In this document: positions 1 to 64,000 of the stretch, in pieces
How positions within the stretch are numbered: position 1 is the first letter of the stretch
Layout: each line of letters opens with the position of its first letter
From: Intrasporangium flavum
Lineage (GTDB): Bacteria > Actinomycetota > Actinomycetes > Actinomycetales > Dermatophilaceae
NCBI RefSeq assembly: GCF_001956915.1
Contig: NZ_MLJO01000003.1
Span: 310,001 to 374,000 of the forward strand
Direction of reading: 5' to 3'
DNA: 64,000 nucleotides
Notes under the pieces: generated by a model
Seen by the model: only the letters and a program-made list of their open reading frames with translations
Told to the model about the DNA's origin: nothing
Databases searched by the model: none
Position numbers and translations under genes: made by a program

Positions 1-647
1 AGCCCGAAGCACTTGGCGGCGTAGGGGCGCACGGGTCGCGGCAGCTCGCTCGAGCCGAAGTCCTCCTCGACGAGCGGGTAGTTGGCGACCTTGATGCCGT
101 GCTGGAGCGCGAGGTAGATCGACGTCGGCGTCTTGCCGCACCGCGACGGCGCGATGAGGATGAGGTCGGCCTGCTCGAGGTTGCGCATGCTCTGGCCGTC
201 GTCGTGCTCCATGGCGAACTCGACGGCCCTCATGCGGGCCTCGTAGCGCCCGACGTCGCCGACGCCGTGCAGCGCCCCCACGTGGTGGGCGGCGTTGACG
301 TGCAGCACCCGCTCGACGGTCGCCAGGTGTGAGCCGAAGAGGTCGATGAAGGCGCACCGCGTCTGCTGCAGCGTGGCGCAGACCTCCTCGTCGGAGACGG
401 TCGAGAAGACGAGCGGGGTGACCGTGTCGGTCATCGCGGCGTCGAGCTCGGCGACGACCTCGCGGGCCCGCTCGACCGTGCGGATGAACGGGATCTTGCG
501 ACGCACGAACCCGACCGTCGGGAACTGCTGCAGCATCATGTTGCCGAGCGTCTCGGCGGAGATGCCGGTACCGCCGGCGAGGAAGAAGGCCGGCGTGGGT
601 GCGAGGGTCGGCCCGGGAGCGTGCACGGGCGTCGACGGTGAGGCCAC
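1..647 (-). CDS. ppsR: PEP synthetase / pyruvate,phosphate dikinase regulatory protein, 3' end missing
   Basis: The minus strand is open from a GTG at 647 to the window edge and gives 215 residues without a stop. Near the start it reads PAFFLAGGTGISAETLGNM, matching the FFVSDGTGITAETLG start of the DUF299 family. Around residues 168-187 it has LILIAPSRCGKTPTSIYLAL, the P-loop-like SRxGKTPTS motif of the family. These enzymes are bifunctional: an ADP-dependent kinase and a phosphorylase that switch PEP synthase or PPDK off and on by threonine phosphorylation, so they sit at the PEP-pyruvate node. The family is usually about 270-280 residues, so roughly a quarter lies outside the window. The GTG start fits the homologous N-terminus but no clear ribosome binding site was used to decide it. 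Confidence 0.85.
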   Translation of the reverse strand, partial: MASPSTPVHAPGPTLAPTPAFFLAGGTGISAETLGNMMLQQFPTVGFVRRKIPFIRTVERAREVVAELDAAMTDTVTPLVFSTVSDEEVCATLQQTRCAFIDLFGSHLATVERVLHVNAAHHVGALHGVGDVGRYEARMRAVEFAMEHDDGQSMRNLEQADLILIAPSRCGKTPTSIYLALQHGIKVANYPLVEEDFGSSELPRPVRPYAAKCFG

Positions 648-852
648 GGGGCCACTGTGGCACAGCCCGATCGCGCGACCGTCACCGAAGAGCCGATGCG
701 GACGTCCCGCACCCCCGACGCAGCACGGGAGCCTCGGGCGACGTGACGCACCTCACCGCTCCGACGCCCCCCTCGGGTCCCGGCCCGGCCGCGGCCCGAC
801 GACCACGGCCCCGGGCCCGCGGAAGGCCCCGGCGCCTGCCACAGGGCCGATT

Positions 853-881
853 TTGTCGGGCGAGCCTCTCACTGCTAACGT
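853..881 (+). promoter_or_regulatory. Probable promoter of the tRNA-Lys gene
   Basis: TTGTCG (853-858) is followed after 17 bases by TAACGT (876-881), a fair sigma-70-type -35/-10 pair. The predicted start of transcription falls only a few bases before the tRNA at 893, as is common for tRNA genes. Seen by eye only. Confidence 0.45.
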
Positions 882-892
882 TTCCCCTCGTT

Positions 893-965
893 GCGCCGCT
901 AGCTCAATTGGCAGAGCAAGTGACTCTTAATCACTGGGTTCGGGGTTCGAGTCCCTGGCGGCGCA
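893..965 (+). tRNA. tRNA-Lys (anticodon CTT)
   Basis: A 73-base cloverleaf. The acceptor arm GCGCCGC (893-899) pairs with GCGGCGC (958-964) and A965 is the discriminator. The anticodon stem is AGTGA/TCACT (919-923, 931-935) with loop CTCTTAA, placing CTT at 926-928. CCA is not encoded. It reads AAG codons, the main lysine codon in this GC-rich genome. A strong hairpin follows directly. Confidence 0.96.
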
Positions 966-982
966 CTCTCGTGAGAACGACG

Positions 983-1017
983 CGAAGGCCCCGGAGACAC
1001 CGTCTCCGGGGCCTTCG
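983..1017 (+). terminator. Hairpin terminator after tRNA-Lys
   Basis: A perfect stem pairs 983-998 with 1002-1017 (core GGCCCCGGAGA/TCTCCGGGGCC) around a 3-base loop. It starts 18 bases after the tRNA, and it lacks a long T tract, as is usual in high-GC actinobacteria. Confidence 0.75.
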
Positions 1018-1077
1018 CCGTGCTGTCTCGCCCTAGGCTGGCGCCACGGGCATCGACCTTCGAGCGAGGAGCACGCG

Positions 1078-1581
1078 GTGGACGACGACTTCGGCGGTCC
1101 CGAGTCCCACTCGGGAGATGCGCACCGTCGGCGCGCGTCCCACCTCTACGGGCTCGTGATCACCGGCGCCGTGCTCGCCACCGCCCCGGACGACGTCCCG
1201 ATCCGCCGTGTGGTCCTCCTGCTGCTCGGCACCCTGGCCATCTACTGGGTGGCCGAGACGTTCGTCCACTGGACGGCGACCCGCACGGTGCTGCACCGCG
1301 ACCTGACGCGCCACGAGCGCCGGTCCGTCGTCCTCGACGGGTGGCCGCTCGTGGCGTCCTCGGCCGTGCCGCTGGCGCTGCTGTTCGTCGAGGCCGTGTT
1401 CCGCATCGAGACCGGGACCGCCGTCAACATCGCCCTGGCCGCCACCGTGGTGCTGCTCGTGGTGGTGGGGCACCAGATGGGTCGGTCCGGGGGTCTGCGC
1501 GGCGGCCGCCTGCTGGGGGCCTCGTTGTTCGTCGGGCTCCTCGGCGTCGCGATGATCCTGCTCAAGACCCTGCTGCACTGA
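1078..1581 (+). CDS. Small integral membrane protein of unknown function
   Basis: A 167-residue protein starting at GTG 1078 with a GAGGAG-like site just upstream. After a charged N-terminus rich in Asp, His and Arg (about 25 residues) it has four hydrophobic stretches at roughly 24-38, 44-66, 92-112 and 120-165, so it is probably a four-helix inner-membrane protein. No catalytic motif is recognised. It stands alone between the tRNA terminator and the hydrolase gene at 1680, on the same strand. Function unknown. Confidence 0.7.
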   Translation: MDDDFGGPESHSGDAHRRRASHLYGLVITGAVLATAPDDVPIRRVVLLLLGTLAIYWVAETFVHWTATRTVLHRDLTRHERRSVVLDGWPLVASSAVPLALLFVEAVFRIETGTAVNIALAATVVLLVVVGHQMGRSGGLRGGRLLGASLFVGLLGVAMILLKTLLH

Positions 1582-1679
1582 CAGGAGTCGGCACCTTCGC
1601 GGCATTCCGGGCGCGTTCGTGTATCACCCGGACGCCCCCGGACCTCCGAGGCAACGATGGAGGTGGAGGAGGCAGGACC

Positions 1680-2585
1680 ATGGGCAGGAGCGACCACGAC
1701 CCGGATGTGTCCGACGAGCTCGGGTTCGACGGGTTCGACGGGTTCGACGGGTTCGACGGGTTCGACGGGTTCGACAAGGACCTCGACCGCGGGGACCAGG
1801 GCGAGCAGGTCACCGAGCCCGACCTGCCGTGGTCCGACGAGGGCGGCCCGGGCGACGACGGCGGTGAGGGCGGTGAGGGCGGGGGTGGCACCGACCGCGG
1901 CCCGGTCGTCGTCCGTGGCCCCCGGGCCAGTGTCGGCAAGGCCCGCGCCTTCACGACCTACCTACCGACGGGGATGTGCTGCAACTTCGTGTGGAACTGC
2001 ATCGCGGCGCCGCACTCGTTCGGCCTGGCCGACGCCAACGCCGCGTGGAACCGCTCGACGCAGCGACGCAGCGGCACCGCCGCCCCGGCGGGTGCACCGG
2101 TGTACTGGGCCGGCGGCAAGCACGGCCACATCGCCCTCTCCGTGGGTGGCGGCCGCGTCCGGTCCACCGACTGGCCGCGCAAGGGCAGGGTCGGCGAGGT
2201 CGACATCGACGAGATGACCCGGGTCTGGCGACTCACCTACCGCGGCTGGTCCACCGACTTCGCCGGCGCGGCCATCCCCGGCCTCGGCCTCGGCCTCGCG
2301 AGCACGGTGCTCGACGACGAGGCGATCCGGCCCGGAAAGCGCAACGCGGCCGTCCGCGCCTTCAACGCCGCGCTCTGGGACTCGATGCCGCAGAGCTACC
2401 GGGCCTCGCACCGCAAGGCGTGGATGAGCGAGGCGGCCGACCTCTACGGGCCGGTGTCGCAGCAGGTCTGCTACGACCGCTACGCCCTGCTCAACGCCTC
2501 GGACCCCAAGCGGTGGCCGCTGCCGACCAAGCCGGTCTGGCCCGGGCCGGGCCTGCTGCGCTGGCTGAAGCTCCGACCCGACTGA
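1680..2585 (+). CDS. Putative cell-wall amidase/peptidase-like protein with N-terminal GFD repeats
   Basis: 301 residues from ATG 1680, preceded by a purine-rich GGAGGTGGAGGAGG site. Residues 15-32 are six perfect Gly-Phe-Asp repeats, then comes an acidic, Gly-rich linker to about residue 85. The second part contains a Cys pair (MCCNFVWNC) and then VYWAGGKHGHIALSVG and VRSTDWPRKGRVGEV. This is the pattern of small actinobacterial CHAP/NlpC-P60-type domains, where Cys and the His of GHIA are the likely catalytic residues, acting on peptidoglycan peptides. No signal peptide is seen, so secretion would need another route or the protein is cytoplasmic. The open frame extends upstream to 1020, but the ribosome site and the overlap with the membrane-protein gene favour 1680. 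The family assignment is an inference from motifs. Confidence 0.7.
   Translation: MGRSDHDPDVSDELGFDGFDGFDGFDGFDGFDKDLDRGDQGEQVTEPDLPWSDEGGPGDDGGEGGEGGGGTDRGPVVVRGPRASVGKARAFTTYLPTGMCCNFVWNCIAAPHSFGLADANAAWNRSTQRRSGTAAPAGAPVYWAGGKHGHIALSVGGGRVRSTDWPRKGRVGEVDIDEMTRVWRLTYRGWSTDFAGAAIPGLGLGLASTVLDDEAIRPGKRNAAVRAFNAALWDSMPQSYRASHRKAWMSEAADLYGPVSQQVCYDRYALLNASDPKRWPLPTKPVWPGPGLLRWLKLRPD
1722..1775 (+). repeat. Six perfect 9-bp tandem repeats coding Gly-Phe-Asp
   Basis: The unit GGGTTCGAC occurs six times without a mismatch inside the hydrolase gene. Identical units at the DNA level point to recent slippage, so copy number is likely to vary between strains. The repeat is a multiple of three and keeps the frame whatever the copy number. 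Confidence 0.95.
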
Positions 2586-2607
2586 GCCCTGCTCGGCGGG
2601 GGGCGCC

Positions 2608-2949
2608 TCAGAGGTAGAGGCCGGTCTGTCCGTCCTCGACGCGCTGGGCGGCCACGGCGTGGATGTCGCGCTCGCGCAGGAGCACGTAGTCCTGCCCGTG
2701 CAGCTCGACCTCGGCGCGCTCCTCGGGGTCGAACAGGACGCGGTCGCCGAGCTGCACCTGGCGCACGCTCGCGCCGGTGGCCACGACACTGGCCCACGCC
2801 AGGCGGCGGCCGACCGACGCGGTGGCGGGGATGAGGATGCCGCCGCCGGAGCGCCGCTCCCCCTCGGACTCGAGGGAGACGAGGACGCGGTCGTGCAGCA
2901 TCCGGATCGGCAGCTTCTCGGCGGCGGACGCCGCGGACCTCTTCGCCAC
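2608..2949 (-). CDS. GroES-family (Cpn10) paralogue
   Basis: 113 residues. After a short basic/Ala N-terminus it reads IRMLHDRVLVSLESEG, RSGGGILIPATA, LGDRVLFDPE and VLLRERDIHAV, matching the core of co-chaperonin GroES (PLxDRVLV...TxGGIxLPxxA...GDxVLF...). The mobile-loop region carries SGGGILIP. No groEL is next to it, so it is probably the second, divergent Cpn10 found in many actinobacteria and not the main groES, which is normally about 98 residues and linked to groEL1. It is followed on the same strand by bcp's and DUF3618's direction of reading and converges with the hydrolase gene. Function beyond the fold is unknown. Confidence 0.75.
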   Translation of the reverse strand: MAKRSAASAAEKLPIRMLHDRVLVSLESEGERRSGGGILIPATASVGRRLAWASVVATGASVRQVQLGDRVLFDPEERAEVELHGQDYVLLRERDIHAVAAQRVEDGQTGLYL

Positions 2950-2966
2950 GTGAGCGACCAGTGGGC

Positions 2967-3221
2967 TCAGTGCCGCCGGCGTCGCAGCAGGCCGACCACG
3001 ACCACCGCCACGACGACGGCGGCCGCGACGGCGGCGACGCGCTCGACACGCAGCTCCCCGTCGGGGGTGTGGGTGGCCTCGTCGAGCCGCAGCTTGAGGC
3101 CCTGCAGGCCCCGCTGCGCGATGACCTGCGGCTGGGCCCGGTAGGCGAGCTCGTTGACGGTGCCCTCCAGGCGGGCTCGGGTGGCCTGGATGTCCTGCTC
3201 GATCCGTGCGGTGTCGGTCAT
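2967..3221 (-). CDS. DUF3618 membrane-anchored protein
   Basis: 84 residues. The N-terminal half has IEQDIQATRARLEGTVNELA, the signature of DUF3618 (IExDIxxTRxxLxxTxxxL), an amphipathic, probably coiled-coil helix. A single hydrophobic helix of Ala and Val follows at about 63-80, ending in RRRRH, so the N-terminus is cytoplasmic or membrane-peripheral and the protein has one membrane span. Family members accompany phage-holin-like DUF1469 proteins in actinobacteria; that partner is not seen here. It lies 17 bases upstream of the GroES paralogue and 30 bases downstream of bcp on the same strand, so the three may be cotranscribed. Confidence 0.8.
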   Translation of the reverse strand: MTDTARIEQDIQATRARLEGTVNELAYRAQPQVIAQRGLQGLKLRLDEATHTPDGELRVERVAAVAAAVVVAVVVVGLLRRRRH

Positions 3222-3251
3222 GCCCTGGTCCTTTCCCGTTCCGGGCCGACT

Positions 3252-3725
3252 CTAGTCGGCGAGGCCGAGGTCGCGACGCAGCTTGGCGACGTGCCCGGTG
3301 GCCTTGACGTTGTAGAGGGCGTGGCTGATCGTGCCGTCGGCATCGACGACGAAGGTCGAGCGCAGGACGCCATCGACGGTCTTGCCGTAGAGCTTCTTCT
3401 CGCCGTAGGCGCCGTAGGCGCGGTGCACCGAGAGGTCCTCGTCGGACAGCAGCGGGATCGTCAGGTGGTCGCGCTCGCGGAACTTCGCGAGCTTGGCCGG
3501 GGCGTCCTTGGAGATGCCGACGACCTCGTAGCCGTCCTTGCGCAGCGACTCGATGGACTCGCTGAAGTCGCAGGCCTGCTTGGTGCAGCCGGGGGTCATC
3601 GCGGCCGGGTAGAAGTAGACGATGACCTTGCGCCCGGCGAAGTCGTCGAGGCCGACCGCGGCCCCGGTGTCGTCGGGCAGGCTGAACGCGGGGGCCTTCT
3701 CGCCCGGCTCGAGGCGGTCGCTCAC
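3252..3725 (-). CDS. bcp: Thioredoxin-dependent peroxiredoxin, Bcp/PrxQ type
   Basis: 157 residues from GTG 3725, which has GGAG six bases upstream. The open frame extends further upstream, but only into the tRNA-Leu region. Motifs: GEKAPAFSLPDD, FYPAAMTPGCTKQACDF with the peroxidatic Cys and a resolving Cys five residues later (atypical 2-Cys PrxQ), and the conserved Arg region VLRSTFVVDADG. It reduces hydrogen peroxide and organic hydroperoxides in the cytoplasm with electrons from thioredoxin; a thioredoxin gene occurs at 37878. Length and motifs are complete. Confidence 0.93.
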   Translation of the reverse strand: MSDRLEPGEKAPAFSLPDDTGAAVGLDDFAGRKVIVYFYPAAMTPGCTKQACDFSESIESLRKDGYEVVGISKDAPAKLAKFRERDHLTIPLLSDEDLSVHRAYGAYGEKKLYGKTVDGVLRSTFVVDADGTISHALYNVKATGHVAKLRRDLGLAD

Positions 3726-3808
3726 GGTGTCTCCTTTGTCGGGGCGGTGGTGCGGCTCATCGTGCGGCTCATGCGGCTCGGCGTGCGGCACAGGGTGCGG
3801 CACGGTCG

Positions 3809-3888
3809 TGCGGACGGCGGGACTTGAACCCGCACGCCGAAGCACAGGAACCTAAATCCTGCGTGTCTGCCAGTTCCACCACGTCCGC
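3809..3888 (-). tRNA. tRNA-Leu (anticodon TAG)
   Basis: On the minus strand a type II tRNA with a long variable arm. The acceptor stem GCGGACG/CGTCCGC lies at 3882-3888 and 3810-3816, with discriminator A at 3809. The anticodon stem CAGGA/TCCTG encloses TTTAGGT; anticodon TAG is at 3854-3852. The T arm has GGTTCAAGTCC. CCA is not encoded. It reads CUA and other CUN codons and lies between bcp and ridA. Confidence 0.95.
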
Positions 3889-3928
3889 TCGTGATCCGCG
3901 GCCCAGCCTAGTTGCCTAGGCTCGGACC

Positions 3929-4333
3929 ATGCGCGAGGAGGTCGTCAGACGGGTCGGCAGCGGTACCGTCTGGGAGGCGTCGGTCGGGTACTCGCGCGCG
4001 GTGCGCGTCGGTGACCTCGTCCACGTGGCCGGCACGACCGCGGTCCGCGACGGGGTCGTGGTGGGCGTCGGCGACGCGTACGAGCAGACGCGCGTCGCGC
4101 TGCAGATCGTCGGCGAGGCACTCGAGGCCTGCGGGGCCTCGTTCGACGACGTCGTGCGAACTCGCCTGTACGTCACCGACATCGGGCGCTGGGAGGAGGT
4201 CGGGCGGGCCCACGGCGAGGTCTTCGCCGACGTCCGGCCGGCCGCGACGATGGTCCAGGTGTCGGCCCTCATCGACCCCGACCTCCTCGTGGAGGTCGAG
4301 GCCGAGGCGGTCGTCACTCGACCCGGACGTTGA
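3929..4333 (+). CDS. RidA family (YjgF/YER057c/UK114) protein
   Basis: 134 residues from ATG 3929. It has the RidA core: YSRAVRVGDLVHVAGTTA, QTRVALQIVGEALEACGAS, VVRTRLYVTDI and RPAATMVQVSALIDPDLLVEVEAEAVV. RidA proteins form trimers and hydrolyse reactive enamine/imine intermediates made by PLP enzymes, protecting the cell from 2-aminoacrylate damage. The arginine that binds the substrate carboxylate is R in VRTRLYV. Its last 20 bases overlap the tail of the convergent molybdopterin oxidoreductase gene. Confidence 0.9.
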   Translation: MREEVVRRVGSGTVWEASVGYSRAVRVGDLVHVAGTTAVRDGVVVGVGDAYEQTRVALQIVGEALEACGASFDDVVRTRLYVTDIGRWEEVGRAHGEVFADVRPAATMVQVSALIDPDLLVEVEAEAVVTRPGR

Positions 4334-5891
4334 CCACGTGGATGCCGGTGGAGCCGTCGGGAGCCGGCGGCGCCTCGTACGGTGACTGCACGGCTCCGGT
4401 GTCGTCGTAGGCGCGCACCCGGATGTCGTGGCTGCCCGGCGTCGCGTCCCACTCGTAGACCCACTGGCGCCACGCGTCGATGCTCGCGTCGGCGGCGAGC
4501 CGGGCCTCGGTCCAGGGCTGCTGGTCGACCTGCACCTCGACCTTGGAGATCCCGGTGTGCTGGTGCCAGGCGACGCCGGCGACCGCGACGGTGCCGGCCT
4601 TGACCACCGCGCCGGCCTGCGGGACGTCGATGCGCGAGGCCGTCTTGATCGGCCCCATGGGCGACCACCCGCGGGGCGTCCAGTACCCCATGTCCTGGGC
4701 ATAGGTCGTCACCTTGAGCTCGGTGACCCACTTCGTCGCCGACACGTAGCCGTAGAGCCCCGGCACGACGACGCGCACGGGGAAGCCGTGCTCGAAGGGC
4801 AACGGCTCACCGTTCATCCGCGTCGCGAGCAGCGCGTTGCGGTCGTCGGTGAGCGCGGTGAGCGGGGTGGAGACGGTGAAGCCGTCGACGCTCGTCTGCA
4901 GCACCATGTCGGCGCCGGGCTTGGGGTCGGCCATCTTGAGCAGCTCGCGGACCGGCCAGCCGGTCCACAGGGCGTTGCCGACGAGGTTGCCGCCGACCTC
5001 GTTGGACACGCACGTCAGCGTGATGAGCGCCTCCTGCATCGGCTTGGACTGCAAGGTCTTCCAGTCGATCTCGACCTCGCGCTCGACCATGCCGGTGACC
5101 TTGAGCGACCAGTCGTCGGTGTTGACGCGTGGCACGACGATGGCGGTGTCGATGCGGTAGAAGTCCTCGTTGGGGACGATGAACGGCGTCAGGCCGGGGA
5201 TCTTGAGGTCGGCGCCCGACGGCACGGGGACCGCCGCGGCCCCGGCCGGTGCCGACGCCACGGCCTCGCGCGAGGCGGTGGCCGCCGAGGAGCTGCCGCC
5301 GAGGACACCGCCGACCCACGCCGCAGCCGCGCCGATCGCGCCACCGAGGACCCAGCGCCGCGACGGTCCGGACCTCGCCCCCGACGACCCCGCCGACCCC
5401 GACGCGCGGGACGCGACGGACCGGCGCAGGAACCACAGCCCGACGAGGGTGCCGAGCACCGTCGGGACGGCGTCGAGCGGGCCGGCGCCCGGCCGCGAGA
5501 GGACCGCGCCGACGCCCACGGCGCCGAGCACCGCGAAGGCGACGAGCGCGGCCGTGAGGTTCCGGTGGGCCAGCACGCCGAGCGCGGCGCACGCGAGGGC
5601 GAGCACGACGACGACCCCGACGAGGAGGGCGCGCTTGTCGTTCGTCCCGAACGTCGACACCGCGAAGTCCTTGAGCCACGGCGGGGTCCGGTCGATGAAC
5701 GCCCCGCTCACGGCGGCGACCGGACCGGGCTGCCCGGTGCTCGTGCCGACGCCGGTGAGCAGCGCCGCGAGCAGGGTGCCGATGCCGACGGTGAGCAGCC
5801 CGGCCACCAACCCGTCCACCGCGCCCACCCACGCCGGAGTGCGCGTCGTCGGGCTGCCGGGGACGGTGGGGGCCGGGCTGGTCGTCGTCAT
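4314..5891 (-). CDS. Membrane-anchored molybdopterin-dependent oxidoreductase (sulfite-oxidase family)
   Basis: 525 residues from ATG 5891. Residues 20-190 contain several hydrophobic helices, then an Ala/Pro linker. The catalytic half begins near 215 (TPFIVPNEDFYRIDTAIVVPRV) and has LTCVSNEVGGNLVGNALWTG, where the Cys is the molybdenum ligand of the SUOX/YedY fold, and HGFPVRVVVPGLYGYVSAKWV-like text. A C-terminal Ig-like dimerisation domain follows (VAWHQHTGISKVEVQVD). The membrane helices place the active domain outside the cell. The natural substrate (sulfite, methionine sulfoxide, other) cannot be read from sequence. Its start overlaps the stop of rdgB by four bases (ATGA), so it is translationally coupled to rph-rdgB. 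Confidence 0.85.
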   Translation of the reverse strand: MTTTSPAPTVPGSPTTRTPAWVGAVDGLVAGLLTVGIGTLLAALLTGVGTSTGQPGPVAAVSGAFIDRTPPWLKDFAVSTFGTNDKRALLVGVVVVLALACAALGVLAHRNLTAALVAFAVLGAVGVGAVLSRPGAGPLDAVPTVLGTLVGLWFLRRSVASRASGSAGSSGARSGPSRRWVLGGAIGAAAAWVGGVLGGSSSAATASREAVASAPAGAAAVPVPSGADLKIPGLTPFIVPNEDFYRIDTAIVVPRVNTDDWSLKVTGMVEREVEIDWKTLQSKPMQEALITLTCVSNEVGGNLVGNALWTGWPVRELLKMADPKPGADMVLQTSVDGFTVSTPLTALTDDRNALLATRMNGEPLPFEHGFPVRVVVPGLYGYVSATKWVTELKVTTYAQDMGYWTPRGWSPMGPIKTASRIDVPQAGAVVKAGTVAVAGVAWHQHTGISKVEVQVDQQPWTEARLAADASIDAWRQWVYEWDATPGSHDIRVRAYDDTGAVQSPYEAPPAPDGSTGIHVVNVRVE

Positions 5892-6504
5892 GGCCTCAGG
5901 AGCTCCTTCAGGTGCGGCACGAGCGCCCGGAAGGCGAGCGCGCGGTGCGACACGTCGTTCTTCTCGTCGGCGTCGTACTCCGCCAGTGTGCGTTCGGAAC
6001 CGGCCGGCTGGCCGGATGGGACGAAGATCGGGTCGTAACCGAAACCGTTGGTGCCGCGCGCCTCGCGGGCCACGGTGCCCGGGAAGTGCCCGAGCTCGGC
6101 GGTGGAGCGCCCGTCGGGCAGCACGAGGGCCGCCGCGCAGACGAAGGCGCCGCTGCGGTGCTCGTCGCGGACGTCCCCGAGCTGGGCCAGGAGCAGCTCG
6201 AGGTTGGCGAGGTCTCCCCCGCCGCCGGACCAGCGCGCGCTGAAGATGCCCGGCGAGCCGCCGAGCACGTCGACGGCCAGGCCGGAGTCGTCGGCGAGGG
6301 CCGGCAGGCCGGTGACGTCGGCCGCGGACGCGGCCTTGAGGATGGCGTTCTGCTCGAAGGTGACGCCGTCCTCGACGACGTCGGGGGCGTGGGGGAACTC
6401 GTCGAGACCGACGATGTCGAGCCCGAGCTCGGAGCAGACGTCCGCGAGGATCTCCCGCAGCTCCTCGACCTTGTGGTGGTTGCGGGTGGCGAGGACGACC
6501 TTCG

Positions 6505-6508
<4 letters not shown>
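5888..6508 (-). CDS. rdgB: dITP/XTP pyrophosphatase (non-canonical purine NTPase)
   Basis: 206 residues from GTG 6508, whose bases overlap the rph stop codon (GTGA). It begins [21 protein letters not shown], followed by [25 protein letters not shown] and [11 protein letters not shown], the substrate-binding and metal-binding motifs of the Ham1/RdgB family. It hydrolyses dITP, XTP and related NTPs to the monophosphate and pyrophosphate, keeping deaminated purines out of nucleic acids. The pairing rph-rdgB is common in actinobacteria. Confidence 0.95.
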
Positions 6509-7263
<755 letters not shown>

Positions 7264-7284
7264 GGACCAACGGTAGGTCCGAAC

Positions 7285-7312
7285 CGTCCCCCGACCCGGA
7301 GGCCGGGGGACG
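7285..7312 (-). terminator. Hairpin terminator downstream of the aldo/keto reductase
   Basis: CGTCCCCCG (7285-7293) pairs with CGGGGGACG (7304-7312) around a 10-base loop. It lies 27 bases after the reductase stop in the direction of reading and separates that gene from rph. Confidence 0.55.
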
Positions 7313-7338
7313 ACGTTCGCAGACCGTAAGACGCCCCG

Positions 7339-8211
7339 TCAGCCGCGGGTGGCGGCCTCGAGCGCGGCGAGCTCGTCGGCGGTCAGCGCGAGGTCGGCGG
7401 CGCGGACCGAGTCGGTGATGCTCTCGGGGCGGGAGGCACCCGGGATCGGCACGACGACCGGCGACAGGGCCAGCTCCCAGGCGAGAGCCACCTGCTGCGG
7501 GCTGACGCCGTGGGCGTCGGCCACCTGCTGGAAGGCGTCGTGCTCGCTGCCGAGGTCCCCGGCCCTGCTGATCCCGCCGAGCGGGCTCCACGGCAGGAAG
7601 GCGAGGCCGAGCTCGTCGCACAGCTCGAGCTCGGGGCGGCTGCTGCCGAAGGCCGGCGAGAACTGGTTCTGCACCGACACGAGCCGGCCGCCGAGCACCT
7701 GCTGAGCCTCGCGGATCTGGTCCGGGTTCGCGTTCGAGATGCCGGCCATCGCGATGACGCCCTCGTCGAGCAGGTCGGCGAGCGCGCCGACCGACTCGGC
7801 GTAGGGCACGGAGGGGTCGGGCCGGTGGAACTGGTAGAGCCCGACGGCGTCGCCGCCGAGCCGCTTGAGCGAGGCCCTGGCGGCCTCCTTGAGGTGCTCG
7901 GGACGCCCGTCGAGGGTCCACGACCCGTCGCCGGGGCGCAGGTGGCCGCCCTTGGTCGCGACGAGCACCTCGCTCGCGTCGCCCGACCACGAGCCGAGGG
8001 CCTTGGCGATGAGCGACTCGTTGTGGCCGACCTCGTCGGCGTCGCGGTGGTAGGCGTCGGCGGTGTCGACGAACGTGACGCCGGCATCGAGCGCCGCGTG
8101 GATGGTGCGGACGGACCGGTCCTCGTCGGGCCGTCCCTCGATGGACATCGGCATGCCGCCGAGCCCGATCGCGCTGACGGTGCGGTCTCCGATGGTGCGC
8201 TGCTGCAACAT
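7339..8211 (-). CDS. Aldo/keto reductase family oxidoreductase
   Basis: 290 residues from ATG 8211 with CGAGGAGAG upstream; the frame is open further upstream but this start matches the family (RTIGDRTVSAIGLGGMPMS). The catalytic tetrad region is present: VDTADAYH (Asp, Tyr), EVLVATKGG (Lys) and LYQFHRPDP (His). NADP-binding text appears near the end: VVVPIPGASRPESITDSVRAAD. Members are cytoplasmic TIM-barrel NADPH-dependent carbonyl reductases; substrate unknown. It stands alone between two terminator-like regions. Confidence 0.88.
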   Translation of the reverse strand: MLQQRTIGDRTVSAIGLGGMPMSIEGRPDEDRSVRTIHAALDAGVTFVDTADAYHRDADEVGHNESLIAKALGSWSGDASEVLVATKGGHLRPGDGSWTLDGRPEHLKEAARASLKRLGGDAVGLYQFHRPDPSVPYAESVGALADLLDEGVIAMAGISNANPDQIREAQQVLGGRLVSVQNQFSPAFGSSRPELELCDELGLAFLPWSPLGGISRAGDLGSEHDAFQQVADAHGVSPQQVALAWELALSPVVVPIPGASRPESITDSVRAADLALTADELAALEAATRG

Positions 8212-8314
8212 CTCTCCTCGGTCGCGGGTGGCGCCGCGCCCGGTCGGCGCGGCACGAGGTGACGTACCCACCACCCGGGGGCCGGGGCACGGCCGCGTTC
8301 GCGGGTCGGACGCC

Positions 8315-9082
8315 TCAGACCGGGTACGTGGCGTCGGGCGCGGCGAGCTCGACCTCGCCGGGCCACACCTCGGCGGCCTGCGCCCGGCACACCTCGGGGT
8401 CGTTCCAGGCCGGGATGTGGGTCAGCATGAGCCGGCCGACGCCGCCGGCGGCGACCGCGGCCTCGGCGGCGCGCCGGCCGGACAGGTGGATGCCCGGGAC
8501 CGTGTCGCGCCCGTCGACGAACGCCGAGTCGGCCAGGACGAGGTCGGCGCCCCGCATGAGGTCGGGCAGCTGGGGGCAGGAGTCGGTGTCGCCGGTGTAG
8601 ACGAGCGTGCGCCCGCCCGCCTCGACCCGGAACCCGAAGGCCTCGACCGGGTGCTCGACCCGCATCGGCGTGATGGTGAAGGGACCGACGGCGAAGCACT
8701 CGCGGTCGCGCAGGTCGTGGAAGTCGAACGCCGCGAGGAGCGCCTGGGACTCGCCGCTGCCGTAGGCGCGGGCGAGGTGGACGCCGGTGCCGGGAGGGCC
8801 CCACGTCGGCAGCGGCCCGCGGCCGGTGCCGCCCGGCACGTAGCGCGTCATGACGTAGAGCCCGCACATGTCGATGCAGTGGTCGACGTGCAGGTGCGAC
8901 AGGACGACGGCGTCGACCTCGTACGGCACGACGTGGCGCTGGAGCGCGCCGAGCGCCCCGTTGCCGAGGTCGAGCACGACGCTCCACGTGCGGCCCTCGT
9001 GCTCGGCCCGCACGAGGTAGGACGACGCGGGCGAGTCGGGGCCGGCGAAGGACCCCGAGCATCCGACGATCGTCACGTCCAC
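8315..9082 (-). CDS. MBL-fold metal-dependent hydrolase
   Basis: 255 residues from GTG 9082. It has TIVGCSGSFAGPDSPASSYLV at the start, then LSHLHVDHCIDM (the HxHxDH metal site), VYTGDTD and LTHIPAW. This is the RNase Z/PhnP-like branch of the metallo-beta-lactamase superfamily that in actinobacteria often precedes murI and rph-rdgB. murI is elsewhere here (32679). Likely a cytoplasmic phosphodiesterase or ribonuclease; the substrate is not known. Confidence 0.85.
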   Translation of the reverse strand: MDVTIVGCSGSFAGPDSPASSYLVRAEHEGRTWSVVLDLGNGALGALQRHVVPYEVDAVVLSHLHVDHCIDMCGLYVMTRYVPGGTGRGPLPTWGPPGTGVHLARAYGSGESQALLAAFDFHDLRDRECFAVGPFTITPMRVEHPVEAFGFRVEAGGRTLVYTGDTDSCPQLPDLMRGADLVLADSAFVDGRDTVPGIHLSGRRAAEAAVAAGGVGRLMLTHIPAWNDPEVCRAQAAEVWPGEVELAAPDATYPV

Positions 9083-9156
9083 GGCCCGAGCCTAGGTGCC
9101 GGGACCGACGCGGGCGCGCCCACGCGTCCCCGGTGTGTCGGACGCCACGCGCCGGG

Positions 9157-9915
9157 TCAGCGGTCCGGGCCCTCCTCCGGGTCCTCGTCCGTGCCCTCGT
9201 CCAGGCGCTCGTCGATGCCCTCGTCGATGCCCTCGTCGATGCCCTCGTCCAGGCGCTCGCCCATCAGGGCCTGGGTCAGCGTCTCCTGCAGCCAGGTGAG
9301 GAAGTCGTACCAGGCCATCGCGTACCCGAGCGGGTCGTCACCGTCGAGCGACTCGAGCGCCTCGTAGAGCGCGTCGGCGTCCTGCTCGGTGCGCATCCCC
9401 ATCCGCTCGCCGAGCAGCAGGCGCACGTCGGTGAGGGCGACGAGGAAGGGCGGCGCCTCGTCGGGGGCCAGCTCGACCCGGTCGTCCTCGGCGGCCTCGA
9501 TGCGGCGCAGCGCGAGGTCGAGGTTGCCGCTCTTGCGCTGGCGCAGGCCCTCCTCGGTGAGCCGGCGGAACTCGGCCGCGACGGCGTCGTCACCGCGGTG
9601 CGCGGTGGGCAGCAGTCGGTCGAGCGCCGGGTCGCGCCCCTCGTCCTCGTCGGTCGCCGAGCCGGTCGCCGAGCCGGTCGCCGAGCCGGTCGCCGAGCCG
9701 GTCGTCGTGCCCGTCGCCGTGTCGACGCCCTCGTCGGATGCGCCGAGCGACACGCCCATCGACGCGACGAGGTCGTCGAACGCGTCACCGGTGGGCTCGA
9801 CCTCGGGCGACAGCAGGATCCGCGTCTGCTCCATGAGGCCGCGCAGCACGGTGCGCTCGAGCTCGTCGAGGAGCGCGACGTAGCGGTCGTCCTCGCGCAG
9901 GAAGGCGCGTGCCAT
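9157..9915 (-). CDS. DUF2017 protein with two internal repeat tracts
   Basis: 252 residues from ATG 9915, sharing one base with the clpS stop (TGATG). The N-terminus MARAFLREDDRYVALLDELERTVLRGLM and the C-terminal DPLGYAMAWYDFLTWLQETL fit DUF2017, an actinobacterial family almost always next to clpS. A central Thr-Gly-Ser-Ala tract (residues 68-86) and a C-terminal Asp-Glu-Gly-Ile tract (about 223-240) are low-complexity inserts coded by tandem DNA repeats (9657-9705 and 9205-9255). Function unknown; the linkage suggests a role with ClpS in protein degradation, which is inference. Confidence 0.8.
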   Translation of the reverse strand: MARAFLREDDRYVALLDELERTVLRGLMEQTRILLSPEVEPTGDAFDDLVASMGVSLGASDEGVDTATGTTTGSATGSATGSATGSATDEDEGRDPALDRLLPTAHRGDDAVAAEFRRLTEEGLRQRKSGNLDLALRRIEAAEDDRVELAPDEAPPFLVALTDVRLLLGERMGMRTEQDADALYEALESLDGDDPLGYAMAWYDFLTWLQETLTQALMGERLDEGIDEGIDEGIDERLDEGTDEDPEEGPDR

Positions 9916-10217
9916 CACTCGTCCTTCTCGAAGGTGGCCCAGAGGCCGTAGCCCTGCAGCGCCTCGGCGTCGCGTTCCATCGACTCGCGAGGGCCGTTGG
10001 CCACGACGGCGCGACCCTTGACGTGCACGTCCATCATGAGCTTCTCGGCCTTGGCGCGCGGGTAGCCGTAGTAGGTCTCGAAGACCCACGTCACGTACGT
10101 CATGAGGTTGACCGGGTCGTTCCAGACGATCGTCACCCACGGCACGTCGGGCGCGACGACCTCCTCCACGGAGGTGGTCTCCTCCTCGACCGGGGCGAGG
10201 GACAGGCTCGGCGTCAC
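9915..10217 (-). CDS. clpS: ATP-dependent Clp protease adaptor ClpS
   Basis: 100 residues. The core PWVTIVWNDPVNLMTYVTWVFETYYGY, AEKLMMDVHVKGRAVVANG and LQGYGLWATFEKDE matches ClpS, including the DPVN loop of the N-degron pocket and the C-terminal helix. It delivers proteins with bulky hydrophobic N-terminal residues to ClpC or ClpA with ClpP. It is coupled to DUF2017 downstream and divergent from pncB. Confidence 0.95.
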   Translation of the reverse strand: MTPSLSLAPVEEETTSVEEVVAPDVPWVTIVWNDPVNLMTYVTWVFETYYGYPRAKAEKLMMDVHVKGRAVVANGPRESMERDAEALQGYGLWATFEKDE

Positions 10218-10309
10218 GGGACCACCCTAGGTCCACGGCCGAGGCCTCCGTCGCGGGCCGGTCCGGCGCGAGGCCCGGTCGGCGCGACGGGCCCGCATAG
10301 GGTGGGCGC

Positions 10310-11623
10310 GTGAGCCCGACGAGCCCTCGCGCCGCAAGCACGGCGCTGCTGACCGACCACTACGAGCTGACGATGCTCCAGGCGGCGCTCGCCTCGGGCG
10401 AGGCGCACCGGCGCTGCGTCTTCGAGGCCTTCGCACGGCGGCTGCCCGAGGGACGGCGCTACGGGGTCGTGAGCGGCACCGGTCGCTTCCTCGAGGCCCT
10501 CGAGCGGTTCCGCTTCGGCGACGAGGAGCTGGCCTTCCTCGAGGGCGCCGGCGTCGTCGACCGGCCCACGCTCGACTGGCTCGCCGGCTACCGGTTCTCC
10601 GGCGACGTCACCGGCTACGCCGAGGGCGAGTGCTACTTCCCCGGCTCCCCCGTCCTCGTCGTCGAGTCGACCTTCGCCGAGGGGGTCCTGCTCGAGACCC
10701 TCGTGCTCTCGATCCTCAACCACGACACGGCGATCGCGTCCGCGGCCTCGCGGATGACCGCCGCCGCCGGCGACCGCCCCTGCATCGAGATGGGCTCGCG
10801 CCGCACCCACGAGGAGGCCGCGGTCGCCGCCGCGCGCGCGGCCTACGTGGCCGGGTTCGGCACGACGAGCAACCTCGAGGCGGGCCGACGCTTCGGCGTG
10901 CCCACCGCGGGCACGGCCGCGCACGCCTTCACCCTCCTCTACGACTCGGAGAAGGAGGCGTTCACCGCCCAGGTCGACTCCCTCGGCAGGGGCACGACGC
11001 TCCTCGTCGACACCTACGACGTACGCACCGCGGTCGACCTCGCCCTCCAGGTGGCCGGGCCCGAGCTCGGCGCCGTGCGCCTCGACTCCGGCGACCTGCT
11101 CATCCAGGCCCAGGAGGTGCGGGCCCAGCTCGACGCCGCCGGTAACCACCACACCCGGATCATCGTGACGAGCGACCTCGACGAGTTCGCCATCGCCGCC
11201 CTCGCCGCGGCCCCGGTCAGCGGCTACGGCGTCGGCACGGCCCTCGTCACCGGCTCGGGCGCCCCGACGGCCTCGATGGTCTACAAGCTCGTCCAGCGCG
11301 AGGACGCCTCGGGAGCGATGGCGCCGGTGGCCAAGAAGAGCAAGGACAAGACGTCGGTCGGCGGTCGCAAGTGGGCGATGCGGCGCCGCAACGGATCCGG
11401 CGTCGCGCAGGCGGAGGTCGTCGGCATCGGCGAGCGGCCCCACGACGACGGCGACGACCGCCCCCTGATGGTCAAGCTCGTGCGCGGCGGCGAGGTCGTC
11501 GACCACCAGGACATCCACGAGGCGCGGGCCCGTCACGAGGCCTCCCGCGCCGAGCTGCCGCGGGCCGCCGCGCAGCTCAGCAGGGGCGAGCCCGTCATCC
11601 CCACGATCTACGAGGAGCACTGA
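10310..11623 (+). CDS. pncB: Nicotinate phosphoribosyltransferase
   Basis: 437 residues from GTG 10310. It has LLTDHYELTMLQAAL, FEAFARRLPEGRRYGVVSG, GSRRTHEEAAVAAARAAYVAGF, VDTYDVRTAVDLA and RLDSGDLLIQAQEVR, the PRPP- and nicotinate-binding elements of the NAPRTase family. It makes nicotinate mononucleotide from nicotinate and PRPP with ATP hydrolysis, the first step of the Preiss-Handler NAD salvage route. It is followed after three bases by pncA, so the two genes turn nicotinamide into NaMN in one operon. Confidence 0.94.
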   Translation: MSPTSPRAASTALLTDHYELTMLQAALASGEAHRRCVFEAFARRLPEGRRYGVVSGTGRFLEALERFRFGDEELAFLEGAGVVDRPTLDWLAGYRFSGDVTGYAEGECYFPGSPVLVVESTFAEGVLLETLVLSILNHDTAIASAASRMTAAAGDRPCIEMGSRRTHEEAAVAAARAAYVAGFGTTSNLEAGRRFGVPTAGTAAHAFTLLYDSEKEAFTAQVDSLGRGTTLLVDTYDVRTAVDLALQVAGPELGAVRLDSGDLLIQAQEVRAQLDAAGNHHTRIIVTSDLDEFAIAALAAAPVSGYGVGTALVTGSGAPTASMVYKLVQREDASGAMAPVAKKSKDKTSVGGRKWAMRRRNGSGVAQAEVVGIGERPHDDGDDRPLMVKLVRGGEVVDHQDIHEARARHEASRAELPRAAAQLSRGEPVIPTIYEEH

Positions 11624-11626
11624 GCC

Positions 11627-12250
11627 ATGGGCGGATCCGCGAACCACGACGCCGACGCGAGCCACCGCGCTCTCGTCATCGTCGACGTGCAGAACGACTT
11701 CTGCGAGGGCGGCTCGCTCGCCGTCGCCGGCGGTGCGGCGGTGGCCGGTGCCGTCAGCGAGCACGTCGGTGCCCACGCCGGTGACTACGCCCACGTCGTC
11801 GCCACCGCCGACTGGCACATCGACCCGGGCCCGCACTTCAGCGACGAGCCCGACTACGTGGACTCCTGGCCCGTGCACTGCGTCGCCGACTCGGACGGGT
11901 CGCAGTTCCACCCGGGCCTGGCCGGCGCCCTCGGCCACGTCGAGGCGGTCTTCCGCAAGGGTCGCCACGAGGCCGCCTACAGCGGCTTCGAGGGCGTCAG
12001 CGACGACGCCGAGCGCACCGACCTCGCGTCGTGGCTGCGCGAGCGCGGCGTCACGACCGTCGACGTCGTCGGCATCGCCACCGACCACTGCGTCCGCGCC
12101 ACGGCCCTCGACGCGCAGGGCGCAGGCTTCGACACCACGGTCCTGCTCGGCCTCACCGCCGGCGTGGCCCGACCGACGACCGACGCCGCCCTCGAGCAGC
12201 TCGAGGCCGCGGGCGTCCACCTCGTCGGCACCCCGACCGTCGGGGGCTGA
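11627..12250 (+). CDS. pncA: Nicotinamidase / isochorismatase family hydrolase
   Basis: 207 residues from ATG 11627. ALVIVDVQNDFCEGGSLAV holds the catalytic Asp, TADWHIDPGPHFSDEPDYV the metal ligands Asp and His, VFRKGRHEAAYSGFEG the catalytic Lys region, and GIATDHCVRATALDA the nucleophilic Cys. This set marks PncA, which hydrolyses nicotinamide to nicotinate and ammonia and, in mycobacteria, activates pyrazinamide. It lies three bases after pncB. Confidence 0.93.
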   Translation: MGGSANHDADASHRALVIVDVQNDFCEGGSLAVAGGAAVAGAVSEHVGAHAGDYAHVVATADWHIDPGPHFSDEPDYVDSWPVHCVADSDGSQFHPGLAGALGHVEAVFRKGRHEAAYSGFEGVSDDAERTDLASWLRERGVTTVDVVGIATDHCVRATALDAQGAGFDTTVLLGLTAGVARPTTDAALEQLEAAGVHLVGTPTVGG

Positions 12251-12268
12251 CCCCACGGTCGGGGTGCC
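12227..12268 (+). terminator. Terminator hairpin overlapping the end of pncA
   Basis: GGCACCCCGACCGT (12227-12240) pairs perfectly with ACGGTCGGGGTGCC (12255-12268), 14 bp with a 14-base loop containing the pncA stop codon. It can serve both pncA and the convergent secreted-protein gene ending at 12283. Confidence 0.7.
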
Positions 12269-12282
12269 GCACCGGCCTCAGC

Positions 12283-13098
12283 TCACTTGCCGTTGCGCGA
12301 GACCTGCACCCGCTGCTCGACGAACGCGGACGCGCAGTCGAGCAGGCCGCACGCGAACGCGACCGTGACGTTGGCGGCCTTGCCCCCGGCGAAGAGGCCG
12401 TTCTGGCTGGTGACGACCGCCTCCCACGGGTGCACGGCCCCGTCGCACTCGAGCGGGTTGACGAAGAACTCGCCGGTGACCTTGACCCGCCCGACCTGCT
12501 GGACGAGCTGTCCCTGGACGACGCTCGCGTAGCCGTCGGCGTTGAGGCAGGAGTAGGTGCCCGTGAGCCTGGCGCTGCCGTCCTTGTAGGCCGTCGCACG
12601 CGGGTCGACCGTCACCATCGCCTCGGGCGCCGGGCCGGGGTCGGAGAACGACGCGACGAGGTTGCCGCCGACGACGCCCGGCGTGTCCGAGAACGCCATG
12701 ACGTAGTACGTCGTGCCGGCCGCGCCACGAGCGGCTCCGGCACCCGGCGCGCACGCGAGCAGCTCGCCGCCGGCGGTCGGGTCACCCGCCACGATGGCCA
12801 CGCCGGCGCTGAAGCCCGACCCGGACACGTCGACGAGGAGTCCGTTGCCGGTGGTGTCGGTGTAGGTGAACCACACGCTGCCGTTCGTGGCGGGGGCACC
12901 GCACAGCTGGTTGAGGCCCGCGTCGACGGCGTCCGTCGTGGCGGTGCTCGTGTCCTGGGTGATGGTCGTGGGCAGCGCCGTGACGGCGGTGGCACCCGCG
13001 ACGGTGTCGTTCGTGGGCGCCGCTGACGCGGTCGTGGCACCGAGCGGTGCCAGAAGCGCTGCTGCTGCGAGTGCGACGAGAAGACGTGGTGCTCTCAT
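12283..13098 (-). CDS. Secreted protein of unknown function
   Basis: 271 residues from ATG 13098. A signal peptide is clear: MRAPRLL, a hydrophobic Ala/Leu core and a cut after ASAA near residue 27. The mature part begins APTNDTVAGATAVTALP and has SVWFTYTDTTGNGLLVDVSGS, which resembles the pre-peptidase C-terminal-like beta-sandwich (PPC) found in secreted actinobacterial proteins. Cysteines at intervals in the second half may form disulfides. No catalytic residues are recognised. It stands alone and converges with pncA. Confidence 0.75.
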   Translation of the reverse strand: MRAPRLLVALAAAALLAPLGATTASAAPTNDTVAGATAVTALPTTITQDTSTATTDAVDAGLNQLCGAPATNGSVWFTYTDTTGNGLLVDVSGSGFSAGVAIVAGDPTAGGELLACAPGAGAARGAAGTTYYVMAFSDTPGVVGGNLVASFSDPGPAPEAMVTVDPRATAYKDGSARLTGTYSCLNADGYASVVQGQLVQQVGRVKVTGEFFVNPLECDGAVHPWEAVVTSQNGLFAGGKAANVTVAFACGLLDCASAFVEQRVQVSRNGK

Positions 13099-13279
13099 GG
13101 ACTGTCCCCTATCCCTGTTGGGCGTCCGTCGTCGGACGCCTGCACCCACTAGACCGGCGCGGGAAGGCGGAGGTTGCGACGTCGTCGGATCTCCTGACGA
13201 AGTCTTTACCTTGGCGTCCGATTTGCCCGACCTCGTTGAGCTGTGGGGCGATCCGCGGCCGGGGGACCGGGCGCCGCGG

Positions 13280-13939
13280 CTACCGGAGGACGGCGCGCAA
13301 CGCCTTGGCCGCACGCTCGAGCCGTGGCCCGACCGTGCGGACGTCGAGCGGCTCGAGGGCGACGACGCCGACCGAGGCCTCGACGGCGTCGGGGTCGCGG
13401 GTCAGTACCGGCACCGCGAGGCCGTGCGCCCCGGTCTGCAGCTCGCCGTCGGTGGCGACGACGTCACGTCGCCCCTCGCGGCCGGCCAGGATCGCGCGCC
13501 CGGCCGCTCCCTGGTCGAGGGGGTGCCGCGCGCCCGAGCGGTAGGCGACGTGGAAGTCGGTCCACGTCGGCTCGACGACGACGAGGGCCAGGGCCTCGTC
13601 CCCGTCGGCGATGGTGAGGTGGGCCGTCGCGCCGACGGCGTCGGCGAGCTCGCGGAGCACCGGACGCGCCTCGGTGCGCACGATCGGCGTCACGGCCGCG
13701 CCGAGGCGGCTCAGCCCCAGGGCGATCCGGACCCGGCCGTCGGCGACCCGCGACACGAGGCGGTGGGCCTCGAGGGTCGCGACGAGCCGGTACACGACCG
13801 GGCGCCCGACGCCCAGCTCACCCGCGAGCTGGGTGATCGTCAGGCCGCCGGCGCGCCCGGGCAGGGCGAGCACCTCGAGCACGCGGATGCCGCGGTCGAG
13901 GGTCTGGGAGGACTCGCTGCGTCCCGTGCTGTCGGCCAC
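13280..13939 (-). CDS. IclR-family transcriptional regulator
   Basis: 219 residues from GTG 13939, with GAGGAGG about 12 bases upstream. The N-terminal winged helix reads SQTLDRGIRVLEVL...GLTITQLAGELGVGRPVVYRLVATLEAHRLV, and the effector domain has ALGLSRLGAAV and SGARHPLDQGAAGRAIL. It lies 16 bases after hmgA on the same strand, so it is probably cotranscribed with it and controls the homogentisate genes, as IclR-type HmgR does elsewhere. The domain is slightly short compared with the usual 240-260 residues. Confidence 0.88.
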   Translation of the reverse strand: MADSTGRSESSQTLDRGIRVLEVLALPGRAGGLTITQLAGELGVGRPVVYRLVATLEAHRLVSRVADGRVRIALGLSRLGAAVTPIVRTEARPVLRELADAVGATAHLTIADGDEALALVVVEPTWTDFHVAYRSGARHPLDQGAAGRAILAGREGRRDVVATDGELQTGAHGLAVPVLTRDPDAVEASVGVVALEPLDVRTVGPRLERAAKALRAVLR

Positions 13940-13955
13940 GACGTGCCCGTCCTCC

Positions 13956-15227
13956 TCATCCCTCGGAGTGCGCGCCGCCGGGCGCCGGGCGACCGAGGCC
14001 CTTGGACCACGACATCGCGTAGAGCCCGTCGTCGACGGCCAGGCCGCCCTCACCGAGCTCGAGCGGGCGGAAGGTGTCGACCATGACGGCGAGCTCGTCG
14101 AAGCGCTCGACACCGAGCGAGCCCTCGGTCGCGCCGGGCTGGGGGCCGTGGGCGTGGCCGCCGGGGTGCACCGAGATCGAGCCCTTGCCGATGCCCGAGC
14201 CCTTGCGCGCCTCGTAGTCGCCGTCGACGTAGAACATGATCTCGTCGCTGTCGACGTTCGAGTGGTAGTACGGCACCGGCACGGCGAGCGGGTGGTAGTC
14301 GACCTTGCGCGGCACGAAGTTGCAGATGACGAAGTTCGCGCCCTCGAAGACCTGGTGGACCGGCGGCGGCTGGTGGATCCTGCCGGTGATCGGCTCGAAG
14401 TCGCGCACGTTGAAGACGTACGGGTAGAGGCAGCCGTCCCAGCCGACGACGTCGAGCGGGTGGAACGGCAGGGTGTGCACGGTGCCGACGACGCCGCCGG
14501 GACCGTTGCCCCGGTGCTTGATGTAGACCTCGGTCTGCTCGTCCGGGTCGGCGCCGACGTGCTCGGCGAGGAGGGGACCGTCGGGCTGGCGCAGGTCGCG
14601 CTCGCAGTAGGGCGCGTGCTCGAGCAGCTGCCCGTACCTGGACAGGTAGCGCTTCGGCGGCGCGATGTGGCTGTTGGCCTCGATGCAGTACGCGCGCAGC
14701 GGCTCGTCGGCGTCGGCGACCGGCAGCCAGCGGTGGGTCGTGGCGCGCGGGATGACGACGTAGTCGCCCTCGGCGACGTCGAAGGCTCCGAAGACGGTCT
14801 CGACGCGCGCCGCACCCCGCTCGATGTAGACGCACTCGTCGCCGATGCCGTTGCGGTACCACGGGCTCGGTTGTGCGGCAACGGCGTAGGAGATGCGCAC
14901 GTCACCGTTGCCGAGCACGAGGCGGCGCCCGGTGACGACGTCGGCCGCTGCCACGGCGTCGGCGTCGAAGAGGTCGTGCAGCCTGAGGTGGCGCGGCGTC
15001 AGGGGGTGGTTCGGTGTCGTCGACTGGTCGGGCAGGTCCCACACCGCGGCACCGACGGTCGTGGACGGGATGTTGCGGTGGTAGAGCAGCGAGGAGTCGG
15101 AGGAGAAGCCCTCCTCCCCCATCAGCTCCTCGTAGTACAGCTCGCCCGGCTGCCCGTCGGCGCCCGGGCGCCGGTGCTGGGTGTGCCGCTTCGGGGGGAT
15201 GTCACCGACGGCGTGGTAGTGCGCCAT
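13956..15227 (-). CDS. hmgA: Homogentisate 1,2-dioxygenase
   Basis: 423 residues from ATG 15227. Iron ligands and fold motifs are visible: VPYYHSNVDSDEIMFYVDGD (His and Glu), SISVHPGGHAHGPQPG (His), plus VDYHPLAVPVPYYHSN and WDGCLYPYVFNVRDFEP. It opens the ring of homogentisate to maleylacetoacetate, the central step of tyrosine and phenylalanine breakdown. The neighbours agree: fumarylacetoacetase lies across the divergent promoter and 4-hydroxyphenylpyruvate dioxygenase about 9 kb away. The C-terminus is SWSKGLGRPAPGGAHSEG. Confidence 0.95.
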   Translation of the reverse strand: MAHYHAVGDIPPKRHTQHRRPGADGQPGELYYEELMGEEGFSSDSSLLYHRNIPSTTVGAAVWDLPDQSTTPNHPLTPRHLRLHDLFDADAVAAADVVTGRRLVLGNGDVRISYAVAAQPSPWYRNGIGDECVYIERGAARVETVFGAFDVAEGDYVVIPRATTHRWLPVADADEPLRAYCIEANSHIAPPKRYLSRYGQLLEHAPYCERDLRQPDGPLLAEHVGADPDEQTEVYIKHRGNGPGGVVGTVHTLPFHPLDVVGWDGCLYPYVFNVRDFEPITGRIHQPPPVHQVFEGANFVICNFVPRKVDYHPLAVPVPYYHSNVDSDEIMFYVDGDYEARKGSGIGKGSISVHPGGHAHGPQPGATEGSLGVERFDELAVMVDTFRPLELGEGGLAVDDGLYAMSWSKGLGRPAPGGAHSEG

Positions 15228-15262
15228 GGACGGATGGCCTCTCTGTCGTCCTCAGGTCGACG

Positions 15263-15279
15263 CGTCCGCTCAGCGGACG
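15263..15279. promoter_or_regulatory. Perfect palindrome in the hmgA divergent promoter region
   Basis: CGTCCGCT (15263-15270), one base, then AGCGGACG (15272-15279). It sits 36 bases upstream of hmgA and 43 bases upstream of the divergent gene at 15322, the right place for an operator of the IclR regulator coded behind hmgA. The link to IclR is an inference. Confidence 0.5.
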
Positions 15280-15321
15280 TGTACGTATCACTACGGCAAC
15301 AGTGGAGTACGCTCCGGAACC

Positions 15322-16164
15322 ATGTCAAGGACGCCGTTCGCGCCCCTGTTCGACCGTCTCGTCGACGACGCGGCGGTCTTCCCACCCGGCAACGCGGCGC
15401 TCGACGTCGCCGTGCGCGAGCACCTCGACCGTCGCACGACCGGCCACGGTCCGCACGTCGGACCGCTCCTCGTCCCCGCGGCTTCCGCCGCCGAGCTCGT
15501 CGCCCTCGCGGCCGCCGACGGGCGCCCCGCCACCGAACCGCTCGCGGTCTCGCTCGTCGTGCGCCCCGGGTCGCCCGGCGAGGCGCTCGCCGACGCCGTC
15601 GGCGTGCTGCGCGACGACGAGCGGGTGCTCGTCACGGCCGGGGAGGTCGGCTGGTCCGCAGGATGGCGCGCCCTTCTCGAACTCGAGGTCCCCCTCGTCG
15701 TCGAGGTCGGCACCGGCGCCGAGCAGGAGCGCGCGCTCGACGACCTCGCCGAGGCCGTCGACGCCGACCACGACGTCCGGGCCAAGTTCCGCACCGGGCC
15801 CACGCCGACGTGGCCCTGGCCCGACGAGGCCGCCCTCGGCGCCTTCCTCGACGCCGCGGTCCTGCGCGGCCTGTCCTTCAAGCTGACCGGCGGCCTGCAC
15901 CACGTCGTGCGCGGCCGCTACGAGAGCGAGCCGATGCACGGCCTGCTCAACGTGCTGCTCGCCGTCCACGAGGCCCTCGACGGCGCCGAGGCGCCGCACC
16001 TGGCCGCCACCCTCGGGCGCACCGACACCGAGGTGCTGGTCGGCGCTGTCTCCTCGCTCGGGCCCGACGACGCGGGCCGGGTGCGCCGCGCCTTCTCGTC
16101 GTACGGCTGCTGCGGCGTCCTCGACCCGCTGCACGAGCTCGAGGCCCTCGGCCTGGTCCCCTGA
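15322..16164 (+). CDS. Protein of unknown function in the tyrosine catabolic cluster
   Basis: 280 residues from ATG 15322 (an earlier frame start at 15226 would overlap hmgA's promoter). It begins MSRTPFAPLFDRLVDDAAVFPPGNAAL, has VRAKFRTGPTPTWPWPDEAALGAFLDAAVLRGLSFKLTGGL-type text (residues about 153-195) and ends FSSYGCCGVLDPLHELEALGLV. Short runs such as KFRTG and SFKLTGGLHH look like an active-site lining in a TIM-barrel-like alpha/beta protein, but no known family is assigned. It is 64 bases before fah and on the same strand, so it probably acts in homogentisate breakdown. The one step lacking a gene here, maleylacetoacetate isomerisation, is a possible but unproven role. Confidence 0.75.
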   Translation: MSRTPFAPLFDRLVDDAAVFPPGNAALDVAVREHLDRRTTGHGPHVGPLLVPAASAAELVALAAADGRPATEPLAVSLVVRPGSPGEALADAVGVLRDDERVLVTAGEVGWSAGWRALLELEVPLVVEVGTGAEQERALDDLAEAVDADHDVRAKFRTGPTPTWPWPDEAALGAFLDAAVLRGLSFKLTGGLHHVVRGRYESEPMHGLLNVLLAVHEALDGAEAPHLAATLGRTDTEVLVGAVSSLGPDDAGRVRRAFSSYGCCGVLDPLHELEALGLVP

Positions 16165-16228
16165 ACCGCCGGCACCACCTGCCCGCCCTCCCGCACGAGT
16201 TCCTCACCACGACAAGGAGATCGACGTG

Positions 16229-17464
16229 ATGACGACGTGGCTCGACGTCCCCGCCGACCACCCCTTCGGCATCCACACCCTCCCGTACGGCGTCTTCAGC
16301 ACGGCCGACGACCCGGACCGCCGCGTCGGCGTGCGCATCGGCGACCTCGTGCTCGACGCCGGCAAGGTGGCGGCGATCGGCCGCGACGCCGGGTTCGTCG
16401 GCGAGGGCCCCGACCTCGCCACCGCCTGGCTGACGCCCAGCCTCAACGCCTTCCTCGCCCTCGGGCGTCCGGCGTGGACGGCGGCCCGGCAGTGGCTCAT
16501 CGAGGTCCTCTCCGACGACGTCCACCGCGACGGCGTCGCGCCCCACGTGCACCCGCTGGCCGACGTCACCCTGCACCTGCCGGTCGAGGTCGCCGACTAC
16601 GTCGACTTCTACGCCAGCGAGGACCACGCGTCCAACGTCGGGAAGGTCTTCCGCCCCGACAATGCGGCCCTCCCGCCGAACTGGAAGCACCTGCCGATCG
16701 GCTACCACGGGCGCTCGGGCACCGTCGTCGTCTCGGGCACCGACGTCGTGCGGCCCACCGGCCAGCGCAAGGGACCGAACGACCCGGCGCCGGTGTTCGG
16801 CCCGAGCACCCGCCTCGACATCGAGGCCGAGCTCGGCTACGTCGTCGGGGGCGCCACCGAGCTCGGCAGCCGGGTGTCGGTCGACGACGCCCCGGACCAC
16901 CTCTTCGGCGTCGTCCTGCTCAACGACTGGAGCGCCCGCGACCTGCAGGCCTGGGAGTACGTGCCGCTCGGCCCGTTCCTCGGCAAGTCGTTCGCGACCA
17001 CCGTGTCGGCCTGGGTCACCCCGCTCGAGGCGCTCGACGCCGCGCGGGTGCCACTGCCCGGCCAGTCCGACCCGGAGGTGCTGCCCTACCTTCGCGGCGA
17101 CGCCTTCGGCCTCGACGTGCACGTCGAGGTCGCCCTCAACGGCACCGTGGTCAGCCGGCCCGAGCACCGCGTCATGTACTGGTCGCCGGCCCAGATGCTC
17201 GCCCACCTCACCGTCAACGGCGCCTCGCTGCGCGACGGCGACCTCTTCGGCTCCGGCACGATCTCCGGGCCGGAGAAGGACACGCGCGGCTCGCTGCTCG
17301 AGCTGACGTGGAACGGCACCGACCCCCTGCACCTGCCCGACGGGTCGACGCGCGGATTCCTCGAGGACGGCGACACCGTGACGCTGACGGCCTGGGCCCC
17401 CGGACCCGACGGCGCCCGCATCGGCATCGCCGAGGCCACCGGCACGATCCGACCCGCCCGCTGA
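16229..17464 (+). CDS. fahA: Fumarylacetoacetase
   Basis: 411 residues from ATG 16229; GTG 16226 is an alternative, both served by AAGGAGA at 16214-16220. Typical elements: [79 protein letters not shown] and [16 protein letters not shown]. They give the Ca-binding Asp/Glu set and the catalytic His of the FAH hydrolase fold. It splits fumarylacetoacetate into fumarate and acetoacetate, the last tyrosine-catabolic step. It is followed by arcA after 37 bases. Confidence 0.95.
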
Positions 17465-17501
17465 CCCACCGGCTCCCCTGACCCCCACCGGAAGGACCGA
17501 C

Positions 17502-18752
17502 ATGGCGCAGACCCCGACGACCCTCGGCGTCCACTCCGAGGTGGGCCGGCTGCGCGCCGTGCTGGTCTGCCGGCCCGGGCTGGCCCACCGCAGGCTGACC
17601 CCGAGCACCGCCGAGGACCTCCTCTTCGACGACGTCATGTGGGTCGAGAAGGCCCAGGCCGACCACGCCGACTTCGTCGCCCAGCTGCGCGGGCTCGGCG
17701 TCGAGGTCCTCGAGCTGCACGACGTGCTCGCCGAGACCCTCGCCATCCCGGCCGCCCGGCAGTGGCTGCTCGACCGCAAGATCGTCGCGAACACCGTCGG
17801 GCTCGGCCTCGTCGAGGGCACCCGCGCCTTCCTCGACTCGCTCGACCCGGCGCGCCTCGCCGAGCTGCTCATCGGGGGCCTCGCCATCGGCGACCTGCCC
17901 GGCGAGTTCCGCACGCCCTACGTCCGGCTCGCGCTCGAGCACGCCGGGGTCCGCGACTACCTCATGCCGCCGCTGCCGAACACCCTCTACACCCGCGACA
18001 CGACGTGCTGGCTCTACGGCGGCCTCACCCTCAACCCGCTCTACTACGCCGCCCGTCGCGAGGAGACGCTCCTCTACAAGGCCGTGTACACCTTCCACCC
18101 GCGCTGGTCGGGCTCGACGGTGTGGTGGGGCGACCCCGAGCAGGACTGGGGCCGTGCGACGCTCGAGGGCGGCGACGTCATGCCGGTCGGCAACGGCACC
18201 GTCCTCCTCGGCATGGGCGAGCGCACCTCGCGCCAGGCCGTGAGCCAGGTCGCTGCGGCCCTCTTCGCCCGCGGGGCCGCCGAGCACGTCGTCGTGGCCG
18301 CGCTGCCGAAGCTGCGCGCCGCCATGCACCTCGACACCGTCTTCACCTTCGCCGACCGCGACGTCGTGACGCTGTACCCGGCGATCATGGACCGCGTCCA
18401 CACCTTCAGCCTCCGCCCGACCGACGCCGCGCCGGGGATCGAGGTCACCGACGAAGGGGGCACGCCGTTCGTCGACGTCGTGGCCCGGGCGCTCGGCCTC
18501 GACCGCCTCCGCGTCATCGAGACCGGTGGCGACGAGTACGCCTCCGAGCGCCAGCAGTGGGACAGCGGCAACAACGCCGTGGCCGTCTCGCCGGGCGTCG
18601 TGTTCACCTACGACCGCAACACGACGACGAACGCCCTGCTGCGCCGCGCCGGGATCGAGGTCATCACCATCGTCGGCTCCGAGCTCGGGCGCGGCCGCGG
18701 CGGTGGGCACTGCATGACGTGCCCGATCGTGCGCGACCCCGTCGACTACTGA
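17502..18752 (+). CDS. arcA: Arginine deiminase
   Basis: 416 residues from ATG 17502 with GGAAGGA upstream. Diagnostic text: [72 protein letters not shown] and, near the C-terminus, [18 protein letters not shown] with the catalytic Cys. It converts arginine to citrulline and ammonia. No arcB (ornithine transcarbamylase) or arcC (carbamate kinase) is adjacent, so the classical ATP-yielding pathway is incomplete locally. Its position behind fah suggests an amino-acid catabolic transcription unit. Confidence 0.95.
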
Positions 18753-18848
18753 CCCTCGCCGGCGACCGCCCCCGCGGCCCTCCCCGTCGACGCCGCGGCT
18801 CGGTTCCTCCGGACGCCGAACGTCCGGTTCCCGGTCTACGGTCGCGCC

Positions 18849-19697
18849 ATGAGCGATACGACAGGGAGGCCGGGACAGCCCGGCGGGGAGCACGTCGGGC
18901 AGGACCTGCACGGGTCACGCTTCGAGCGGACCGACCTGCAGGACAGCACCTTCCGGGCCGTCGACCTGCGCGGGTCGAGCTTCGAGAAGGTCCACCTCAC
19001 CGATGCCACCGTCCGGTTCAGCGAGCTGCGCCGGGTCGTCATGCGCGGCGTCGAGCTGGAGGACGTCGACATCACCGGCGAGCTGCTCAACGTGACGGTC
19101 AACGGCGTCGACGTCGTGCCGCTCGTCGAGGCCGAGCTCGACCGGCGCGACCCGGCCCGGCCGAAGATGCGCCCCACCGACCCGGACGGGTTCCGCGAGG
19201 CGTGGGACGTCGTCGAGCACCTCTGGGAGGGAACGGTCGAGCGGGCCCGCACGCTGCCACCGGAGCAGCTGCACGCGTCGGTCGGCGGCGAGTGGTCGTT
19301 CGTCGAGACGCTGCGCCACCTCGCCTTCGCGACCGACGCGTGGGTCGGTCGGGGCGTCCTCGGCGACCCGGCGCCGTGGCACCCGCTCGACCTGCCGTGG
19401 GACGACATGCCCACGACACCCGGCGTGCCCTGCGACCGGCAGGCCCGGCCCACCCTCGACGAGGCGCTGGAGCTGCGGCTCGGACGGATGGCCACGGTGC
19501 GCGAGGTCGTCGACCGCATCGACGAGCACGGCCTCGACCGGATGACGACGCCGGTCGACGCCCCCGGCTGGCCCCCGCCCGGACGCTCCTTCCAGGTGCG
19601 CGACTGCCTGCTCGTCGTGCTCAACGAGGAGTACCACCACCGGCTCTTCGCCGAGCGCGACCTCGCGGCCCTCGCCGCGTCCTCCGACGCCCCGTGA
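18849..19697 (+). CDS. Pentapeptide-repeat plus DinB-domain protein
   Basis: 282 residues from ATG 18849. Residues 18-85 are pentapeptide-like (HGSRFERTDLQDSTFRAVDL, GSSFEKVHLTDATVRFSEL), forming a right-handed beta-helix. Residues about 115-270 form a DinB/YfiT four-helix bundle with metal-ligand histidines in ETLRHLAFATDAW and NEEYHHRLFAERD. The DinB superfamily includes mycothiol- and bacillithiol-dependent transferases and maleylpyruvate isomerase. It ends 10 bases before a strong terminator and shares the strand with fah and arcA. A role as a thiol-dependent isomerase is possible but only inferred. Confidence 0.8.
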   Translation: MSDTTGRPGQPGGEHVGQDLHGSRFERTDLQDSTFRAVDLRGSSFEKVHLTDATVRFSELRRVVMRGVELEDVDITGELLNVTVNGVDVVPLVEAELDRRDPARPKMRPTDPDGFREAWDVVEHLWEGTVERARTLPPEQLHASVGGEWSFVETLRHLAFATDAWVGRGVLGDPAPWHPLDLPWDDMPTTPGVPCDRQARPTLDEALELRLGRMATVREVVDRIDEHGLDRMTTPVDAPGWPPPGRSFQVRDCLLVVLNEEYHHRLFAERDLAALAASSDAP

Positions 19698-19707
19698 CAT
19701 CCCTGAC

Positions 19708-19749
19708 ACACCAGCGCCCCCACCCGATCGGGTGGGGGCGCTGGTGTGC
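19708..19749. terminator. Strong bidirectional terminator
   Basis: A perfect 42-base palindrome centred on GATC at 19727-19730 (each arm 21 bases, core CAGCGCCCCCACCCG). It lies 10 bases after the DinB gene and 14 bases after the convergent MFS gene, so it can stop transcription from both sides. Confidence 0.85.
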
Positions 19750-19763
19750 GGCGTCAGGACGCG

Positions 19764-21341
19764 TCAGTGCAGGACGACCGGCGCGGCAGGCGCGTCGGCG
19801 TCGGCCTCGAGCGCGACCGGCTCCTCGTGCCGGCGGGGCAGGAACCACGCCGCGACGAGGGTCGCGGCGCAGAGGATCGCCGCGATGAGGAACGTCCGGC
19901 CGTAGACGTCGGCGAGCTCGCTGACCGCCTGGGCCATCCCCTGCGGGCCGAGCCGGTCCTTGATCGACGGGTCGAACTGGGCGCCGAGCACGGCCCCGGC
20001 CCGCGGCGAGCCGTTGAGGTAGTTGGTGAAGACGACCGAGATGACGGCGACCCCGATCGAGCTCGCGATCTGCTGGGTGATGTTGAGCAGCGTGGACCCG
20101 CGCGCCACCTGGTGGTGGGTCAGCGTCTTGAGCGCCGAGGTCATGATCGGCATCATCGTGCCGCCCATGCCGAGGCCCATGACGAACAGCACCGGGATGA
20201 TGAAGCCCCAGTAGCTCGTGTCGGGCCCGACCTGGGTCAGTGCGAACATGCCGGCGACGATGGCCACCAGACCGAACGGGACGATGCGCCCGACCGGGAA
20301 GCGGTCGGCGAGCGCCCCGGCGACCGGCATCGTCAGCATCGCGCCGATGCCCTGCGGCACCATGAGGTAGGCGGCGTGCAGGGGCGTCTCGGCCCGGACC
20401 TGCTGGAGGTACTGGGGCACGAGGAGCAGACCGCCGAAGAAGGCCGCGCCGAAGAGGAACATCGTGATCGTCGCGACGGTGAGGCGCCGGTTGGAGAAGA
20501 GGCGCAGGTCGAGCAACGGGTGCTGCGGGCGGAAGCTGTAGAGCACGAACGCGATGATCATGACGAGGCCGACGAGGCCGGGCACGAGGACCTTGGCCGA
20601 GGCGACGGTGCGCTCGCCGGGGATCGAGCTGACGCCGTAGAGGAAGAGCGCGAGGCCCGGCGACATGAGCAGCATGCCGATGACGTCGAAGGACTCGGAC
20701 GGCTCGGGCCGGTCGGACGGCAGCGCCCACATCGCGTAGCCGACGGCGACGATGCCGATCGGCACGTTGATGAGGAAGATCCAGTGCCACGAGTAGTTGT
20801 CGATGAGCCAGCCGCCGAGGATCGGGCCGAAGATCGGACCGAGGAGCATCGGGATGCCGAGCACCGCCATGAGCCGGCCCATCCGCTCGGGGCCGGCCGC
20901 ACGCGTCATGATCGTCATGCCGAGGGGCATGAGCATGCCGCCGCCCAGACCCTGCAGGACGCGGTAGGCGATGAGCACCTCGATCGACCCGGCGGCCGCG
21001 CAGAGCGCCGAGCCGGCCGTGAAGAGGATGACGGCCATGATGTAGAGCCGCTTGGTGCCGAACCGGTCGGCGGCCCAGCCGGTGAGCGGGATGACGGTGG
21101 CGAGCGCCAGCGTGTAGGCCGTGACGGTCCAGGCGACCGTGGAGTAGGCGAGCGGCTCGCCGCCCGGCTCGGCGAAGACGGTCTGGAACTTCGTCAGCGC
21201 GATGTTGACGACCGTGATGTCGAGGATCGACATGATCGCACCGAGCACGACGACGCCGGCGACCTTGAGGACCGCGGCGTCGAGCTTGTCGGGATGGCCG
21301 GGCGAGACGCCCGCCGGGGTCGGGGTGGTGGTTGAGGACAC
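19764..21341 (-). CDS. DHA2-family (EmrB/QacA) MFS drug exporter
   Basis: 525 residues from GTG 21341; upstream codons in the same frame are Arg/Pro-rich and unlikely to be translated. It has about 14 hydrophobic helices, motif A-type WAADRFGTKRLYIM, motif C-type GIPMLLGPIFGPILGGWLID and the DHA2 motif LDITVVNIALTKFQTVF near helix 1. Such proton-driven antiporters export lipophilic cations and antibiotics. No regulator gene is beside it; the neighbour at 21570 is an RDD protein on the same strand. Confidence 0.9.
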   Translation of the reverse strand: MSSTTTPTPAGVSPGHPDKLDAAVLKVAGVVVLGAIMSILDITVVNIALTKFQTVFAEPGGEPLAYSTVAWTVTAYTLALATVIPLTGWAADRFGTKRLYIMAVILFTAGSALCAAAGSIEVLIAYRVLQGLGGGMLMPLGMTIMTRAAGPERMGRLMAVLGIPMLLGPIFGPILGGWLIDNYSWHWIFLINVPIGIVAVGYAMWALPSDRPEPSESFDVIGMLLMSPGLALFLYGVSSIPGERTVASAKVLVPGLVGLVMIIAFVLYSFRPQHPLLDLRLFSNRRLTVATITMFLFGAAFFGGLLLVPQYLQQVRAETPLHAAYLMVPQGIGAMLTMPVAGALADRFPVGRIVPFGLVAIVAGMFALTQVGPDTSYWGFIIPVLFVMGLGMGGTMMPIMTSALKTLTHHQVARGSTLLNITQQIASSIGVAVISVVFTNYLNGSPRAGAVLGAQFDPSIKDRLGPQGMAQAVSELADVYGRTFLIAAILCAATLVAAWFLPRRHEEPVALEADADAPAAPVVLH

Positions 21342-21513
21342 AGCGGTGCTCCGGACTCGAGGTGGAGTGTGGGCACGGCGTCGGCGCCGTGGGGGCGGTG
21401 GTGACCGCGCGAACGACATTGTGCCCGCAACCACCGACAACGGGACAAACCGTTTTCGCCGACGGCGTGCGGGGCACGCCGGATGTACCGCCTGCCCGGC
21501 TGTGGGCCGCACG

Positions 21514-21552
21514 CGCGACGCGCCCCCACCGGGCCGGTGGGAGCGCGTCGCG
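21514..21552 (-). terminator. Hairpin terminator after the RDD gene
   Basis: CGCGACGCG (21514-21522) pairs with CGCGTCGCG (21544-21552), and the stem continues inward through CCCACCG/CGGTGGG with one mismatch. It starts 18 bases after the RDD-protein stop in the reading direction. Confidence 0.65.
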
Positions 21553-21569
21553 TTTGCGGGCGGGAGGCC

Positions 21570-22415
21570 TCAGCCCTGCCGGCGCGGCTGCTTGCCCTCG
21601 ACGACCTGGGTGCTCGCGACCTTGTCGTGCAGCGCCTGGCGCTTGTCGTCCCACAGCGGCCACAGGTAGTCGATGAGCGACAGGATGCTGACGAACTGGC
21701 CGGCGAGCGGCACGAGTCGCCGCATCACGGCGGTGCCGAGCGGGAGCGGTCCGGGCTCGCTCATGCGACGGACGCTGATGCCGAGCGCCATCTTGCCGGG
21801 CGTCTGGGCCGTGGTGGTCCAGAAGACGAGGCAGTAGGCGGAAACGACGAGCCACAGCACGATGCTGAACTGGAGCGTCGGGCCGAGGATCTCGCTCTGC
21901 ATCTGCTGCACGGCGGCCTGGTCGCCCCGCGCCGCCGCGTCGAACATGTCGCTGAACGAGCGCTGCAGGTTCGGGGTGGCGGCCCAGGCGATGGCGCCGC
22001 CCACGATCGCGAGGATGACCCCGTCGATGAGCCAGGCCGCGAATCGCTTGCCCCACGAGGCGAGCGGGACCCCGTCGGCGGTCGTCTTGACGTTGTACAT
22101 CCACTGCGCCCCACCCTGCGGAGCGCCCGGGTACTGGGGTGCCTGCTGGTACGGAGCCTGCTGGTACCCCTGCTGGCCCTGCCAGCCGCCCTGCGGCATC
22201 GGCGTCGTCGGCGTCGGGGCCCCGGGCTGCGTCGGGGCCGCGGCTCCCGTGGCGTCGGTGCCGGCGTCGGCGCCGTAGGGGCGACCGATCGTGCTCTGGG
22301 GGGCGGTCGGCGACTTCTTCGGCGCGGTGTGGTTGGTCCACGTGACCCCGTCCCAGTACCGGAGCATGTCGGGGTTGCTGGGGTCGTCGTACCACCCGGA
22401 GGGCTGCTGGCTCAT
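21570..22415 (-). CDS. DUF2510 / RDD-domain membrane protein
   Basis: 281 residues from ATG 22415. Residues 6-32 are a DUF2510 domain (GWYDDPSNPDMLRYWDGVTW), followed by a Gln/Pro/Gly-rich linker to about 105. The RDD domain starts with ASWGKRFAAWLIDGVILAIVG (Arg and Asp-Asp pattern) and ends in GKMALGISVRRMSEPGPLPLG, with about four membrane helices. Family members have been linked to ion transport, but the function is unsettled. Divergent from the amino-acid permease gene. Confidence 0.85.
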   Translation of the reverse strand: MSQQPSGWYDDPSNPDMLRYWDGVTWTNHTAPKKSPTAPQSTIGRPYGADAGTDATGAAAPTQPGAPTPTTPMPQGGWQGQQGYQQAPYQQAPQYPGAPQGGAQWMYNVKTTADGVPLASWGKRFAAWLIDGVILAIVGGAIAWAATPNLQRSFSDMFDAAARGDQAAVQQMQSEILGPTLQFSIVLWLVVSAYCLVFWTTTAQTPGKMALGISVRRMSEPGPLPLGTAVMRRLVPLAGQFVSILSLIDYLWPLWDDKRQALHDKVASTQVVEGKQPRRQG

Positions 22416-22516
22416 GGCTCAACTCTGCCACGCCGCAGGCCTCGCGCCGTGCTGCCGCGAGGACCGCGGCCGGACCGTGTCCTGCGCGCGGCGCCGGCCT
22501 GTCCTAGCGTGTCCGG

Positions 22517-24001
22517 ATGACCTCCGAGAACTCGGTCCTGCGCACCAAGCCCGTCGAGGACGTCCTGGCCCAGGCCGGTGGACCCGACGGCGAGAGCGGC
22601 TCCGGCACGTCGGACGCGGGACGCCTGCACCGGCGGCTCGGCGCCCGCGACCTCATGGGCTTCGGCATCGGGATCGTCATCGGCACCGGCATCTTCACGC
22701 TGACCGGCATCGAGGCCAAGAACCACGCCGGCCCGGGCATCGTCGTCTCCTTCGCGCTCGCGGGGCTCGTCAGCCTCCTCGCGGCGCTCTGCTACGCCGA
22801 GCTGGCCTCGGCCGTCCCGACGGCCGGCTCGGCCTACACGTACGCCTACGCGACGATCGGCGAGCTGTTCGCCTGGATCATCGGCTGGGACCTCATCCTC
22901 GAGTTCGCCCTCGGCGCAGCCGTGGTCGCCCGCGGGTGGTCCGGCTACCTCCAGGAGCTGTTCGACCTGCCGACGAGCCTCTTCGGCGAGAGCGCCCCGG
23001 TCAACGTCGGGGCCGTGGCGATCGTCGTGCTGCTCGGGGTCGTGGCCGTGCTCGGGATCCGCGAGAGCGCGCGACTGACCAACCTGCTCGTCGCGGTCAA
23101 GGTGCTGGTGTGCGTCTTCGTCGTCGTCGTGGGCGCCTTCTTCGTCAAGGCGGCCAACCTCACGCCGTTCATCCCGGCGCCGCAGCCGGTCCCGACCGGC
23201 ACCTCCGGCCTGCAGCAGCCGTTGAGCCAGGCGCTCTTCGGCATCGAGCCCACGGCCTTCGGCATGGCGGGGGTCCTCACGGCGGCGGCGGTCGTCTTCT
23301 TCGCCTACACCGGGTTCGAGGCTGTGGCCAACCTCGGCGAGGAGACCCGTCGACCGGCGCGCGACCTGCCCCTCGGGCTGCTCGGCACCCTCGGCATCTG
23401 CACCCTGCTCTACGTCGCCGTGTCGTTCGTCATCACCGGCATGGTCCCCTACCGCACGCTCAACGAGGGGGCGCCGATCGCCAGCGCGTTCGGGGCGGTC
23501 GGGGCCGGCTGGGCGGCCTCGCTCATCTCGGTGGCGGCGGTCGCCGGGCTCACGTCCGTCATCCTCGTCGACATCGTCGCCATGGGGCGCATCGGGTTCT
23601 CGATGGGCCGTGACGGCCTCATCCCGCGATCGGTCGCCGCGGTCCACCCGCGGTGGGGCACGCCGTGGAAGATCACGATCGGCACGGTCGTGCTCATCGG
23701 GCTGCTCGCCGGGTTCCTGCCGCTCAAGGTGCTCGCCGACCTCGTCAGCATCGGCACGCTCTTCGCGTTCGTCGTCGTGTCGGTGGCGGTACCGATCCTG
23801 CGACGCACGAAGCCGCAGCTGCGGCGCCCCTTCCGGGTACCCCTGTCGCCGCTCGTGCCCGCCCTGTCGGCGCTGGCGTGCGTCTACCTCATGACGAACC
23901 TGTCGGTCGAGACCTGGCTGCGCTTCCTGGCCTGGATGCTGCTCGGGTTCCTCGTCTACTTCCTCTACGGACGCCGGCACGCCCGGCTCAACCGAGGCTG
24001 A
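22517..24001 (+). CDS. APC-superfamily amino-acid permease (cationic amino-acid transporter type)
   Basis: 494 residues from ATG 22517. About 12 membrane helices begin after a 45-residue cytoplasmic N-terminus ending in RRLGARDLMGFGIGIVIGTGIF, the unwound helix-1 GxG substrate motif. Further text: LCYAELASAVPTAGSAYTYAY, FFAYTGFEAVANLGEETRRPARD and VAMGRIGFSMGRDGLIPR. It matches the CAT/YfnA branch, which imports arginine, lysine or other amino acids. Given arcA and tyrosine genes nearby, arginine or aromatic amino acids are candidates, but this is inference. Confidence 0.9.
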   Translation: MTSENSVLRTKPVEDVLAQAGGPDGESGSGTSDAGRLHRRLGARDLMGFGIGIVIGTGIFTLTGIEAKNHAGPGIVVSFALAGLVSLLAALCYAELASAVPTAGSAYTYAYATIGELFAWIIGWDLILEFALGAAVVARGWSGYLQELFDLPTSLFGESAPVNVGAVAIVVLLGVVAVLGIRESARLTNLLVAVKVLVCVFVVVVGAFFVKAANLTPFIPAPQPVPTGTSGLQQPLSQALFGIEPTAFGMAGVLTAAAVVFFAYTGFEAVANLGEETRRPARDLPLGLLGTLGICTLLYVAVSFVITGMVPYRTLNEGAPIASAFGAVGAGWAASLISVAAVAGLTSVILVDIVAMGRIGFSMGRDGLIPRSVAAVHPRWGTPWKITIGTVVLIGLLAGFLPLKVLADLVSIGTLFAFVVVSVAVPILRRTKPQLRRPFRVPLSPLVPALSALACVYLMTNLSVETWLRFLAWMLLGFLVYFLYGRRHARLNRG

Positions 24002-24011
24002 GCCGGGCGTG
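23978..24011 (+). terminator. Terminator hairpin overlapping the permease stop codon
   Basis: CACGCCCGGCTCA (23978-23990) pairs with TGAGCCGGGCGTG (23999-24011); the TGA stop is the first part of the right arm. Beyond it, the 9-base unit GCCGGGCGT is repeated three times (24002-24028). Confidence 0.6.
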
Positions 24012-24061
24012 CCGGGCGTGCCGGGCGTGCGGGTCCTGAGCGTCGCGCTGGGGCGAGGACC

Positions 24062-25937
<1,876 letters not shown>

Positions 25938-25941
<4 letters not shown>

Positions 25942-27296
25942 CGCCCGACCCGACGCCCGACCAGACGCCCGACCCCGCCCTCGTCACCACGCCCGACCTC
26001 ACGACGCCGCTGCCGGCCGTGCGGCTCACCCACCCCGAGTGGACCCGCGCGGCCACGGTCTACCAGGTCAACCAGCGCAACCTGACGCCCGAGGGCACCT
26101 TCCGCGCCGCCGAGGCGCACCTGCCCCGCATCCGCGACCTCGGCATCGACGTCGTGTGGATCATGCCGGTCAACCCGATCGGCGAGGTCAACCGCAAGGG
26201 CCCGCTCGGCAGCCCCTACGCCGTGCGCGACTACCTCGCGGTCAACCCGGAGTTCGGCACCCTCGCGGACCTGCGCCACTTCGTCGACACCGCCCACGAC
26301 CTCGGCCTCAAGGTGATCCTCGACTGGGTGGCCAACCACACCGCCTGGGACAACCCCCTCGCCGAGGACCACCCCGAGTGGTACGCCCGCGACTGGAAGG
26401 GCGACTTCCGCCCCACCCCGTGGTGGGACTGGGAGGACATCATCGACCTCGACTACGACCAGCCCGGCCTGCGGCGGTACATGGCCGACGCCATGGCCTA
26501 CTGGGTGCGCGAGGCCGACGTCGACGGGTTCCGTTGCGACGTCGCGGGATTCGTGCCGCTCGACTTCTGGGAGGGCGTGCGCGCCGAGCTGGACGCCATC
26601 AAGCCCGTGTTCATGCTCGCCGAGTGGGAGTCGCGCGACCTGCACACCCGCGCCTTCGACATGACCTACGCGTGGAGCTGGAACGAGACGATGCACCGCA
26701 TCGCGATGGGCAAGGCCGACGTCGAGGCCCTCAAGGTGTACTACGCGTGGAACGACCGCTTCTACCCGCGCGACGCCTACCGCATGACGTTCGTCAGCAA
26801 CCACGACAAGAACGCGTGGGAGGGCACCGAGTACGAGCAGTTCGGCGACGCCCTCGAGGCCGCCATCGTGCTGTCGGTCGTCGGCGAGGGCGTGCCCCTC
26901 GTCTACAACGGGCAGGAGGCCGGCAGCGACAAGCGTCTCGCCTTCTTCGACAAGGACCTCATCGAGTGGCGCGAGGACCCGCAGGGCGAGCTCTACCGCA
27001 CCCTCTTCGCCCTGAAGAAGGCGCACCGGGCGCTGTGGAACGGCGCGTGGGGCGGGCGGATGGTGCGCGTGCCGAACAGCGACGAGGCGTCGGTCATCGC
27101 CTTCGTCCGCGAGGCCGAGGGCGACCGCGTCTTCGCCGCCTTCAACCTCTCCCCCACCGAGGCCACGGTGACCCTCGGCGAGGGCCCGCAGGCCGGCTCG
27201 TGGGCCGACGCCTTCGACGGGACGCCGGTGGCGCTGTCCGTCGGCGACACCCTGACGCTCCCGGCGTGGGGCCACCGGGTGCTCGTCGGCGCCTGA
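25938..27296 (+). CDS. GH13 alpha-amylase family glycosidase
   Basis: 452 residues from GTG 25938. The (beta/alpha)8 barrel shows the family regions: VKVILDWVANHT-like LKVILDWVANH, DVDGFRCDVAGFVP with nucleophile Asp201, FMLAEWES with acid/base Glu229, and FVSNHDKN with transition-state Asp290. A C-terminal beta domain ends in LTLPAWGHRVLVG. There is no signal peptide, so it acts inside the cell on maltooligosaccharides, trehalose or similar alpha-glucosides; exact activity cannot be read. Translational coupling to the AsnC gene is odd for a sugar enzyme. The N-terminus is a Pro/Asp/Thr-rich stretch repeating PDPTPDQTPDP. Confidence 0.88.
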
Positions 27297-27301
27297 ACGC
27301 A

Positions 27302-27339
27302 CGAGGGCTCCCCACGACATCGGTCGTGGGGAGCCCTCG
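27302..27339. terminator. Bidirectional terminator between the GH13 and nucleotidase genes
   Basis: CGAGGGCTCCCCACGAC (27302-27318) pairs perfectly with its complement at 27323-27339 around a four-base loop. The two flanking genes converge on it. Confidence 0.85.
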
Positions 27340-27355
27340 CCGCGTGGGCGGCCCG

Positions 27356-29209
27356 TCAGCTGTTGGTGACGGTGATCGGCGCGCCGTTGCTGACGAGGCG
27401 CCAGTCGGTGCTGGAGAAGGTCGCCGGGTCGATGACCTTGTTGGCCGTGGCCCAGTCGATGAGCAGCTGGCGGATCTCGATCTGCCGGTTGTAGACGACC
27501 GGGGCCGTCGTGACGCCGGGGAAGCCACCGCCGCCGGACTGCCGGTAGTTGTTGATCGCCACGACGAACCGGGCGTCGGAGGCGACCGGAGCCCCGCCGT
27601 AGGCGAGGTTCGTGATGCGCGAGCCGACCGCCTTGGCCAGGTCGATGTCGTAGGTGAGGTCGGCGTCGAGGCCGCCCATGATGTCGTAGTTGTAGTCGGG
27701 CGTGCCGCCGGCGTTCGTGATGGCGTCGGCCGCGACCGGTCCGGTGCCGGAGTAGGTCTGGAAGTAGGACGCGCTCTTCTCGAGGTAGTCCTTGACCTGG
27801 GCGCCGGTCAGCACGATGCCGAGCAGGGTGTTGTCGTAGATGTAGAGGCCCGCGACGTCGCGGATCGTCACGTCGCCCTGCGGGATGGCCGCGAGCTTGT
27901 TGAACGGCGCGGCGATCGACAGCATCGGCAGCGCGCCCTCGGGCGTGCCTGCGAGGGCCTTCTTGACGGCGTCGGCCTGGACGTAGTTGATGAAGTCCAT
28001 GGCCGGGGTGTCCTCGTAGCGCGACGTGGCCGCGGACATCGCCTGCGTGCACGTGCCGATGACGCCGTTGACGTAGGCGAGCACCTTCTCGTGCGCGGCC
28101 TTGACCGCCCCGGTGACGGCCGGGTCCTCGGGCACGGCGTTGGCGTTCCAGAGGCGGCCGGCGGAGTCGACGACCTGCCACTGGCCACGGACCTTCTGCA
28201 GCGAGAGCGTCATCTCCGCGACGCGCATGCCCCAGTAGAGCGGCTCGACGAGGAGCACCGGCTTGCCGGTCTGGGCGTTCGTGGCCTTGTCGACGACCTC
28301 GACGTGCGAGTGGCCGACGAGGACGGCGTCGATGCCGGGGACCTGCTCGGCCATGAGCCGGCTGGCGTTCTCGACGTACGGCAGGGCATCGCCCCACGAG
28401 GACTTGCCGTTGGTGCCGGAGTGGCACGAGACGATGACGACGTCGGCGCCCGCGGCCTTGAGGCGGGGCACGAAGACCTTGGCCTGCTCGATGATGCCGG
28501 GGAACTTCAGCCGTCCGTCGACGTTGGCCTTGTCCCAGATCGCGACGCCCGGGGTGACGAGGCCGAGGATGCCGACCTTGATCGGCTTGCGGTCCTCGAG
28601 CTTGACGGTCTTGATGACCCACGGCTTGAAGGCCGGCGCGCCGGTGTTCCAGTCGACGGTGTTGGCCGACAGGAGCGGGAAGTCGAGCTGGCTTTCGAAG
28701 GCGCGCAGCGTCTCGATGCCGTAGTTGAACTCGTGGTTGCCGAGCGCGGCGGCGTCGTAGCCGACCTGGTTCATCGCGGCGGCCATCGGGTGGGTGGCCC
28801 CGCCGGTGATCGGGTCGATCTTGGCGTAGTAGTACGCGAGCGGGGTGCCCTGGATCGTGTCGCCGGCGTCGAGGGTCAGGGTGGACGCGGCCCCGAGGTC
28901 GGCGCGGCGCATCTTGATGACCGAGGAGGCCTTGGCGATGCCGATGTCGTTGTGCGTCTTGTCGTCGTACTCGCGGTTGTTGAAGTAGTCCCAGTTGAAG
29001 ACGTTGCCGTGCAGGTCGGTGGTGCCGAGGACGGTGAGGGTGACGACCTCGCCGTCGGTGCCCGGGCCCTGACCGGCGGTGCCGGCCGCGCCGGCGGGCG
29101 AGGCCGCTGCCACCGTGGCGATGCCCGCGCCGCCGACCGCTGCCATCGCGAGCAGCTGTCGACGCGTCGTCGGCGAGGAGAGGAAGTCGGGGGTCTCGTT
29201 GGTGCTCAT
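27356..29209 (-). CDS. Secreted 5'-nucleotidase / 2',3'-cyclic nucleotide phosphodiesterase family protein
   Basis: 617 residues from ATG 29209. The N-terminus has TTRRQLLAMAAVGGAGIAT, a twin-arginine signal. The metallophosphoesterase domain has TVLGTTDLHGNVFNWDYF, LDAGDTIQGTP, ALGNHEFNYG, IVSCHSG and LVGHSHVEV, the full two-metal site. The C-terminal 5_nucleotid_C domain includes SIAAPFNK and the adenine-stacking FxxGxGG-like text SGGGGFPG. It dephosphorylates extracellular nucleotides or cyclic nucleotides for nutrient salvage. It stands alone, after the terminator at 27302. Confidence 0.93.
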   Translation of the reverse strand: MSTNETPDFLSSPTTRRQLLAMAAVGGAGIATVAAASPAGAAGTAGQGPGTDGEVVTLTVLGTTDLHGNVFNWDYFNNREYDDKTHNDIGIAKASSVIKMRRADLGAASTLTLDAGDTIQGTPLAYYYAKIDPITGGATHPMAAAMNQVGYDAAALGNHEFNYGIETLRAFESQLDFPLLSANTVDWNTGAPAFKPWVIKTVKLEDRKPIKVGILGLVTPGVAIWDKANVDGRLKFPGIIEQAKVFVPRLKAAGADVVIVSCHSGTNGKSSWGDALPYVENASRLMAEQVPGIDAVLVGHSHVEVVDKATNAQTGKPVLLVEPLYWGMRVAEMTLSLQKVRGQWQVVDSAGRLWNANAVPEDPAVTGAVKAAHEKVLAYVNGVIGTCTQAMSAATSRYEDTPAMDFINYVQADAVKKALAGTPEGALPMLSIAAPFNKLAAIPQGDVTIRDVAGLYIYDNTLLGIVLTGAQVKDYLEKSASYFQTYSGTGPVAADAITNAGGTPDYNYDIMGGLDADLTYDIDLAKAVGSRITNLAYGGAPVASDARFVVAINNYRQSGGGGFPGVTTAPVVYNRQIEIRQLLIDWATANKVIDPATFSSTDWRLVSNGAPITVTNS

Positions 29210-29354
29210 GTCGTCCTTGTCTGCCGCGCCGGGGTGCTGCGCGGGGTCACGATGCGGTGTGGGGGTCGGCCCCGCCGGGGCGGGACGGGCCTGACCCTAG
29301 CCGCGGCCGGGGACGAACGGGGCGATGGGGACCGGCCGCCTTCGTGAACAGCCG

Positions 29355-29404
29355 GTGACGGCGCGTGTCGGCGCGTGACGGCGCGTGACGGCGCGTGAGG
29401 TCGC
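29355..29404. repeat. Short 10-bp tandem repeat
   Basis: The unit GTGACGGCGC is present at 29355, 29375 and 29385 exactly, with one-base variants at 29365 and two-base variant at 29395. It lies between the nucleotidase promoter region and the end of the SF2 helicase gene and codes for nothing recognisable. Confidence 0.8.
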
Positions 29405-29412
29405 CTCAGCGC

Positions 29413-31173
29413 TCAGCGCCGGCCGACGAGCCAGAGCCGGATCTTCTCGATCCGCTCGGTGACCTGCTCGGTGCTCGCGGCCGCGAGGTCGGGCCCGCCG
29501 CACGCGCGGCGCAGGTCCATGTGGACGTTGGCGTGCGGGTAGCCCTTCTGCCGGGCGTAGGCGCCGACGAGCTGGTTGAGCTCCTTGCGCTGCGCGGCGA
29601 GCGCGCGGTGCGCGGCCACCGGGACCGGCCCCGCGGCGTCCTTGGGCGCCTTGCGCACCTGCTTGCTCTGGCGCTCGCGGAGCAGCTGGGCGACCTGGTC
29701 GGGCTCGAGCAGGCCGGGCAGGCCGAGGTAGTCCTGCTCGTCCTCGGAGCCGACCTCGGCGTGCATCCCCCACTGCTGCTTGTCGAAGAGCACGTGGTCG
29801 AAGTGCGCCTCCGACTCGAGCGCCTCGAACTGGCCCTCGGCGAGGTCGCCGCTCGCCTTCTCCGGGCGCGCGGCCTCGTCGAGCAGCGCCTGCTCCTCGG
29901 CCCACATCTGCGCGACGTCGTCGGGGTTGGGCTTGCGGTCGAGGGCGTGGTCGCGCTGCTCCTCGAGGCGCTGGGCGTGGTCGAGGACGACCGGCACCGA
30001 GGGCAGGAAGACCGACGCGGTCTCGCCGCGGCGACGAACACGCACGAAGCGACCGACGGCCTGGGCGAAGAAGAGCGGCGTCGAGGTCGAGGTGGCGTAC
30101 ACGCCGACGGCCAGGCGCGGCACGTCGACGCCCTCGGACACCATCCGCACGGCGACCATCCACCGCGACGTGCCGTTCGAGAACTCCTCGATGCGCTTCG
30201 AGGCGCCCTGGTCGTCGGAGAGCACGACGGTCGGCGACTCGCCGGTCAGCCCCCGGAGGTGGGCGGCGTAGGCCCTGGCCTGGGTCTGGTTGCTGGCGAT
30301 GACGAGCGCCCCGGCGTCCTCGACGTGCCGGCGCACCTCGGTGAGGCGCTTGTCGGCTGCGGCGAGGACCGCCGGGATCCACTCGCCCTTGGAGTCGAGC
30401 GCCGTGCGCCACGCGTTGGCCACGGCGTCCTTGGTCATCGGCTCGCCGAGGCGCGCCTCGAGCTCGTCGCCGGCCCGGGTGCGCCAGCGCATCGTGCCGC
30501 CGTAGGCCATGAAGAGGACCGGGCGCACGACGCCGTCGCGCAGCGCCTCGGCGTAGCCGTAGGCGTAGTCGCTCGAGCTGACGAGCGTGCCCTCGGCGTC
30601 GAGCTCGTAGGTGACGAACGGGATGGGCGAGGTGTCGGAGCGGAACGGCGTGCCGGTGAGCGACAGGCGCCGGGCCGCGGGCTCGAAGGCCTCGCGGATG
30701 CCGTCGCCCCAGCTCTTCGTGTCGCCACCGTGGTGCACCTCGTCGAGGATGACGAGGGTCGGCCGGGACGTGGTCAGTTCGCGGTGCAGCGACGGGCGCG
30801 AGGCGACCTGGGCGTACGTGACCGCGACGCCGTGGTAGTCCTCGCTGTGCCGCCCGATGCTGTTGCTGAACTTCGGGTCGAGGCTGATCCCGACGCGTGC
30901 GGCGGCGTCGGCCCACTGCGTCTTGAGGTGCTCGGTGGGCGCGACGACGGTGACCCGGTGCACGATGCCGGCCGAGAGCAGCTCGGTGGCGACGCGCAGG
31001 GCGAAGGTCGTCTTGCCGGCGCCCGGCGTGGCCACGGCGAGGAAGTCGCGCGGCGACTTGGCCTGGTAGAGGTCGAGGGCCTCCTGCTGCCAGGCGCGCA
31101 GCTTGCTCGCGGTACCCCACGCGGCCCGCTCCGGGAAGGCGGGTGGGAGGTGGAAGGCGGCCCCAGAACTCAT
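29413..31173 (-). CDS. DEAD/DEAH-box (SF2) helicase, ResIII type
   Basis: 586 residues from ATG 31173. Motif I AVATPGAGKTTFALRVA, Ia VVAPTEHLKTQW, II VILDEVHHGGD, III LSLTGTPFRSD, V MVSEGVDVPRLAVGVYAT and VI QAVGRFVRVRRRGE are all present. The last 200 residues are charged (DEEQDYLGLPG) with a conserved RRACGGPDLAAAS end. This is a DNA-helicase-like SF2 protein conserved as a single gene in actinobacteria, related to XPB/Ssl2 and type III restriction helicases; its role is not established. No methylase or nuclease gene adjoins it. Confidence 0.88.
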   Translation of the reverse strand: MSSGAAFHLPPAFPERAAWGTASKLRAWQQEALDLYQAKSPRDFLAVATPGAGKTTFALRVATELLSAGIVHRVTVVAPTEHLKTQWADAAARVGISLDPKFSNSIGRHSEDYHGVAVTYAQVASRPSLHRELTTSRPTLVILDEVHHGGDTKSWGDGIREAFEPAARRLSLTGTPFRSDTSPIPFVTYELDAEGTLVSSSDYAYGYAEALRDGVVRPVLFMAYGGTMRWRTRAGDELEARLGEPMTKDAVANAWRTALDSKGEWIPAVLAAADKRLTEVRRHVEDAGALVIASNQTQARAYAAHLRGLTGESPTVVLSDDQGASKRIEEFSNGTSRWMVAVRMVSEGVDVPRLAVGVYATSTSTPLFFAQAVGRFVRVRRRGETASVFLPSVPVVLDHAQRLEEQRDHALDRKPNPDDVAQMWAEEQALLDEAARPEKASGDLAEGQFEALESEAHFDHVLFDKQQWGMHAEVGSEDEQDYLGLPGLLEPDQVAQLLRERQSKQVRKAPKDAAGPVPVAAHRALAAQRKELNQLVGAYARQKGYPHANVHMDLRRACGGPDLAAASTEQVTERIEKIRLWLVGRR

Positions 31174-31210
31174 AGGGCGCCCACGGTAGCCGCTCCCGTC
31201 CGGCGACATG

Positions 31211-31241
31211 CCGAGGCCCCGCCGTGTTGGCGGGGCCTCGG
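31211..31241. terminator. Hairpin terminator
   Basis: CCGAGGCCCCGCC (31211-31223) pairs with GGCGGGGCCTCGG (31229-31241) around GTGTT. It lies between the helicase start and the protease stop; it best serves the protease gene reading leftward from 32253. Confidence 0.7.
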
Positions 31242-31317
31242 TCGGGATGCTATGTGCCGCAGTCGAGCCGGGCGCCGGCGAGCTCGTCGGCGGGCCGCGC
31301 GGCGGCGTCGTCGCAGG

Positions 31318-32253
31318 TCAGGCGCGGTAGGCCGTCCACTGCGCCTGCATGCGGGCCTTCTGGCCGGTCGTGAACTCGTTCATGCACGAGTCGTAGGTGT
31401 AGTCCATGAAGTTCTTGATCGGGTCGAGACCGGGGCTCGTGCACGTGTCGCGGCCGGTCGGGCAGCCGTAGGCCGGGCTCGCCTCGGCGGGGGTGTCGTC
31501 GACGTAGTCGCCCGAGCCGGAGCAGCCGCCCTGGAAGGTGTGGTAGAGCCCGAGCCAGTGGCCGACCTCGTGGGTCGCGGTGTCGCCCTGGTTGTAGTTC
31601 GTCGCGGAGCCGCCCGGCATCGAGGCGTTGAGCATGACGACGCCGTCCTGGGTGCCCGGGCTCTTCTTCGGGAACGTCGCCCAGCCGAGCAGGCCGTCGC
31701 CGATGTTCGCGGCGTAGAGGTTGAGGGCCGCCTTGCCGCCCTCGTGCAGGGCGTTCTTCATGTCACGCTCGGCCGTGGTCCCCGGGCTCACCGTGTACCA
31801 CGTGGCGTTGTTCGTGACGTCGGTGCCGGCGAGGCGGAAGCTGAAGCCGGTGCCGCTGTAGGCGTTGTTGAGCACCGAGATCTGGCTGTTGATCGTCGAG
31901 GCGCTGATGGCCCCCTGCGAGCCACTCGTGATCGTGTGGAAGTACACGTCGATGACGGGGCTCGTGAAGGCACCACCGCCGCCGGGACGAGCCGCCGCGC
32001 CCGAGGAGGTCAGGCTCAGCCCCTTGGCGGCGAGGGCCTTGCCGAGGGCGGCCTCGTTCGCCCGCACCTGGGCGTCGGTCAGCTCGTGCGGGTCCTTCGC
32101 GGTGCCGTGCATGCTGCGGGCGCCGACCGCGGCCGGGTCGAGGCAGGCCGAGCCGGCCCGGACGTCGAGCGTCGGGGACGCCATCGCCGGGGCGGCGAGG
32201 GATGCGGCGACGAGCGCGAGCGGAGCAGCCAGCGCCAGTGAGCGGAGCTTCAT
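31318..32253 (-). CDS. Secreted zinc metalloprotease, pappalysin-like (M43)
   Basis: 311 residues from ATG 32253. A signal peptide ([26 protein letters not shown]) is cut near residue 26, a pro-region follows to about 95, and the catalytic domain contains [20 protein letters not shown], the HExxHxxGxxH metzincin site followed by the family's His-Thr-Phe. Cys-rich segments ([29 protein letters not shown]) and the Met-turn [10 protein letters not shown] complete the M43B pattern. It should be an extracellular endopeptidase. Upstream is the DUF3039 gene. Confidence 0.92.
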
Positions 32254-32370
32254 GAGGGAGAACCTTTCTCGCTGTCACGCCACCCGATCGGGCGACGCTT
32301 GCCAGCGAGCGTAGGAACGCCAGGGTCAACGAGACCGCCGCAGCCGGTAAAGACTGCGTCAGGAATCCGC

Positions 32371-32682
32371 TCAGGACTCGCCGTCGCCGCCGCCGTCCTG
32401 CGGCTCGCGAAGTCCCTCGTAGATCTCCTTGCACACGGGGCACACGGGAAACTTCTGCGGGTCGCGCCCGGGCACCCAGATCTTGCCGCAGAGCGCGACG
32501 ACGGGCTCACCGGTCAGCGCGCTCTCGAGGATCTTCTCCTTGCGAACGTAGTGCGAGAACCGCTCGTGGTCACCCGGTTCCTGGAGCTCCTCGCGGACCT
32601 CCTCGCGCTCGATCGTGGCCGTGCCCGTGCTGCGCAGCGGCTGCGGCTCGTTCTCGAAGGGGTCGGGAGGCATGGTGCTCAT
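32371..32682 (-). CDS. DUF3039 small zinc-binding-like protein
   Basis: 103 residues from ATG 32682, overlapping the murI stop by four bases (ATGA). It has HERFSHYVRKEKILESALTGEPVVALCGKIWVPGRDPQKFPVCPVCKEIYE-type text: the CGKxW and CPVCKEIYE pair form a probable zinc site. This family is nearly universal in actinobacteria and unknown in function. Coupling to murI suggests a cell-envelope context, which is inference. Confidence 0.85.
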   Translation of the reverse strand: MSTMPPDPFENEPQPLRSTGTATIEREEVREELQEPGDHERFSHYVRKEKILESALTGEPVVALCGKIWVPGRDPQKFPVCPVCKEIYEGLREPQDGGGDGES

Positions 32683-33500
32683 GTCGCGAGTGTAGGACGC
32701 GCCGCGGCTGCCTCGAGCAGGCGTGCGCCCGCCGGATAGGTGGCGAGGACACCCGGCAGGGTGCCCGGGCGACCGGACAGCAGCACCGCCTCGACGCCGG
32801 CCCGCGGGGCCGTCGGGTCGGGCTCCAGCCCGAGGCGCCGCAGCGTCTGGCGGGCCACCGCCACCGGCGAGTCGAAGATCGTGACGCCCGCCGGCACGGC
32901 GGCCGTGATGCGCTCGGCGACGAGCCCGTAGTGGGTGCAGCCGAGCACGAGCGAGCGCACTCCCGCGGGTGTCCGCTCGGCGGCCAGGGCGACCGCGGCC
33001 TCGACGGCGTCGAGGTCGCCGGACTCGATGGCCTCGGCGAGCCCGAGGGCCGCCACGGCGTGGGTCTCGACGTCGGCCGCGAACGCGTCGACGAGGCCGC
33101 GCAGGTAGTCGCTCGAGGTCGTCGCCGCGGTGGCCCACACCGCCACCGGGCCGCCCGCAGCGGCCGCCGGCCGGATCGCCGGCACGGTGCCGATGACCGG
33201 CACGTCGGGCTCGAGCTCGGCCCGCACGGCGTCGAGGCCGTGCACCGAGGCCGTGTTGCACGCGACGACGACGGCGTCGGGCTCGTGCTCGAGCGCCGCG
33301 CGGGCGAGGTCGAGCACGAGGCGCCGCACCTCGTCGGGATGCCGCGGGCCGTAGGGCATGTTGTCGGGGTCGAGCGCGAGCACGATCCCGAGGTCGGGCC
33401 GCAGGGTCAGCAGCGCGTCGGCGTAGGCGACGAGGCCCAGCCCGCTGTCGACGAAGGCGACGCGTCGGGGCCGGGTGGCACTCGCGGTGTCGGGGTGCAT
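32679..33500 (-). CDS. murI: Glutamate racemase
   Basis: 273 residues from ATG 33500. Both catalytic cysteine motifs are present: VVACNTASVHGLDAVR and LVLGCTHYGLVAERI, with FVDSGLGLVAYADALL at the start and DPDNMPYGPRHPDEV. It makes D-glutamate from L-glutamate for peptidoglycan. In E. coli numbering the DSG motif is usually FDSGVGG; here it reads DSGLGL, a mild variation. It is followed directly by DUF3039 and preceded by yqgE after 11 bases. Confidence 0.92.
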   Translation of the reverse strand: MHPDTASATRPRRVAFVDSGLGLVAYADALLTLRPDLGIVLALDPDNMPYGPRHPDEVRRLVLDLARAALEHEPDAVVVACNTASVHGLDAVRAELEPDVPVIGTVPAIRPAAAAGGPVAVWATAATTSSDYLRGLVDAFAADVETHAVAALGLAEAIESGDLDAVEAAVALAAERTPAGVRSLVLGCTHYGLVAERITAAVPAGVTIFDSPVAVARQTLRRLGLEPDPTAPRAGVEAVLLSGRPGTLPGVLATYPAGARLLEAAAARPTLAT

Positions 33501-33511
33501 GGGCCTGCCCG

Positions 33512-34090
33512 TCAGTTCATCGAGGGGTCGTCGGGGAAGCTCGCGACGTAGGCGAGGCTGTCGCGCTGGCGCCGGAGCACGGACCGCCAGAGGTCGTCGG
33601 GGTCGGCGGTGAACGCGTCGCGCACCTCGGCGTCGACGACGTACCAGTCACCGCGCAGCACCTCGCCCTCGAGCTGCCCGGCGTCCCAGCCCGAGTAGCC
33701 GGCGAAGATCCGCATGCCGGCGAGCTCGGCCGCCACGACGGGCGTCGGGACGTCGAGGTCGACCAGGCCGATGGAGCCGAAGAGGCGCTTGACCCCGAGG
33801 GGCTCGGGCACGTCGCCGGGCACCGTCACGAGGCCGAGCGCCGACGACGTCGACACCGGCCCACCCTGGAAGATGACGTGCGGGGCCGTGACGACGCGCT
33901 CCCAGCCCGGCAGCACCGAGTCGACGCCGGCCGTCAGCGGCTTGTTGAGCACGACGCCCTGGGCGCCGCCCTCGTCGTGGTGGAGCATCAGCACGACCGA
34001 GCGATGGAAGACGTCACCGCCGACCGAGGGCGTGGCCACGAGCAGACGGCCGGTGTGGAAGCGCGGGCTCACGGGCCCAGCCTTCCACAC
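33512..34090 (-). CDS. YqgE/AlgH family (UPF0301) protein
   Basis: 192 residues from ATG 34090. The N-terminus GRLLVATPSVGGDVFHRSVVLMLHHDEGGAQGVVLNKPL and the middle VIFQGGPVSTSSALGLV and GYSGWDAGQLEGEV are the conserved UPF0301 core. The function is unsettled, with roles in redox and virulence regulation reported in other bacteria. It sits between the DEAD-box helicase and murI on the same strand. Confidence 0.92.
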   Translation of the reverse strand: MWKAGPVSPRFHTGRLLVATPSVGGDVFHRSVVLMLHHDEGGAQGVVLNKPLTAGVDSVLPGWERVVTAPHVIFQGGPVSTSSALGLVTVPGDVPEPLGVKRLFGSIGLVDLDVPTPVVAAELAGMRIFAGYSGWDAGQLEGEVLRGDWYVVDAEVRDAFTADPDDLWRSVLRRQRDSLAYVASFPDDPSMN

Positions 34091-34122
34091 CGGCCGTCGG
34101 GTGCTGCGAGGTGCTCGGTGGC

Positions 34123-36414
34123 TCAGAAGCGCGCGCCGCGGCGGTTCGGACGCTCGTCGTCGCCCCAGCGGGACACGAGGCCCTCGTCGCGGCCGCGACG
34201 CTGGTCGCGACCGTCGCGGTCGTCACGGCCCCGGTAGCCACCGTGGCCGCCGTGGTGCGGGCGGAACCCGCCGCGCGAGCCCTGGCGCGGACCGCGCGGG
34301 CCGGCCGGTCCGCGTCGGTGCTGCTTCGGGCCGGCGATGAGGCGCTGGAAGTCCTCCTCGGCGATGGCGACGCCGCTCGGCGTCGTGGCGCCGGTGGCCG
34401 CGATGATCGCGTCGCCGGGCGTGGCCCGCACCGGCGAGATGTCGAGGCCGGCGTCCTTGAGCTGGCGCTCCATGGTGCGACGCTGGTGCGGCAGGGCGAG
34501 GGTCACGACGGTGCCCTTGTCACCGGCGCGGGCGGTGCGGCCGGAGCGGTGCAGGTAGTCCTTGTGGTCGGCCGGCGGGTCGACCTGCAGGACGACCGAG
34601 ACGTCGTCGACGTGGATGCCGCGGGCCGCGACGTCGGTGGCGACGAGCACCGGGAGGTTGCCGTCGCGGAAGGCGCCGAGGACGCGGTTGCGCTGGCCCT
34701 GGTTGAGGCCACCGTGCAGCGCGGCCGCCATGACGCCCTGCTCGCGCAGCTGGAGCGCGATGCGGTCGGCGCCGAGCTTGGTGCGGCAGAAGACGACGGT
34801 GCGGCCCTCGCGGTTGGCGACCTCGGCCGTGATGACCTTCTTGTGCTGCGGGTCGATGAGCAGGACGTGGTGCTCCATCGTCTCGACGGACGCCGTGGCG
34901 TCGTCGGTCGAGTGGACGACCGGCTCGTTGAGGTACTTGGCGACGAGGTCGTCGATGCCGCGGTCGAGGGTCGCCGAGAAGAGCAGGCGCTGGCCCTCGG
35001 TGGGGATCGTGTCGAGCGTCGTGGTGATCTCGGCCATGAAGCCCATCTCGGCCATGTGGTCGGCCTCGTCGAGGACGGTGATGGCGATGTCGTCCATCTC
35101 CACCGCGCCGCGCTCGAGCAGGTCGTTGAGGCGGCCCGGCGTCGCGATGAGGATGTCGATGCCCTTGTTGAGCGCGTTGATCTGCGTCGTGTAGCTCAGG
35201 CCACCGGCGACGAGCTTGTGGCGCAGGCCGGTGACGTGCACGAGCGGCTCGAGGGCGTCGGAGATCTGCATCGCGAGCTCACGCGTCGGCGTGAGGATCA
35301 GGGCGTGCGGTCGGCGCGGGCGCCGCGGCGTCTCGGCCTCGAGCAGCCGGGTGATGACCGGCAGGCCGAACGCGAGCGTCTTGCCCGAGCCGGTCTGGCC
35401 ACGGCCGAGGACGTCCTTGCCCGCGAGGGCGTCGGGGATCGTCGCGGCCTGGATCGGGAACGGCGTCGTGATGCCGTCACGGGCGAGGCGCTCGACGAGC
35501 GGCTCGGGCAGGCCGAGGGCGGCGAAGCCGTTGTCGGCGGCCACCTCGACGGGGCTGTCGGACACGGACTTGCGCGTCGCCTTGGTCCAGGTGTCGGCGT
35601 CCATGCGCTCGGCCTCGGCGTCCTCGAAGCTCACCGGGGCGCGGTCGGCGTCACGGCCGAAGCCGCGGTCGTCGCGCTCGAAGCGGGGGCGGTCGAAGGA
35701 GCGTCGGTCGTCGCGGCGCTGGTAGCCGCGGTCACCACGGTCGTCGCGCTCGAAGCGCGGGCGGTCGAAGGAGCGTCGGTCGTCGCGACGCTCGAAGCCG
35801 CGCTCGCCACGGTCGCTGCGGTCGTCACGGCGCTGGTAGCCACGGTCACCGCGGTCGTCGCGCTCGAAACGGGGGCGGTCGTCACGACGCTGGTAGCCAC
35901 GGTCACCGCGGTCGTCGCGCTCGAAACGGGGGCGGTCGTCGCGACGCTGGTAGCCGCGGTCGCCGCGGTCGTCACGGCGCTGGAAGCCACCGTCGCGACG
36001 GTCCTCGCGGTCCTGGCGCGGGCGGTCGAAGCCACGGCGGCCACGGTCGTCACGGTCGTCACGGCGCTGGAAGCCGCGGTCGCCCCGGTCGTCGCGGCGC
36101 TGGAAGCCGCGGTCGCCCCGGTCGTCGCGGCGCTGGAAGCCGCGGTCGCCGCGGTCGTCACGGTCGTCACGGTCGAAGGAGCGGCGGTCGTCACGGCGGT
36201 CGTCACGTCGGTCGTACGAGCGGTGCTCGTCGCGGGGGGCGCGCCACTCGCGGCCGCCGACGTGCGAGGTGCCGGACGAGGCCGGACGCGAGGTCTTGTG
36301 CGCCGGCTTGCCGCCGGGCGTGCTGCCGCGGTGCGGCTTCTTGGCCGCGGCGGCCTTCTTCTCGGTGGACCAGCGGGCCTTCTTGGGCGCGCCGGAGGAG
36401 GTGTGCTTGGACAT
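34123..36414 (-). CDS. DEAD-box RNA helicase with a large Arg-Asp-rich N-terminal extension
   Basis: 763 residues from ATG 36414. Residues 1-60 are basic and Lys/Ala-rich, 61-258 consist of repeats of RRDDRGDRGFQ, DRPRFERDDRGDRGYQ and similar. The helicase core follows from about 285: Q motif TTPFPIQAATIPDAL, motif I GQTGSGKT, PTRELAMQ, DEADHMAEMGF, SAT, ATDVAARGIHVDDV and HRSGRTARAGDKG. The tail is Gly/Arg/His-rich. It resembles the actinobacterial RhlE/DeaD group involved in cold adaptation and RNA remodelling. The RD-rich part is probably disordered and may drive RNA binding or condensation; this is an inference. Most DEAD helicases here are 450-550 residues, so the extension is unusual. 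Confidence 0.9.
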   Translation of the reverse strand: MSKHTSSGAPKKARWSTEKKAAAAKKPHRGSTPGGKPAHKTSRPASSGTSHVGGREWRAPRDEHRSYDRRDDRRDDRRSFDRDDRDDRGDRGFQRRDDRGDRGFQRRDDRGDRGFQRRDDRDDRGRRGFDRPRQDREDRRDGGFQRRDDRGDRGYQRRDDRPRFERDDRGDRGYQRRDDRPRFERDDRGDRGYQRRDDRSDRGERGFERRDDRRSFDRPRFERDDRGDRGYQRRDDRRSFDRPRFERDDRGFGRDADRAPVSFEDAEAERMDADTWTKATRKSVSDSPVEVAADNGFAALGLPEPLVERLARDGITTPFPIQAATIPDALAGKDVLGRGQTGSGKTLAFGLPVITRLLEAETPRRPRRPHALILTPTRELAMQISDALEPLVHVTGLRHKLVAGGLSYTTQINALNKGIDILIATPGRLNDLLERGAVEMDDIAITVLDEADHMAEMGFMAEITTTLDTIPTEGQRLLFSATLDRGIDDLVAKYLNEPVVHSTDDATASVETMEHHVLLIDPQHKKVITAEVANREGRTVVFCRTKLGADRIALQLREQGVMAAALHGGLNQGQRNRVLGAFRDGNLPVLVATDVAARGIHVDDVSVVLQVDPPADHKDYLHRSGRTARAGDKGTVVTLALPHQRRTMERQLKDAGLDISPVRATPGDAIIAATGATTPSGVAIAEEDFQRLIAGPKQHRRGPAGPRGPRQGSRGGFRPHHGGHGGYRGRDDRDGRDQRRGRDEGLVSRWGDDERPNRRGARF
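35640..36234 (-). repeat. Arg-Asp coding repeats inside the DEAD-box helicase
   Basis: About 600 bases of imperfect repeats of 27-60 bases, with segments coding GDRGYQRRDDRPRFERDD and RRDDRGDRGFQ repeated with near identity. The two GDRGYQRRDDRPRFERDD copies and the three GDRGFQRRDDR copies are nearly identical at DNA level. Recombination or slippage should make this region length-variable and hard to assemble. Confidence 0.9.
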
Positions 36415-36708
36415 GCGTGTTCAACTCTCTCTACAACTCGAGCAGACTTCGCCTCGAGCCGTGAGTCACAACCACGACCATGCAGACGAGCCTCAGGCGC
36501 AGCATCATCTGCGCCCCTTGGGTGTACCGGTGCACGGCATCTGTGCCGTCCGGCGATCGGATCCGCTCCGCGTCGGTTCCGGGCCGCGCCGTCGGCGCGG
36601 GCTTCCGGTGGGGTGTCACCCCGTCGCAAGGGCCTGCCCGCCGGGCATCCCCGGCGCCATCCCCTCCGTCGTGATCCGAGGAGACCTCGGAGTCGGATGC
36701 CAAAAAGT
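36415..36708 (-). promoter_or_regulatory. 294-base upstream region of the DEAD-box helicase gene, rich in hairpins
   Basis: No gene is convincing here. On the minus strand it offers several hairpins: TCCGAGGTCTCCTCGGA near 36680-36696, GGGGTGACACCCC, CCCGCGCCGACGGCGCGG, and CTCGAG (36454-36459) pairing with CTCGAG (36438-36443) just ahead of the start codon. The last could hold or expose the translation start. A long structured leader fits the cold-regulated RNA helicases of other bacteria, but no promoter was located. Confidence 0.4.
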
Positions 36709-37104
36709 CTACCAGCGGCGGCGACGTGACCCGACCACGCCAGCCAGCACGAGCGCGCCCACCCCGACCCCCACACCCGCGAGGTCGACGACGGCGTCCC
36801 ACACGTCTCCGGACCGCCCGGGCAGCGCCACGTGCTGGACCACCTCGCTCAACGGCGCGTGCACCGCGAAGACGAGGGCCGCCAGGCGCGCCGATCCCGT
36901 GGCGCGGCCGACGGCCCACGTCGGGACGGCGAAGACGAGCAGGTGGACGACCTTGTCGGTCCAGCTCACGGGCCCCTCGACCGTGACGACGGGCCAGTAG
37001 AGGACGGCGAGCTGGACGGCGACGGCGATCACCGCGAGCAGGACCCCGGAGCGCCGGAGCAGTGCCGTGGACGACGCGACGGAGGGCGTCGAGGGTGTCG
37101 TCAT
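36709..37104 (-). CDS. VanZ-like membrane protein
   Basis: 131 residues from ATG 37104. Four hydrophobic helices with WTDKVVHLLVFAVPTWAVGR in helix 2 and APLSEVVQHVALPGRSGDVWDAVVDLAGVGVG in helices 3-4; the DxxxHxxxF and E-Q-x-R-SGDVxDxxxDxxG pattern is the VanZ family mark. VanZ proteins can give low-level teicoplanin resistance, but most members have no known role. Divergent from the SIMPL gene. Confidence 0.85.
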   Translation of the reverse strand: MTTPSTPSVASSTALLRRSGVLLAVIAVAVQLAVLYWPVVTVEGPVSWTDKVVHLLVFAVPTWAVGRATGSARLAALVFAVHAPLSEVVQHVALPGRSGDVWDAVVDLAGVGVGVGALVLAGVVGSRRRRW

Positions 37105-37198
37105 GGGACCCGAGTCTAGGTAGGTTCGGTCGCAGACCCGCCGCCGCCGGGGCACGCCGCAGGCGGACAGAGCACGCGGGCGGAGCAGGAGGACACCG

Positions 37199-37849
37199 AT
37201 GGGCAGGCGCACGGTCACGGTCACCGGTTCGGGGCGCGCGAGCGCGACACCCGACGTCGTCCGGCTCGACCTGCGGGTCGGGCACGACGCGCCCGACGTC
37301 GCCACCGCGCTCGGCGGCGCGGCCACGGGCATCGCCGAGGTGGGCCGGGTGGCCCGCGAGCACGGCGTCGCGGACGCCGACATCCGCACCCTCGACGCGT
37401 CGGTGAGCCAGCGTTGGGACAACACCGGCACGCCCGTCGGCTTCACCGCCCAGCAGCGGCTCGGGCTCACGGTGCGCCGGCTCGAGGCCGTCGGCGAGGT
37501 GCTCGAAGCAGCCGCGGCGGCGGTCGGCAACGCCCTGCTCGTCGACCAGGTGCGCCTCGACGTCGCCGACCGGACCGACGCGCTGGCTCGGGCCCGCGAC
37601 GCGGCCTTCGCCGACGCGCACACCCGCGCCGACCAGTACGCGACCCTCGCGGGCGCCGAGCTCGGCCGCGTGCTCGGCATCGCCGAGGGCGGCGCGGTGC
37701 CCCTGGCCGGGCCGCGGATGAAGTTCGCCGCGATGGCGGCCGACTCGGCGGGCGCCATGCCCGTGGAGGGCGGTGACCTGGAGATCGGCGCGTCCGTCAC
37801 CGTCACCTGGGAGCTGGCCGGGGGCGCGACACCGCACGCGTCGGAATAG
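37199..37849 (+). CDS. SIMPL-domain (DUF541) protein
   Basis: 216 residues from ATG 37199 with GGAGGA upstream. It begins RTVTVTGSGRASATPDVVRLDLRVG and continues LDASVSQRWDNTGTPVGFTAQQRLGLTVRRLEAVGEVLEAA and ALARARDAAFADAHTRADQYATLAGAELGRVLGI, typical of the YggE/DUF541 fold. It lacks a signal peptide, unlike periplasmic YggE. Thioredoxin follows 28 bases later, so both may be cotranscribed. Role unknown; the E. coli homologue reduces oxidative damage. Confidence 0.85.
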   Translation: MGRRTVTVTGSGRASATPDVVRLDLRVGHDAPDVATALGGAATGIAEVGRVAREHGVADADIRTLDASVSQRWDNTGTPVGFTAQQRLGLTVRRLEAVGEVLEAAAAAVGNALLVDQVRLDVADRTDALARARDAAFADAHTRADQYATLAGAELGRVLGIAEGGAVPLAGPRMKFAAMAADSAGAMPVEGGDLEIGASVTVTWELAGGATPHASE

Positions 37850-37877
37850 TTGGGCCCGCTCGTTCGTTGGAGGCGAC

Positions 37878-38282
37878 ATGGCAACCACTGACCTGACCGC
37901 CGAGACCTTCGAGAAGACCGTGCTCGACCACGACATCGTGCTCGTCGACTTCTGGGCGTCGTGGTGCGGCCCGTGCCGCCAGTTCGCCCCCGTGTACGAC
38001 GCCGCGTCGCAGACCGGCGACAACGAGGGCATCGTGTTCGGCAAGGTCGACACCGAGGCCGAGCAGGCGCTCGCGTCGGCAGCCAACATCACCTCGATCC
38101 CCACCCTGATGGCCTTCAAGGAGGGCGTGCTCGTCTTCGCCCAGCCGGGCGCGCTGCCGCAGTCTGCGCTCCAGGACGTCATCGAGCAGGTCAAGGCCCT
38201 CGACATGGCCCCGATCAAGGCCCAGCTCGCCGAGCAGGGCGCGAGCCAGGGCGGCGCGGAGGCCGCGGGCGAGGCCTCCTGA
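37878..38282 (+). CDS. Thioredoxin
   Basis: 134 residues from ATG 37878 with TTGGAGG upstream. VLVDFWASWCGPCRQFAPVY holds the WCGPC active site, and ITSIPTLMAFKEGVLVFAQPGALP the cis-Pro loop. The C-terminal 20 residues (GASQGGAEAAGEAS) are a Gly/Ala tail beyond the usual 105-110 residues. It reduces disulfides in the cytoplasm and can supply electrons to the Bcp peroxiredoxin. A terminator follows. Confidence 0.95.
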   Translation: MATTDLTAETFEKTVLDHDIVLVDFWASWCGPCRQFAPVYDAASQTGDNEGIVFGKVDTEAEQALASAANITSIPTLMAFKEGVLVFAQPGALPQSALQDVIEQVKALDMAPIKAQLAEQGASQGGAEAAGEAS

Positions 38283-38304
38283 GGCGGCCCTCCCCCGAAC
38301 ACAC

Positions 38305-38338
38305 GAAAGGCGCCCCGGTGAGAACCGGGGCGCCTTTC
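38305..38338. terminator. Terminator between thioredoxin and ssrA
   Basis: GAAAGGCGCCCCGGT (38305-38319) pairs perfectly with ACCGGGGCGCCTTTC (38324-38338) around GAGA, with a TTT on the right side for the plus strand and, on the minus strand, CTTTC. The thioredoxin gene and the tmRNA gene converge on it. Confidence 0.85.
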
Positions 38339-38376
38339 GCATACCGCGAGCAACAGCGTGACGTGGCCACCACAGG

Positions 38377-38743
38377 TGGTGGAGGTGGCGGGAATTGAAC
38401 CCGCGTCCGATGACGAGAGACCAGGGCTTCTCCGGGCGCAGTGCGCTGTGGATTTTCTCGGCCCCAGGGCTCGCACGCACGCGTCCCCTGACAGGCCCAG
38501 TCGAGAAGGAGTCCCGCACAGCCCCCCGACATGACTGCGCAGCAAGTTCCCTAGCTGACGCCAGGCACTGAGTCGGGAACTACCTCAGGCTGACGGACTT
38601 CGAGGCTCGCTCAGGCGGCGAGGGCGAAGTCGGTGCGCTTGGAATTGGCACCTATTGGTTTGCAAGGAGCGTTGACGAGATGACCTTGCATCCTCGGCCC
38701 GCTTCCCCTGGCGTGTCGACCACCGTCGAAACCGATCACCCCC
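38377..38743 (-). ncRNA. ssrA: Transfer-messenger RNA (tmRNA)
   Basis: The 5' end GGGGGTG (38743-38737) pairs with CACCTCC (38387-38381), followed by A and an encoded CCA (38379-38377). The start has GATCGGTTTCGACGG, the tRNA-like D-loop region of tmRNA, and the 3' end GGACGCGGGTTCAATTCCCGCC, the T arm. The tag frame at 38649-38611 (minus) reads ANSKRTDFALAA with TGA, the degradation tag ending in ALAA. About 367 bases. It rescues stalled ribosomes with SmpB, coded at 44455. A TTGACA at 38777-38772 is a possible -35 element. Confidence 0.95.
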
Positions 38744-38990
38744 ATGGGGATGACCACGTCACGCTGTTCACTTGTCAAGCTCCCGCTCGCGCGGGAGTCC
38801 ACAGTATGCACGAGGAACGTCCGGGGCGGCCATCGCATTCCCGCGGGCGCCGCGCGTTGCCGGCGCGTTGCCGGCGCGCTGCCGCCCTGTTGCCGCCCGC
38901 TCCCGCCGGTTACGACGGACCGGCCTTTCCCCTAGGCTGCGGGCCAGACCCGTCGCGCCAGGCCGGGTCGACAGCACCGGAGGAGGCCCG

Positions 38991-39278
38991 ATGTCGCGCG
39001 AGACCCTGCGCGAGACGCCGACGGCCCGCCGGCTCCCGGCCCACGCGTCGGTCGGCGCGGGTTCGACCGACCGGCACGTGACCGCGCCCTTCGCCGGTGT
39101 CGTCGTGCCGGCCGTGCGCGTCGGGGACCGGGTGGCCGCAGGCCAGGTCGTCGCGACGATCGAGGCCATCAAGATGGAGGCCGCGATCACGAGCCCGTGG
39201 CCGGGCACGGTCGCGCGGCTCGACGTGTCGGCGTACCAGCCCGTCGAGGGCGGCGACGTCATCGCCGAGGTGCGCTGA
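38991..39278 (+). CDS. Small biotinyl/lipoyl-domain protein (free-standing BCCP-like)
   Basis: 95 residues from ATG 38991 with GGAGGAGG nine bases upstream. After an Arg-rich start of 27 residues the domain reads HVTAPFAGVVVPAVRVGDRVAAGQVVATIEAIKMEAAITSPWPGTVARL, with EAIKMEA in place of the usual EAMKM; the Lys is the biotin site. No carboxylase subunit is adjacent. It likely carries biotin for a carboxylase coded elsewhere. Its last 20 bases overlap the tail of the convergent gene at 39259. Confidence 0.85.
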   Translation: MSRETLRETPTARRLPAHASVGAGSTDRHVTAPFAGVVVPAVRVGDRVAAGQVVATIEAIKMEAAITSPWPGTVARLDVSAYQPVEGGDVIAEVR

Positions 39279-40110
39279 CCGATCGCACCAGGGCCAGCGC
39301 GTCCTCGACCGAACCCGTGACGTCGGGGACCGGGAACAGCGTGCCGCGCACGACCCGGTCGCGGTCGACGACGAACGTCAGGCGCCGCAGTCGGGTCGTG
39401 CCGCCGGCCCGGAACGTCGGCAGGCGCAGGGCGGTGGTCAGCTCGAGCTCGGCGTCGGACAGCAGCGGGAAGGCGATGCGGTTGCGCGCGGCGAAGTCGG
39501 CCTGCTCACCGGCGCGCTGGGTGGAGACACCGACGACGGCGGCCCCGGCGTCGGCGAACTCCCCGAGCCGGTCGCGGTAGGTGCACGACTCGAGGGTGCA
39601 ACCGACGCCGCCGGGCACCTCGTCGGCCCCGGGGAAGCCGGTGCCCGGATAGCAGTAGACGACGGTGAAGGGGGCGTCGTGGGCCACCGGGTCGAGCCCG
39701 GCCAGGTGCGGCACGGTGCGCCCGACGAGGCCGGCGACGCGCGCCGCCTCGGTGGAGACCTGCGCGGCGAGGGCGCTGGGCCGGCCGTCACCGAGCAGCC
39801 ACGCATCGCCGAAGTCCTGGAGCGCGACGAGCACGGGCAGCGCTCCGCGACCCCGCGGCGTCAGGACGTAGTCGTGGCGTGGCGGGTGGTCGGTGTACCG
39901 GCGCCGTTCGAGCAGGCCGTCGTCGACGAGGGCCTCGAGCCGCTGGGCCAGCACCTTGCGCGAGATGCCGGTCTCCTGGACGAGCTGGTCGAACCGGGTG
40001 CGGCCGCCGGCGACGTCGCGCAGCACGAGGAGCGTCCACGGGTCGCCGAGCACGCCGACGGCCTGGGCGATGCCGCAGGGGTCGTCGGGGTCCGGACGTC
40101 GGGTGCTCAC
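39259..40110 (-). CDS. HxlR-type regulator fused to a peroxiredoxin-like domain
   Basis: 283 residues from a minus-strand start at 40110. Residues 1-110 are an HxlR winged helix: DPCGIAQAVGVLGDPWTLLVLRDVAGGRTRFDQLVQETGISRKVLAQRLEALV, including the near-N-terminal Cys common in HxlR redox sensors. After a linker, residues about 145-283 are an AhpC/TSA-like redoxin: FTVVYCYPGTGFPG, GCTLESCTYRDRLGEF (a GCT...C pair as in Bcp), AAVVGVSTQRAGEQADFAARNRIAFPLLSD and TFVVDRDRVVRGTLFP. This suggests a redox-sensing repressor. It is divergent from an MFS exporter and has a clear operator-like inverted repeat between them. Such fusions occur in some actinobacteria. Confidence 0.85.
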   Translation of the reverse strand: MSTRRPDPDDPCGIAQAVGVLGDPWTLLVLRDVAGGRTRFDQLVQETGISRKVLAQRLEALVDDGLLERRRYTDHPPRHDYVLTPRGRGALPVLVALQDFGDAWLLGDGRPSALAAQVSTEAARVAGLVGRTVPHLAGLDPVAHDAPFTVVYCYPGTGFPGADEVPGGVGCTLESCTYRDRLGEFADAGAAVVGVSTQRAGEQADFAARNRIAFPLLSDAELELTTALRLPTFRAGGTTRLRRLTFVVDRDRVVRGTLFPVPDVTGSVEDALALVRSVSAPRR

Positions 40111-40121
40111 CCACCCATCCT

Positions 40122-40146
40122 AGTCAGTTCCCAAACGAAACTGACT
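40122..40146. promoter_or_regulatory. Inverted-repeat operator candidate of the HxlR-peroxiredoxin regulator
   Basis: AGTCAGTT (40122-40129) and AACTGACT (40139-40146) are perfect arms with a nine-base spacer. The whole site lies in the 52-base gap between the divergent regulator and MFS genes. It is the only A/T-rich patch there and so overlaps both promoters, the usual place for an HxlR-type site. Confidence 0.65.
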
Positions 40147-40162
40147 GTGGTCTGATGGGCGC

Positions 40163-41407
40163 GTGACCGCGCCGCCCGCACCACCCGCACCCCTCCGCTC
40201 CCTGCCCCGCGTCGTCTGGGTCCTGGCCGCCGGCCGGTTCGTCAGCTCGGCGAGCAGCTTCCTCATGCTCTTCCTCGTCCTCTACCTCACCGGCCCGCGC
40301 GGGCTGGCCGTCGTGCCCGCCGGCGTCATCGCCGGCAGCAACGGCGTCGGCGCTCTCCTCGGCAACCTCACCGGCGGACGCTTCGGCGACCGGTACGGGC
40401 ACCGGCGGGCCCTGCTCGTGGCCGCGAGTGCGGTCGGCGTCCTCACCGCGACGATCCCGTGGCAGCCGGTGCCCCTGCTCGCCGTCACGATGCCGCTGAC
40501 GGGCTACCTCGGCGCCGTCGCGTCGCTGAGCCAGGGCGCCCTCGCGGCGCTCGCGGTCCCCGCAGGCTCGCGCCGGCCCGCGGTGGCCGTGAGCCGGGCG
40601 GCCTCCAACGCCGGGTTCGTCGTCGGCCCTCCCCTCGGCGCCCTCCTTGCGGCGTCCGGGTTCGACGCCCTCTTCGTCGTCGACGGCGTCCTCACCCTCG
40701 TCCTGCGCCACGTGGTCTCGCGGATGCTCCCCGACGAGCCGCCCGTCACCCGGGCACCGGACGCGCCGGCCGGGCTGTGGCGGGCGGTGCGCGGTGACCG
40801 GGCCCTCGTCGTGCTGCTCGCCGGGGCCGTCCTCGTCGACCTCGTGTACCGGCAGCTCTACTCGACGCTGCCGCTGCACCTGCGCGACGCCGGGCAGCCG
40901 CTCGGCCTCTACACCGGACTCGTGGCCGTCGGGTCCGGGCTGATCCTGCTGCTCGAGATCCCGGTCGCGCTCTGGCTGCGGCACCGGCCCGCCGTGCCGA
41001 TCATCGCCACCGGGTACGCCCTCGTGGCCGTGGGGTTCGCGGTCTTCGGCTGGCACGGGGTCGGCGTCGCAGCCGCGGCCGTCACCGGCATGGTCGTGCT
41101 CACCGCAGGCGAGATCCTCTACAAGACGACGGCCACGGCGCACGTGCTCGACGCCGCGCCAGACCACCTGGTCGGCGGGTACCAGGGCCTGTACACCGCC
41201 GCGGCGACCAGCGGCTCGATGCTGTCGGCTCCGCTCGGCGGCGCGCTCTACGCGGCGCGGCCCGACCTGCTGTGGCCGGCCTGCGGCGTCGTGGCGGGCA
41301 CGGGCGCGCTGCTGGCGGTCGCCTCCGGACGCCTCCGTCAGCAGCGTGTATCACCGAGCGCCGTTGTGCCCACTGTCAGTTCGCGAGCGTCGCGTCTCGG
41401 GGGCTGA
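40163..41407 (+). CDS. MFS transporter (drug/sugar exporter type)
   Basis: 414 residues from GTG 40163. Twelve hydrophobic helices; motif A-like GGRFGDRYGHRRALLVAA between helices 2 and 3, and ASNAGFVVGPPLGALLAASGF resembling motif C of exporters. It is divergent from the HxlR-peroxiredoxin regulator, so its expression probably responds to redox stress or to reactive compounds that it exports. The substrate is unknown. Confidence 0.88.
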   Translation: MTAPPAPPAPLRSLPRVVWVLAAGRFVSSASSFLMLFLVLYLTGPRGLAVVPAGVIAGSNGVGALLGNLTGGRFGDRYGHRRALLVAASAVGVLTATIPWQPVPLLAVTMPLTGYLGAVASLSQGALAALAVPAGSRRPAVAVSRAASNAGFVVGPPLGALLAASGFDALFVVDGVLTLVLRHVVSRMLPDEPPVTRAPDAPAGLWRAVRGDRALVVLLAGAVLVDLVYRQLYSTLPLHLRDAGQPLGLYTGLVAVGSGLILLLEIPVALWLRHRPAVPIIATGYALVAVGFAVFGWHGVGVAAAAVTGMVVLTAGEILYKTTATAHVLDAAPDHLVGGYQGLYTAAATSGSMLSAPLGGALYAARPDLLWPACGVVAGTGALLAVASGRLRQQRVSPSAVVPTVSSRASRLGG

Positions 41408-41515
41408 CCGCAGGGTCCGGCCACAGGTGTGCACGTCCGACCCGCCGCCCGCGCTCCCTGCCCGGCGCCCGCGTGTCGGCGTGCGTCCGAGCGCCCACCC
41501 AAGGATGGAGATCCC

Positions 41516-42331
41516 ATGCGTTTCACGTCCAAGCTCGCCGTCGCCACCGCCTTCATGCTCGGCGCGGCCGCGGGCGGCTACGGCATCGCCAACGCCGCCT
41601 CGTCGCCCGCGCCGTCACCCGGCCCCGCCAACGGCCCGGTCGCCGCCCGGTCGGCCCTCGCCACCGTCGTGCAACCCAACCCCATGGCGGTGTACGTGCC
41701 GCTCAAGAACTGCCGCGCCGTGGCCACCGCCACCGCCGGGGGCAAGATCCCCAACGGCGCCACGCGCGACTTCCAGATGACCGGCACGACGGGCTTCACG
41801 ACGCAGGGCGGCACGTCCGGCGGCTGTGGCGTCCCCTCGTACGCCACGGCGGTCAGCGCGCGCGTCACGTCGACCGCCGCCGACGCCAACGGCGCCTTCA
41901 TCGCCTACCCCACCGGCACGCCGGTCGGGCAGGGCACCCTGTACTACGCCAAGGGCGTCAACGTCACGACCGGGGCCAACCTCCAGATCGGCACCGGCGG
42001 CAAGGTGACGGTGAAGAACGTCCTCGGCCCGGCGCACCTGGCCATCGACGTCAACGGCTACTTCGCGCCCCAGATCCAGGCGCACATCGAGCTCGACGGC
42101 ACCCTCACCTCCGCGACCCCGCTCGTCACGAGCAGCTCGCGGCCCGGCACGGGCGTCTTCGTGGCCAACGTCGCCCGCGACGTCAGCGCCTGCGCGGCGC
42201 ACGCCGACCCCGACGGGTCGGGCGGCTACATCTCGAGCGCGGTCCCGAGCGGCAGCACGGTCACGATCTACACGTACAACCTCGCCGGTACGCCGACGAA
42301 CATCCGCTTCACCCTCAGCGTCACCTGCTGA
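41516..42331 (+). CDS. Secreted protein of unknown function
   Basis: 271 residues from ATG 41516 with GGATGGAG upstream. A signal peptide (MRFTSKLAVATAFMLGAAAGGYGIANAAS) is cut near residue 28. The mature part is beta-rich and includes HLAIDVNGYFAPQ, a (V/I)DVxGYF motif common in actinobacterial surface beta-sandwich proteins. Cysteines at wide spacing (KNCRAV, GGCGVP, SACAAH, final SVTC) may form disulfides. A terminator follows the stop. No enzyme motif is seen. Confidence 0.8.
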   Translation: MRFTSKLAVATAFMLGAAAGGYGIANAASSPAPSPGPANGPVAARSALATVVQPNPMAVYVPLKNCRAVATATAGGKIPNGATRDFQMTGTTGFTTQGGTSGGCGVPSYATAVSARVTSTAADANGAFIAYPTGTPVGQGTLYYAKGVNVTTGANLQIGTGGKVTVKNVLGPAHLAIDVNGYFAPQIQAHIELDGTLTSATPLVTSSSRPGTGVFVANVARDVSACAAHADPDGSGGYISSAVPSGSTVTIYTYNLAGTPTNIRFTLSVTC

Positions 42332-42336
42332 GCGTC

Positions 42337-42368
42337 GGGTGTGCCGGGGCCGGGGCCCCGGCACACCC
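42337..42368. terminator. Bidirectional terminator
   Basis: GGGTGTGCCGGGG (42337-42349) pairs with CCCCGGCACACCC (42356-42368) around six bases, between two convergent genes (secreted protein ending 42331, DUF2207 gene ending 42377). Confidence 0.8.
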
Positions 42369-42376
42369 CCTGACGG

Positions 42377-44368
42377 CTACCAGGAGCCCGACGACGACCC
42401 GCCGCCACCGCCGCCGCTGAAGCCGCCTCCACCGCTGAAGCCCGACGACCCCGACGAGCCGGGCGTCGAGGTGAAGGTGCCGGTGGAGGTCGTCGAGAAG
42501 GAGTCGACGCCGTTGGCGATGCCGGTGAAGTCCGGGAAGGCGTTGCCGCTCCAGACGTACCAGGTCGGCATGAGCAGCGGCTGGTTGGCGGCCTCGGCCG
42601 CCCGTGCCACGTCGGCGAACGTGCTCGCCCACCGGTCGGCCACGCCGAAGACGACGGCGTAGGGCAGGTACCGGCTGAAGATGTTGCTCGCCTCGTCGAA
42701 GGCGATCTGGTCGGCCTCGGCGGTGACGAGGTACTCCTTGAACCCGAGCGACTGGGCGTTGACGGCCGAGCCCTCGGCGGTCTTGGCCGCCATCCGTCCA
42801 CCGAGGAACCACGTGATGCCGCCGGCCGCGACGAGGCCTGCCCCGAGGGCGAACCCGCCGCTGAAGCCGCCGCCGAGCAGCGCGCTGATCGCCGCGCGGC
42901 CGTAGAAGAGGATGAGCCCGCCGAGGACGACGAGCACGATGCCGAGGCCCTGCCAGACGGCGCGCTGGGCCTGCGGCGAGGACCGGAACCAGCTGCGCCG
43001 CACGACCTCGCGGTACATCTCGGCCTGGATCGACTTGAGCGTCGTGGCGAAGGTGTTCTTCAGCTCGGACAGGCGCACGACGTCGCCGCGGCTGCCGAAG
43101 ATGCCGTCGAGCAGCATCCGCTCGTAGGGCAGCAGGCGCTCGGTGCCCGGCGCCGGCAGGCGCGTCAGGGTCCAGTCGGTGCGGCTGAACATGCCGCCGG
43201 CCTCGTTCTCCTCGATGCGCAGGAAGCCGCGCACCGCGAGGTCGATCACCGTGGCCGACACGTCGATGGGGTTCGCGGTCTCGTCGATGACGACGCCGAC
43301 CATCCCCGGCTGCACGCCCGCGGGCGGCTGGAACTGGACGGCGACCGTGGGCGCTCCCCCACGCGTCGTCACGGCCGACCCCGGGCCGGGGTCCTGTCCG
43401 GGGCCGGGCATCGGGCCGGTTGGCAGACCCGGCGTCAGCCCGGGCGTCACGTCGGCGTAGCGCTCGTCGCGCCCGCGGGTCCACACCAGCGTGCCCATGA
43501 CGGCGAGGGCGATGAGCGGCGCACCGATGCCGCCGACCCACGCAGCGGCGTTGGCGGCGGGGGCGGCGCCCGAGCCGACCGAGGAGCCGGCGTCGCCCTG
43601 GCGCACGTCGGGGGCCACGTGCCCGAAGGCACTGGCCGGGTAGGAGGCCAGGACGGTCATGGCCTCGCCGGAGTCGAGGGAGTCGGCCGAGAACGTCGCC
43701 GGGTCGCCGGTGCTGCTCTGGCACGGGGTGTCCGAGCGCGACTCGCCGCGGAAGCACCCGACCTTCGTCGCGGCGTCGGGGGCCGAGACCCGGATGCGGA
43801 CGTTGTCGCGGGTGGTCGTCTCGTTCGTGCCGAAGACGTTGTAGTAGAGCTCGACGGTGCTCGCGCCCTGGCCGTCGGGCGCCGGGGAGCCGTCGGAGCG
43901 GATCGGGTTGAGGACGTCGTGCAGGGTGTAGCGCACGACGTACTGCTGGGTGCCGCTCGTGTACTCGTCGGCGCTGCCGATGCGGATCTCCTTGGCGGCG
44001 CCGTTGTCGCTGACCTGGAACGCGTCGGGGGCACCGGTGGGGCTCGACACGGCGACGTCGGTGAGGTCGTAGTACCGGTAGCGGTTCGGGTCGTCGTTCC
44101 ACCCCATCCGCACGATGATGTCGCGGAAGATGCCGTGCTTCTGCTCGCCGCTCGGGAACCGCCAGGTGATGGTCTCGGTGACCTTCATGCTGCCGTCGGT
44201 CTGCAGGTCGTAGTCGGCGGCGAACGAGGTCATCCCCTCACCGCCGACGGCGTGCGCCGTACCGGCGGGAGCCACGAGCAGGAGCACCGCTGCGCCGAGC
44301 AGGGCCAGTGCCGCGGCCGGGCTGCGCCTGCGACGCCCCACGGGGCGCCGGTTCATCGATCGCTGCAT
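42377..44368 (-). CDS. DUF2207 membrane protein
   Basis: 663 residues from ATG 44368 with GGTGGAGGAG upstream; the open frame extends further upstream through smpB. A signal peptide or first helix (RSPAAALALLGAAVLLLVAPAGTAHA) is followed by an extracellular beta domain (SFAADYDLQTDGSMKVTETITWRF, KHGIFRDI) typical of DUF2207. Membrane helices lie near residues 278-298 and 485-545, and the tail is Gly/Ser-rich (GGGGFSGGGGGGSSSGSW). Function unknown; DUF2207 proteins often sit beside LemA genes, which is not seen here. Alone between a terminator and smpB. Confidence 0.85.
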   Translation of the reverse strand: MQRSMNRRPVGRRRRSPAAALALLGAAVLLLVAPAGTAHAVGGEGMTSFAADYDLQTDGSMKVTETITWRFPSGEQKHGIFRDIIVRMGWNDDPNRYRYYDLTDVAVSSPTGAPDAFQVSDNGAAKEIRIGSADEYTSGTQQYVVRYTLHDVLNPIRSDGSPAPDGQGASTVELYYNVFGTNETTTRDNVRIRVSAPDAATKVGCFRGESRSDTPCQSSTGDPATFSADSLDSGEAMTVLASYPASAFGHVAPDVRQGDAGSSVGSGAAPAANAAAWVGGIGAPLIALAVMGTLVWTRGRDERYADVTPGLTPGLPTGPMPGPGQDPGPGSAVTTRGGAPTVAVQFQPPAGVQPGMVGVVIDETANPIDVSATVIDLAVRGFLRIEENEAGGMFSRTDWTLTRLPAPGTERLLPYERMLLDGIFGSRGDVVRLSELKNTFATTLKSIQAEMYREVVRRSWFRSSPQAQRAVWQGLGIVLVVLGGLILFYGRAAISALLGGGFSGGFALGAGLVAAGGITWFLGGRMAAKTAEGSAVNAQSLGFKEYLVTAEADQIAFDEASNIFSRYLPYAVVFGVADRWASTFADVARAAEAANQPLLMPTWYVWSGNAFPDFTGIANGVDSFSTTSTGTFTSTPGSSGSSGFSGGGGFSGGGGGGSSSGSW

Positions 44369-44454
44369 GGCTCCTCCACCGGTCGGACCTGACTTCATCC
44401 TGTCACCGGACGCGTCCGACGCGGCGGTGGTTCCCTGTGCCGGGGAGGGTGTCG

Positions 44455-44928
44455 TCAGCGACGCCGGTTGGCCGCGCTCATCGCACGGTCGGCCTCGCGG
44501 CGGTCCTGCCGCTCGCGCAGGGCGTGCCGCTTGTCGTACTCCTTCTTGCCGGTGGCGATCGCGATCTCCACCTTGGCGCGGCCGTCCTTGAAGTAGAGGG
44601 ACAGCGGCACGATGGTGCGCCCGCTCTCGCGCGTCTTGTGGGCGAGCTTCTCCAGCTCGGCCCGGTGCAGCAGCAGCTTGCGCTTGCGGCGCGGTGCGTG
44701 GTTGTTCCACGTGCCGTTGAGGTACTCCGGGATGTGGACGTTCTCGAGGTAGAGCTCGTCGCCGGTGAACATCGCGAAGCCGTCGACGAGCGAGGCCCGA
44801 CCCATGCGCAGCGCCTTGACCTCGGTGCCGGAGAGCACGATGCCGGCCTCGAACGTGTCCTCGATGAGGTAGTCGTGGCGCGCCTTGCGGTTGCTCGCGA
44901 TGAGCGACCGCCCCTTCTCCTTGGGCAC
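44455..44928 (-). CDS. smpB: SsrA-binding protein SmpB
   Basis: 157 residues. [45 protein letters not shown] and [27 protein letters not shown] match the OB-fold core, and the C-terminal [23 protein letters not shown] tail is the helix that enters the mRNA channel. It binds tmRNA (38377) for trans-translation. It follows the M23 hydrolase and ftsX-ftsE genes on the same strand, the common actinobacterial order ftsE-ftsX-hydrolase-smpB. Confidence 0.95.
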
Positions 44929-45069
44929 CGGACCGTCCTTCCACTCGTCGACCGGGATGACCGGCGCAGGACGCGACGGCGGACCAACGCTACCCCGAGC
45001 GGGCCCCGACCTCCGAGCGCGTTTCCGACGCGTCGGCGCCCGAGGTGCGGGCGAGGGCCGGGCCGGCCG

Positions 45070-46593
45070 TCAGAGCCAGCCGCGCGGGTTGACCGGGGTG
45101 CCGTCCTCGTAGACGCCGAAGTGCAGGTGGCAGCCGGTCGAGTAGCCGGTGGTGCCCGAGTAGCCGATGAGCTGCCCGCGGTTCACCGAGCCACCGAACT
45201 TCACGATGCTCGTGAGGTGGTTGTAGGTCGTGACGAGGTCGACGCCGCGGTGGATCCCGTGGTCGATGACGACCTGGTTGCCCCAGCCGCTCGCCCGCCA
45301 GCCGGCCCGGATGATGTCGCCGGGAGCCGCCGCGTAGACCGGGGTGCCGCACGGGATGCCCCAGTCGAGGCCGTCGTGGAGCATCCACTTGTGCAGCACC
45401 GGGTGCCAGCGCATCCCGAAGCCGGACGTCGTGGGCCCGTTGGCCGGGTAGGACAGGTAGTTCGACGGCGTGGAGTCGCCACTGCTGACGGGCGGCGGCA
45501 CCTTCGGCACGTAGTGCTGGCCGCGCTTCTTGGCGGCGGCGGCCTTGGCCCGCTCGGCGCGGATCTTGGCGGCGCGCTCGGCGCGGAGCTTGGCCAGGCG
45601 CTTGGCCTCGCGGATCTTGGCCTGCCGCGCGCGCTCGACGAGGATCGCCTGGAGCCGGGCGGACTCGGCCTTGGCCGCCGCGAGGTCGGCCGCCTCGTTG
45701 GCCTTCTGCTCCTTGAGGTCGGCGGCGTAGGCCACCTGCTTCTGCTTGAGCGAGTCGAGGTTGGCCTTGGCGGTGGCCGCGTTCTGGGCGGCGGTGACGG
45801 CGTTGTTCTTGGCCACGACCGCCTGGGTGCGGGCCTGGGTGGCGGCGGCGGAGGCCGACTCGGCGTTGCGCAGGGCCGCCTCGGCCTGGCGCTTGAGGTC
45901 GGCGATCTCGCCGCGCACCGCCGTGAGGTAGGCCTGCGTCGAGGTGTTGTCGGCGGTCATCGCGGCCAGCGCGTCGATGGTGTCGCTCGCGACGCTCGAG
46001 GCGGTGTCGGCCATGACGAGCTTGTCGGCGAAGTCCTGCGGCGACGTGGCGCCGAAGACGAGCCCGAGCTGCGACTGCTGGTCCGAGCCCTGGAAGACCT
46101 CGGCCGCGTAGGCGTCGAGCGCGTCCTGGCTCGTGGTCAGCTGGGTGGAGCTCTTCGTCAGCTGCTCGGTGGCCCGCGACTCGTTGGCCCTGGCCACGGC
46201 GAGCTTCTGCGCGACCTCCTCGTTGTGGGCGCGGGCGGCGGCCTCGGCGGCGATGGCGCGCTGCTCGGTGGCCTCGGCCACCTGCTGCGCCGTGACCGCA
46301 CGCGCCTGGGCCGCGAGGGCCGAGGAGACCCGCTGCTGCGCCACCGGCAGGGCCGCGTTCGTGCGCTGGAGGTTGACGTAGGCGCCGGCGAGCTTGGCGT
46401 TGGTGCCCTCGAGCTGCTGGCCGAGGTTGGCGATCTTCGCGTCGTTGCGCTTCTTCTGGTCGCTGACCGAGTCGGCCCGCGCGACGAGCGCGCTGCCGAG
46501 CGACACCGAGCACGCGACGACGAGCCCCGCGGCCGTCAGCTTGGTCGCGGCGGGCACCCTCTCGTAACGCCTCCTGAGCCACATAGGTTTCAT
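45070..46593 (-). CDS. Coiled-coil M23 peptidoglycan hydrolase, FtsEX-associated (EnvC-like)
   Basis: 507 residues from ATG 46593, with GGAGG 11 bases upstream; a second ATG at residue 4 is possible. A signal peptide spans residues 14-40 (KLTAAGLVVACSVSLGSALVARA). Residues 42-375 are Ala/Gln/Lys/Arg-rich coiled coil (SDQKKRNDAKIANLGQQLEG onward). The LytM/M23 domain covers about 400-507: TSGFGMRWHPVLHKWMLHDGLDWGIPCGTPV and TGCHLHFGVYEDG, with the zinc His and the HxH pair present, so it should be active. It is encoded directly after ftsX, the regulator that activates such coiled-coil hydrolases at division. Confidence 0.9.
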   Translation of the reverse strand: MKPMWLRRRYERVPAATKLTAAGLVVACSVSLGSALVARADSVSDQKKRNDAKIANLGQQLEGTNAKLAGAYVNLQRTNAALPVAQQRVSSALAAQARAVTAQQVAEATEQRAIAAEAAARAHNEEVAQKLAVARANESRATEQLTKSSTQLTTSQDALDAYAAEVFQGSDQQSQLGLVFGATSPQDFADKLVMADTASSVASDTIDALAAMTADNTSTQAYLTAVRGEIADLKRQAEAALRNAESASAAATQARTQAVVAKNNAVTAAQNAATAKANLDSLKQKQVAYAADLKEQKANEAADLAAAKAESARLQAILVERARQAKIREAKRLAKLRAERAAKIRAERAKAAAAKKRGQHYVPKVPPPVSSGDSTPSNYLSYPANGPTTSGFGMRWHPVLHKWMLHDGLDWGIPCGTPVYAAAPGDIIRAGWRASGWGNQVVIDHGIHRGVDLVTTYNHLTSIVKFGGSVNRGQLIGYSGTTGYSTGCHLHFGVYEDGTPVNPRGWL

Positions 46594-46724
46594 TGGTACC
46601 ACAGGCCTCCGGAGTTGGGGAGAGTTCAGGGCAAAACGCACAGGGAGGCCCGAAGGGGTCATCACCGGCGCTGCAGCCGGTCGGCGCATGCCGCGCCGCG
46701 CGGTGCGACGGCAGCGCCGGGGTC

Positions 46725-47630
46725 TCAGACGCGCAGGTAACGGCGCAGCGTGACCCAGGAGGTGACGGTCGACAACCCGATGACCCCGGCGACGATGAAC
46801 GGGGCGACGTAGAGCACGTCGGCCACCCCGATGAAGGCGGTGTCGGTCAGCGTCGTAGACAGGAACCCGACGACGCCGTAGCGCACCGTCGCCCACAGCA
46901 TCCCCATCGCGAGCACCGCGCCGAACACGCTCGCGAGCACCGTCTCCATGACGAACGGGAACCGGATCGTGAAGTTCGAGGCACCGACGAGCCGCATGAT
47001 GCCGGTCTCGCGGCGGCGGCTGAACGCGGTCTGGCGGATCGTCGTCGAGATGAGCATGACCGCCGCGAGGACCATGAGCGAGGACAGCGCGATCGCCGCC
47101 CACGACACGGTGTTCATGAAGGTGAAGAACTTCTCGAGGAGCTTCTTCTGGTCCTGGACGTCCGCGACGCCCGGCATGCCCTTGATCGAGCTCGCGACGA
47201 CGTCGAACTTGCCCGGGTCGTTGAGGTTGACCCGGTAGGAGTCGGCGAAGTACGACTCCCCCGCCCGGGCCAGCGGCGAGTTCTTGTACGTGTCCTTGAA
47301 GCGCTGGAACGCCTCGTCGCGCGACTCGTAGAAGACCTCCTTGACCGTCGGCTTGAGCGCCTCCAGCTCGGCCTTGACCGCCTGGCGCTGGGCGTCGGTC
47401 GTCGCCTCGCCGGCGCAGTTGGTGTAGCGGGTCTTCTCGGCGCAGAGCAGGACGGTGACCTGGACGCGGTCGTACCAGTAGTCCTTCATGGTGTCGACCT
47501 GGCGCTGGCCCATGAGGCCCAGGCCGAGCAGGTACATCGAGATCATCGTGACGATGACGACCGACACCGCCATCGACAGGTTGCGTCGCAGGCCGTTGGC
47601 GATCTCACCGAGCAGGAACTGGATCCTCAT
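46725..47630 (-). CDS. ftsX: Cell division membrane protein FtsX
   Basis: 301 residues from ATG 47630. It starts MRIQFLLGEIANGLRRNLSMAVSVVIVTMISMYLLGLGLM, typical FtsX with helix 1 at 22-42, a large extracellular loop (50-170) with Cys (LLCAEKTRYTNCAG), then three C-terminal helices with the MacB-like core RRRETGIMRLVGASNFTIRFPF. With FtsE it senses division and activates the extracellular hydrolase at 45070. It follows ftsE after 12 bases. Confidence 0.95.
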   Translation of the reverse strand: MRIQFLLGEIANGLRRNLSMAVSVVIVTMISMYLLGLGLMGQRQVDTMKDYWYDRVQVTVLLCAEKTRYTNCAGEATTDAQRQAVKAELEALKPTVKEVFYESRDEAFQRFKDTYKNSPLARAGESYFADSYRVNLNDPGKFDVVASSIKGMPGVADVQDQKKLLEKFFTFMNTVSWAAIALSSLMVLAAVMLISTTIRQTAFSRRRETGIMRLVGASNFTIRFPFVMETVLASVFGAVLAMGMLWATVRYGVVGFLSTTLTDTAFIGVADVLYVAPFIVAGVIGLSTVTSWVTLRRYLRV

Positions 47631-47642
47631 CGTCGCCCTCGC

Positions 47643-48557
47643 TCAGCGCTCGCTCGTGTGGACGGCCTTCTGCCGCCGGAAGATTCCCCCACGGGGGCGC
47701 GGCTCGTCGGCGTCGCGCCCGATGGGCGGCAGGCCGTCGTCGTCCGCCTGGTCGGCGTCGTAGGCGTCGGGGTCGGCGTCGTCCCAGCCGTCGGCGACGT
47801 CTGGCGCCGCCGGCGCCGACGCCGCGGCCTGCTGGGCGCGGGAGGTCTCGTCGAGCCGGACGCGCGGCATGCTGCCTGTCGTGTAGTCGCTGGCCTCGAT
47901 GTCGCTCACGAGGACGCCGTCCTTGAGCCGGATGACGCGCTTGCGCATCGCATCGACCGTGACGGTGTCGTGGGTGGCCATGACGACCGTCGTGCCGACG
48001 CGGTTGATCCGGTCGAGCAGCTGGACGATGCCGAGGCTGGTGTCGGGGTCGAGGTTGCCGGTGGGCTCGTCGGCGAGCAGGATCGCCGGCCGGTTGACGA
48101 AGGCCCGCGCGATGGCGACGCGCTGCTGCTCGCCGCCGGAGAGCTGGTGCGGCAGGCGCTTCTCCATGCCGGAGAGCCCGACGAGGTCGAGGGTCTCCGG
48201 GACGATCTGGCGGATGCGGGACCGACCGGCGCCGAGCACCTGCAGCGCGTAGGCGACGTTCTGGAAGACGGTCTTGTTCGGCAGGAGCCGGAAGTCCTGG
48301 AAGACGCAGCCGATCTCGCGGCGCAGCGCCGGCACCTTGCGGTCGGGCAGCCGGTCGAGCTCGCGGCCGGCCACGAGGATGCGGCCCGCGGTCGGGTCCT
48401 GCTCCTTCATGACGAGCTGCATCATCGTGGACTTGCCCGAGCCGGACTGCCCCACGACGAAGACGAACTCGCCGCGCTGCACCTCGAGACTGACGGCGTC
48501 GAGGGCCGGACGCGTGGTCCGCGGGTAGGTCTTCGTGACGTTCTCGAAGAGGATCAT
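47643..48557 (-). CDS. ftsE: Cell division ATP-binding protein FtsE with long C-terminal extension
   Basis: 304 residues from ATG 48557. Walker A VVGQSGSGKST, signature LSGGEQQRVAIARAFVN, Walker B ILLADEPTGNLDPDT and switch His VVMATHDTVTV are all intact. The ABC core ends near residue 228, the usual length of FtsE. About 75 further residues are acidic, Ala/Asp-rich (GWDDADPDAYDADQADDDG) and Pro/Arg-rich at the end, probably disordered. It drives FtsX to activate peptidoglycan hydrolysis at the septum. Confidence 0.95.
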   Translation of the reverse strand: MILFENVTKTYPRTTRPALDAVSLEVQRGEFVFVVGQSGSGKSTMMQLVMKEQDPTAGRILVAGRELDRLPDRKVPALRREIGCVFQDFRLLPNKTVFQNVAYALQVLGAGRSRIRQIVPETLDLVGLSGMEKRLPHQLSGGEQQRVAIARAFVNRPAILLADEPTGNLDPDTSLGIVQLLDRINRVGTTVVMATHDTVTVDAMRKRVIRLKDGVLVSDIEASDYTTGSMPRVRLDETSRAQQAAASAPAAPDVADGWDDADPDAYDADQADDDGLPPIGRDADEPRPRGGIFRRQKAVHTSER

Positions 48558-48747
48558 CGGTCGGGCCTCGGCTCCTGCGGGACTGCGTCTGGGGCGGTGG
48601 CCCGGGCCGCCGGCGTCCGCGCCCGGGTCGGGGCGCGGGCACGACGGCAGGCTGGGCCGTCTCCGAGGCTACGGGCGCCAAGGCCCCAAACCCGGGCACC
48701 CCGGGCTCACCGGGCGCGTCGGGCCCGGAGCCTGCGCGCCGGCGCGG

Positions 48748-48790
48748 GCGTCGGGCGTCTGGCGTCTGGCGTCTGGCGTCGGGGTCGGGG
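48748..48790. repeat. Short tandem repeat downstream of a secreted-protein gene
   Basis: The seven-base unit GCGTCTG occurs at 48755, 48762 and 48769, with GCGTCGG variants on both sides and GGGGTC repeats after. It lies between ftsE (start 48557) and the secreted protein ending at 48794. Confidence 0.75.
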
Positions 48791-48793
48791 TCG

Positions 48794-49315
48794 TCAGCAG
48801 ACGAGCGAGCTGAGCCCCTGCGCGGACTCGCCGCCGGAGCGCGCCAGCTTGCCCCAGCCCTGCGTGCACAGCGCGACGGTGCGCACCGGCGTCGAGTACG
48901 TGGTGCGGACGCGGGTGCCGCCGGTGACGAACCCGCGGGCCTCGGGCTCGCCGCGGACCGCGACGCCGACCATGGCCCGGTAGGCGAAGCCGCGGGCGTG
49001 GTACTGCTCCCAGACGTACACCGAGGCGAAGTTCATCCAGGCCGACCCGTGCGAGTCGGTGCACCAGCCCTTGAACTGGCGCACCGTGAAGGCCGACATG
49101 CCGAGGTCGGAGACGACCTTCTTCGTGCCGAGCTCGGTGACGGACGAGCAGGGCACGCCGGCGGCGACGACGGACGAGGCCGTGCTCGTGGTCGTGCTCG
49201 TGGTCGTGTCCGTGGCAGGAGACGTGGCGGCCCCGGCTGCAGGGGCGGCGACGGCGGAGGCGGCCAGGGCCACGGCGGTCAGGGTGAGGGCGAGGAGACG
49301 GCGGAGGGCGGACAT
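48794..49315 (-). CDS. Small secreted protein of unknown function
   Basis: 173 residues from ATG 49315. A signal peptide MSALRRLLALTLTAVALAASAVAAPAAGA is followed by a Thr/Ser-rich stretch (TDTTTSTTTSTASS). The mature domain has four Cys (VPCSSVTE, KGWCTDSHG, VALCTQGW, SLVC) that could form two disulfides and an aromatic middle (SVYVWEQYHARGFAYRAMVG). No known family. Alone between ftsE and prfB. Confidence 0.75.
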   Translation of the reverse strand: MSALRRLLALTLTAVALAASAVAAPAAGAATSPATDTTTSTTTSTASSVVAAGVPCSSVTELGTKKVVSDLGMSAFTVRQFKGWCTDSHGSAWMNFASVYVWEQYHARGFAYRAMVGVAVRGEPEARGFVTGGTRVRTTYSTPVRTVALCTQGWGKLARSGGESAQGLSSLVC

Positions 49316-49468
49316 GGAGGGGTCCTCTCGGTTCGGCGCTCGAGCGGCGGCCGCCGGGAGGCCCGTGGGCCCGGCCCGTCGGCCTGCCCACATGATGCTC
49401 CGAGGACGCGCCGCGGGCACGCCGAATCTCCTTGCCGCGCGGCCGCGCGCGCGGCAGGACCCTGCCGG

Positions 49469-50587
49469 TCAGGCCTGGGCGTCAGCCTTCTTCTGGGCGA
49501 TCTGCCAGCGGATCCCGGCCTCGATGAAGCCGTCGATGTCGCCGTCGAAGACGGCCGTCGGGTTGCCGGTCTCGAACTCGGTCCGGAGGTCCTTGACCAT
49601 CTGGTACGGGTTGAGGACGTAGGAGCGCATCTGGTCGCCCCAGCTCGCCTTGACGTCGCCGGCCATCTCCTTCTTGACCGCGGCCTCCTCGGCCTTGCGC
49701 TGGAGCAGCAGTCGCGACTGGAGCACGCGCAGGGCGGCGGCGCGGTTCTGGATCTGGGACTTCTCGTTCTGCATCGAGACGACGATGCCCGTGGGGATGT
49801 GCGTCATGCGGACGGCCGAGTCGGTCGTGTTGACGCTCTGGCCACCGGGCCCGGAGCTGCGGAAGACGTCGATCTTGAGCTCGTTCTCGGGGATGTCGAT
49901 CGAGTCGTCGCTCTCGATGAGCGGGATCACCTCGACGGCCGCGAAGCTCGTCTGGCGGCGGCCCTGGTTGTCGAACGGGCTGATCCGCACGAGGCGGTGG
50001 GTGCCGCCCTCGACGGACAGGTGACCGAAGGCGTAGGGCACATTGACCTCGAAGGTCGCCGACTTCAGGCCCGCCTCCTCGGCGTAGGAGGTGTCCATGA
50101 CCTTCGTCGAGTAGCCGTGGCGCTCGGCCCAGCGCAGGTACATGCGCATGAGCATCTCGGCGAAGTCGGCGGCGTCGACGCCACCGGCGCCGGCGCGGAT
50201 CGTCACGACGGCCTCGCGCTCGTCGTACTCGCCGGACAGCAGGGTGCGGACCTCGAGCTCGCCGACGTCCTTCTTCAGCGAGCTCAGCTCACGCTCGGCC
50301 TCGGCGAGGGTGTCGGCGTCGCCCTCCTCCTGGCCCATCTCGACGAGGACCTCGAGGTCGTCGATGCGGCTGTCCATGCCGGTGACGCGGTCGCGCTCGG
50401 AGTTGGCGCGAGAGAGGGCACTGGTGACCTGCTGCGCCGAGTCGGGGTCGTCCCACAGGTCGGGGGCGGCGGCCTGCTGCTCCAGCTCGGCGATCCTGGT
50501 CCCGAGCGCGTCGAGGTCGGTGACGGTGCGCACGGAGTCCATCGTCGCGCGCAGGTCCTTGATCTCTTGCGTGAAGTCGACAGCCAC
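49469..50587 (-). CDS. prfB: Peptide chain release factor 2
   Basis: 372 residues from GTG 50587. [25 protein letters not shown] holds the GGQ hydrolysis motif and [19 protein letters not shown] the SPF tripeptide that reads UGA and UAA. The frame runs without the in-frame stop and slippery site near codon 26 found in most prfB genes, so no programmed frameshift autoregulation is needed. That is usual in actinobacteria. It often lies upstream of ftsE in these genomes, as here. Confidence 0.96.
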
Positions 50588-50724
50588 GATGGGACAGCCT
50601 ACGGCAGCACGCGCCGTGCTCGTGCGGCACCGGCCACGACGGCGCCGGCACGGCTGCGCCCCGGCCGCTGCGGGAGCGACCGGGGCGCCGGGGCGAAGGG
50701 CGAAACCCTGTGTCGAGAACGGGA

Positions 50725-50759
50725 CCGGGGCCGCGAGGGGTGGGGTGTCGCGGCCCCGG
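50725..50759 (-). terminator. Hairpin terminator after the small secreted protease
   Basis: CCGGGGCCGCGA (50725-50736) pairs with TCGCGGCCCCGG (50748-50759) around 11 bases; it starts 18 bases after the protease stop in its reading direction. Confidence 0.7.
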
Positions 50760-50776
50760 CCGTTGGTGGACGGGTC

Positions 50777-51334
50777 TCAGTAGACGTTCTTCGCCATCCA
50801 CTTCAGGTCGCTGCCCGAGGGCCGCACCATGGCGGTGTTCGAGCTGACGGTCTCGTACATGATGCTCTTGGACGAGGTCGAGTGCGGCAGGCCGCCGCAG
50901 TGCCCCAGCTCGTGGCTGGCCGCGTGCTCGCCGAGCGACATCGAGGCCAGCACCGGCGACAGGCGCACGGTGCAGCCGGAGATGACGCCGCCGGAGACCG
51001 TGAGGTCGGCCGAGCCGATCGCGCCGTCGCCGGAGGTCGGGTCCTGCTTGAGGACGGTGATGTTGGCCTTGGTCGGGTCGGTCGTCATCGAGACCTTCCA
51101 CCCCGACTTGCTCCACTCCGAGACGGCCTCGGAGACCTTGAACGTCGTGCCGGTGCCCGTGGCGTCGTACACGAGGGCCGGCGCGAGCCAGTGGCCCCAG
51201 TACCCGGCGGCGACGGCGGACGCCGGGGTCCGCGAGTCGGTCTTGAGCGGCTTGGCCGCGGTGGACGTGCCGGCGGTGGCGAGGGTGAGACCGACCGTCG
51301 CGAGGGCGACGACGAGGGTGCGCTTCATGGACAT
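50777..51334 (-). CDS. Small secreted metzincin-type zinc protease
   Basis: 185 residues from ATG 51334 (a second ATG at residue 3). Signal peptide MSMKRTLVVALATVGLTLATAGTSTAA, cut near residue 27. The middle has GYWGHWLAPALVYDATGTG and SEAVSEWSKSGWKVSM, and the active site is HELGHCGGLPHS, an exact HExxHxxGxxHS metzincin consensus, followed by SIMYETVSS as a Met-turn. It is a compact matrixin-like (M10-type) domain without pro-domain cysteine switch. Probably extracellular. Confidence 0.85.
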   Translation of the reverse strand: MSMKRTLVVALATVGLTLATAGTSTAAKPLKTDSRTPASAVAAGYWGHWLAPALVYDATGTGTTFKVSEAVSEWSKSGWKVSMTTDPTKANITVLKQDPTSGDGAIGSADLTVSGGVISGCTVRLSPVLASMSLGEHAASHELGHCGGLPHSTSSKSIMYETVSSNTAMVRPSGSDLKWMAKNVY

Positions 51335-51514
51335 CTCCTGGGGGACCAGCCGCGGACGGCTGCAGGGTGACAGGGGTGCTCAGGGCCCGTGGGGGTATCG
51401 GGTCCCTTGGATGGTGCGCTCGGGGTTGCCTTTCATCCACGTTAGCCTCGTATGTCCCATTTGCCCCACGTTTTCGTAAAGTCCGCGTCTGCACCTCACG
51501 GCGTGGCGACATGA

Positions 51515-51551
51515 CGACGGCCCGGCATCATGGTTCGATGCCGGGCCGTCG
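51515..51551 (-). terminator. Hairpin terminator after the lamin-tail protein gene
   Basis: CGACGGCCCGGCATC (51515-51529) pairs perfectly with GATGCCGGGCCGTCG (51537-51551) around seven bases, 14 bases after the stop of the gene reading leftward. Confidence 0.8.
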
Positions 51552-51565
51552 CGGGTGTGTGGGCG

Positions 51566-52024
51566 TCAGCAGTAGCGGTAGCCGGCGCCCTTCGAGGTCC
51601 AGGCGCAGGAGTCGGCGAGGCTGCCGGAGGCGGTGCGCAGGTAGGCGGTGTCGCCGGTGTTGTTCCAGACGTACCAGGACCGGTTGTAGTACCGGTTCGT
51701 CGCGGTCGCCGCGCCCTTGCCGGTGCGGATCGTCACCGTCGCCCCGGCCTTGAGGGTGAAGGTCGGGAACCGGTAGGTGTAGCCGGTCTTGTCGCGCAGC
51801 GTCCACCCGGTGAGGACGCGGTTGCTGCGGGTCGTGTTCTTCAGGACGACGTACTCGCCGTTGAGGCTCGAGTTGCTGCCGGTGTCCGAGCCGGGCGAGT
51901 CGTACTGGACCTTGTAGATCATGACGGCCGGCAGGGCCTGGGCCTCGGTGGCGGCGGTGACCGGCCCGAGCAGGCCGAGGGCGATGCCCGCCGCGGCGGC
52001 GGCGACGGTGGTGCGGGTGCTCAC
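51566..52024 (-). CDS. Secreted lamin-tail-domain (LTD) protein
   Basis: 152 residues from GTG 52024. A signal peptide (TTVAAAAAGIALGLLGPVTAATEAQA) is followed by an LTD immunoglobulin-like domain: IYKVQYDSPGSDTGSNSSLNGEYVVLKNTT, LTGWTLRDKTGYTYRFPTFTL, VTIRTGKGA and WNNTGDTAYLRTASG. LTD is a small beta domain in secreted or nuclease-linked proteins, probably for binding. Nothing else is fused. Alone on its strand between the protease and the tad locus. Confidence 0.85.
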   Translation of the reverse strand: MSTRTTVAAAAAGIALGLLGPVTAATEAQALPAVMIYKVQYDSPGSDTGSNSSLNGEYVVLKNTTRSNRVLTGWTLRDKTGYTYRFPTFTLKAGATVTIRTGKGAATATNRYYNRSWYVWNNTGDTAYLRTASGSLADSCAWTSKGAGYRYC

Positions 52025-52204
52025 GGTTGCGTTCCTCGTTCGTCGGCGCGGCACGGCGGCCGCGCGTGGTGTCCGCGTCGGCCGGGTGGGGGACGACGCC
52101 TCGAGGAACCTAGGCCCGACAGCCTTGTACGCGTGGCGTTTTGGGGAAGTTCGTCGGGTTCTCGCGCTCGTGGCACGTCACCGAGGCCGGTCACCCGAGG
52201 CGGG

Positions 52205-52774
52205 TCACCCGAGGCGGGCGCGGGCGCTCGAGGTGACGGTGATGGTGACACTGCCGCCCAGCTGCTCGAGCACCCACCCGCTCATCGGGAGGGTCGCCCT
52301 CCCCTGCAGGGTGACCACCGCGGTCGAGCCGTCCGGGGAGCCGGTGCGCGGGACGAGCCGCCAGTCGGTGATGCCGTGGGGCATCGGGGTGCGCCCGAGG
52401 TGGGCACCTGCGGCCGCCTGCACGGACGCGTCGGTCAGGGCGAGGTGGTCGGGCACTCCGTCGCGGTAGGCCGACCCCTCGTCGATGGCGTCGGCGGCGT
52501 CGAGCGCCGCGGCGTCGGCGGTGTCGAGCAGCCGCATCCGGGCCAGCTGGGCCGCGGTGACGTCGACGGCACCGAGGATGAGGACGACGACGATGACGAA
52601 CAGGCCGAGGATCAGGACGCTGATCTGGCCACGGTCGCGGCCCGGGCTGTGCAGCCTGCCGCGCAGGCGCGCGAGACGGCACGCGAGGCCGCGGGCTCCT
52701 GACCGCGCGACCGCGACTGCGACGCGTCGAGGATGGACGTGGTGTCGGGCACAGAGCCGCGTGTCGACGCTCAT
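52205..52774 (-). CDS. TadG-like pilus-assembly protein (Rv3654c type)
   Basis: 189 residues from ATG 52774, overlapping the previous gene's stop by four bases. After an Arg-rich N-terminus of 45 residues it has GQISVLILGLFVIVVVLILGAVDVTAAQLARMRLLDTADAAALDAADAID, the TadG-N / secretion-neighbourhood signature: one membrane helix and a pilin-like helix. It is the last gene of the Tad locus. Likely anchored in the membrane and processed like a minor pilin. Confidence 0.85.
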   Translation of the reverse strand: MSVDTRLCARHHVHPRRVAVAVARSGARGLACRLARLRGRLHSPGRDRGQISVLILGLFVIVVVLILGAVDVTAAQLARMRLLDTADAAALDAADAIDEGSAYRDGVPDHLALTDASVQAAAGAHLGRTPMPHGITDWRLVPRTGSPDGSTAVVTLQGRATLPMSGWVLEQLGGSVTITVTSSARARLG

Positions 52775-53241
52775 CGGGCCACGAACCGGTCGACGGAGGA
52801 CACGTGGGTCGAGGTGACGGAGACCGACGACGGCACGTGGGCGGCGATGAAGTCGGGCACGAGCGGCAGCCGGACCTCGATGCGCACGTCCGAGCGGACG
52901 ACGCCCTCCGGACGCAGGCACGGCGAGCCGTCGCACGTGACGGAGACCGTGGCGTCCTCGTCGAAACCGAAGTCGCCGAAGGCGAGACGGGCCGCGGCCT
53001 CGGCGCGGGCCCTGCCGTCGGCGTCGCCGTCGGCGGTGACGAAGGCGCGTCCGGCCTCGCGGCCGGCGAGCGAGGCCGAGAACGACGCGGCCTGCAGGCG
53101 CGCCATCGTCAGCACGAGGTAGAGCAGCGGCAGCAGCAAGAGGATGCCGAGGAAGATGAACTCGATGACGGCCCGGCCGTCGTCGCGCCGGCGCAGCACT
53201 CGCGCCCGCAGCGCGCGCACCGACCGCCCGCAGCCGGTCAT
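52771..53241 (-). CDS. TadE-like minor pilin
   Basis: 156 residues from ATG 53241. DDGRAVIEFIFLGILLLLPLLYLVLTMARLQAASFSASLAGREAGRAF has the Glu at +5 of a prepilin helix and the conserved AGREAGRA of TadE-like proteins. The C-terminal part is a small extracellular domain with two Cys (VTCDGSPCLRPEG). Overlaps its neighbours by four bases on both sides, so it is in a tightly coupled operon. Confidence 0.87.
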   Translation of the reverse strand: MTGCGRSVRALRARVLRRRDDGRAVIEFIFLGILLLLPLLYLVLTMARLQAASFSASLAGREAGRAFVTADGDADGRARAEAAARLAFGDFGFDEDATVSVTCDGSPCLRPEGVVRSDVRIEVRLPLVPDFIAAHVPSSVSVTSTHVSSVDRFVAR

Positions 53242-53708
53242 GGCCGGGCCTCCTGCGCCGCGGCGGGACCCCCGCTCGCAGGGCCGCCCGGCGACACCTG
53301 CTCCTCGCTGAAGGCGCGGCCCCGCACCGTCAGGGCCTCGGAGGGCCCGAGTGGCCCGATGACCGGCAGCGGCGCCTCCACGGTGATCTCGACGACTCGG
53401 ACGCCGTCGTCCATCGTGCGCACGACGACCCCGACCTTCTGGGCGAACCGTGCGCTGAGCGAGGAGGTGATGAGCGCCTGCGTCCGGCTGACGCCGTCGG
53501 AGGGGTCGGCGTCCGCCCTGGCCGCGTAGCGGGCCCCCTCCGACGCGGCGGAGATGAGCGTGTTGCGGACGTAGAGGGCCAGGCCGATCTGGAAGACGCC
53601 GAGGGCGACGAAGAGCAGCAGGGCCGCCACCATGACGAACTCGGCGATGGCCGAGCCCCGCTCGGGCTCGGCTCGCAGCCGGCGCAGGATGCCCGGCGCC
53701 GCGGTCAC
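53238..53708 (-). CDS. TadE-like pilus-assembly protein
   Basis: 156 residues from GTG 53708, sharing GTGA with the DUF4244 stop. RGSAIAEFVMVAALLLFVALGVFQIGLALYVRNTLISAASEGARYAARAD is the TadE family prepilin-like helix with the E of AEFVM and the SEGARYAARAD core. The rest is a short extracellular domain and a Pro/Gly/Ala tail. Part of the Tad/Flp pilus machinery. Confidence 0.88.
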   Translation of the reverse strand: MTAAPGILRRLRAEPERGSAIAEFVMVAALLLFVALGVFQIGLALYVRNTLISAASEGARYAARADADPSDGVSRTQALITSSLSARFAQKVGVVVRTMDDGVRVVEITVEAPLPVIGPLGPSEALTVRGRAFSEEQVSPGGPASGGPAAAQEARP

Positions 53709-53920
53709 GGTCCTTTGACGTTGCTGATGGCGTCGCTGAACAGCTGGCCGAGCTGCGGGCCGGCGATGGCCCACAGAGCGGTGACGAGGCCGGCGGTCAT
53801 GATGGTGATGAGGACCCAGCCGGGCACGTCGCCCCGGTCGCGGGACCCTCCGAGGCGCCGCACGAGGGCCTCGGTCGTCGCGGCCTGCAGGCGCGCCCGG
53901 TGTTTCTTCAGCATGGTCAT
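53705..53920 (-). CDS. DUF4244 Flp-pilin-like protein
   Basis: 71 residues from ATG 53920. A charged N-terminus (MTMLKKHRARLQAATTEALVRRLGGSRDRGD) precedes one hydrophobic helix (VPGWVLITIMTAGLVTALWAIAGPQLGQLF), as in Flp-type major pilins; DUF4244 is the actinobacterial pilin-like family found exactly here, between tadC and tadE. It may be the pilus subunit. Its start lies 61 bases after the tadC stop. Confidence 0.85.
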   Translation of the reverse strand: MTMLKKHRARLQAATTEALVRRLGGSRDRGDVPGWVLITIMTAGLVTALWAIAGPQLGQLFSDAISNVKGP

Positions 53921-53981
53921 CTGTCTGTCCCCTGTCTGGTCGGTTCTCGGTCGTGGAGGGTGCCGGGTACGGCGCGATGCG

Positions 53982-54959
53982 TCAGACCCGGAAGTGCAGG
54001 AAGCTCAGGCCCGGGTAGAGGGCGAAGAGCACGGTGACGGGCAGGATGAGGAAGACGACGGGGACCATCATGAGGATCTCCCGGCGCCCACCCTGCTCCA
54101 TGAGGGTGCGCCGGCCGCCCTCGCGCACGTCCTGGGCCTGGGCGCGGAGCACCTCGGCCAGCGGCGTGCCGCGCTCGACCGCCACGACGATGCCGTCGAC
54201 GAAGCGGCTCAGGCTCATCAGGCCGGTGCGGTCGGCCAGGCCGCGCAGCGCCGTGGGCAGGTTGGCCCCGGCGCGGGCGTCGGCGAGGCAGCGGCGCAGC
54301 TCGTCGGACAGCTCGCCCTGCGAGAGGCGGCAGACCCGCTCGAGGGCCCCGACGGCCCCCTCCCCCGCGCTGACGGCGAGAGCGAGCAGCTCTGCCACCG
54401 TGGGGAACTCGGTGAGCATGCGCGCCTCGCGACGGGTCGCCGCGCGGGACAGCATCCAGTCGCGGGCGATGAGCCCGCCGAGGCCTCCGCACACGACGAG
54501 CCCCACGAGGGCGACGACGGGGAACCGCTGCTGCGCCACGGCCACGAGGCCGGTGAGGACGAGCCCCACGAGGGCGCCGAGCGTGCCCCAGAGCACCTGC
54601 TCGGCACGGAACCGGTCGACGTCGGCGGCCACGCCGGCGCGCAGCTGGCGTCGGACGACGGACGGCGAACCGCCGAGGACCGAGCCGACGAGCCGACCGA
54701 GCCGGGCCACGTACGGGGCGAGCAGCTCGCCGAACCCGAAGGGCCCGCGCGGGGCCGCAGGACGGCTGAGCAGCGTCGAGGGACGGGGCGCATCGCGCAG
54801 GTAGGGCTCGAGGCGATCGTCGAGCCCGGGACGGCGGCTCGCCGGCAGGCCCGCGACGACGAGGGTGAGCCCGGCGAGCAGCATCACCCCGACGAACGCG
54901 CCGGTCCACGACCAGCCGGTGTCGAGGACCGCGCCCAGGCCGGACGCCACGCCCCTCAC
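53982..54959 (-). CDS. tadC: Type II secretion/Tad system membrane protein TadC
   Basis: 325 residues from GTG 54959, overlapping the tadB stop (GTGA). Several membrane helices (LDTGWSWTGAFVGVMLLAGLTLVVAG near the start, two near the middle, two at the end) flank a T2SSF domain with LTEFPTVAELLALAVSAGEGAVGALERV, SDELRRCLADARAGANLPTALRGLADR and LAEVLRAQAQDVREGGRRTLMEQGGRREILMMVPVVFLILPVTVLFALYPG. It forms the inner-membrane platform with TadB. Confidence 0.9.
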   Translation of the reverse strand: MRGVASGLGAVLDTGWSWTGAFVGVMLLAGLTLVVAGLPASRRPGLDDRLEPYLRDAPRPSTLLSRPAAPRGPFGFGELLAPYVARLGRLVGSVLGGSPSVVRRQLRAGVAADVDRFRAEQVLWGTLGALVGLVLTGLVAVAQQRFPVVALVGLVVCGGLGGLIARDWMLSRAATRREARMLTEFPTVAELLALAVSAGEGAVGALERVCRLSQGELSDELRRCLADARAGANLPTALRGLADRTGLMSLSRFVDGIVVAVERGTPLAEVLRAQAQDVREGGRRTLMEQGGRREILMMVPVVFLILPVTVLFALYPGLSFLHFRV

Positions 54960-55828
54960 CGGAGCACCCGCTCTTCCTCGGGCAGGCGCCCGACCCACAC
55001 CATCGCGCGGTAGGCGACGACGCACAGGGCGGCCCCGACGGCGAGCACGACCCAGCCGACCGGCGAGGCGTAGGCGGCGAGGGAACGGCCGTTGAGGGCG
55101 AGCATCGCCAGGACGATCCACGGGGCGGCGACCGCGAGCCGGGCCGCGTTGACCGTCCAGCTCTGGCGCGTCTCGAGCTCGGCCCGGGTGCGCGCGTCTT
55201 CTCGCAGGAAGGAGGAGAGCGTGCGCAGCAGCTTGCCGAGGTCGCTGCCGCCGACCTCGCGCGCGATGCGCAGCGACTCGACGAGACGGTCGGCGACGGG
55301 GTCGCTCAGCCGCTCCTTGAGCCGGTCGAGGGAGTCGTGGAAGCGACCCGTGGTGCGGTAGTCCTCGGCGAAGGCCGCGAACGCCGGACGCAGCTCCTCG
55401 GGCCCCCGCGTGGACAGCTGGGCCAGCGCCTCGGGCAGCGCGAGCCCGGCGCGCACGCCCGACGTGACGTTGTCGACGACGTCCGGCCACAGGTCGCGCA
55501 GCTTGTTGCGCCGCGAGCGAGCGCGCATGCGCACCAGGGAGATCGGCGCGGCGCCGGCCATGACCGAGAAGCACAGCGAGATCGGGGCGACGCGGGTGAG
55601 CGCCAGGACGATGGCGAAGGTGAGCAGGAAGAGCACGACCGAGCCGACGATGACGTTGTTCGGCGTGATCGAGGCGTACCCCGCCTGGTTGAGGTGGTCG
55701 CGCAGCTCGACGACGAAGCCGGAACGCCGTGGGCCGGACTCGGGCGCCGGGGCCTGCGGCCAGAACGACCAGTAGACGAAGAAGACGCCCGCACCGAGGA
55801 GGAGCCCGATGACGAGCGGCGAGGTCAC
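54956..55828 (-). CDS. tadB: Type II secretion/Tad system membrane protein TadB
   Basis: 290 residues from GTG 55828, overlapping the cpaF stop by four bases. N-terminal helix, two helices near 60-100, T2SSF domain with LWPDVVDNVTSGVRAGLALPEALAQLSTRGPEELRPAFAAFAEDYRTTGRF and REVGGSDLGKLLRTLSSFLREDARTRAEL, and two helices at the C-terminus. It pairs with TadC as the platform for pilus assembly. With cpaF interrupted upstream, its transcription may be disturbed because the operon promoter is now beyond the element. Confidence 0.9.
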   Translation of the reverse strand: MTSPLVIGLLLGAGVFFVYWSFWPQAPAPESGPRRSGFVVELRDHLNQAGYASITPNNVIVGSVVLFLLTFAIVLALTRVAPISLCFSVMAGAAPISLVRMRARSRRNKLRDLWPDVVDNVTSGVRAGLALPEALAQLSTRGPEELRPAFAAFAEDYRTTGRFHDSLDRLKERLSDPVADRLVESLRIAREVGGSDLGKLLRTLSSFLREDARTRAELETRQSWTVNAARLAVAAPWIVLAMLALNGRSLAAYASPVGWVVLAVGAALCVVAYRAMVWVGRLPEEERVLR

Positions 55829-56436
55829 GACGCCTCCTGCGCGAGCAGGGCGGCGACGTCGTAGCCGGCCCGCTCGAAGGCCTCGTGGTGCGGCGGGAAG
55901 CCGTCGCCGCGCACGAGCCGGCCGCCACGCGTCGTGAAGAGGTCGGCGATCTCGATGACGTCGCCCTCGGCCCGGCCCGGGACGGCGACGATCTCGCGGA
56001 CCCGGCGCACGCCGTCGCGCTCGAGGGCGACGTGGACGACGAGGTCGACGGCGGCCGCCACGGTCGGCACGACGAAGCGGCTCGAGACGTTCTCGCCGGC
56101 GAGCAGCGGCAGGGTGCACATCTTCGTCACTGCCTCGCGGGCGCTGTTGGCGTGCAGCGTGCACATGCCGGGGACGCCGCTGTTGAGCGCGATGAGCAGG
56201 TCGAGGCTCTCCTCCTGGCGCACCTCGCCGACGATGATCCGCGACGGGCGCATGCGCAGGGCCTCCTTGACGAGGCGGCGCAGCGGCACCTCGCCGGTGC
56301 CCTCGAGGCTCGGCTGGCGGCACTGCATCGAGGCGACGTCGCGCAGCGGGATCTTCAGCTCGAAGACCTCCTCGCACGTGATGACGCGCTCGCGTGGCGG
56401 GATGGCGGCGGCGAGGCAGTTGAGGAGGGTCGTCTT
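55825..56436 (-). pseudogene. cpaF: 3' fragment of the Tad ATPase gene cpaF/tadA, interrupted in the Walker A motif
   Basis: The remaining 204 codons start at the Lys of the Walker A GKTT (AAG at 56436-56434): KTTLLNCLAAAIPPRERVITCEEVFELKI, then RDVASMQCRQPSLEGTGEVPLRRLVKEALRMRPSRIIVGEVRQEESLDLLIALNSGVPGMCTLHANSAREA (Walker B-like and His box of secretion ATPases) and an intact C-terminus ending LLAQEAS. The codons just before AAG read VKTT, and upstream lies foreign sequence; the Gly-rich first part of the P loop and the N-terminal half are missing. The reading frame happens to stay open into the element to 56601, but that product would lack ATP binding. The 5' half should lie past the right end of the element, outside the window. 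Confidence 0.9.
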
Positions 56437-56450
56437 GACTGCTTGTCGTT
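56428..56450. other. Element-chromosome junction (attL or attR) inside cpaF
   Basis: On the plus strand the conserved cpaF sequence ends at about 56437 (CTT of the GKTT Lys at 56434-56436, then GAC where GCC or similar would be expected for the preceding Gly). The sequence to the right (ACTGCTTGTCGTTTGAGAC) no longer codes for an ATPase. The short core shared with the other junction cannot be defined from one side only. A highly conserved coding motif as target fits a site-specific integrase. Confidence 0.7.
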
Positions 56451-56538
56451 TGAGACACATCCACCGAGAGTCGCAACCCCTGCAGGCGGCACGTAACATG
56501 GGGCGCTGCGAAACGACGGCTTGGAGGACGGTGGCGCC

Positions 56539-56934
56539 ATGGGCGCGCGTGGAAGTGGCATCGGGGTGGGGCAGCCCGCACGACGTGACGAAGCAGGCCA
56601 TTCACTCCCATCCCACGAGTTCATGAAGTACGTCGCCCTCGAAGTGGCCTGTGCTGTGTGTCATCGGCAAGGCGTCGAGACCGTGCTGGGGACGTGGGCG
56701 GTCGAAACCAGGACGCCCGCGTTCGACCCTGGGGGCCTGCACCAACGCGGCGACAACACGGCCGTCACGGTCGAGGAACTGCCCGACGGCCCGAACCGTG
56801 TCCGCCGTCGCTACAAGATGCGCTGCCCCCGGTGCCATGCCACACCAGTGGTCCGCGAGGACAAGGTCGACGACGCGCTCCGGAGACTGTACGAGCCTGG
56901 CGCCGTGGCCCGGACGCATCGAATCTTCATGTAG
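56539..56934 (+). CDS. Small zinc-ribbon protein of the mobile element
   Basis: 131 residues from ATG 56539, with GGAGG 11 bases upstream; ATG 56623 would give 103 residues and keeps both Cys pairs. C38xxC41 (ACAVCHRQG) and C96xxC99 (RCPRCHATP) flank a segment of about 55 residues rich in charged residues (VEELPDGPNRVRRRYKMR). The pattern suggests one zinc ribbon, able to bind nucleic acid or protein. It is the first element gene next to the junction. No family or function is recognised. Confidence 0.6.
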   Translation: MGARGSGIGVGQPARRDEAGHSLPSHEFMKYVALEVACAVCHRQGVETVLGTWAVETRTPAFDPGGLHQRGDNTAVTVEELPDGPNRVRRRYKMRCPRCHATPVVREDKVDDALRRLYEPGAVARTHRIFM

Positions 56935-56992
56935 GCGGTCGTTCTCCGTCTGGCGACGAAAAGCTCACCCTGCTACCGTCTGGAGCAGTCGG

Positions 56993-57074
56993 GTACCGGC
57001 GGCTCCCAGCCCGGTACGAGTTGTATCCCCTCTCAGCGGAGGGCGTGCTTTTTGCGTCCCCTGAGAGGTTTCTC
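56993..57074 (+). promoter_or_regulatory. Leader with two inverted repeats before the 89-residue gene
   Basis: GTACCGG (56993-56999) pairs with CCGGTAC (57011-57017). Further on, CCTCTCAG (57029-57036) pairs with CTGAGAGG (57061-57068), and the right arm contains the GAGAGG ribosome site of the gene starting at 57075. The second hairpin could therefore close translation. A T-run (57050-57053) lies in its loop. Seen by eye; no test. Confidence 0.45.
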
Positions 57075-57344
57075 ATGTCTGATACGACGGCTGCACCCGC
57101 CGTGGAGTGCCCGACGGCCGGCGACGACCCGCGTCGCATGACCGCTGCCGACCGCCGCGAGCGTGCTCGCATCGCCGCGTTGACCCGTCATCACCCCAAT
57201 GACCCCGAGACGCTCAAGGCGTCTCAGCGGTTTCGGGCAGAGCGCTACACAGAGCACGTTCGCCGAGTCCTAGACTCCGCTCCCCCGATGAGCCCATCGC
57301 AGAAAGCTCGGCTGACCGCCCTGCTCAGGGGGGCCGTGCGTTGA
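57075..57344 (+). CDS. Short basic protein preceding the primase-helicase
   Basis: 89 residues from ATG 57075 with GAGAGG six bases upstream. It begins MSDTTAAPAVECPTAGDDPRRMTAADRRERARIAALTRHHPND and is rich in Arg, His and Ala with no Cys motif and no membrane part. Similar small charged proteins often precede primases in actinobacterial elements. Its stop overlaps the TTG start of the primase (TTGA), so they are translationally coupled. Function unknown; perhaps a replication accessory factor. Confidence 0.65.
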   Translation: MSDTTAAPAVECPTAGDDPRRMTAADRRERARIAALTRHHPNDPETLKASQRFRAERYTEHVRRVLDSAPPMSPSQKARLTALLRGAVR

Positions 57345-59803
57345 CCACAAACGAATGGCCCCTCATGGAGGAGCCACCCGAGTCGTCCGCCACGACAACC
57401 GAATTCAGTGTAGAACCACGCCGGTCCCAAGGGCGCCAACCGCGCGGTGCCGCCGTCCGGGAACCGCATGGACTCGGGGCCCTCCGCGCCGCCGACCTCG
57501 AGCAATACCTCGATGCCGCCTTCGGCGAGGACACGGGCACAGCGTTCGTCGCCACAGGGTTCGAACCCTTCGCTGACGGTGACCGCTACAAGCACGGCCT
57601 CTGGAAGGAGACCCCGTTCTGGTGGCCCGGCGAGGCAGCCAGCCTGGTCGAGGCCGTCCTGCGCAATGCCGCGACGGGCTCGGACGTCTACGTCTGCCCA
57701 TACCTGATGAACGGTGACCGTCGCGCGAAGGGCGCGAGCGTCACTCGGACGAAGGTACACGCGGACATCGACGGACCCGTCGCGCTCGACCTCGTCAACG
57801 ATCTGGGCGGTTGGGCGGTCGCGTCCGGCTCGGCCGGTCACGGCCACGTGTACGTCGACCTGAACCGGTCTGTGTCGGCGTCCTGGCATGAAGCCTTGTG
57901 CCGAGGCTTGGGAGCGTACCTGGGGCACGCCGACGCGAAGGTGTCCGACAACGACCTACTCCGGCCGCCCGGAACCGTCAACAACAAGCCGGTTGCGTTC
58001 GGCACCGAGGACGCCGCCCGCGTGGAGTGGCTCGTGCGGCCCTCCGGGCGGCGATGGGACCCAGAGGATCTCGCCGATGCCTTGGGCATATCCCTGCCCG
58101 ACGAGTCGGGCGGCCAGCAGCTCCGGCCGGTGATCAACACCGTGAGAAAGGTGCATGTCGCCAGCCTGCCCCGGGGCGTTCGTGACGCGCTGTCGGAAGT
58201 CAGCGACGATCGCAGCGGCGACACCATGAGGGTGGTTGGTGCCTGCGTCGACGCGGGTCTGACGCTCGAGGAAACCCGTGCCGTTGTCCAAGGTCGCACC
58301 GATCTGGCAGAGCGACTGGCCCGCCGCCCTGACGATGACGTACTGCGATGCTGGTCGCGGGCCACGGAGTCGCGTGCCGTTCGACAGGGCACGACCGGAC
58401 CAGCGACCGGTCGCGTCGCATCCGTGACCCGGCTGCACGTGGCGGCCGAAGGGCCGACAGGAAACGACCAAGCTGTTCGTCAGCATCGAGGGCAGGCCCG
58501 GATCGCATATCGACTCGCCCAGACGTACGGTGGGCGGCTCATGCACGTCCACGGCCTCGGCTGGCACGTCTGGGACGGTCGTCGGTGGGTCGAGGACGAC
58601 CGGGGCGCTGCGATGCGGGCGGTGCTCGACGTCTTGCGCGCCGCGTTGGCGGACTCGATCCAGGACAAGGAACTGCGGGAGGACGTGCGACGTTGCGAAT
58701 CCGCCACGGGCCTGTCCGGGGTTCTCACCATCGCCGCCGCTCTGGAGCCGTTCGCGGTCACCGTGACGGACCTCGATCCGGACCCCTACCTGCTCAACGT
58801 CGCCAACGGTACGCTCGACCTGCACACGCTGCAGCTTCGCCCCCACGACCCGGCGGACAGGATCACCAAGGTCACGGCGGACGAGTACGACCCCACGGCG
58901 AGGGGCCCGATGTGGGACGCCTTCCTCAGTCGCGTGCTTCCTGATGCCGAGGTTCGCGGGTTCCTGCAGCGGTACGTCGGACTTGCCCTATGTGGCCGAG
59001 TCCTCGAGCACGTCCTCGCCATCCTCACTGGCACCGGACGGAACGGCAAGGGAGTCTTCTACGGAGCCGTGGCCGCGGCCCTCGGTGACTACGCGAGCAC
59101 CGCCGAGCCGGACCTGTTCATGCATCGGGAGAACGCCCACCCCACCGGTGAGATGGACCTGCTCGGGCTACGGTGGGTCGTCGTGTCCGAGTCCGACCAA
59201 GGCCGCCGGCTCGCCGAGGCCACGGTCAAACGGCTCACCGGAGGCGATCTGATCAAGGCTCGGCGGATGAGGCAGGACTTCGTGGCCTTCGCGCCGTCGC
59301 ACACTGCGGCGCTCGTCACGAACCACCTGCCGAAGGTTTCCGGTGATGATCCCGCTCTTTGGGCGCGCCTACGAGTCGTCCCGTTCGAGGTGGTCATCCC
59401 GGCCACGGAGCAGGACCCTCACCTGGCCGAGAAGCTCGAAAGGGAGAAACCGGCCATCCTGGCGTGGGCTGTCCGAGGTTGGCGCGACTACCAAACCCAC
59501 GGGTTGGCGGCACCGCGGGCCGTACGCAGCGCCACCGACGAATACCAGGCACACTCCGACGCCATCAAGGGCTTCCTCGACGACTGCTGCGACATCGGGA
59601 CCGGGTACGAAACCGAGGTCAGCCTCCTTTGGTACGCCTGGGGTGCGTGGCGGCTCGACGCCGGCGCAGAGGAAATCTCAAAGAAGGCCTTCGGCGAGGC
59701 CCTCGAGAAGCGGGGCTTCCCAGCTGCCAAGGGTAACAAGGGGATTCGCAAGCGCCGCGGCCTTCGTCTGAGCACGGAAGACGGTGAAGCGGACGTGGAC
59801 TGA
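57341..59803 (+). CDS. Fused AEP primase-polymerase and SF3/D5-like helicase
   Basis: 820 residues from TTG 57341. The N-terminal part carries archaeo-eukaryotic primase motifs: VHADIDG with D142 and D144, SGSAGHGHVYV with H169 and LRPPGTVNNK with R208. The C-terminal half is a D5-N/P4-type superfamily 3 helicase: LNVANGTLDLHTL before it, Walker A LTGTGRNGKGVFYGAV (K570), Walker B-like LLGLRWVVVSESDQ and sensor-like FAPSHTAALVTNHLPKVSGDDPALWARLRVVPFEVV. Such fusions start and drive replication of plasmids, phages and satellites. A region of strong inverted repeats follows, a possible replication origin. It is 820 residues, typical for the fusion. Confidence 0.9.
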   Translation: MTTNEWPLMEEPPESSATTTEFSVEPRRSQGRQPRGAAVREPHGLGALRAADLEQYLDAAFGEDTGTAFVATGFEPFADGDRYKHGLWKETPFWWPGEAASLVEAVLRNAATGSDVYVCPYLMNGDRRAKGASVTRTKVHADIDGPVALDLVNDLGGWAVASGSAGHGHVYVDLNRSVSASWHEALCRGLGAYLGHADAKVSDNDLLRPPGTVNNKPVAFGTEDAARVEWLVRPSGRRWDPEDLADALGISLPDESGGQQLRPVINTVRKVHVASLPRGVRDALSEVSDDRSGDTMRVVGACVDAGLTLEETRAVVQGRTDLAERLARRPDDDVLRCWSRATESRAVRQGTTGPATGRVASVTRLHVAAEGPTGNDQAVRQHRGQARIAYRLAQTYGGRLMHVHGLGWHVWDGRRWVEDDRGAAMRAVLDVLRAALADSIQDKELREDVRRCESATGLSGVLTIAAALEPFAVTVTDLDPDPYLLNVANGTLDLHTLQLRPHDPADRITKVTADEYDPTARGPMWDAFLSRVLPDAEVRGFLQRYVGLALCGRVLEHVLAILTGTGRNGKGVFYGAVAAALGDYASTAEPDLFMHRENAHPTGEMDLLGLRWVVVSESDQGRRLAEATVKRLTGGDLIKARRMRQDFVAFAPSHTAALVTNHLPKVSGDDPALWARLRVVPFEVVIPATEQDPHLAEKLEREKPAILAWAVRGWRDYQTHGLAAPRAVRSATDEYQAHSDAIKGFLDDCCDIGTGYETEVSLLWYAWGAWRLDAGAEEISKKAFGEALEKRGFPAAKGNKGIRKRRGLRLSTEDGEADVD

Positions 59804-59818
59804 GCCTGGAGACGTCGG

Positions 59819-59903
59819 GGTGGCGCGTGTGGCGCGTCTCTGTGTTCGTTCTCCACACCCGCACAGGACACGTCATGCGGGTGTGCATGCCACACGCGCC
59901 ACC
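59819..59903. repeat. Nested inverted repeats after the primase-helicase gene
   Basis: Outer arms GGTGGCGCGTGTGGC (59819-59833) and GCCACACGCGCCACC (59889-59903) are perfect 15-base complements. Inside, CACACCCGCA (59853-59862) and TGCGGGTGTG (59875-59884) form a second 10-bp stem around CAGGACACGTCA. The whole can form a long two-part hairpin. It lies 16 bases after the stop of the primase gene. It may be an origin-like element, a strong terminator or a structured RNA; sequence alone does not decide. Confidence 0.85.
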
Positions 59904-59983
59904 AACCGACTTCTGGCACGGAACAGCAGGCCCACATCCTGAAAGTGCCAAACGAACCGATCGCGCGCGGACGCAGACAGCGC

Positions 59984-60023
59984 TGGGCCGGCTCCCATCA
60001 TGCTCGGGCAGGGAGCCGGCCCA
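59984..60023 (+). terminator. Hairpin, possible terminator before the ligase gene
   Basis: TGGGCCGGCTCCC (59984-59996) pairs perfectly with GGGAGCCGGCCCA (60011-60023) with a 14-base loop. It lies about 100 bases before the ligase start and after the nested repeats, separating the replication gene from the cassette. The rest of the gap 59804-60119 shows no gene. A hairpin this strong without a T tract could also have another role. Confidence 0.6.
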
Positions 60024-60119
60024 CGTCGGTCGCCTGCACTGCCTTACCAGTTTTCGGTACTCGGACCTCGGGCGTCGGCCCGCAGCACCGCCGGCCTCCG
60101 ACCGGCCCTCCCGTGGGGC

Positions 60120-61085
60120 ATGGTGGACAACATGGCCGTCGTATCGCTTCAGGCGCCGGTCGCGCTCGCGCGACCCATTGGTGACCTCACTCCATCCGAA
60201 GTCAAGAATCTGGTGTGGGAGCCGAAATGGGACGGCTACCGGGCGCTGGTCGGCGGCGGGAAGATCTTCTCCCGCAACGGCACCAACCTCACGCCTCTGT
60301 TCCCGGACCTGACGCCGGCCCTGAGCTCACGGCTGCCCGACGACCTGGTCCTGGACGGCGAGGTCATCGCATGGGACCTGGCTGCCGGCCGGCTCGACTT
60401 CGAGGGGCTGCAGGCCCGGATGACCGCCGGTCGGCGGATCCGCGTGGTCGCCGCCCGACGTCCTGCACAGCTCGTCGTGTTCGACGTCCTCGCGGCCGGC
60501 GGTGAGGACCTGCGGGGACGACCGCTGCGGGAGCGCCGAGCGGTTCTCGAGCAGGCCCTGGCCGGCATCGCCTCTCCCATCGTGCTGTGCCAGCAGACCG
60601 ACGACATGGCCCTGGCCCGGGAGTGGTTCCAGACGCTGACAGCGGGCGGCATCGAGGGCCTGGTCATCAAGGATGTAAACAGCACCTACCCGACCTCGCC
60701 GGGTCAACGGGTGTGGTGGAAGGTCAAGGCCACGCGGACGCTGGACATGCTAGCGATCGGCTTCACCGGTGACCAAGCCGCGCCTACCTCCCTGGTGCTC
60801 GCCTTCCCTGGTGACGTGGACGAGGACGGCCGACCAGTCACGGCCGGCTCGACGACATCACTGCCGAAGGCTGTCGGCCGGTCGCTGTCGCCCTTGCTGC
60901 ACCCGACCGGCGAGACGTTCGAGCGCACCTTCGCATGGGGATCAGCTGCGCCCACGCGGGTGACGGTCGTGACGCCGTTCGTTGTCGAGGTCGAAGCAGA
61001 CGCCTCGGCGGCTGCCGGGGTGCTCCGCCATGCTGCTCGGCTGCATCGAGCCAGACCAGACCTCGACCCGGCAGAAGCCACCTGA
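60120..61085 (+). CDS. ATP-dependent DNA ligase
   Basis: 321 residues from ATG 60120 (ATG 60132 is equally possible; neither has a strong ribosome site). Motif I EPKWDGYRAL with the adenylated Lys36, motif III LVLDGEVIAWD, IIIa LVVFDVLA, IV GIEGLVIKDV and V VWWKVKATRTLD are complete, followed by an OB-fold-like C-terminus. Similar to LigC/LigD ligase domains but without polymerase or nuclease domains. ATP-dependent ligases in mobile elements seal breaks in repair or replication. It opens the cassette; the next gene starts 77 bases after its stop. Confidence 0.92.
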   Translation: MVDNMAVVSLQAPVALARPIGDLTPSEVKNLVWEPKWDGYRALVGGGKIFSRNGTNLTPLFPDLTPALSSRLPDDLVLDGEVIAWDLAAGRLDFEGLQARMTAGRRIRVVAARRPAQLVVFDVLAAGGEDLRGRPLRERRAVLEQALAGIASPIVLCQQTDDMALAREWFQTLTAGGIEGLVIKDVNSTYPTSPGQRVWWKVKATRTLDMLAIGFTGDQAAPTSLVLAFPGDVDEDGRPVTAGSTTSLPKAVGRSLSPLLHPTGETFERTFAWGSAAPTRVTVVTPFVVEVEADASAAAGVLRHAARLHRARPDLDPAEAT

Positions 61086-61162
61086 CGGAGGAACGACGCC
61101 TGGCATCAGTGTCGGGACTCGGCGATACCGTCCGGCCACGACGTCGTCAGAGGGAGCTCACG

Positions 61163-62431
61163 TTGCGAGTTCGGGTTCATCGTGGCAGCCACGAGGTGGG
61201 CGGTTCGTGTGTCGAGGTCGAGCATCGCAGTTCCCGGCTGGTCCTGGACGTCGGCAAGCCGTTGACGGCCGGCTGGGGGGAGTCCGTCCCTCTGCCGGAC
61301 GTGCCCGGTCTGGCGGACGGTTCCGACCGAGACCTGTTGGGGCTGCTGATCTCGCACCCGCACCTGGACCACTACGGCCTAGTCGATCAGGTCTCGGCAC
61401 GCGTGCCGGTCTTCGTGGGCCGGGCGGCCGCGGCGGTCATCGAGGCGGCGTCGTTCTTCAACACCTCGGGACCGGTGCTGACGCCTGCTGGCCACTGGAG
61501 CCACCTGACGCCACAAGTCTTCGGCCCCTTCACGGTGACGCCGCATCTGGTAGACCACTCGGCCTTCGACTCGTATGCGCTACTGGTGCAGGCGGGAGGA
61601 CGCCGACTGCTCTACACCGGCGACATGCGCGGTCACGGCCGCAAGAAGTCGCTGTTCGAGGCGATGACCCACGATCCACCGAGGAACGTTGATGTCCTGC
61701 TGATGGAGGGAACCCAGGTCGCTGATTCCACAACCTCTGCGACCGCCCCGGGGCACCATGGCGCCACATCCGAAGACCAGCTAGAGCTGCGCATGAGAGA
61801 CCTCTTCACGGCGACCACGGGCCTGCCCGTTGTCGTGTCGTCGGCTCAGAACATCGACCGGCTCGTCACGGTGTACCGCGCAGCCCGGCGTGCGCACCGC
61901 ATCCTGCTGGTCGACCTTTACACGGCGACCGTGGCGGCGGCGACCGGGAGGGCCACGATCCCGCAGCCCGGTTTCCCCGACCTGGGAGTCTACGTGCCGA
62001 ACCGTCAACGGGTCGCCGTCGAGACCTCCGGCCAGTTCCACCGCACCGCGCAGATCCGCCCGGTGCGCGTCTTCCCCGAGCAGATCGCCGCCGACCCGGC
62101 CCGGTACGTCGTCCTCTCCAGCGGCTCCACCGTCCCGGAACTCCTGCACCGAAACGCCCTCAAAGCGGACGGGGCCGTCATATGGTCGCTCTGGTCCGGG
62201 TACCTGAGCGAGGCCTCCGGTCGTCGCCTGAAGGAGACGCTCATGGCTGCAGGGGTGACGCTGATCGAGGCCCACACGTCCGGCCACGCGACCGTGCCCG
62301 ACCTGCAACGGCTTGTCGCCGCGATCAACCCCGGCCGAGTCGTGCCCATCCACACCGACGCACCGCACGCGTTCGCCGCGCTGTTCCCCCGAGCCAGCCA
62401 GGTTGCCGACGGCGACTGGTGGAATGTCTGA
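61163..62431 (+). CDS. RNase J/CPSF-like MBL-fold nuclease
   Basis: 422 residues from TTG 61163, with AGGGAG about seven bases upstream; GTG and ATG options further upstream overlap the ligase. Metal site SHPHLDHYG (H65, H67, D69, H70), then HLVDHSAFDSYALLVQ (His/Asp), RLLYTGDMRGHGRK, LLMEGTQ, and near the C-terminus EAHTSGHATVPDL (H371 and H375) with RVVPIHTDAPHAF. This order is that of beta-CASP/RNase J nucleases and the CPSF family, active on RNA or DNA ends. It lies between the ligase and the 444-residue gene, all on one strand. Confidence 0.88.
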   Translation: MRVRVHRGSHEVGGSCVEVEHRSSRLVLDVGKPLTAGWGESVPLPDVPGLADGSDRDLLGLLISHPHLDHYGLVDQVSARVPVFVGRAAAAVIEAASFFNTSGPVLTPAGHWSHLTPQVFGPFTVTPHLVDHSAFDSYALLVQAGGRRLLYTGDMRGHGRKKSLFEAMTHDPPRNVDVLLMEGTQVADSTTSATAPGHHGATSEDQLELRMRDLFTATTGLPVVVSSAQNIDRLVTVYRAARRAHRILLVDLYTATVAAATGRATIPQPGFPDLGVYVPNRQRVAVETSGQFHRTAQIRPVRVFPEQIAADPARYVVLSSGSTVPELLHRNALKADGAVIWSLWSGYLSEASGRRLKETLMAAGVTLIEAHTSGHATVPDLQRLVAAINPGRVVPIHTDAPHAFAALFPRASQVADGDWWNV

Positions 62432-62454
62432 TCCACCACGAAAGGGCCTGCCAC

Positions 62455-63789
62455 ATGTTGACCCATGAAGACCTGATGGACGCCGCGCCGCGGCTCGGTT
62501 TGGAGCACGCCCACAACCGCAAGGACTACAAGAACAGCATCGGGCGCGCGGTCATCCGCGGCGTCTACCAAGGGACACGCGCTGTCGCGGTGTCCGGAGA
62601 CACCAAGCTCATGTGCGCATCCCTGATCGACCTGCTCGACCTGCACGCCTCAGGCCAGCCGGCTCCCGCGGGCGCCTCTGTCGCACCGGACGAGGTCACC
62701 ATGCTCTTCGCGGCCGACCCGGCCCACCGCGAAGGGCCGGACGCGCTCCGCACCCTGGCCAGCAGCATGGTGACGGGGCCCAGCGTCAACCTCGTCGAGG
62801 TCGCTCCCGACGGCACGGCAGCCGCCGTCGAGGCGGAACCGGTCGACTTCGGCGCCGGGGCCGACCCCGCCAAGGAGTACAGGTACACCCGCTGGCACGA
62901 CCTACTCATGGGCGTTGCATCGCCGCCGGCGTTGCTGGCCGAGATCATCGACAAGGTGGGCCGACCCGAGCTGCGGGCGTATCCCCAGCTCACCGCCAAG
63001 GGCGAGTGGTCGCTTCGGGTCGAAGGCGTCGAGGCCGGACGCTACGCGAGGGGCCGGCTCACGCTTAGCGTCGGCAAGGACGGCTCCGCGGACCCCGTGA
63101 CCGGCACCCGTCGGATGAGCTCGCCTCGCACCAAGTGGCAGCAGGCGACGGGTCTGACCTCGCCGCTGGTCATCAGCGAGGACGACGACCTTTCCGCTGG
63201 TGTGACTGCACTCGCCGCTTTCGCCGACGCGTGGCTGCCTGCGCGGAAGACCCTTTCAGCAGCTGCGAAGCAGGAAGAGCATGCCTTGGAGTCCCGGGTG
63301 CTGCGCGGGCTCGTCCCGCTCACGCCCCGCGGCGGTGGTCGGCTGCAGGTGCTCGACCCAGGCGAGCACGGCGGCGACCACAGAGGGATCGTCAACTGGG
63401 GCAGCCAGTTCCCCACTCGATGGGGACACGACGGCGGCAACTCCGCCCGGTACCTCGATGCGCTGCTGCGCGACGGCGACACCCCGTGGGCCCTCGAGCT
63501 CAAGGCCGCGCTGCCCGGGAGCGGACTCCGGGCCTACTACCGGCACGCGGTCGGCCAAGCAGTCCTGTACCGCCAGTTCATCAAGACCGCCACCCCGCTG
63601 CGGCCGTGGTTCGACCGGTACGGCCTCGACCAAGCCAAGGTCCGCGCAGCCGTCGTGATCCCCGAACCGACCGCCGGTCCGGCGGACCTTGTCGACCGCC
63701 AGGCAGCGCTCTGCCGCATGTTCGGTCTCGAGCTCTTCTGGGTCTCGGACACCTACGCCGCTCTCCACGCGATCCCGTACGAGGCGTAG
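62455..63789 (+). CDS. Uncharacterised protein with PD-(D/E)XK-like nuclease signature
   Basis: 444 residues from ATG 62455 with GAAAGGG eight bases upstream. The N-terminal two thirds are unrecognised (starts MLTHEDLMDAAPRLGLEHAH; contains YRYTRWHDLLMGVASPP and WSLRVEGVEAGRYARGRL). The C-terminal part holds D335/D340/D342, WALELKAAL with E348 and K350, and then AVGQAVLYRQF with Q368 and Y372: a D...ExK...QxxxY arrangement typical of RecB/Cas4-like PD-(D/E)XK nucleases. It follows the MBL gene by 23 bases, and a macro-domain gene comes eight bases later. The nuclease assignment is an inference from spacing and motifs, not from whole-domain similarity. Confidence 0.7.
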   Translation: MLTHEDLMDAAPRLGLEHAHNRKDYKNSIGRAVIRGVYQGTRAVAVSGDTKLMCASLIDLLDLHASGQPAPAGASVAPDEVTMLFAADPAHREGPDALRTLASSMVTGPSVNLVEVAPDGTAAAVEAEPVDFGAGADPAKEYRYTRWHDLLMGVASPPALLAEIIDKVGRPELRAYPQLTAKGEWSLRVEGVEAGRYARGRLTLSVGKDGSADPVTGTRRMSSPRTKWQQATGLTSPLVISEDDDLSAGVTALAAFADAWLPARKTLSAAAKQEEHALESRVLRGLVPLTPRGGGRLQVLDPGEHGGDHRGIVNWGSQFPTRWGHDGGNSARYLDALLRDGDTPWALELKAALPGSGLRAYYRHAVGQAVLYRQFIKTATPLRPWFDRYGLDQAKVRAAVVIPEPTAGPADLVDRQAALCRMFGLELFWVSDTYAALHAIPYEA

Positions 63790-63796
63790 CCGTCCC

Positions 63797-64000
63797 GTGG
63801 CGTACACCGAGCTCACCGGCGACCTGCTCACGGTCGATCTGCCCGCGATCGGGCATGGCTGCAACACCGCAGGCTCCATGGCCGGCGGGATCGCACGCCA
63901 GGTACGAGACCGGTGGCCGCAGCTGTACGCCGAGTACGCACAACGGTGCGCCACCGGACGGTTCGCGCTCGGGTCGTTCCACGCCGTCGACGTCGGAGAC
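63797..64000 (+). CDS. Macro-domain (ADP-ribose-binding) protein, 3' end missing
   Basis: 68 residues are in the window from GTG 63797: YTELTGDLLTVDLPAIGHGCNTAGSMAGGIARQVRDRWPQLYAEYAQ-type text. The GDLL, GHGCN and GSMAGGIA elements are the adenine/ribose-binding loops of the macro domain. Members bind or remove ADP-ribose from proteins or nucleic acids, for example DarG against DNA-thymidine ADP-ribosylation. No darT-like gene is visible within the window, though the region beyond is unseen. It follows the nuclease-like gene by seven bases. Confidence 0.85.
   Translation, partial: MAYTELTGDLLTVDLPAIGHGCNTAGSMAGGIARQVRDRWPQLYAEYAQRCATGRFALGSFHAVDVGD

Follow-up and report, generated by a model that had tools for sequence, protein, structure and literature searches.

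Introduction

Metallo-beta-lactamase (MBL) nucleases are, according to a recent report, accessories of bacterial immunity that recur together with proteases, and a HamM-type MBL nuclease with a trypsin-like protease is described from Hachiman, AVAST, Lamassu and DRT loci (PMC12799240). MBL-fold genes are also included in CoCoNuT superoperons, defence loci that contain helicase-DUF1998 and PLD genes as well (PMC11090510). In the literature searched, mainly open-access and mostly at abstract level, we found no description of a module composed of an RNase-J-like MBL protein and a PD-(D/E)XK protein. Here we describe such an arrangement in a 64,000-nucleotide stretch of Intrasporangium flavum DNA (the window), where the gene of a 444-residue protein, P0001, follows that of a beta-CASP, RNase-J-like MBL hydrolase. 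In our reading, the two genes form a module, likely for defence, with the MBL nuclease as its constant member and P0001 as its PD-(D/E)XK nuclease subunit; we give this account a probability of roughly 0.6.

Results

P0001 is encoded on the + strand at 62455..63789, an assignment based on an open reading frame from an ATG, the motif, its conservation and profile evidence. GAAAGG lies upstream of the start codon (62440-62445), and 23 bp separate the start from the end of the MBL gene on the same strand. The initial annotation had reported a 444-residue ORF with a D-ExK-QxxxY signature near its C-terminus, and D335, D340, D342, E348, K350, Q368 and Y372 are all found where it placed them. The order D, E-x-K and then Q-x3-Y is that of the PD-(D/E)XK superfamily. 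The only full-length homolog found, in genome G236, has 687 aa, is 32% identical (BLASTP E 8e-36) and covers nearly all of P0001. D335, E348, K350, Q368 and Y372 are all identical in the two proteins, which also have the segments GSQFPTxWGH, YLDALL, ELK, YYRxA and QAVLYRxFI in common. The acids D335-D342, previously pointed out as a group, are kept there at D335, whereas D340 and D342 are replaced (by R and T); D335 is therefore the metal-binding candidate. The homolog has an additional C-terminal part with a TY-Chap2 match below cut-off (23.2 bits vs 27).

Of 2000 shuffles of P0001, 16 reproduced the plain D-ExK-QxxxY pattern and 64 the version with hydrophobic context; the latter is also present in 25 of 624 other ORFs of the MBL family loci (those of at least 150 aa at a distance of over 2.5 kb from the MBL gene). 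Since shuffles and distant ORFs match too, the motif alone is weak and requires outside support. Taken with its conservation and the profile evidence presented below, the motif is real.

P0001 appears to be a new and rare branch of the PD-(D/E)XK fold. A sample of 396 genomes of its phylum contained the family in at least two (its own and G236, considering the best four candidates per genome). Among the best 2-4 candidates per genome, the class-level search (394 genomes) returned its own genome and a weak match in G720, and the order-level search (297 genomes) its own genome only; among 30 genomes from the order of G236, G236 alone matches. The genome samples for the phylum, class and order searches overlap. 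With tblastn, neither the 72,556 plasmid records nor the 50,697 phage records yielded a match to P0001 at E<=0.001, and 0 of 25 candidate stretches in genome contigs were confirmed. In viral contigs, the 47 candidate stretches obtained with alignment A1 contained 0 P0001 homologs, and two DNA patterns returned 0 and 8 stretches, the eight being judged chance from their frames. In G236, the P0001 homolog and the MBL gene are convergent and about 2.4 kb apart, so there is no operon there; the MBL proteins of the window and of G236 are 54% identical. The G720 match (L008:583-1845) is a MrcB_N-domain protein with a weak match to the P0001 profile in its C-terminal motif segment (E 9.8e-5). This C-terminal part resembles the nuclease core of P0001; unlike P0001, the protein carries an N-terminal MrcB_N domain, and the 3.2 kb of sequence inspected around it contain no MBL family match.

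Searches of Pfam, PADLOC, NCBIfam and PHROGs with the whole of P0001 returned nothing at E<=1. The remark that its first ~300 residues resemble nothing holds for these databases, but the region is common to P0001 and the G236 homolog. The label "RecB/Cas4-like", on the other hand, found no specific support. Cas4 has a four-cysteine iron-sulphur cluster; P0001 is without one, since C54 and C420 are its only cysteines. No RecB-like exonuclease family profile in Pfam or NCBIfam matches P0001 at E<=1, and the nearest folds of its relative, the partner family c4 presented below, are PaqCI, EndoMS and McrC; Dna2 comes further down (Z 4.6). A PDB sequence search with alignment A1 returned an unrelated protein as its best match (E 0.099).

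The conserved partner gene, 61163..62431 (+), encodes a beta-CASP RNase-J-like MBL hydrolase with Pfam Lactamase_B_2 and RMMBL matches above cut-off. Its open frame runs from 60935 and the profile match from 61157; an in-frame TTG preceded by AGGGAG, at 61163, is a likely start. HxHxDH, H135, D157, SGHA and PxH are invariant in 9/9 MBL sequences (alignment A3); the protein carries the residue set of an active beta-CASP enzyme and is predicted to be active. The RNase J cut-off (NCBIfam TIGR00649, 400 bits) is not reached (50.3 bits). This MBL family is present in at least 11 of 396 phylum genomes at E<=1e-50, and relatives occur on eight plasmid records at E<=1e-20. In several of the seven plasmid records examined, the hypothetical protein adjoining the MBL gene has a PD-(D/E)XK-like segment. 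A small GIFWxV protein (~125-160 aa) adjoins the MBL gene in four plasmid loci (L010:5543-5938, L011:5501-5977, L013:7241-7615, L016:5498-5980) and might be a further component.

Scans with the MBL alignment supplied the best 80 of 166 confirmed genome loci plus five viral-contig loci. Loci with an A3-HMM score above 170 were taken as family, and L069-L075 were assigned to the outgroup by hand, though L069 and L071 are slightly above 170; L001, L004, L007 and L009 were excluded as duplicates, while the apparent near-duplicates L033 and L034 were counted separately. An ORF adjacent to the MBL gene carries the strict PD-(D/E)XK motif in 42/67 family loci versus 1/26 of the more distant MBL loci. 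Per ORF, the motif is present in 45/108 adjacent to the MBL gene versus 25/624 others. An adjacent same-strand PD-(D/E)XK-type neighbour is found in 55/67 family loci, 49 by profile and six by motif only (L043, L046, L049, L057, L058, L059); these profile counts on the 67 loci are partly circular, because the partner clusters were built from motif-preselected ORFs of the same loci. The 49 ORFs with a profile match that lie within 1 kb of the MBL gene share its strand without exception, with models that were themselves built from same-strand neighbours, and 46 of the 49 overlap the MBL gene or lie within 4 bp of it, overlaps that are inflated because frames were taken stop-to-stop. As an independent test, nine later loci outside the models were inspected: the partner is recognised in seven and in two there is none. 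An ADP-ribosylglycohydrolase gene sits between partner and MBL in one of these later loci, L122.

The linkage is not without exceptions: 12/67 family loci have no adjacent PD-(D/E)XK partner by profile or motif. One of the 12 is L026, whose partner lies at a distance of 1.2 kb, and some others show a weak candidate by eye; in L028, among the closest MBL relatives (54% identity), nothing was recognised beside the MBL gene. Far profile matches on the opposite strand occur in L024 (6.3 kb from the MBL gene) and L063 (4.1 kb). Besides the window's own phylum, the pairing is present in records whose titles include Alphaproteobacteria, Bacteroidia, Chloroflexi, Omnitrophota and Spirochaetaceae, among others. 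When 64 neighbours that bear the motif were clustered by BLAST, they fell into groups of 20, 8, 5, 5 and 3 members, then smaller ones. By BLAST there are at least seven sequence clusters in addition to that of P0001; profile comparison relates some of them (c1-c3, c1-c5 and c2-c3). The MBL protein is thus constant while its PD-(D/E)XK partner changes across loci, and our computations tie it to many PD-(D/E)XK families. In L124:79-2242, MBL and c4 partner lie in one in-frame open frame, which is afterwards broken by a frame disruption. Other arrangements were noticed in passing. ADP-ribosylglycohydrolase-like genes lie near the MBL gene at L122:3166-4179, L026:5639-6898 and L049:3742-4851 (Pfam-checked in L122 and L026); in L122 and L026 the gene is between the MBL gene and the PD-(D/E)XK partner and may be a third component. 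A single frame, L040:4629-7646 (+), joins an MBL domain to an AAA ATPase domain.

The link between P0001 and this set of partners appears only in profile-profile comparison, with cluster c4. A profile of P0001 and its G236 homolog scored 31.7 against c4 in hhalign, above all of 200 column shuffles (maximum 23.4; 0/200 as high) and the reversed profile (13.2); with one more c4 sequence the score is 32.7 (maximum 17.9; 0/100 shuffles as high). The claim is carried by the shuffles, because the hhalign probability is only 12-15%. A plain HMMER search with the c4 profile listed neither P0001 nor the G236 homolog at E<=50. Against other clusters, c2 and c3 are slightly above shuffles over short stretches, and c1, c5, c6 and c7 are not above shuffles. 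The alignment, whose final form spans profile columns 299-436, pairs D335 with the aspartate of the c4 motif IDILAR, E348/K350 with E-x-K, Q368/Y372 with QxxxY and E275-H276 with the EHR motif. A first run also aligned the WSLRxxGxEA segment of P0001 (185-208) with the c4 hairpin LRYxGQxVA, and a later run aligned the nuclease core only. Columns D206, E224, K226, Q241 and Y245 of c4 are invariant in 6/6 sequences. A MAFFT alignment of P0001 with c4 (A4) misplaced the QxxxY region and was set aside.

Structure prediction for the PD-(D/E)XK core, proposed earlier as a check on P0001, could be carried through only on its relative. The AlphaFold model of P0001 from its lone sequence was useless and discarded (pLDDT 37.7); the fold was obtained for c4. 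The c4 model is good (pLDDT 77.2, pTM 0.83), with an N-terminal part that rests on few alignment rows. Residues 147-329 match PaqCI (Z 8.5), EndoMS (8.2), McrC (6.3), BsmI (6.3) and FokI (6.0), followed by Can2 (5.6), HamA (5.2), SduA (5.1), Card1 (5.0) and Dna2 (4.6), Z near 8 being middling on the tool's own scale. All those from PaqCI to Card1 are PD-(D/E)XK enzymes. A Foldseek search of the model against PDB and BFVD gave no match at E<=0.001. By its predicted model, the c4 family has the PD-(D/E)XK fold, nearest to PaqCI and EndoMS. The PD-(D/E)XK assignment of P0001 itself is supported by conserved motif residues, by the similarity of its profile to one of the MBL-linked partner families and by the fold predicted for that family. 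Its putative nuclease core, delimited by hhalign to c4 and by the c4-model fold, covers approximately residues 275-444 (63277..63786, +) and contains the E275-H276 helix, D335, E348-x-K350 and Q368xxxY372.

P0001 lies in a mobile element. On the + strand, a P4-family primase/helicase (57341..59803; TIGR01613, 315 bits against a cut-off of 108.7), an ATP-dependent, LigC-like DNA ligase (60000..61085; Pfam DNA_ligase_A_M 1.9e-33, NF006078 below cut-off), the MBL gene and P0001 follow one another, with the ligase directly upstream of the MBL gene. The element splits the host cpaF/tadA ATPase gene, whose C-terminal half is at 55825..56437 (-) (PF00437); PF00437 halves lie at contig 366035-366436 and 401202-401621. 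The left junction, found by eye, is CAAGACG (minus-strand reading) in the Walker A codons at 56431..56437, and the same 7 bp, likewise found by eye, occur outside the window at contig 401202-401208. Since both junctions share CAAGACG, the element measures about 34.8 kb. At its far end lies the gene of a large serine recombinase, with Resolvase and Recombinase domains above cut-off. Other genes of the element code for type I restriction, specificity and methylation proteins and for a type IV restriction enzyme. P0001 thus travels as cargo on a mobile element that carries restriction genes. Two further genes were noticed on the same element. One (L003:1403-2410, +) encodes 335 aa with no Pfam match and a VDML...ITELK stretch that resembles another PD-(D/E)XK motif; the other (L002:10823-13084, +) is an AAA_16/nSTAND-like ATPase fused to Schlafen AlbA_2, with no PADLOC match at E<=1e-5.

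Defence genes were also looked for around the MBL family. In L110:3-5462, BrxA-BrxB-BrxC come directly after an MBL-c4 pair. The MBL and c4 nuclease of L110 could be a BREX accessory. A PADLOC scan of neighbours gave 318 families for the MBL family versus 131 for the outgroup, a comparison that is confounded and suggestive at most because the two samples were picked differently (74 of 179 family candidate ORFs, longest first, from 47 loci; 74 of 98 outgroup ORFs, 24 dropped by hand). PADLOC 2023 gave no match at E<=1 for the MBL-P0001 pair of the window.

Discussion

Adjacency to the MBL gene, the linkage of the MBL family, the c4 profile match and the c4 fold lead us to regard P0001 as, very probably, the nuclease partner in an MBL-nuclease module with interchangeable nuclease subunits. 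From the setting we infer a defence role for this module. Its target and the order in which its members would act are likewise proposals.

The neighbourhood itself suggests other roles. With primase, ligase, MBL and P0001 consecutive on the + strand and MBL relatives on eight plasmid records, P0001 could be a replication or recombination nuclease which, together with primase and ligase, processes the element's own DNA, the MBL protein being incidental. Against this, the MBL-PD-(D/E)XK link recurs in contigs of many phyla, once beside BREX, and phmmer detected no relative of the window ligase in the other MBL loci compared; we hold the idea to be unlikely, if the least unlikely of the alternatives. 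The absence of a ligase relative from those loci weighs equally on a nucleic-acid repair module, in which ligase, MBL nuclease and PD-(D/E)XK nuclease would clean and seal broken DNA or RNA ends. Beta-CASP enzymes and LigC-type ligases do work in end processing, and the ligase is directly upstream here, but an MBL family of such sporadic occurrence does not look like housekeeping repair, and we think this somewhat less probable than the element's own nuclease.

Genes that overlap or abut, strong linkage and the swapping of one member would also suit a toxin-antitoxin-like pair, with the PD-(D/E)XK protein as a self-directed toxin that the MBL protein restrains or reverses, or with the roles exchanged. 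The constant member, however, has a complete metal site, which is unusual in an antitoxin, and MBL loci without a visible partner occur, so that such a pair is improbable, to a degree close to that of the element nuclease. We would place at the same level a catalytically silent PD-(D/E)XK fold that would do no more than serve the MBL nuclease as a recognition or adaptor subunit: some neighbouring ORFs, e.g., in L100, have weak or atypical motifs, yet D, E, K, Q and Y are all retained in P0001 and its homolog, and the corresponding c4 columns are invariant. That the motif of P0001 arose by chance in an unrelated protein is very improbable: the plain pattern does appear in shuffled sequences at the rate given above, but it is conserved in a homolog of 32% identity and the profile score exceeds all 300 column shuffles.

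Returning to a module of two nucleases, we propose the following division of labour. The MBL protein would act in a general way, as a 5'-3' exo/endonuclease or as a maturation enzyme. The PD-(D/E)XK protein, here P0001, which changes rapidly, may cut and probably recognise the target, either foreign DNA or RNA, with its divergent N-terminal part conferring specificity. One of the two proteins would probably license, load or finish the cut of the other; the MBL enzyme would process the target. The likely role would be to protect the cell or the element from phages or plasmids. A broader proposal, that we are looking at a widespread antiviral system still without a name, in which an RNase-J-like beta-CASP nuclease is combined with exchangeable PD-(D/E)XK specificity or effector modules and spread by mobile elements, is one we make tentatively, at slightly under even odds.

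Compared with described enzymes, the core fold of the c4 relative is like that of PaqCI (type IIS), EndoMS/NucS and McrC, and P0001 has the D...ExK...QxxxY order; it differs from them in its lack of Pfam, NCBIfam, PADLOC or PHROGs matches, in its other N-terminal part and in the MBL gene alongside. The window MBL protein, in turn, has the HxHxDH, SGHA and PxH motifs and the RMMBL domain of RNase J and other beta-CASP MBL enzymes, but it is far under the RNase J cut-off and its relatives are encoded with PD-(D/E)XK proteins, some of them on plasmids. A possible likeness to CoCoNuT is seen in L020, where a member of the window MBL family follows a helicase with an MrfA Zn-binding domain; the consulted part of the CoCoNuT account names no PD-(D/E)XK partner for its MBL gene (PMC11090510). 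Another parallel in arrangement is HamM with its protease, which is like the window pair in that an MBL nuclease is tied to a second defence enzyme and repeatedly acquired. As described, HamM is a ComEC-like MBL with a fused protease partner, whereas the window has an RNase-J-like MBL with a separate PD-(D/E)XK protein (PMC12799240). No protease domain was found in the four window genes scanned (E<=1) or in six further genes of L002 (E<=0.1). A different MBL branch from the protease-linked one is thus tied here to PD-(D/E)XK proteins, in what looks like a new form of nuclease-based immunity; if it is a defence system, the module is of a two-nuclease type with one constant and one variable subunit.
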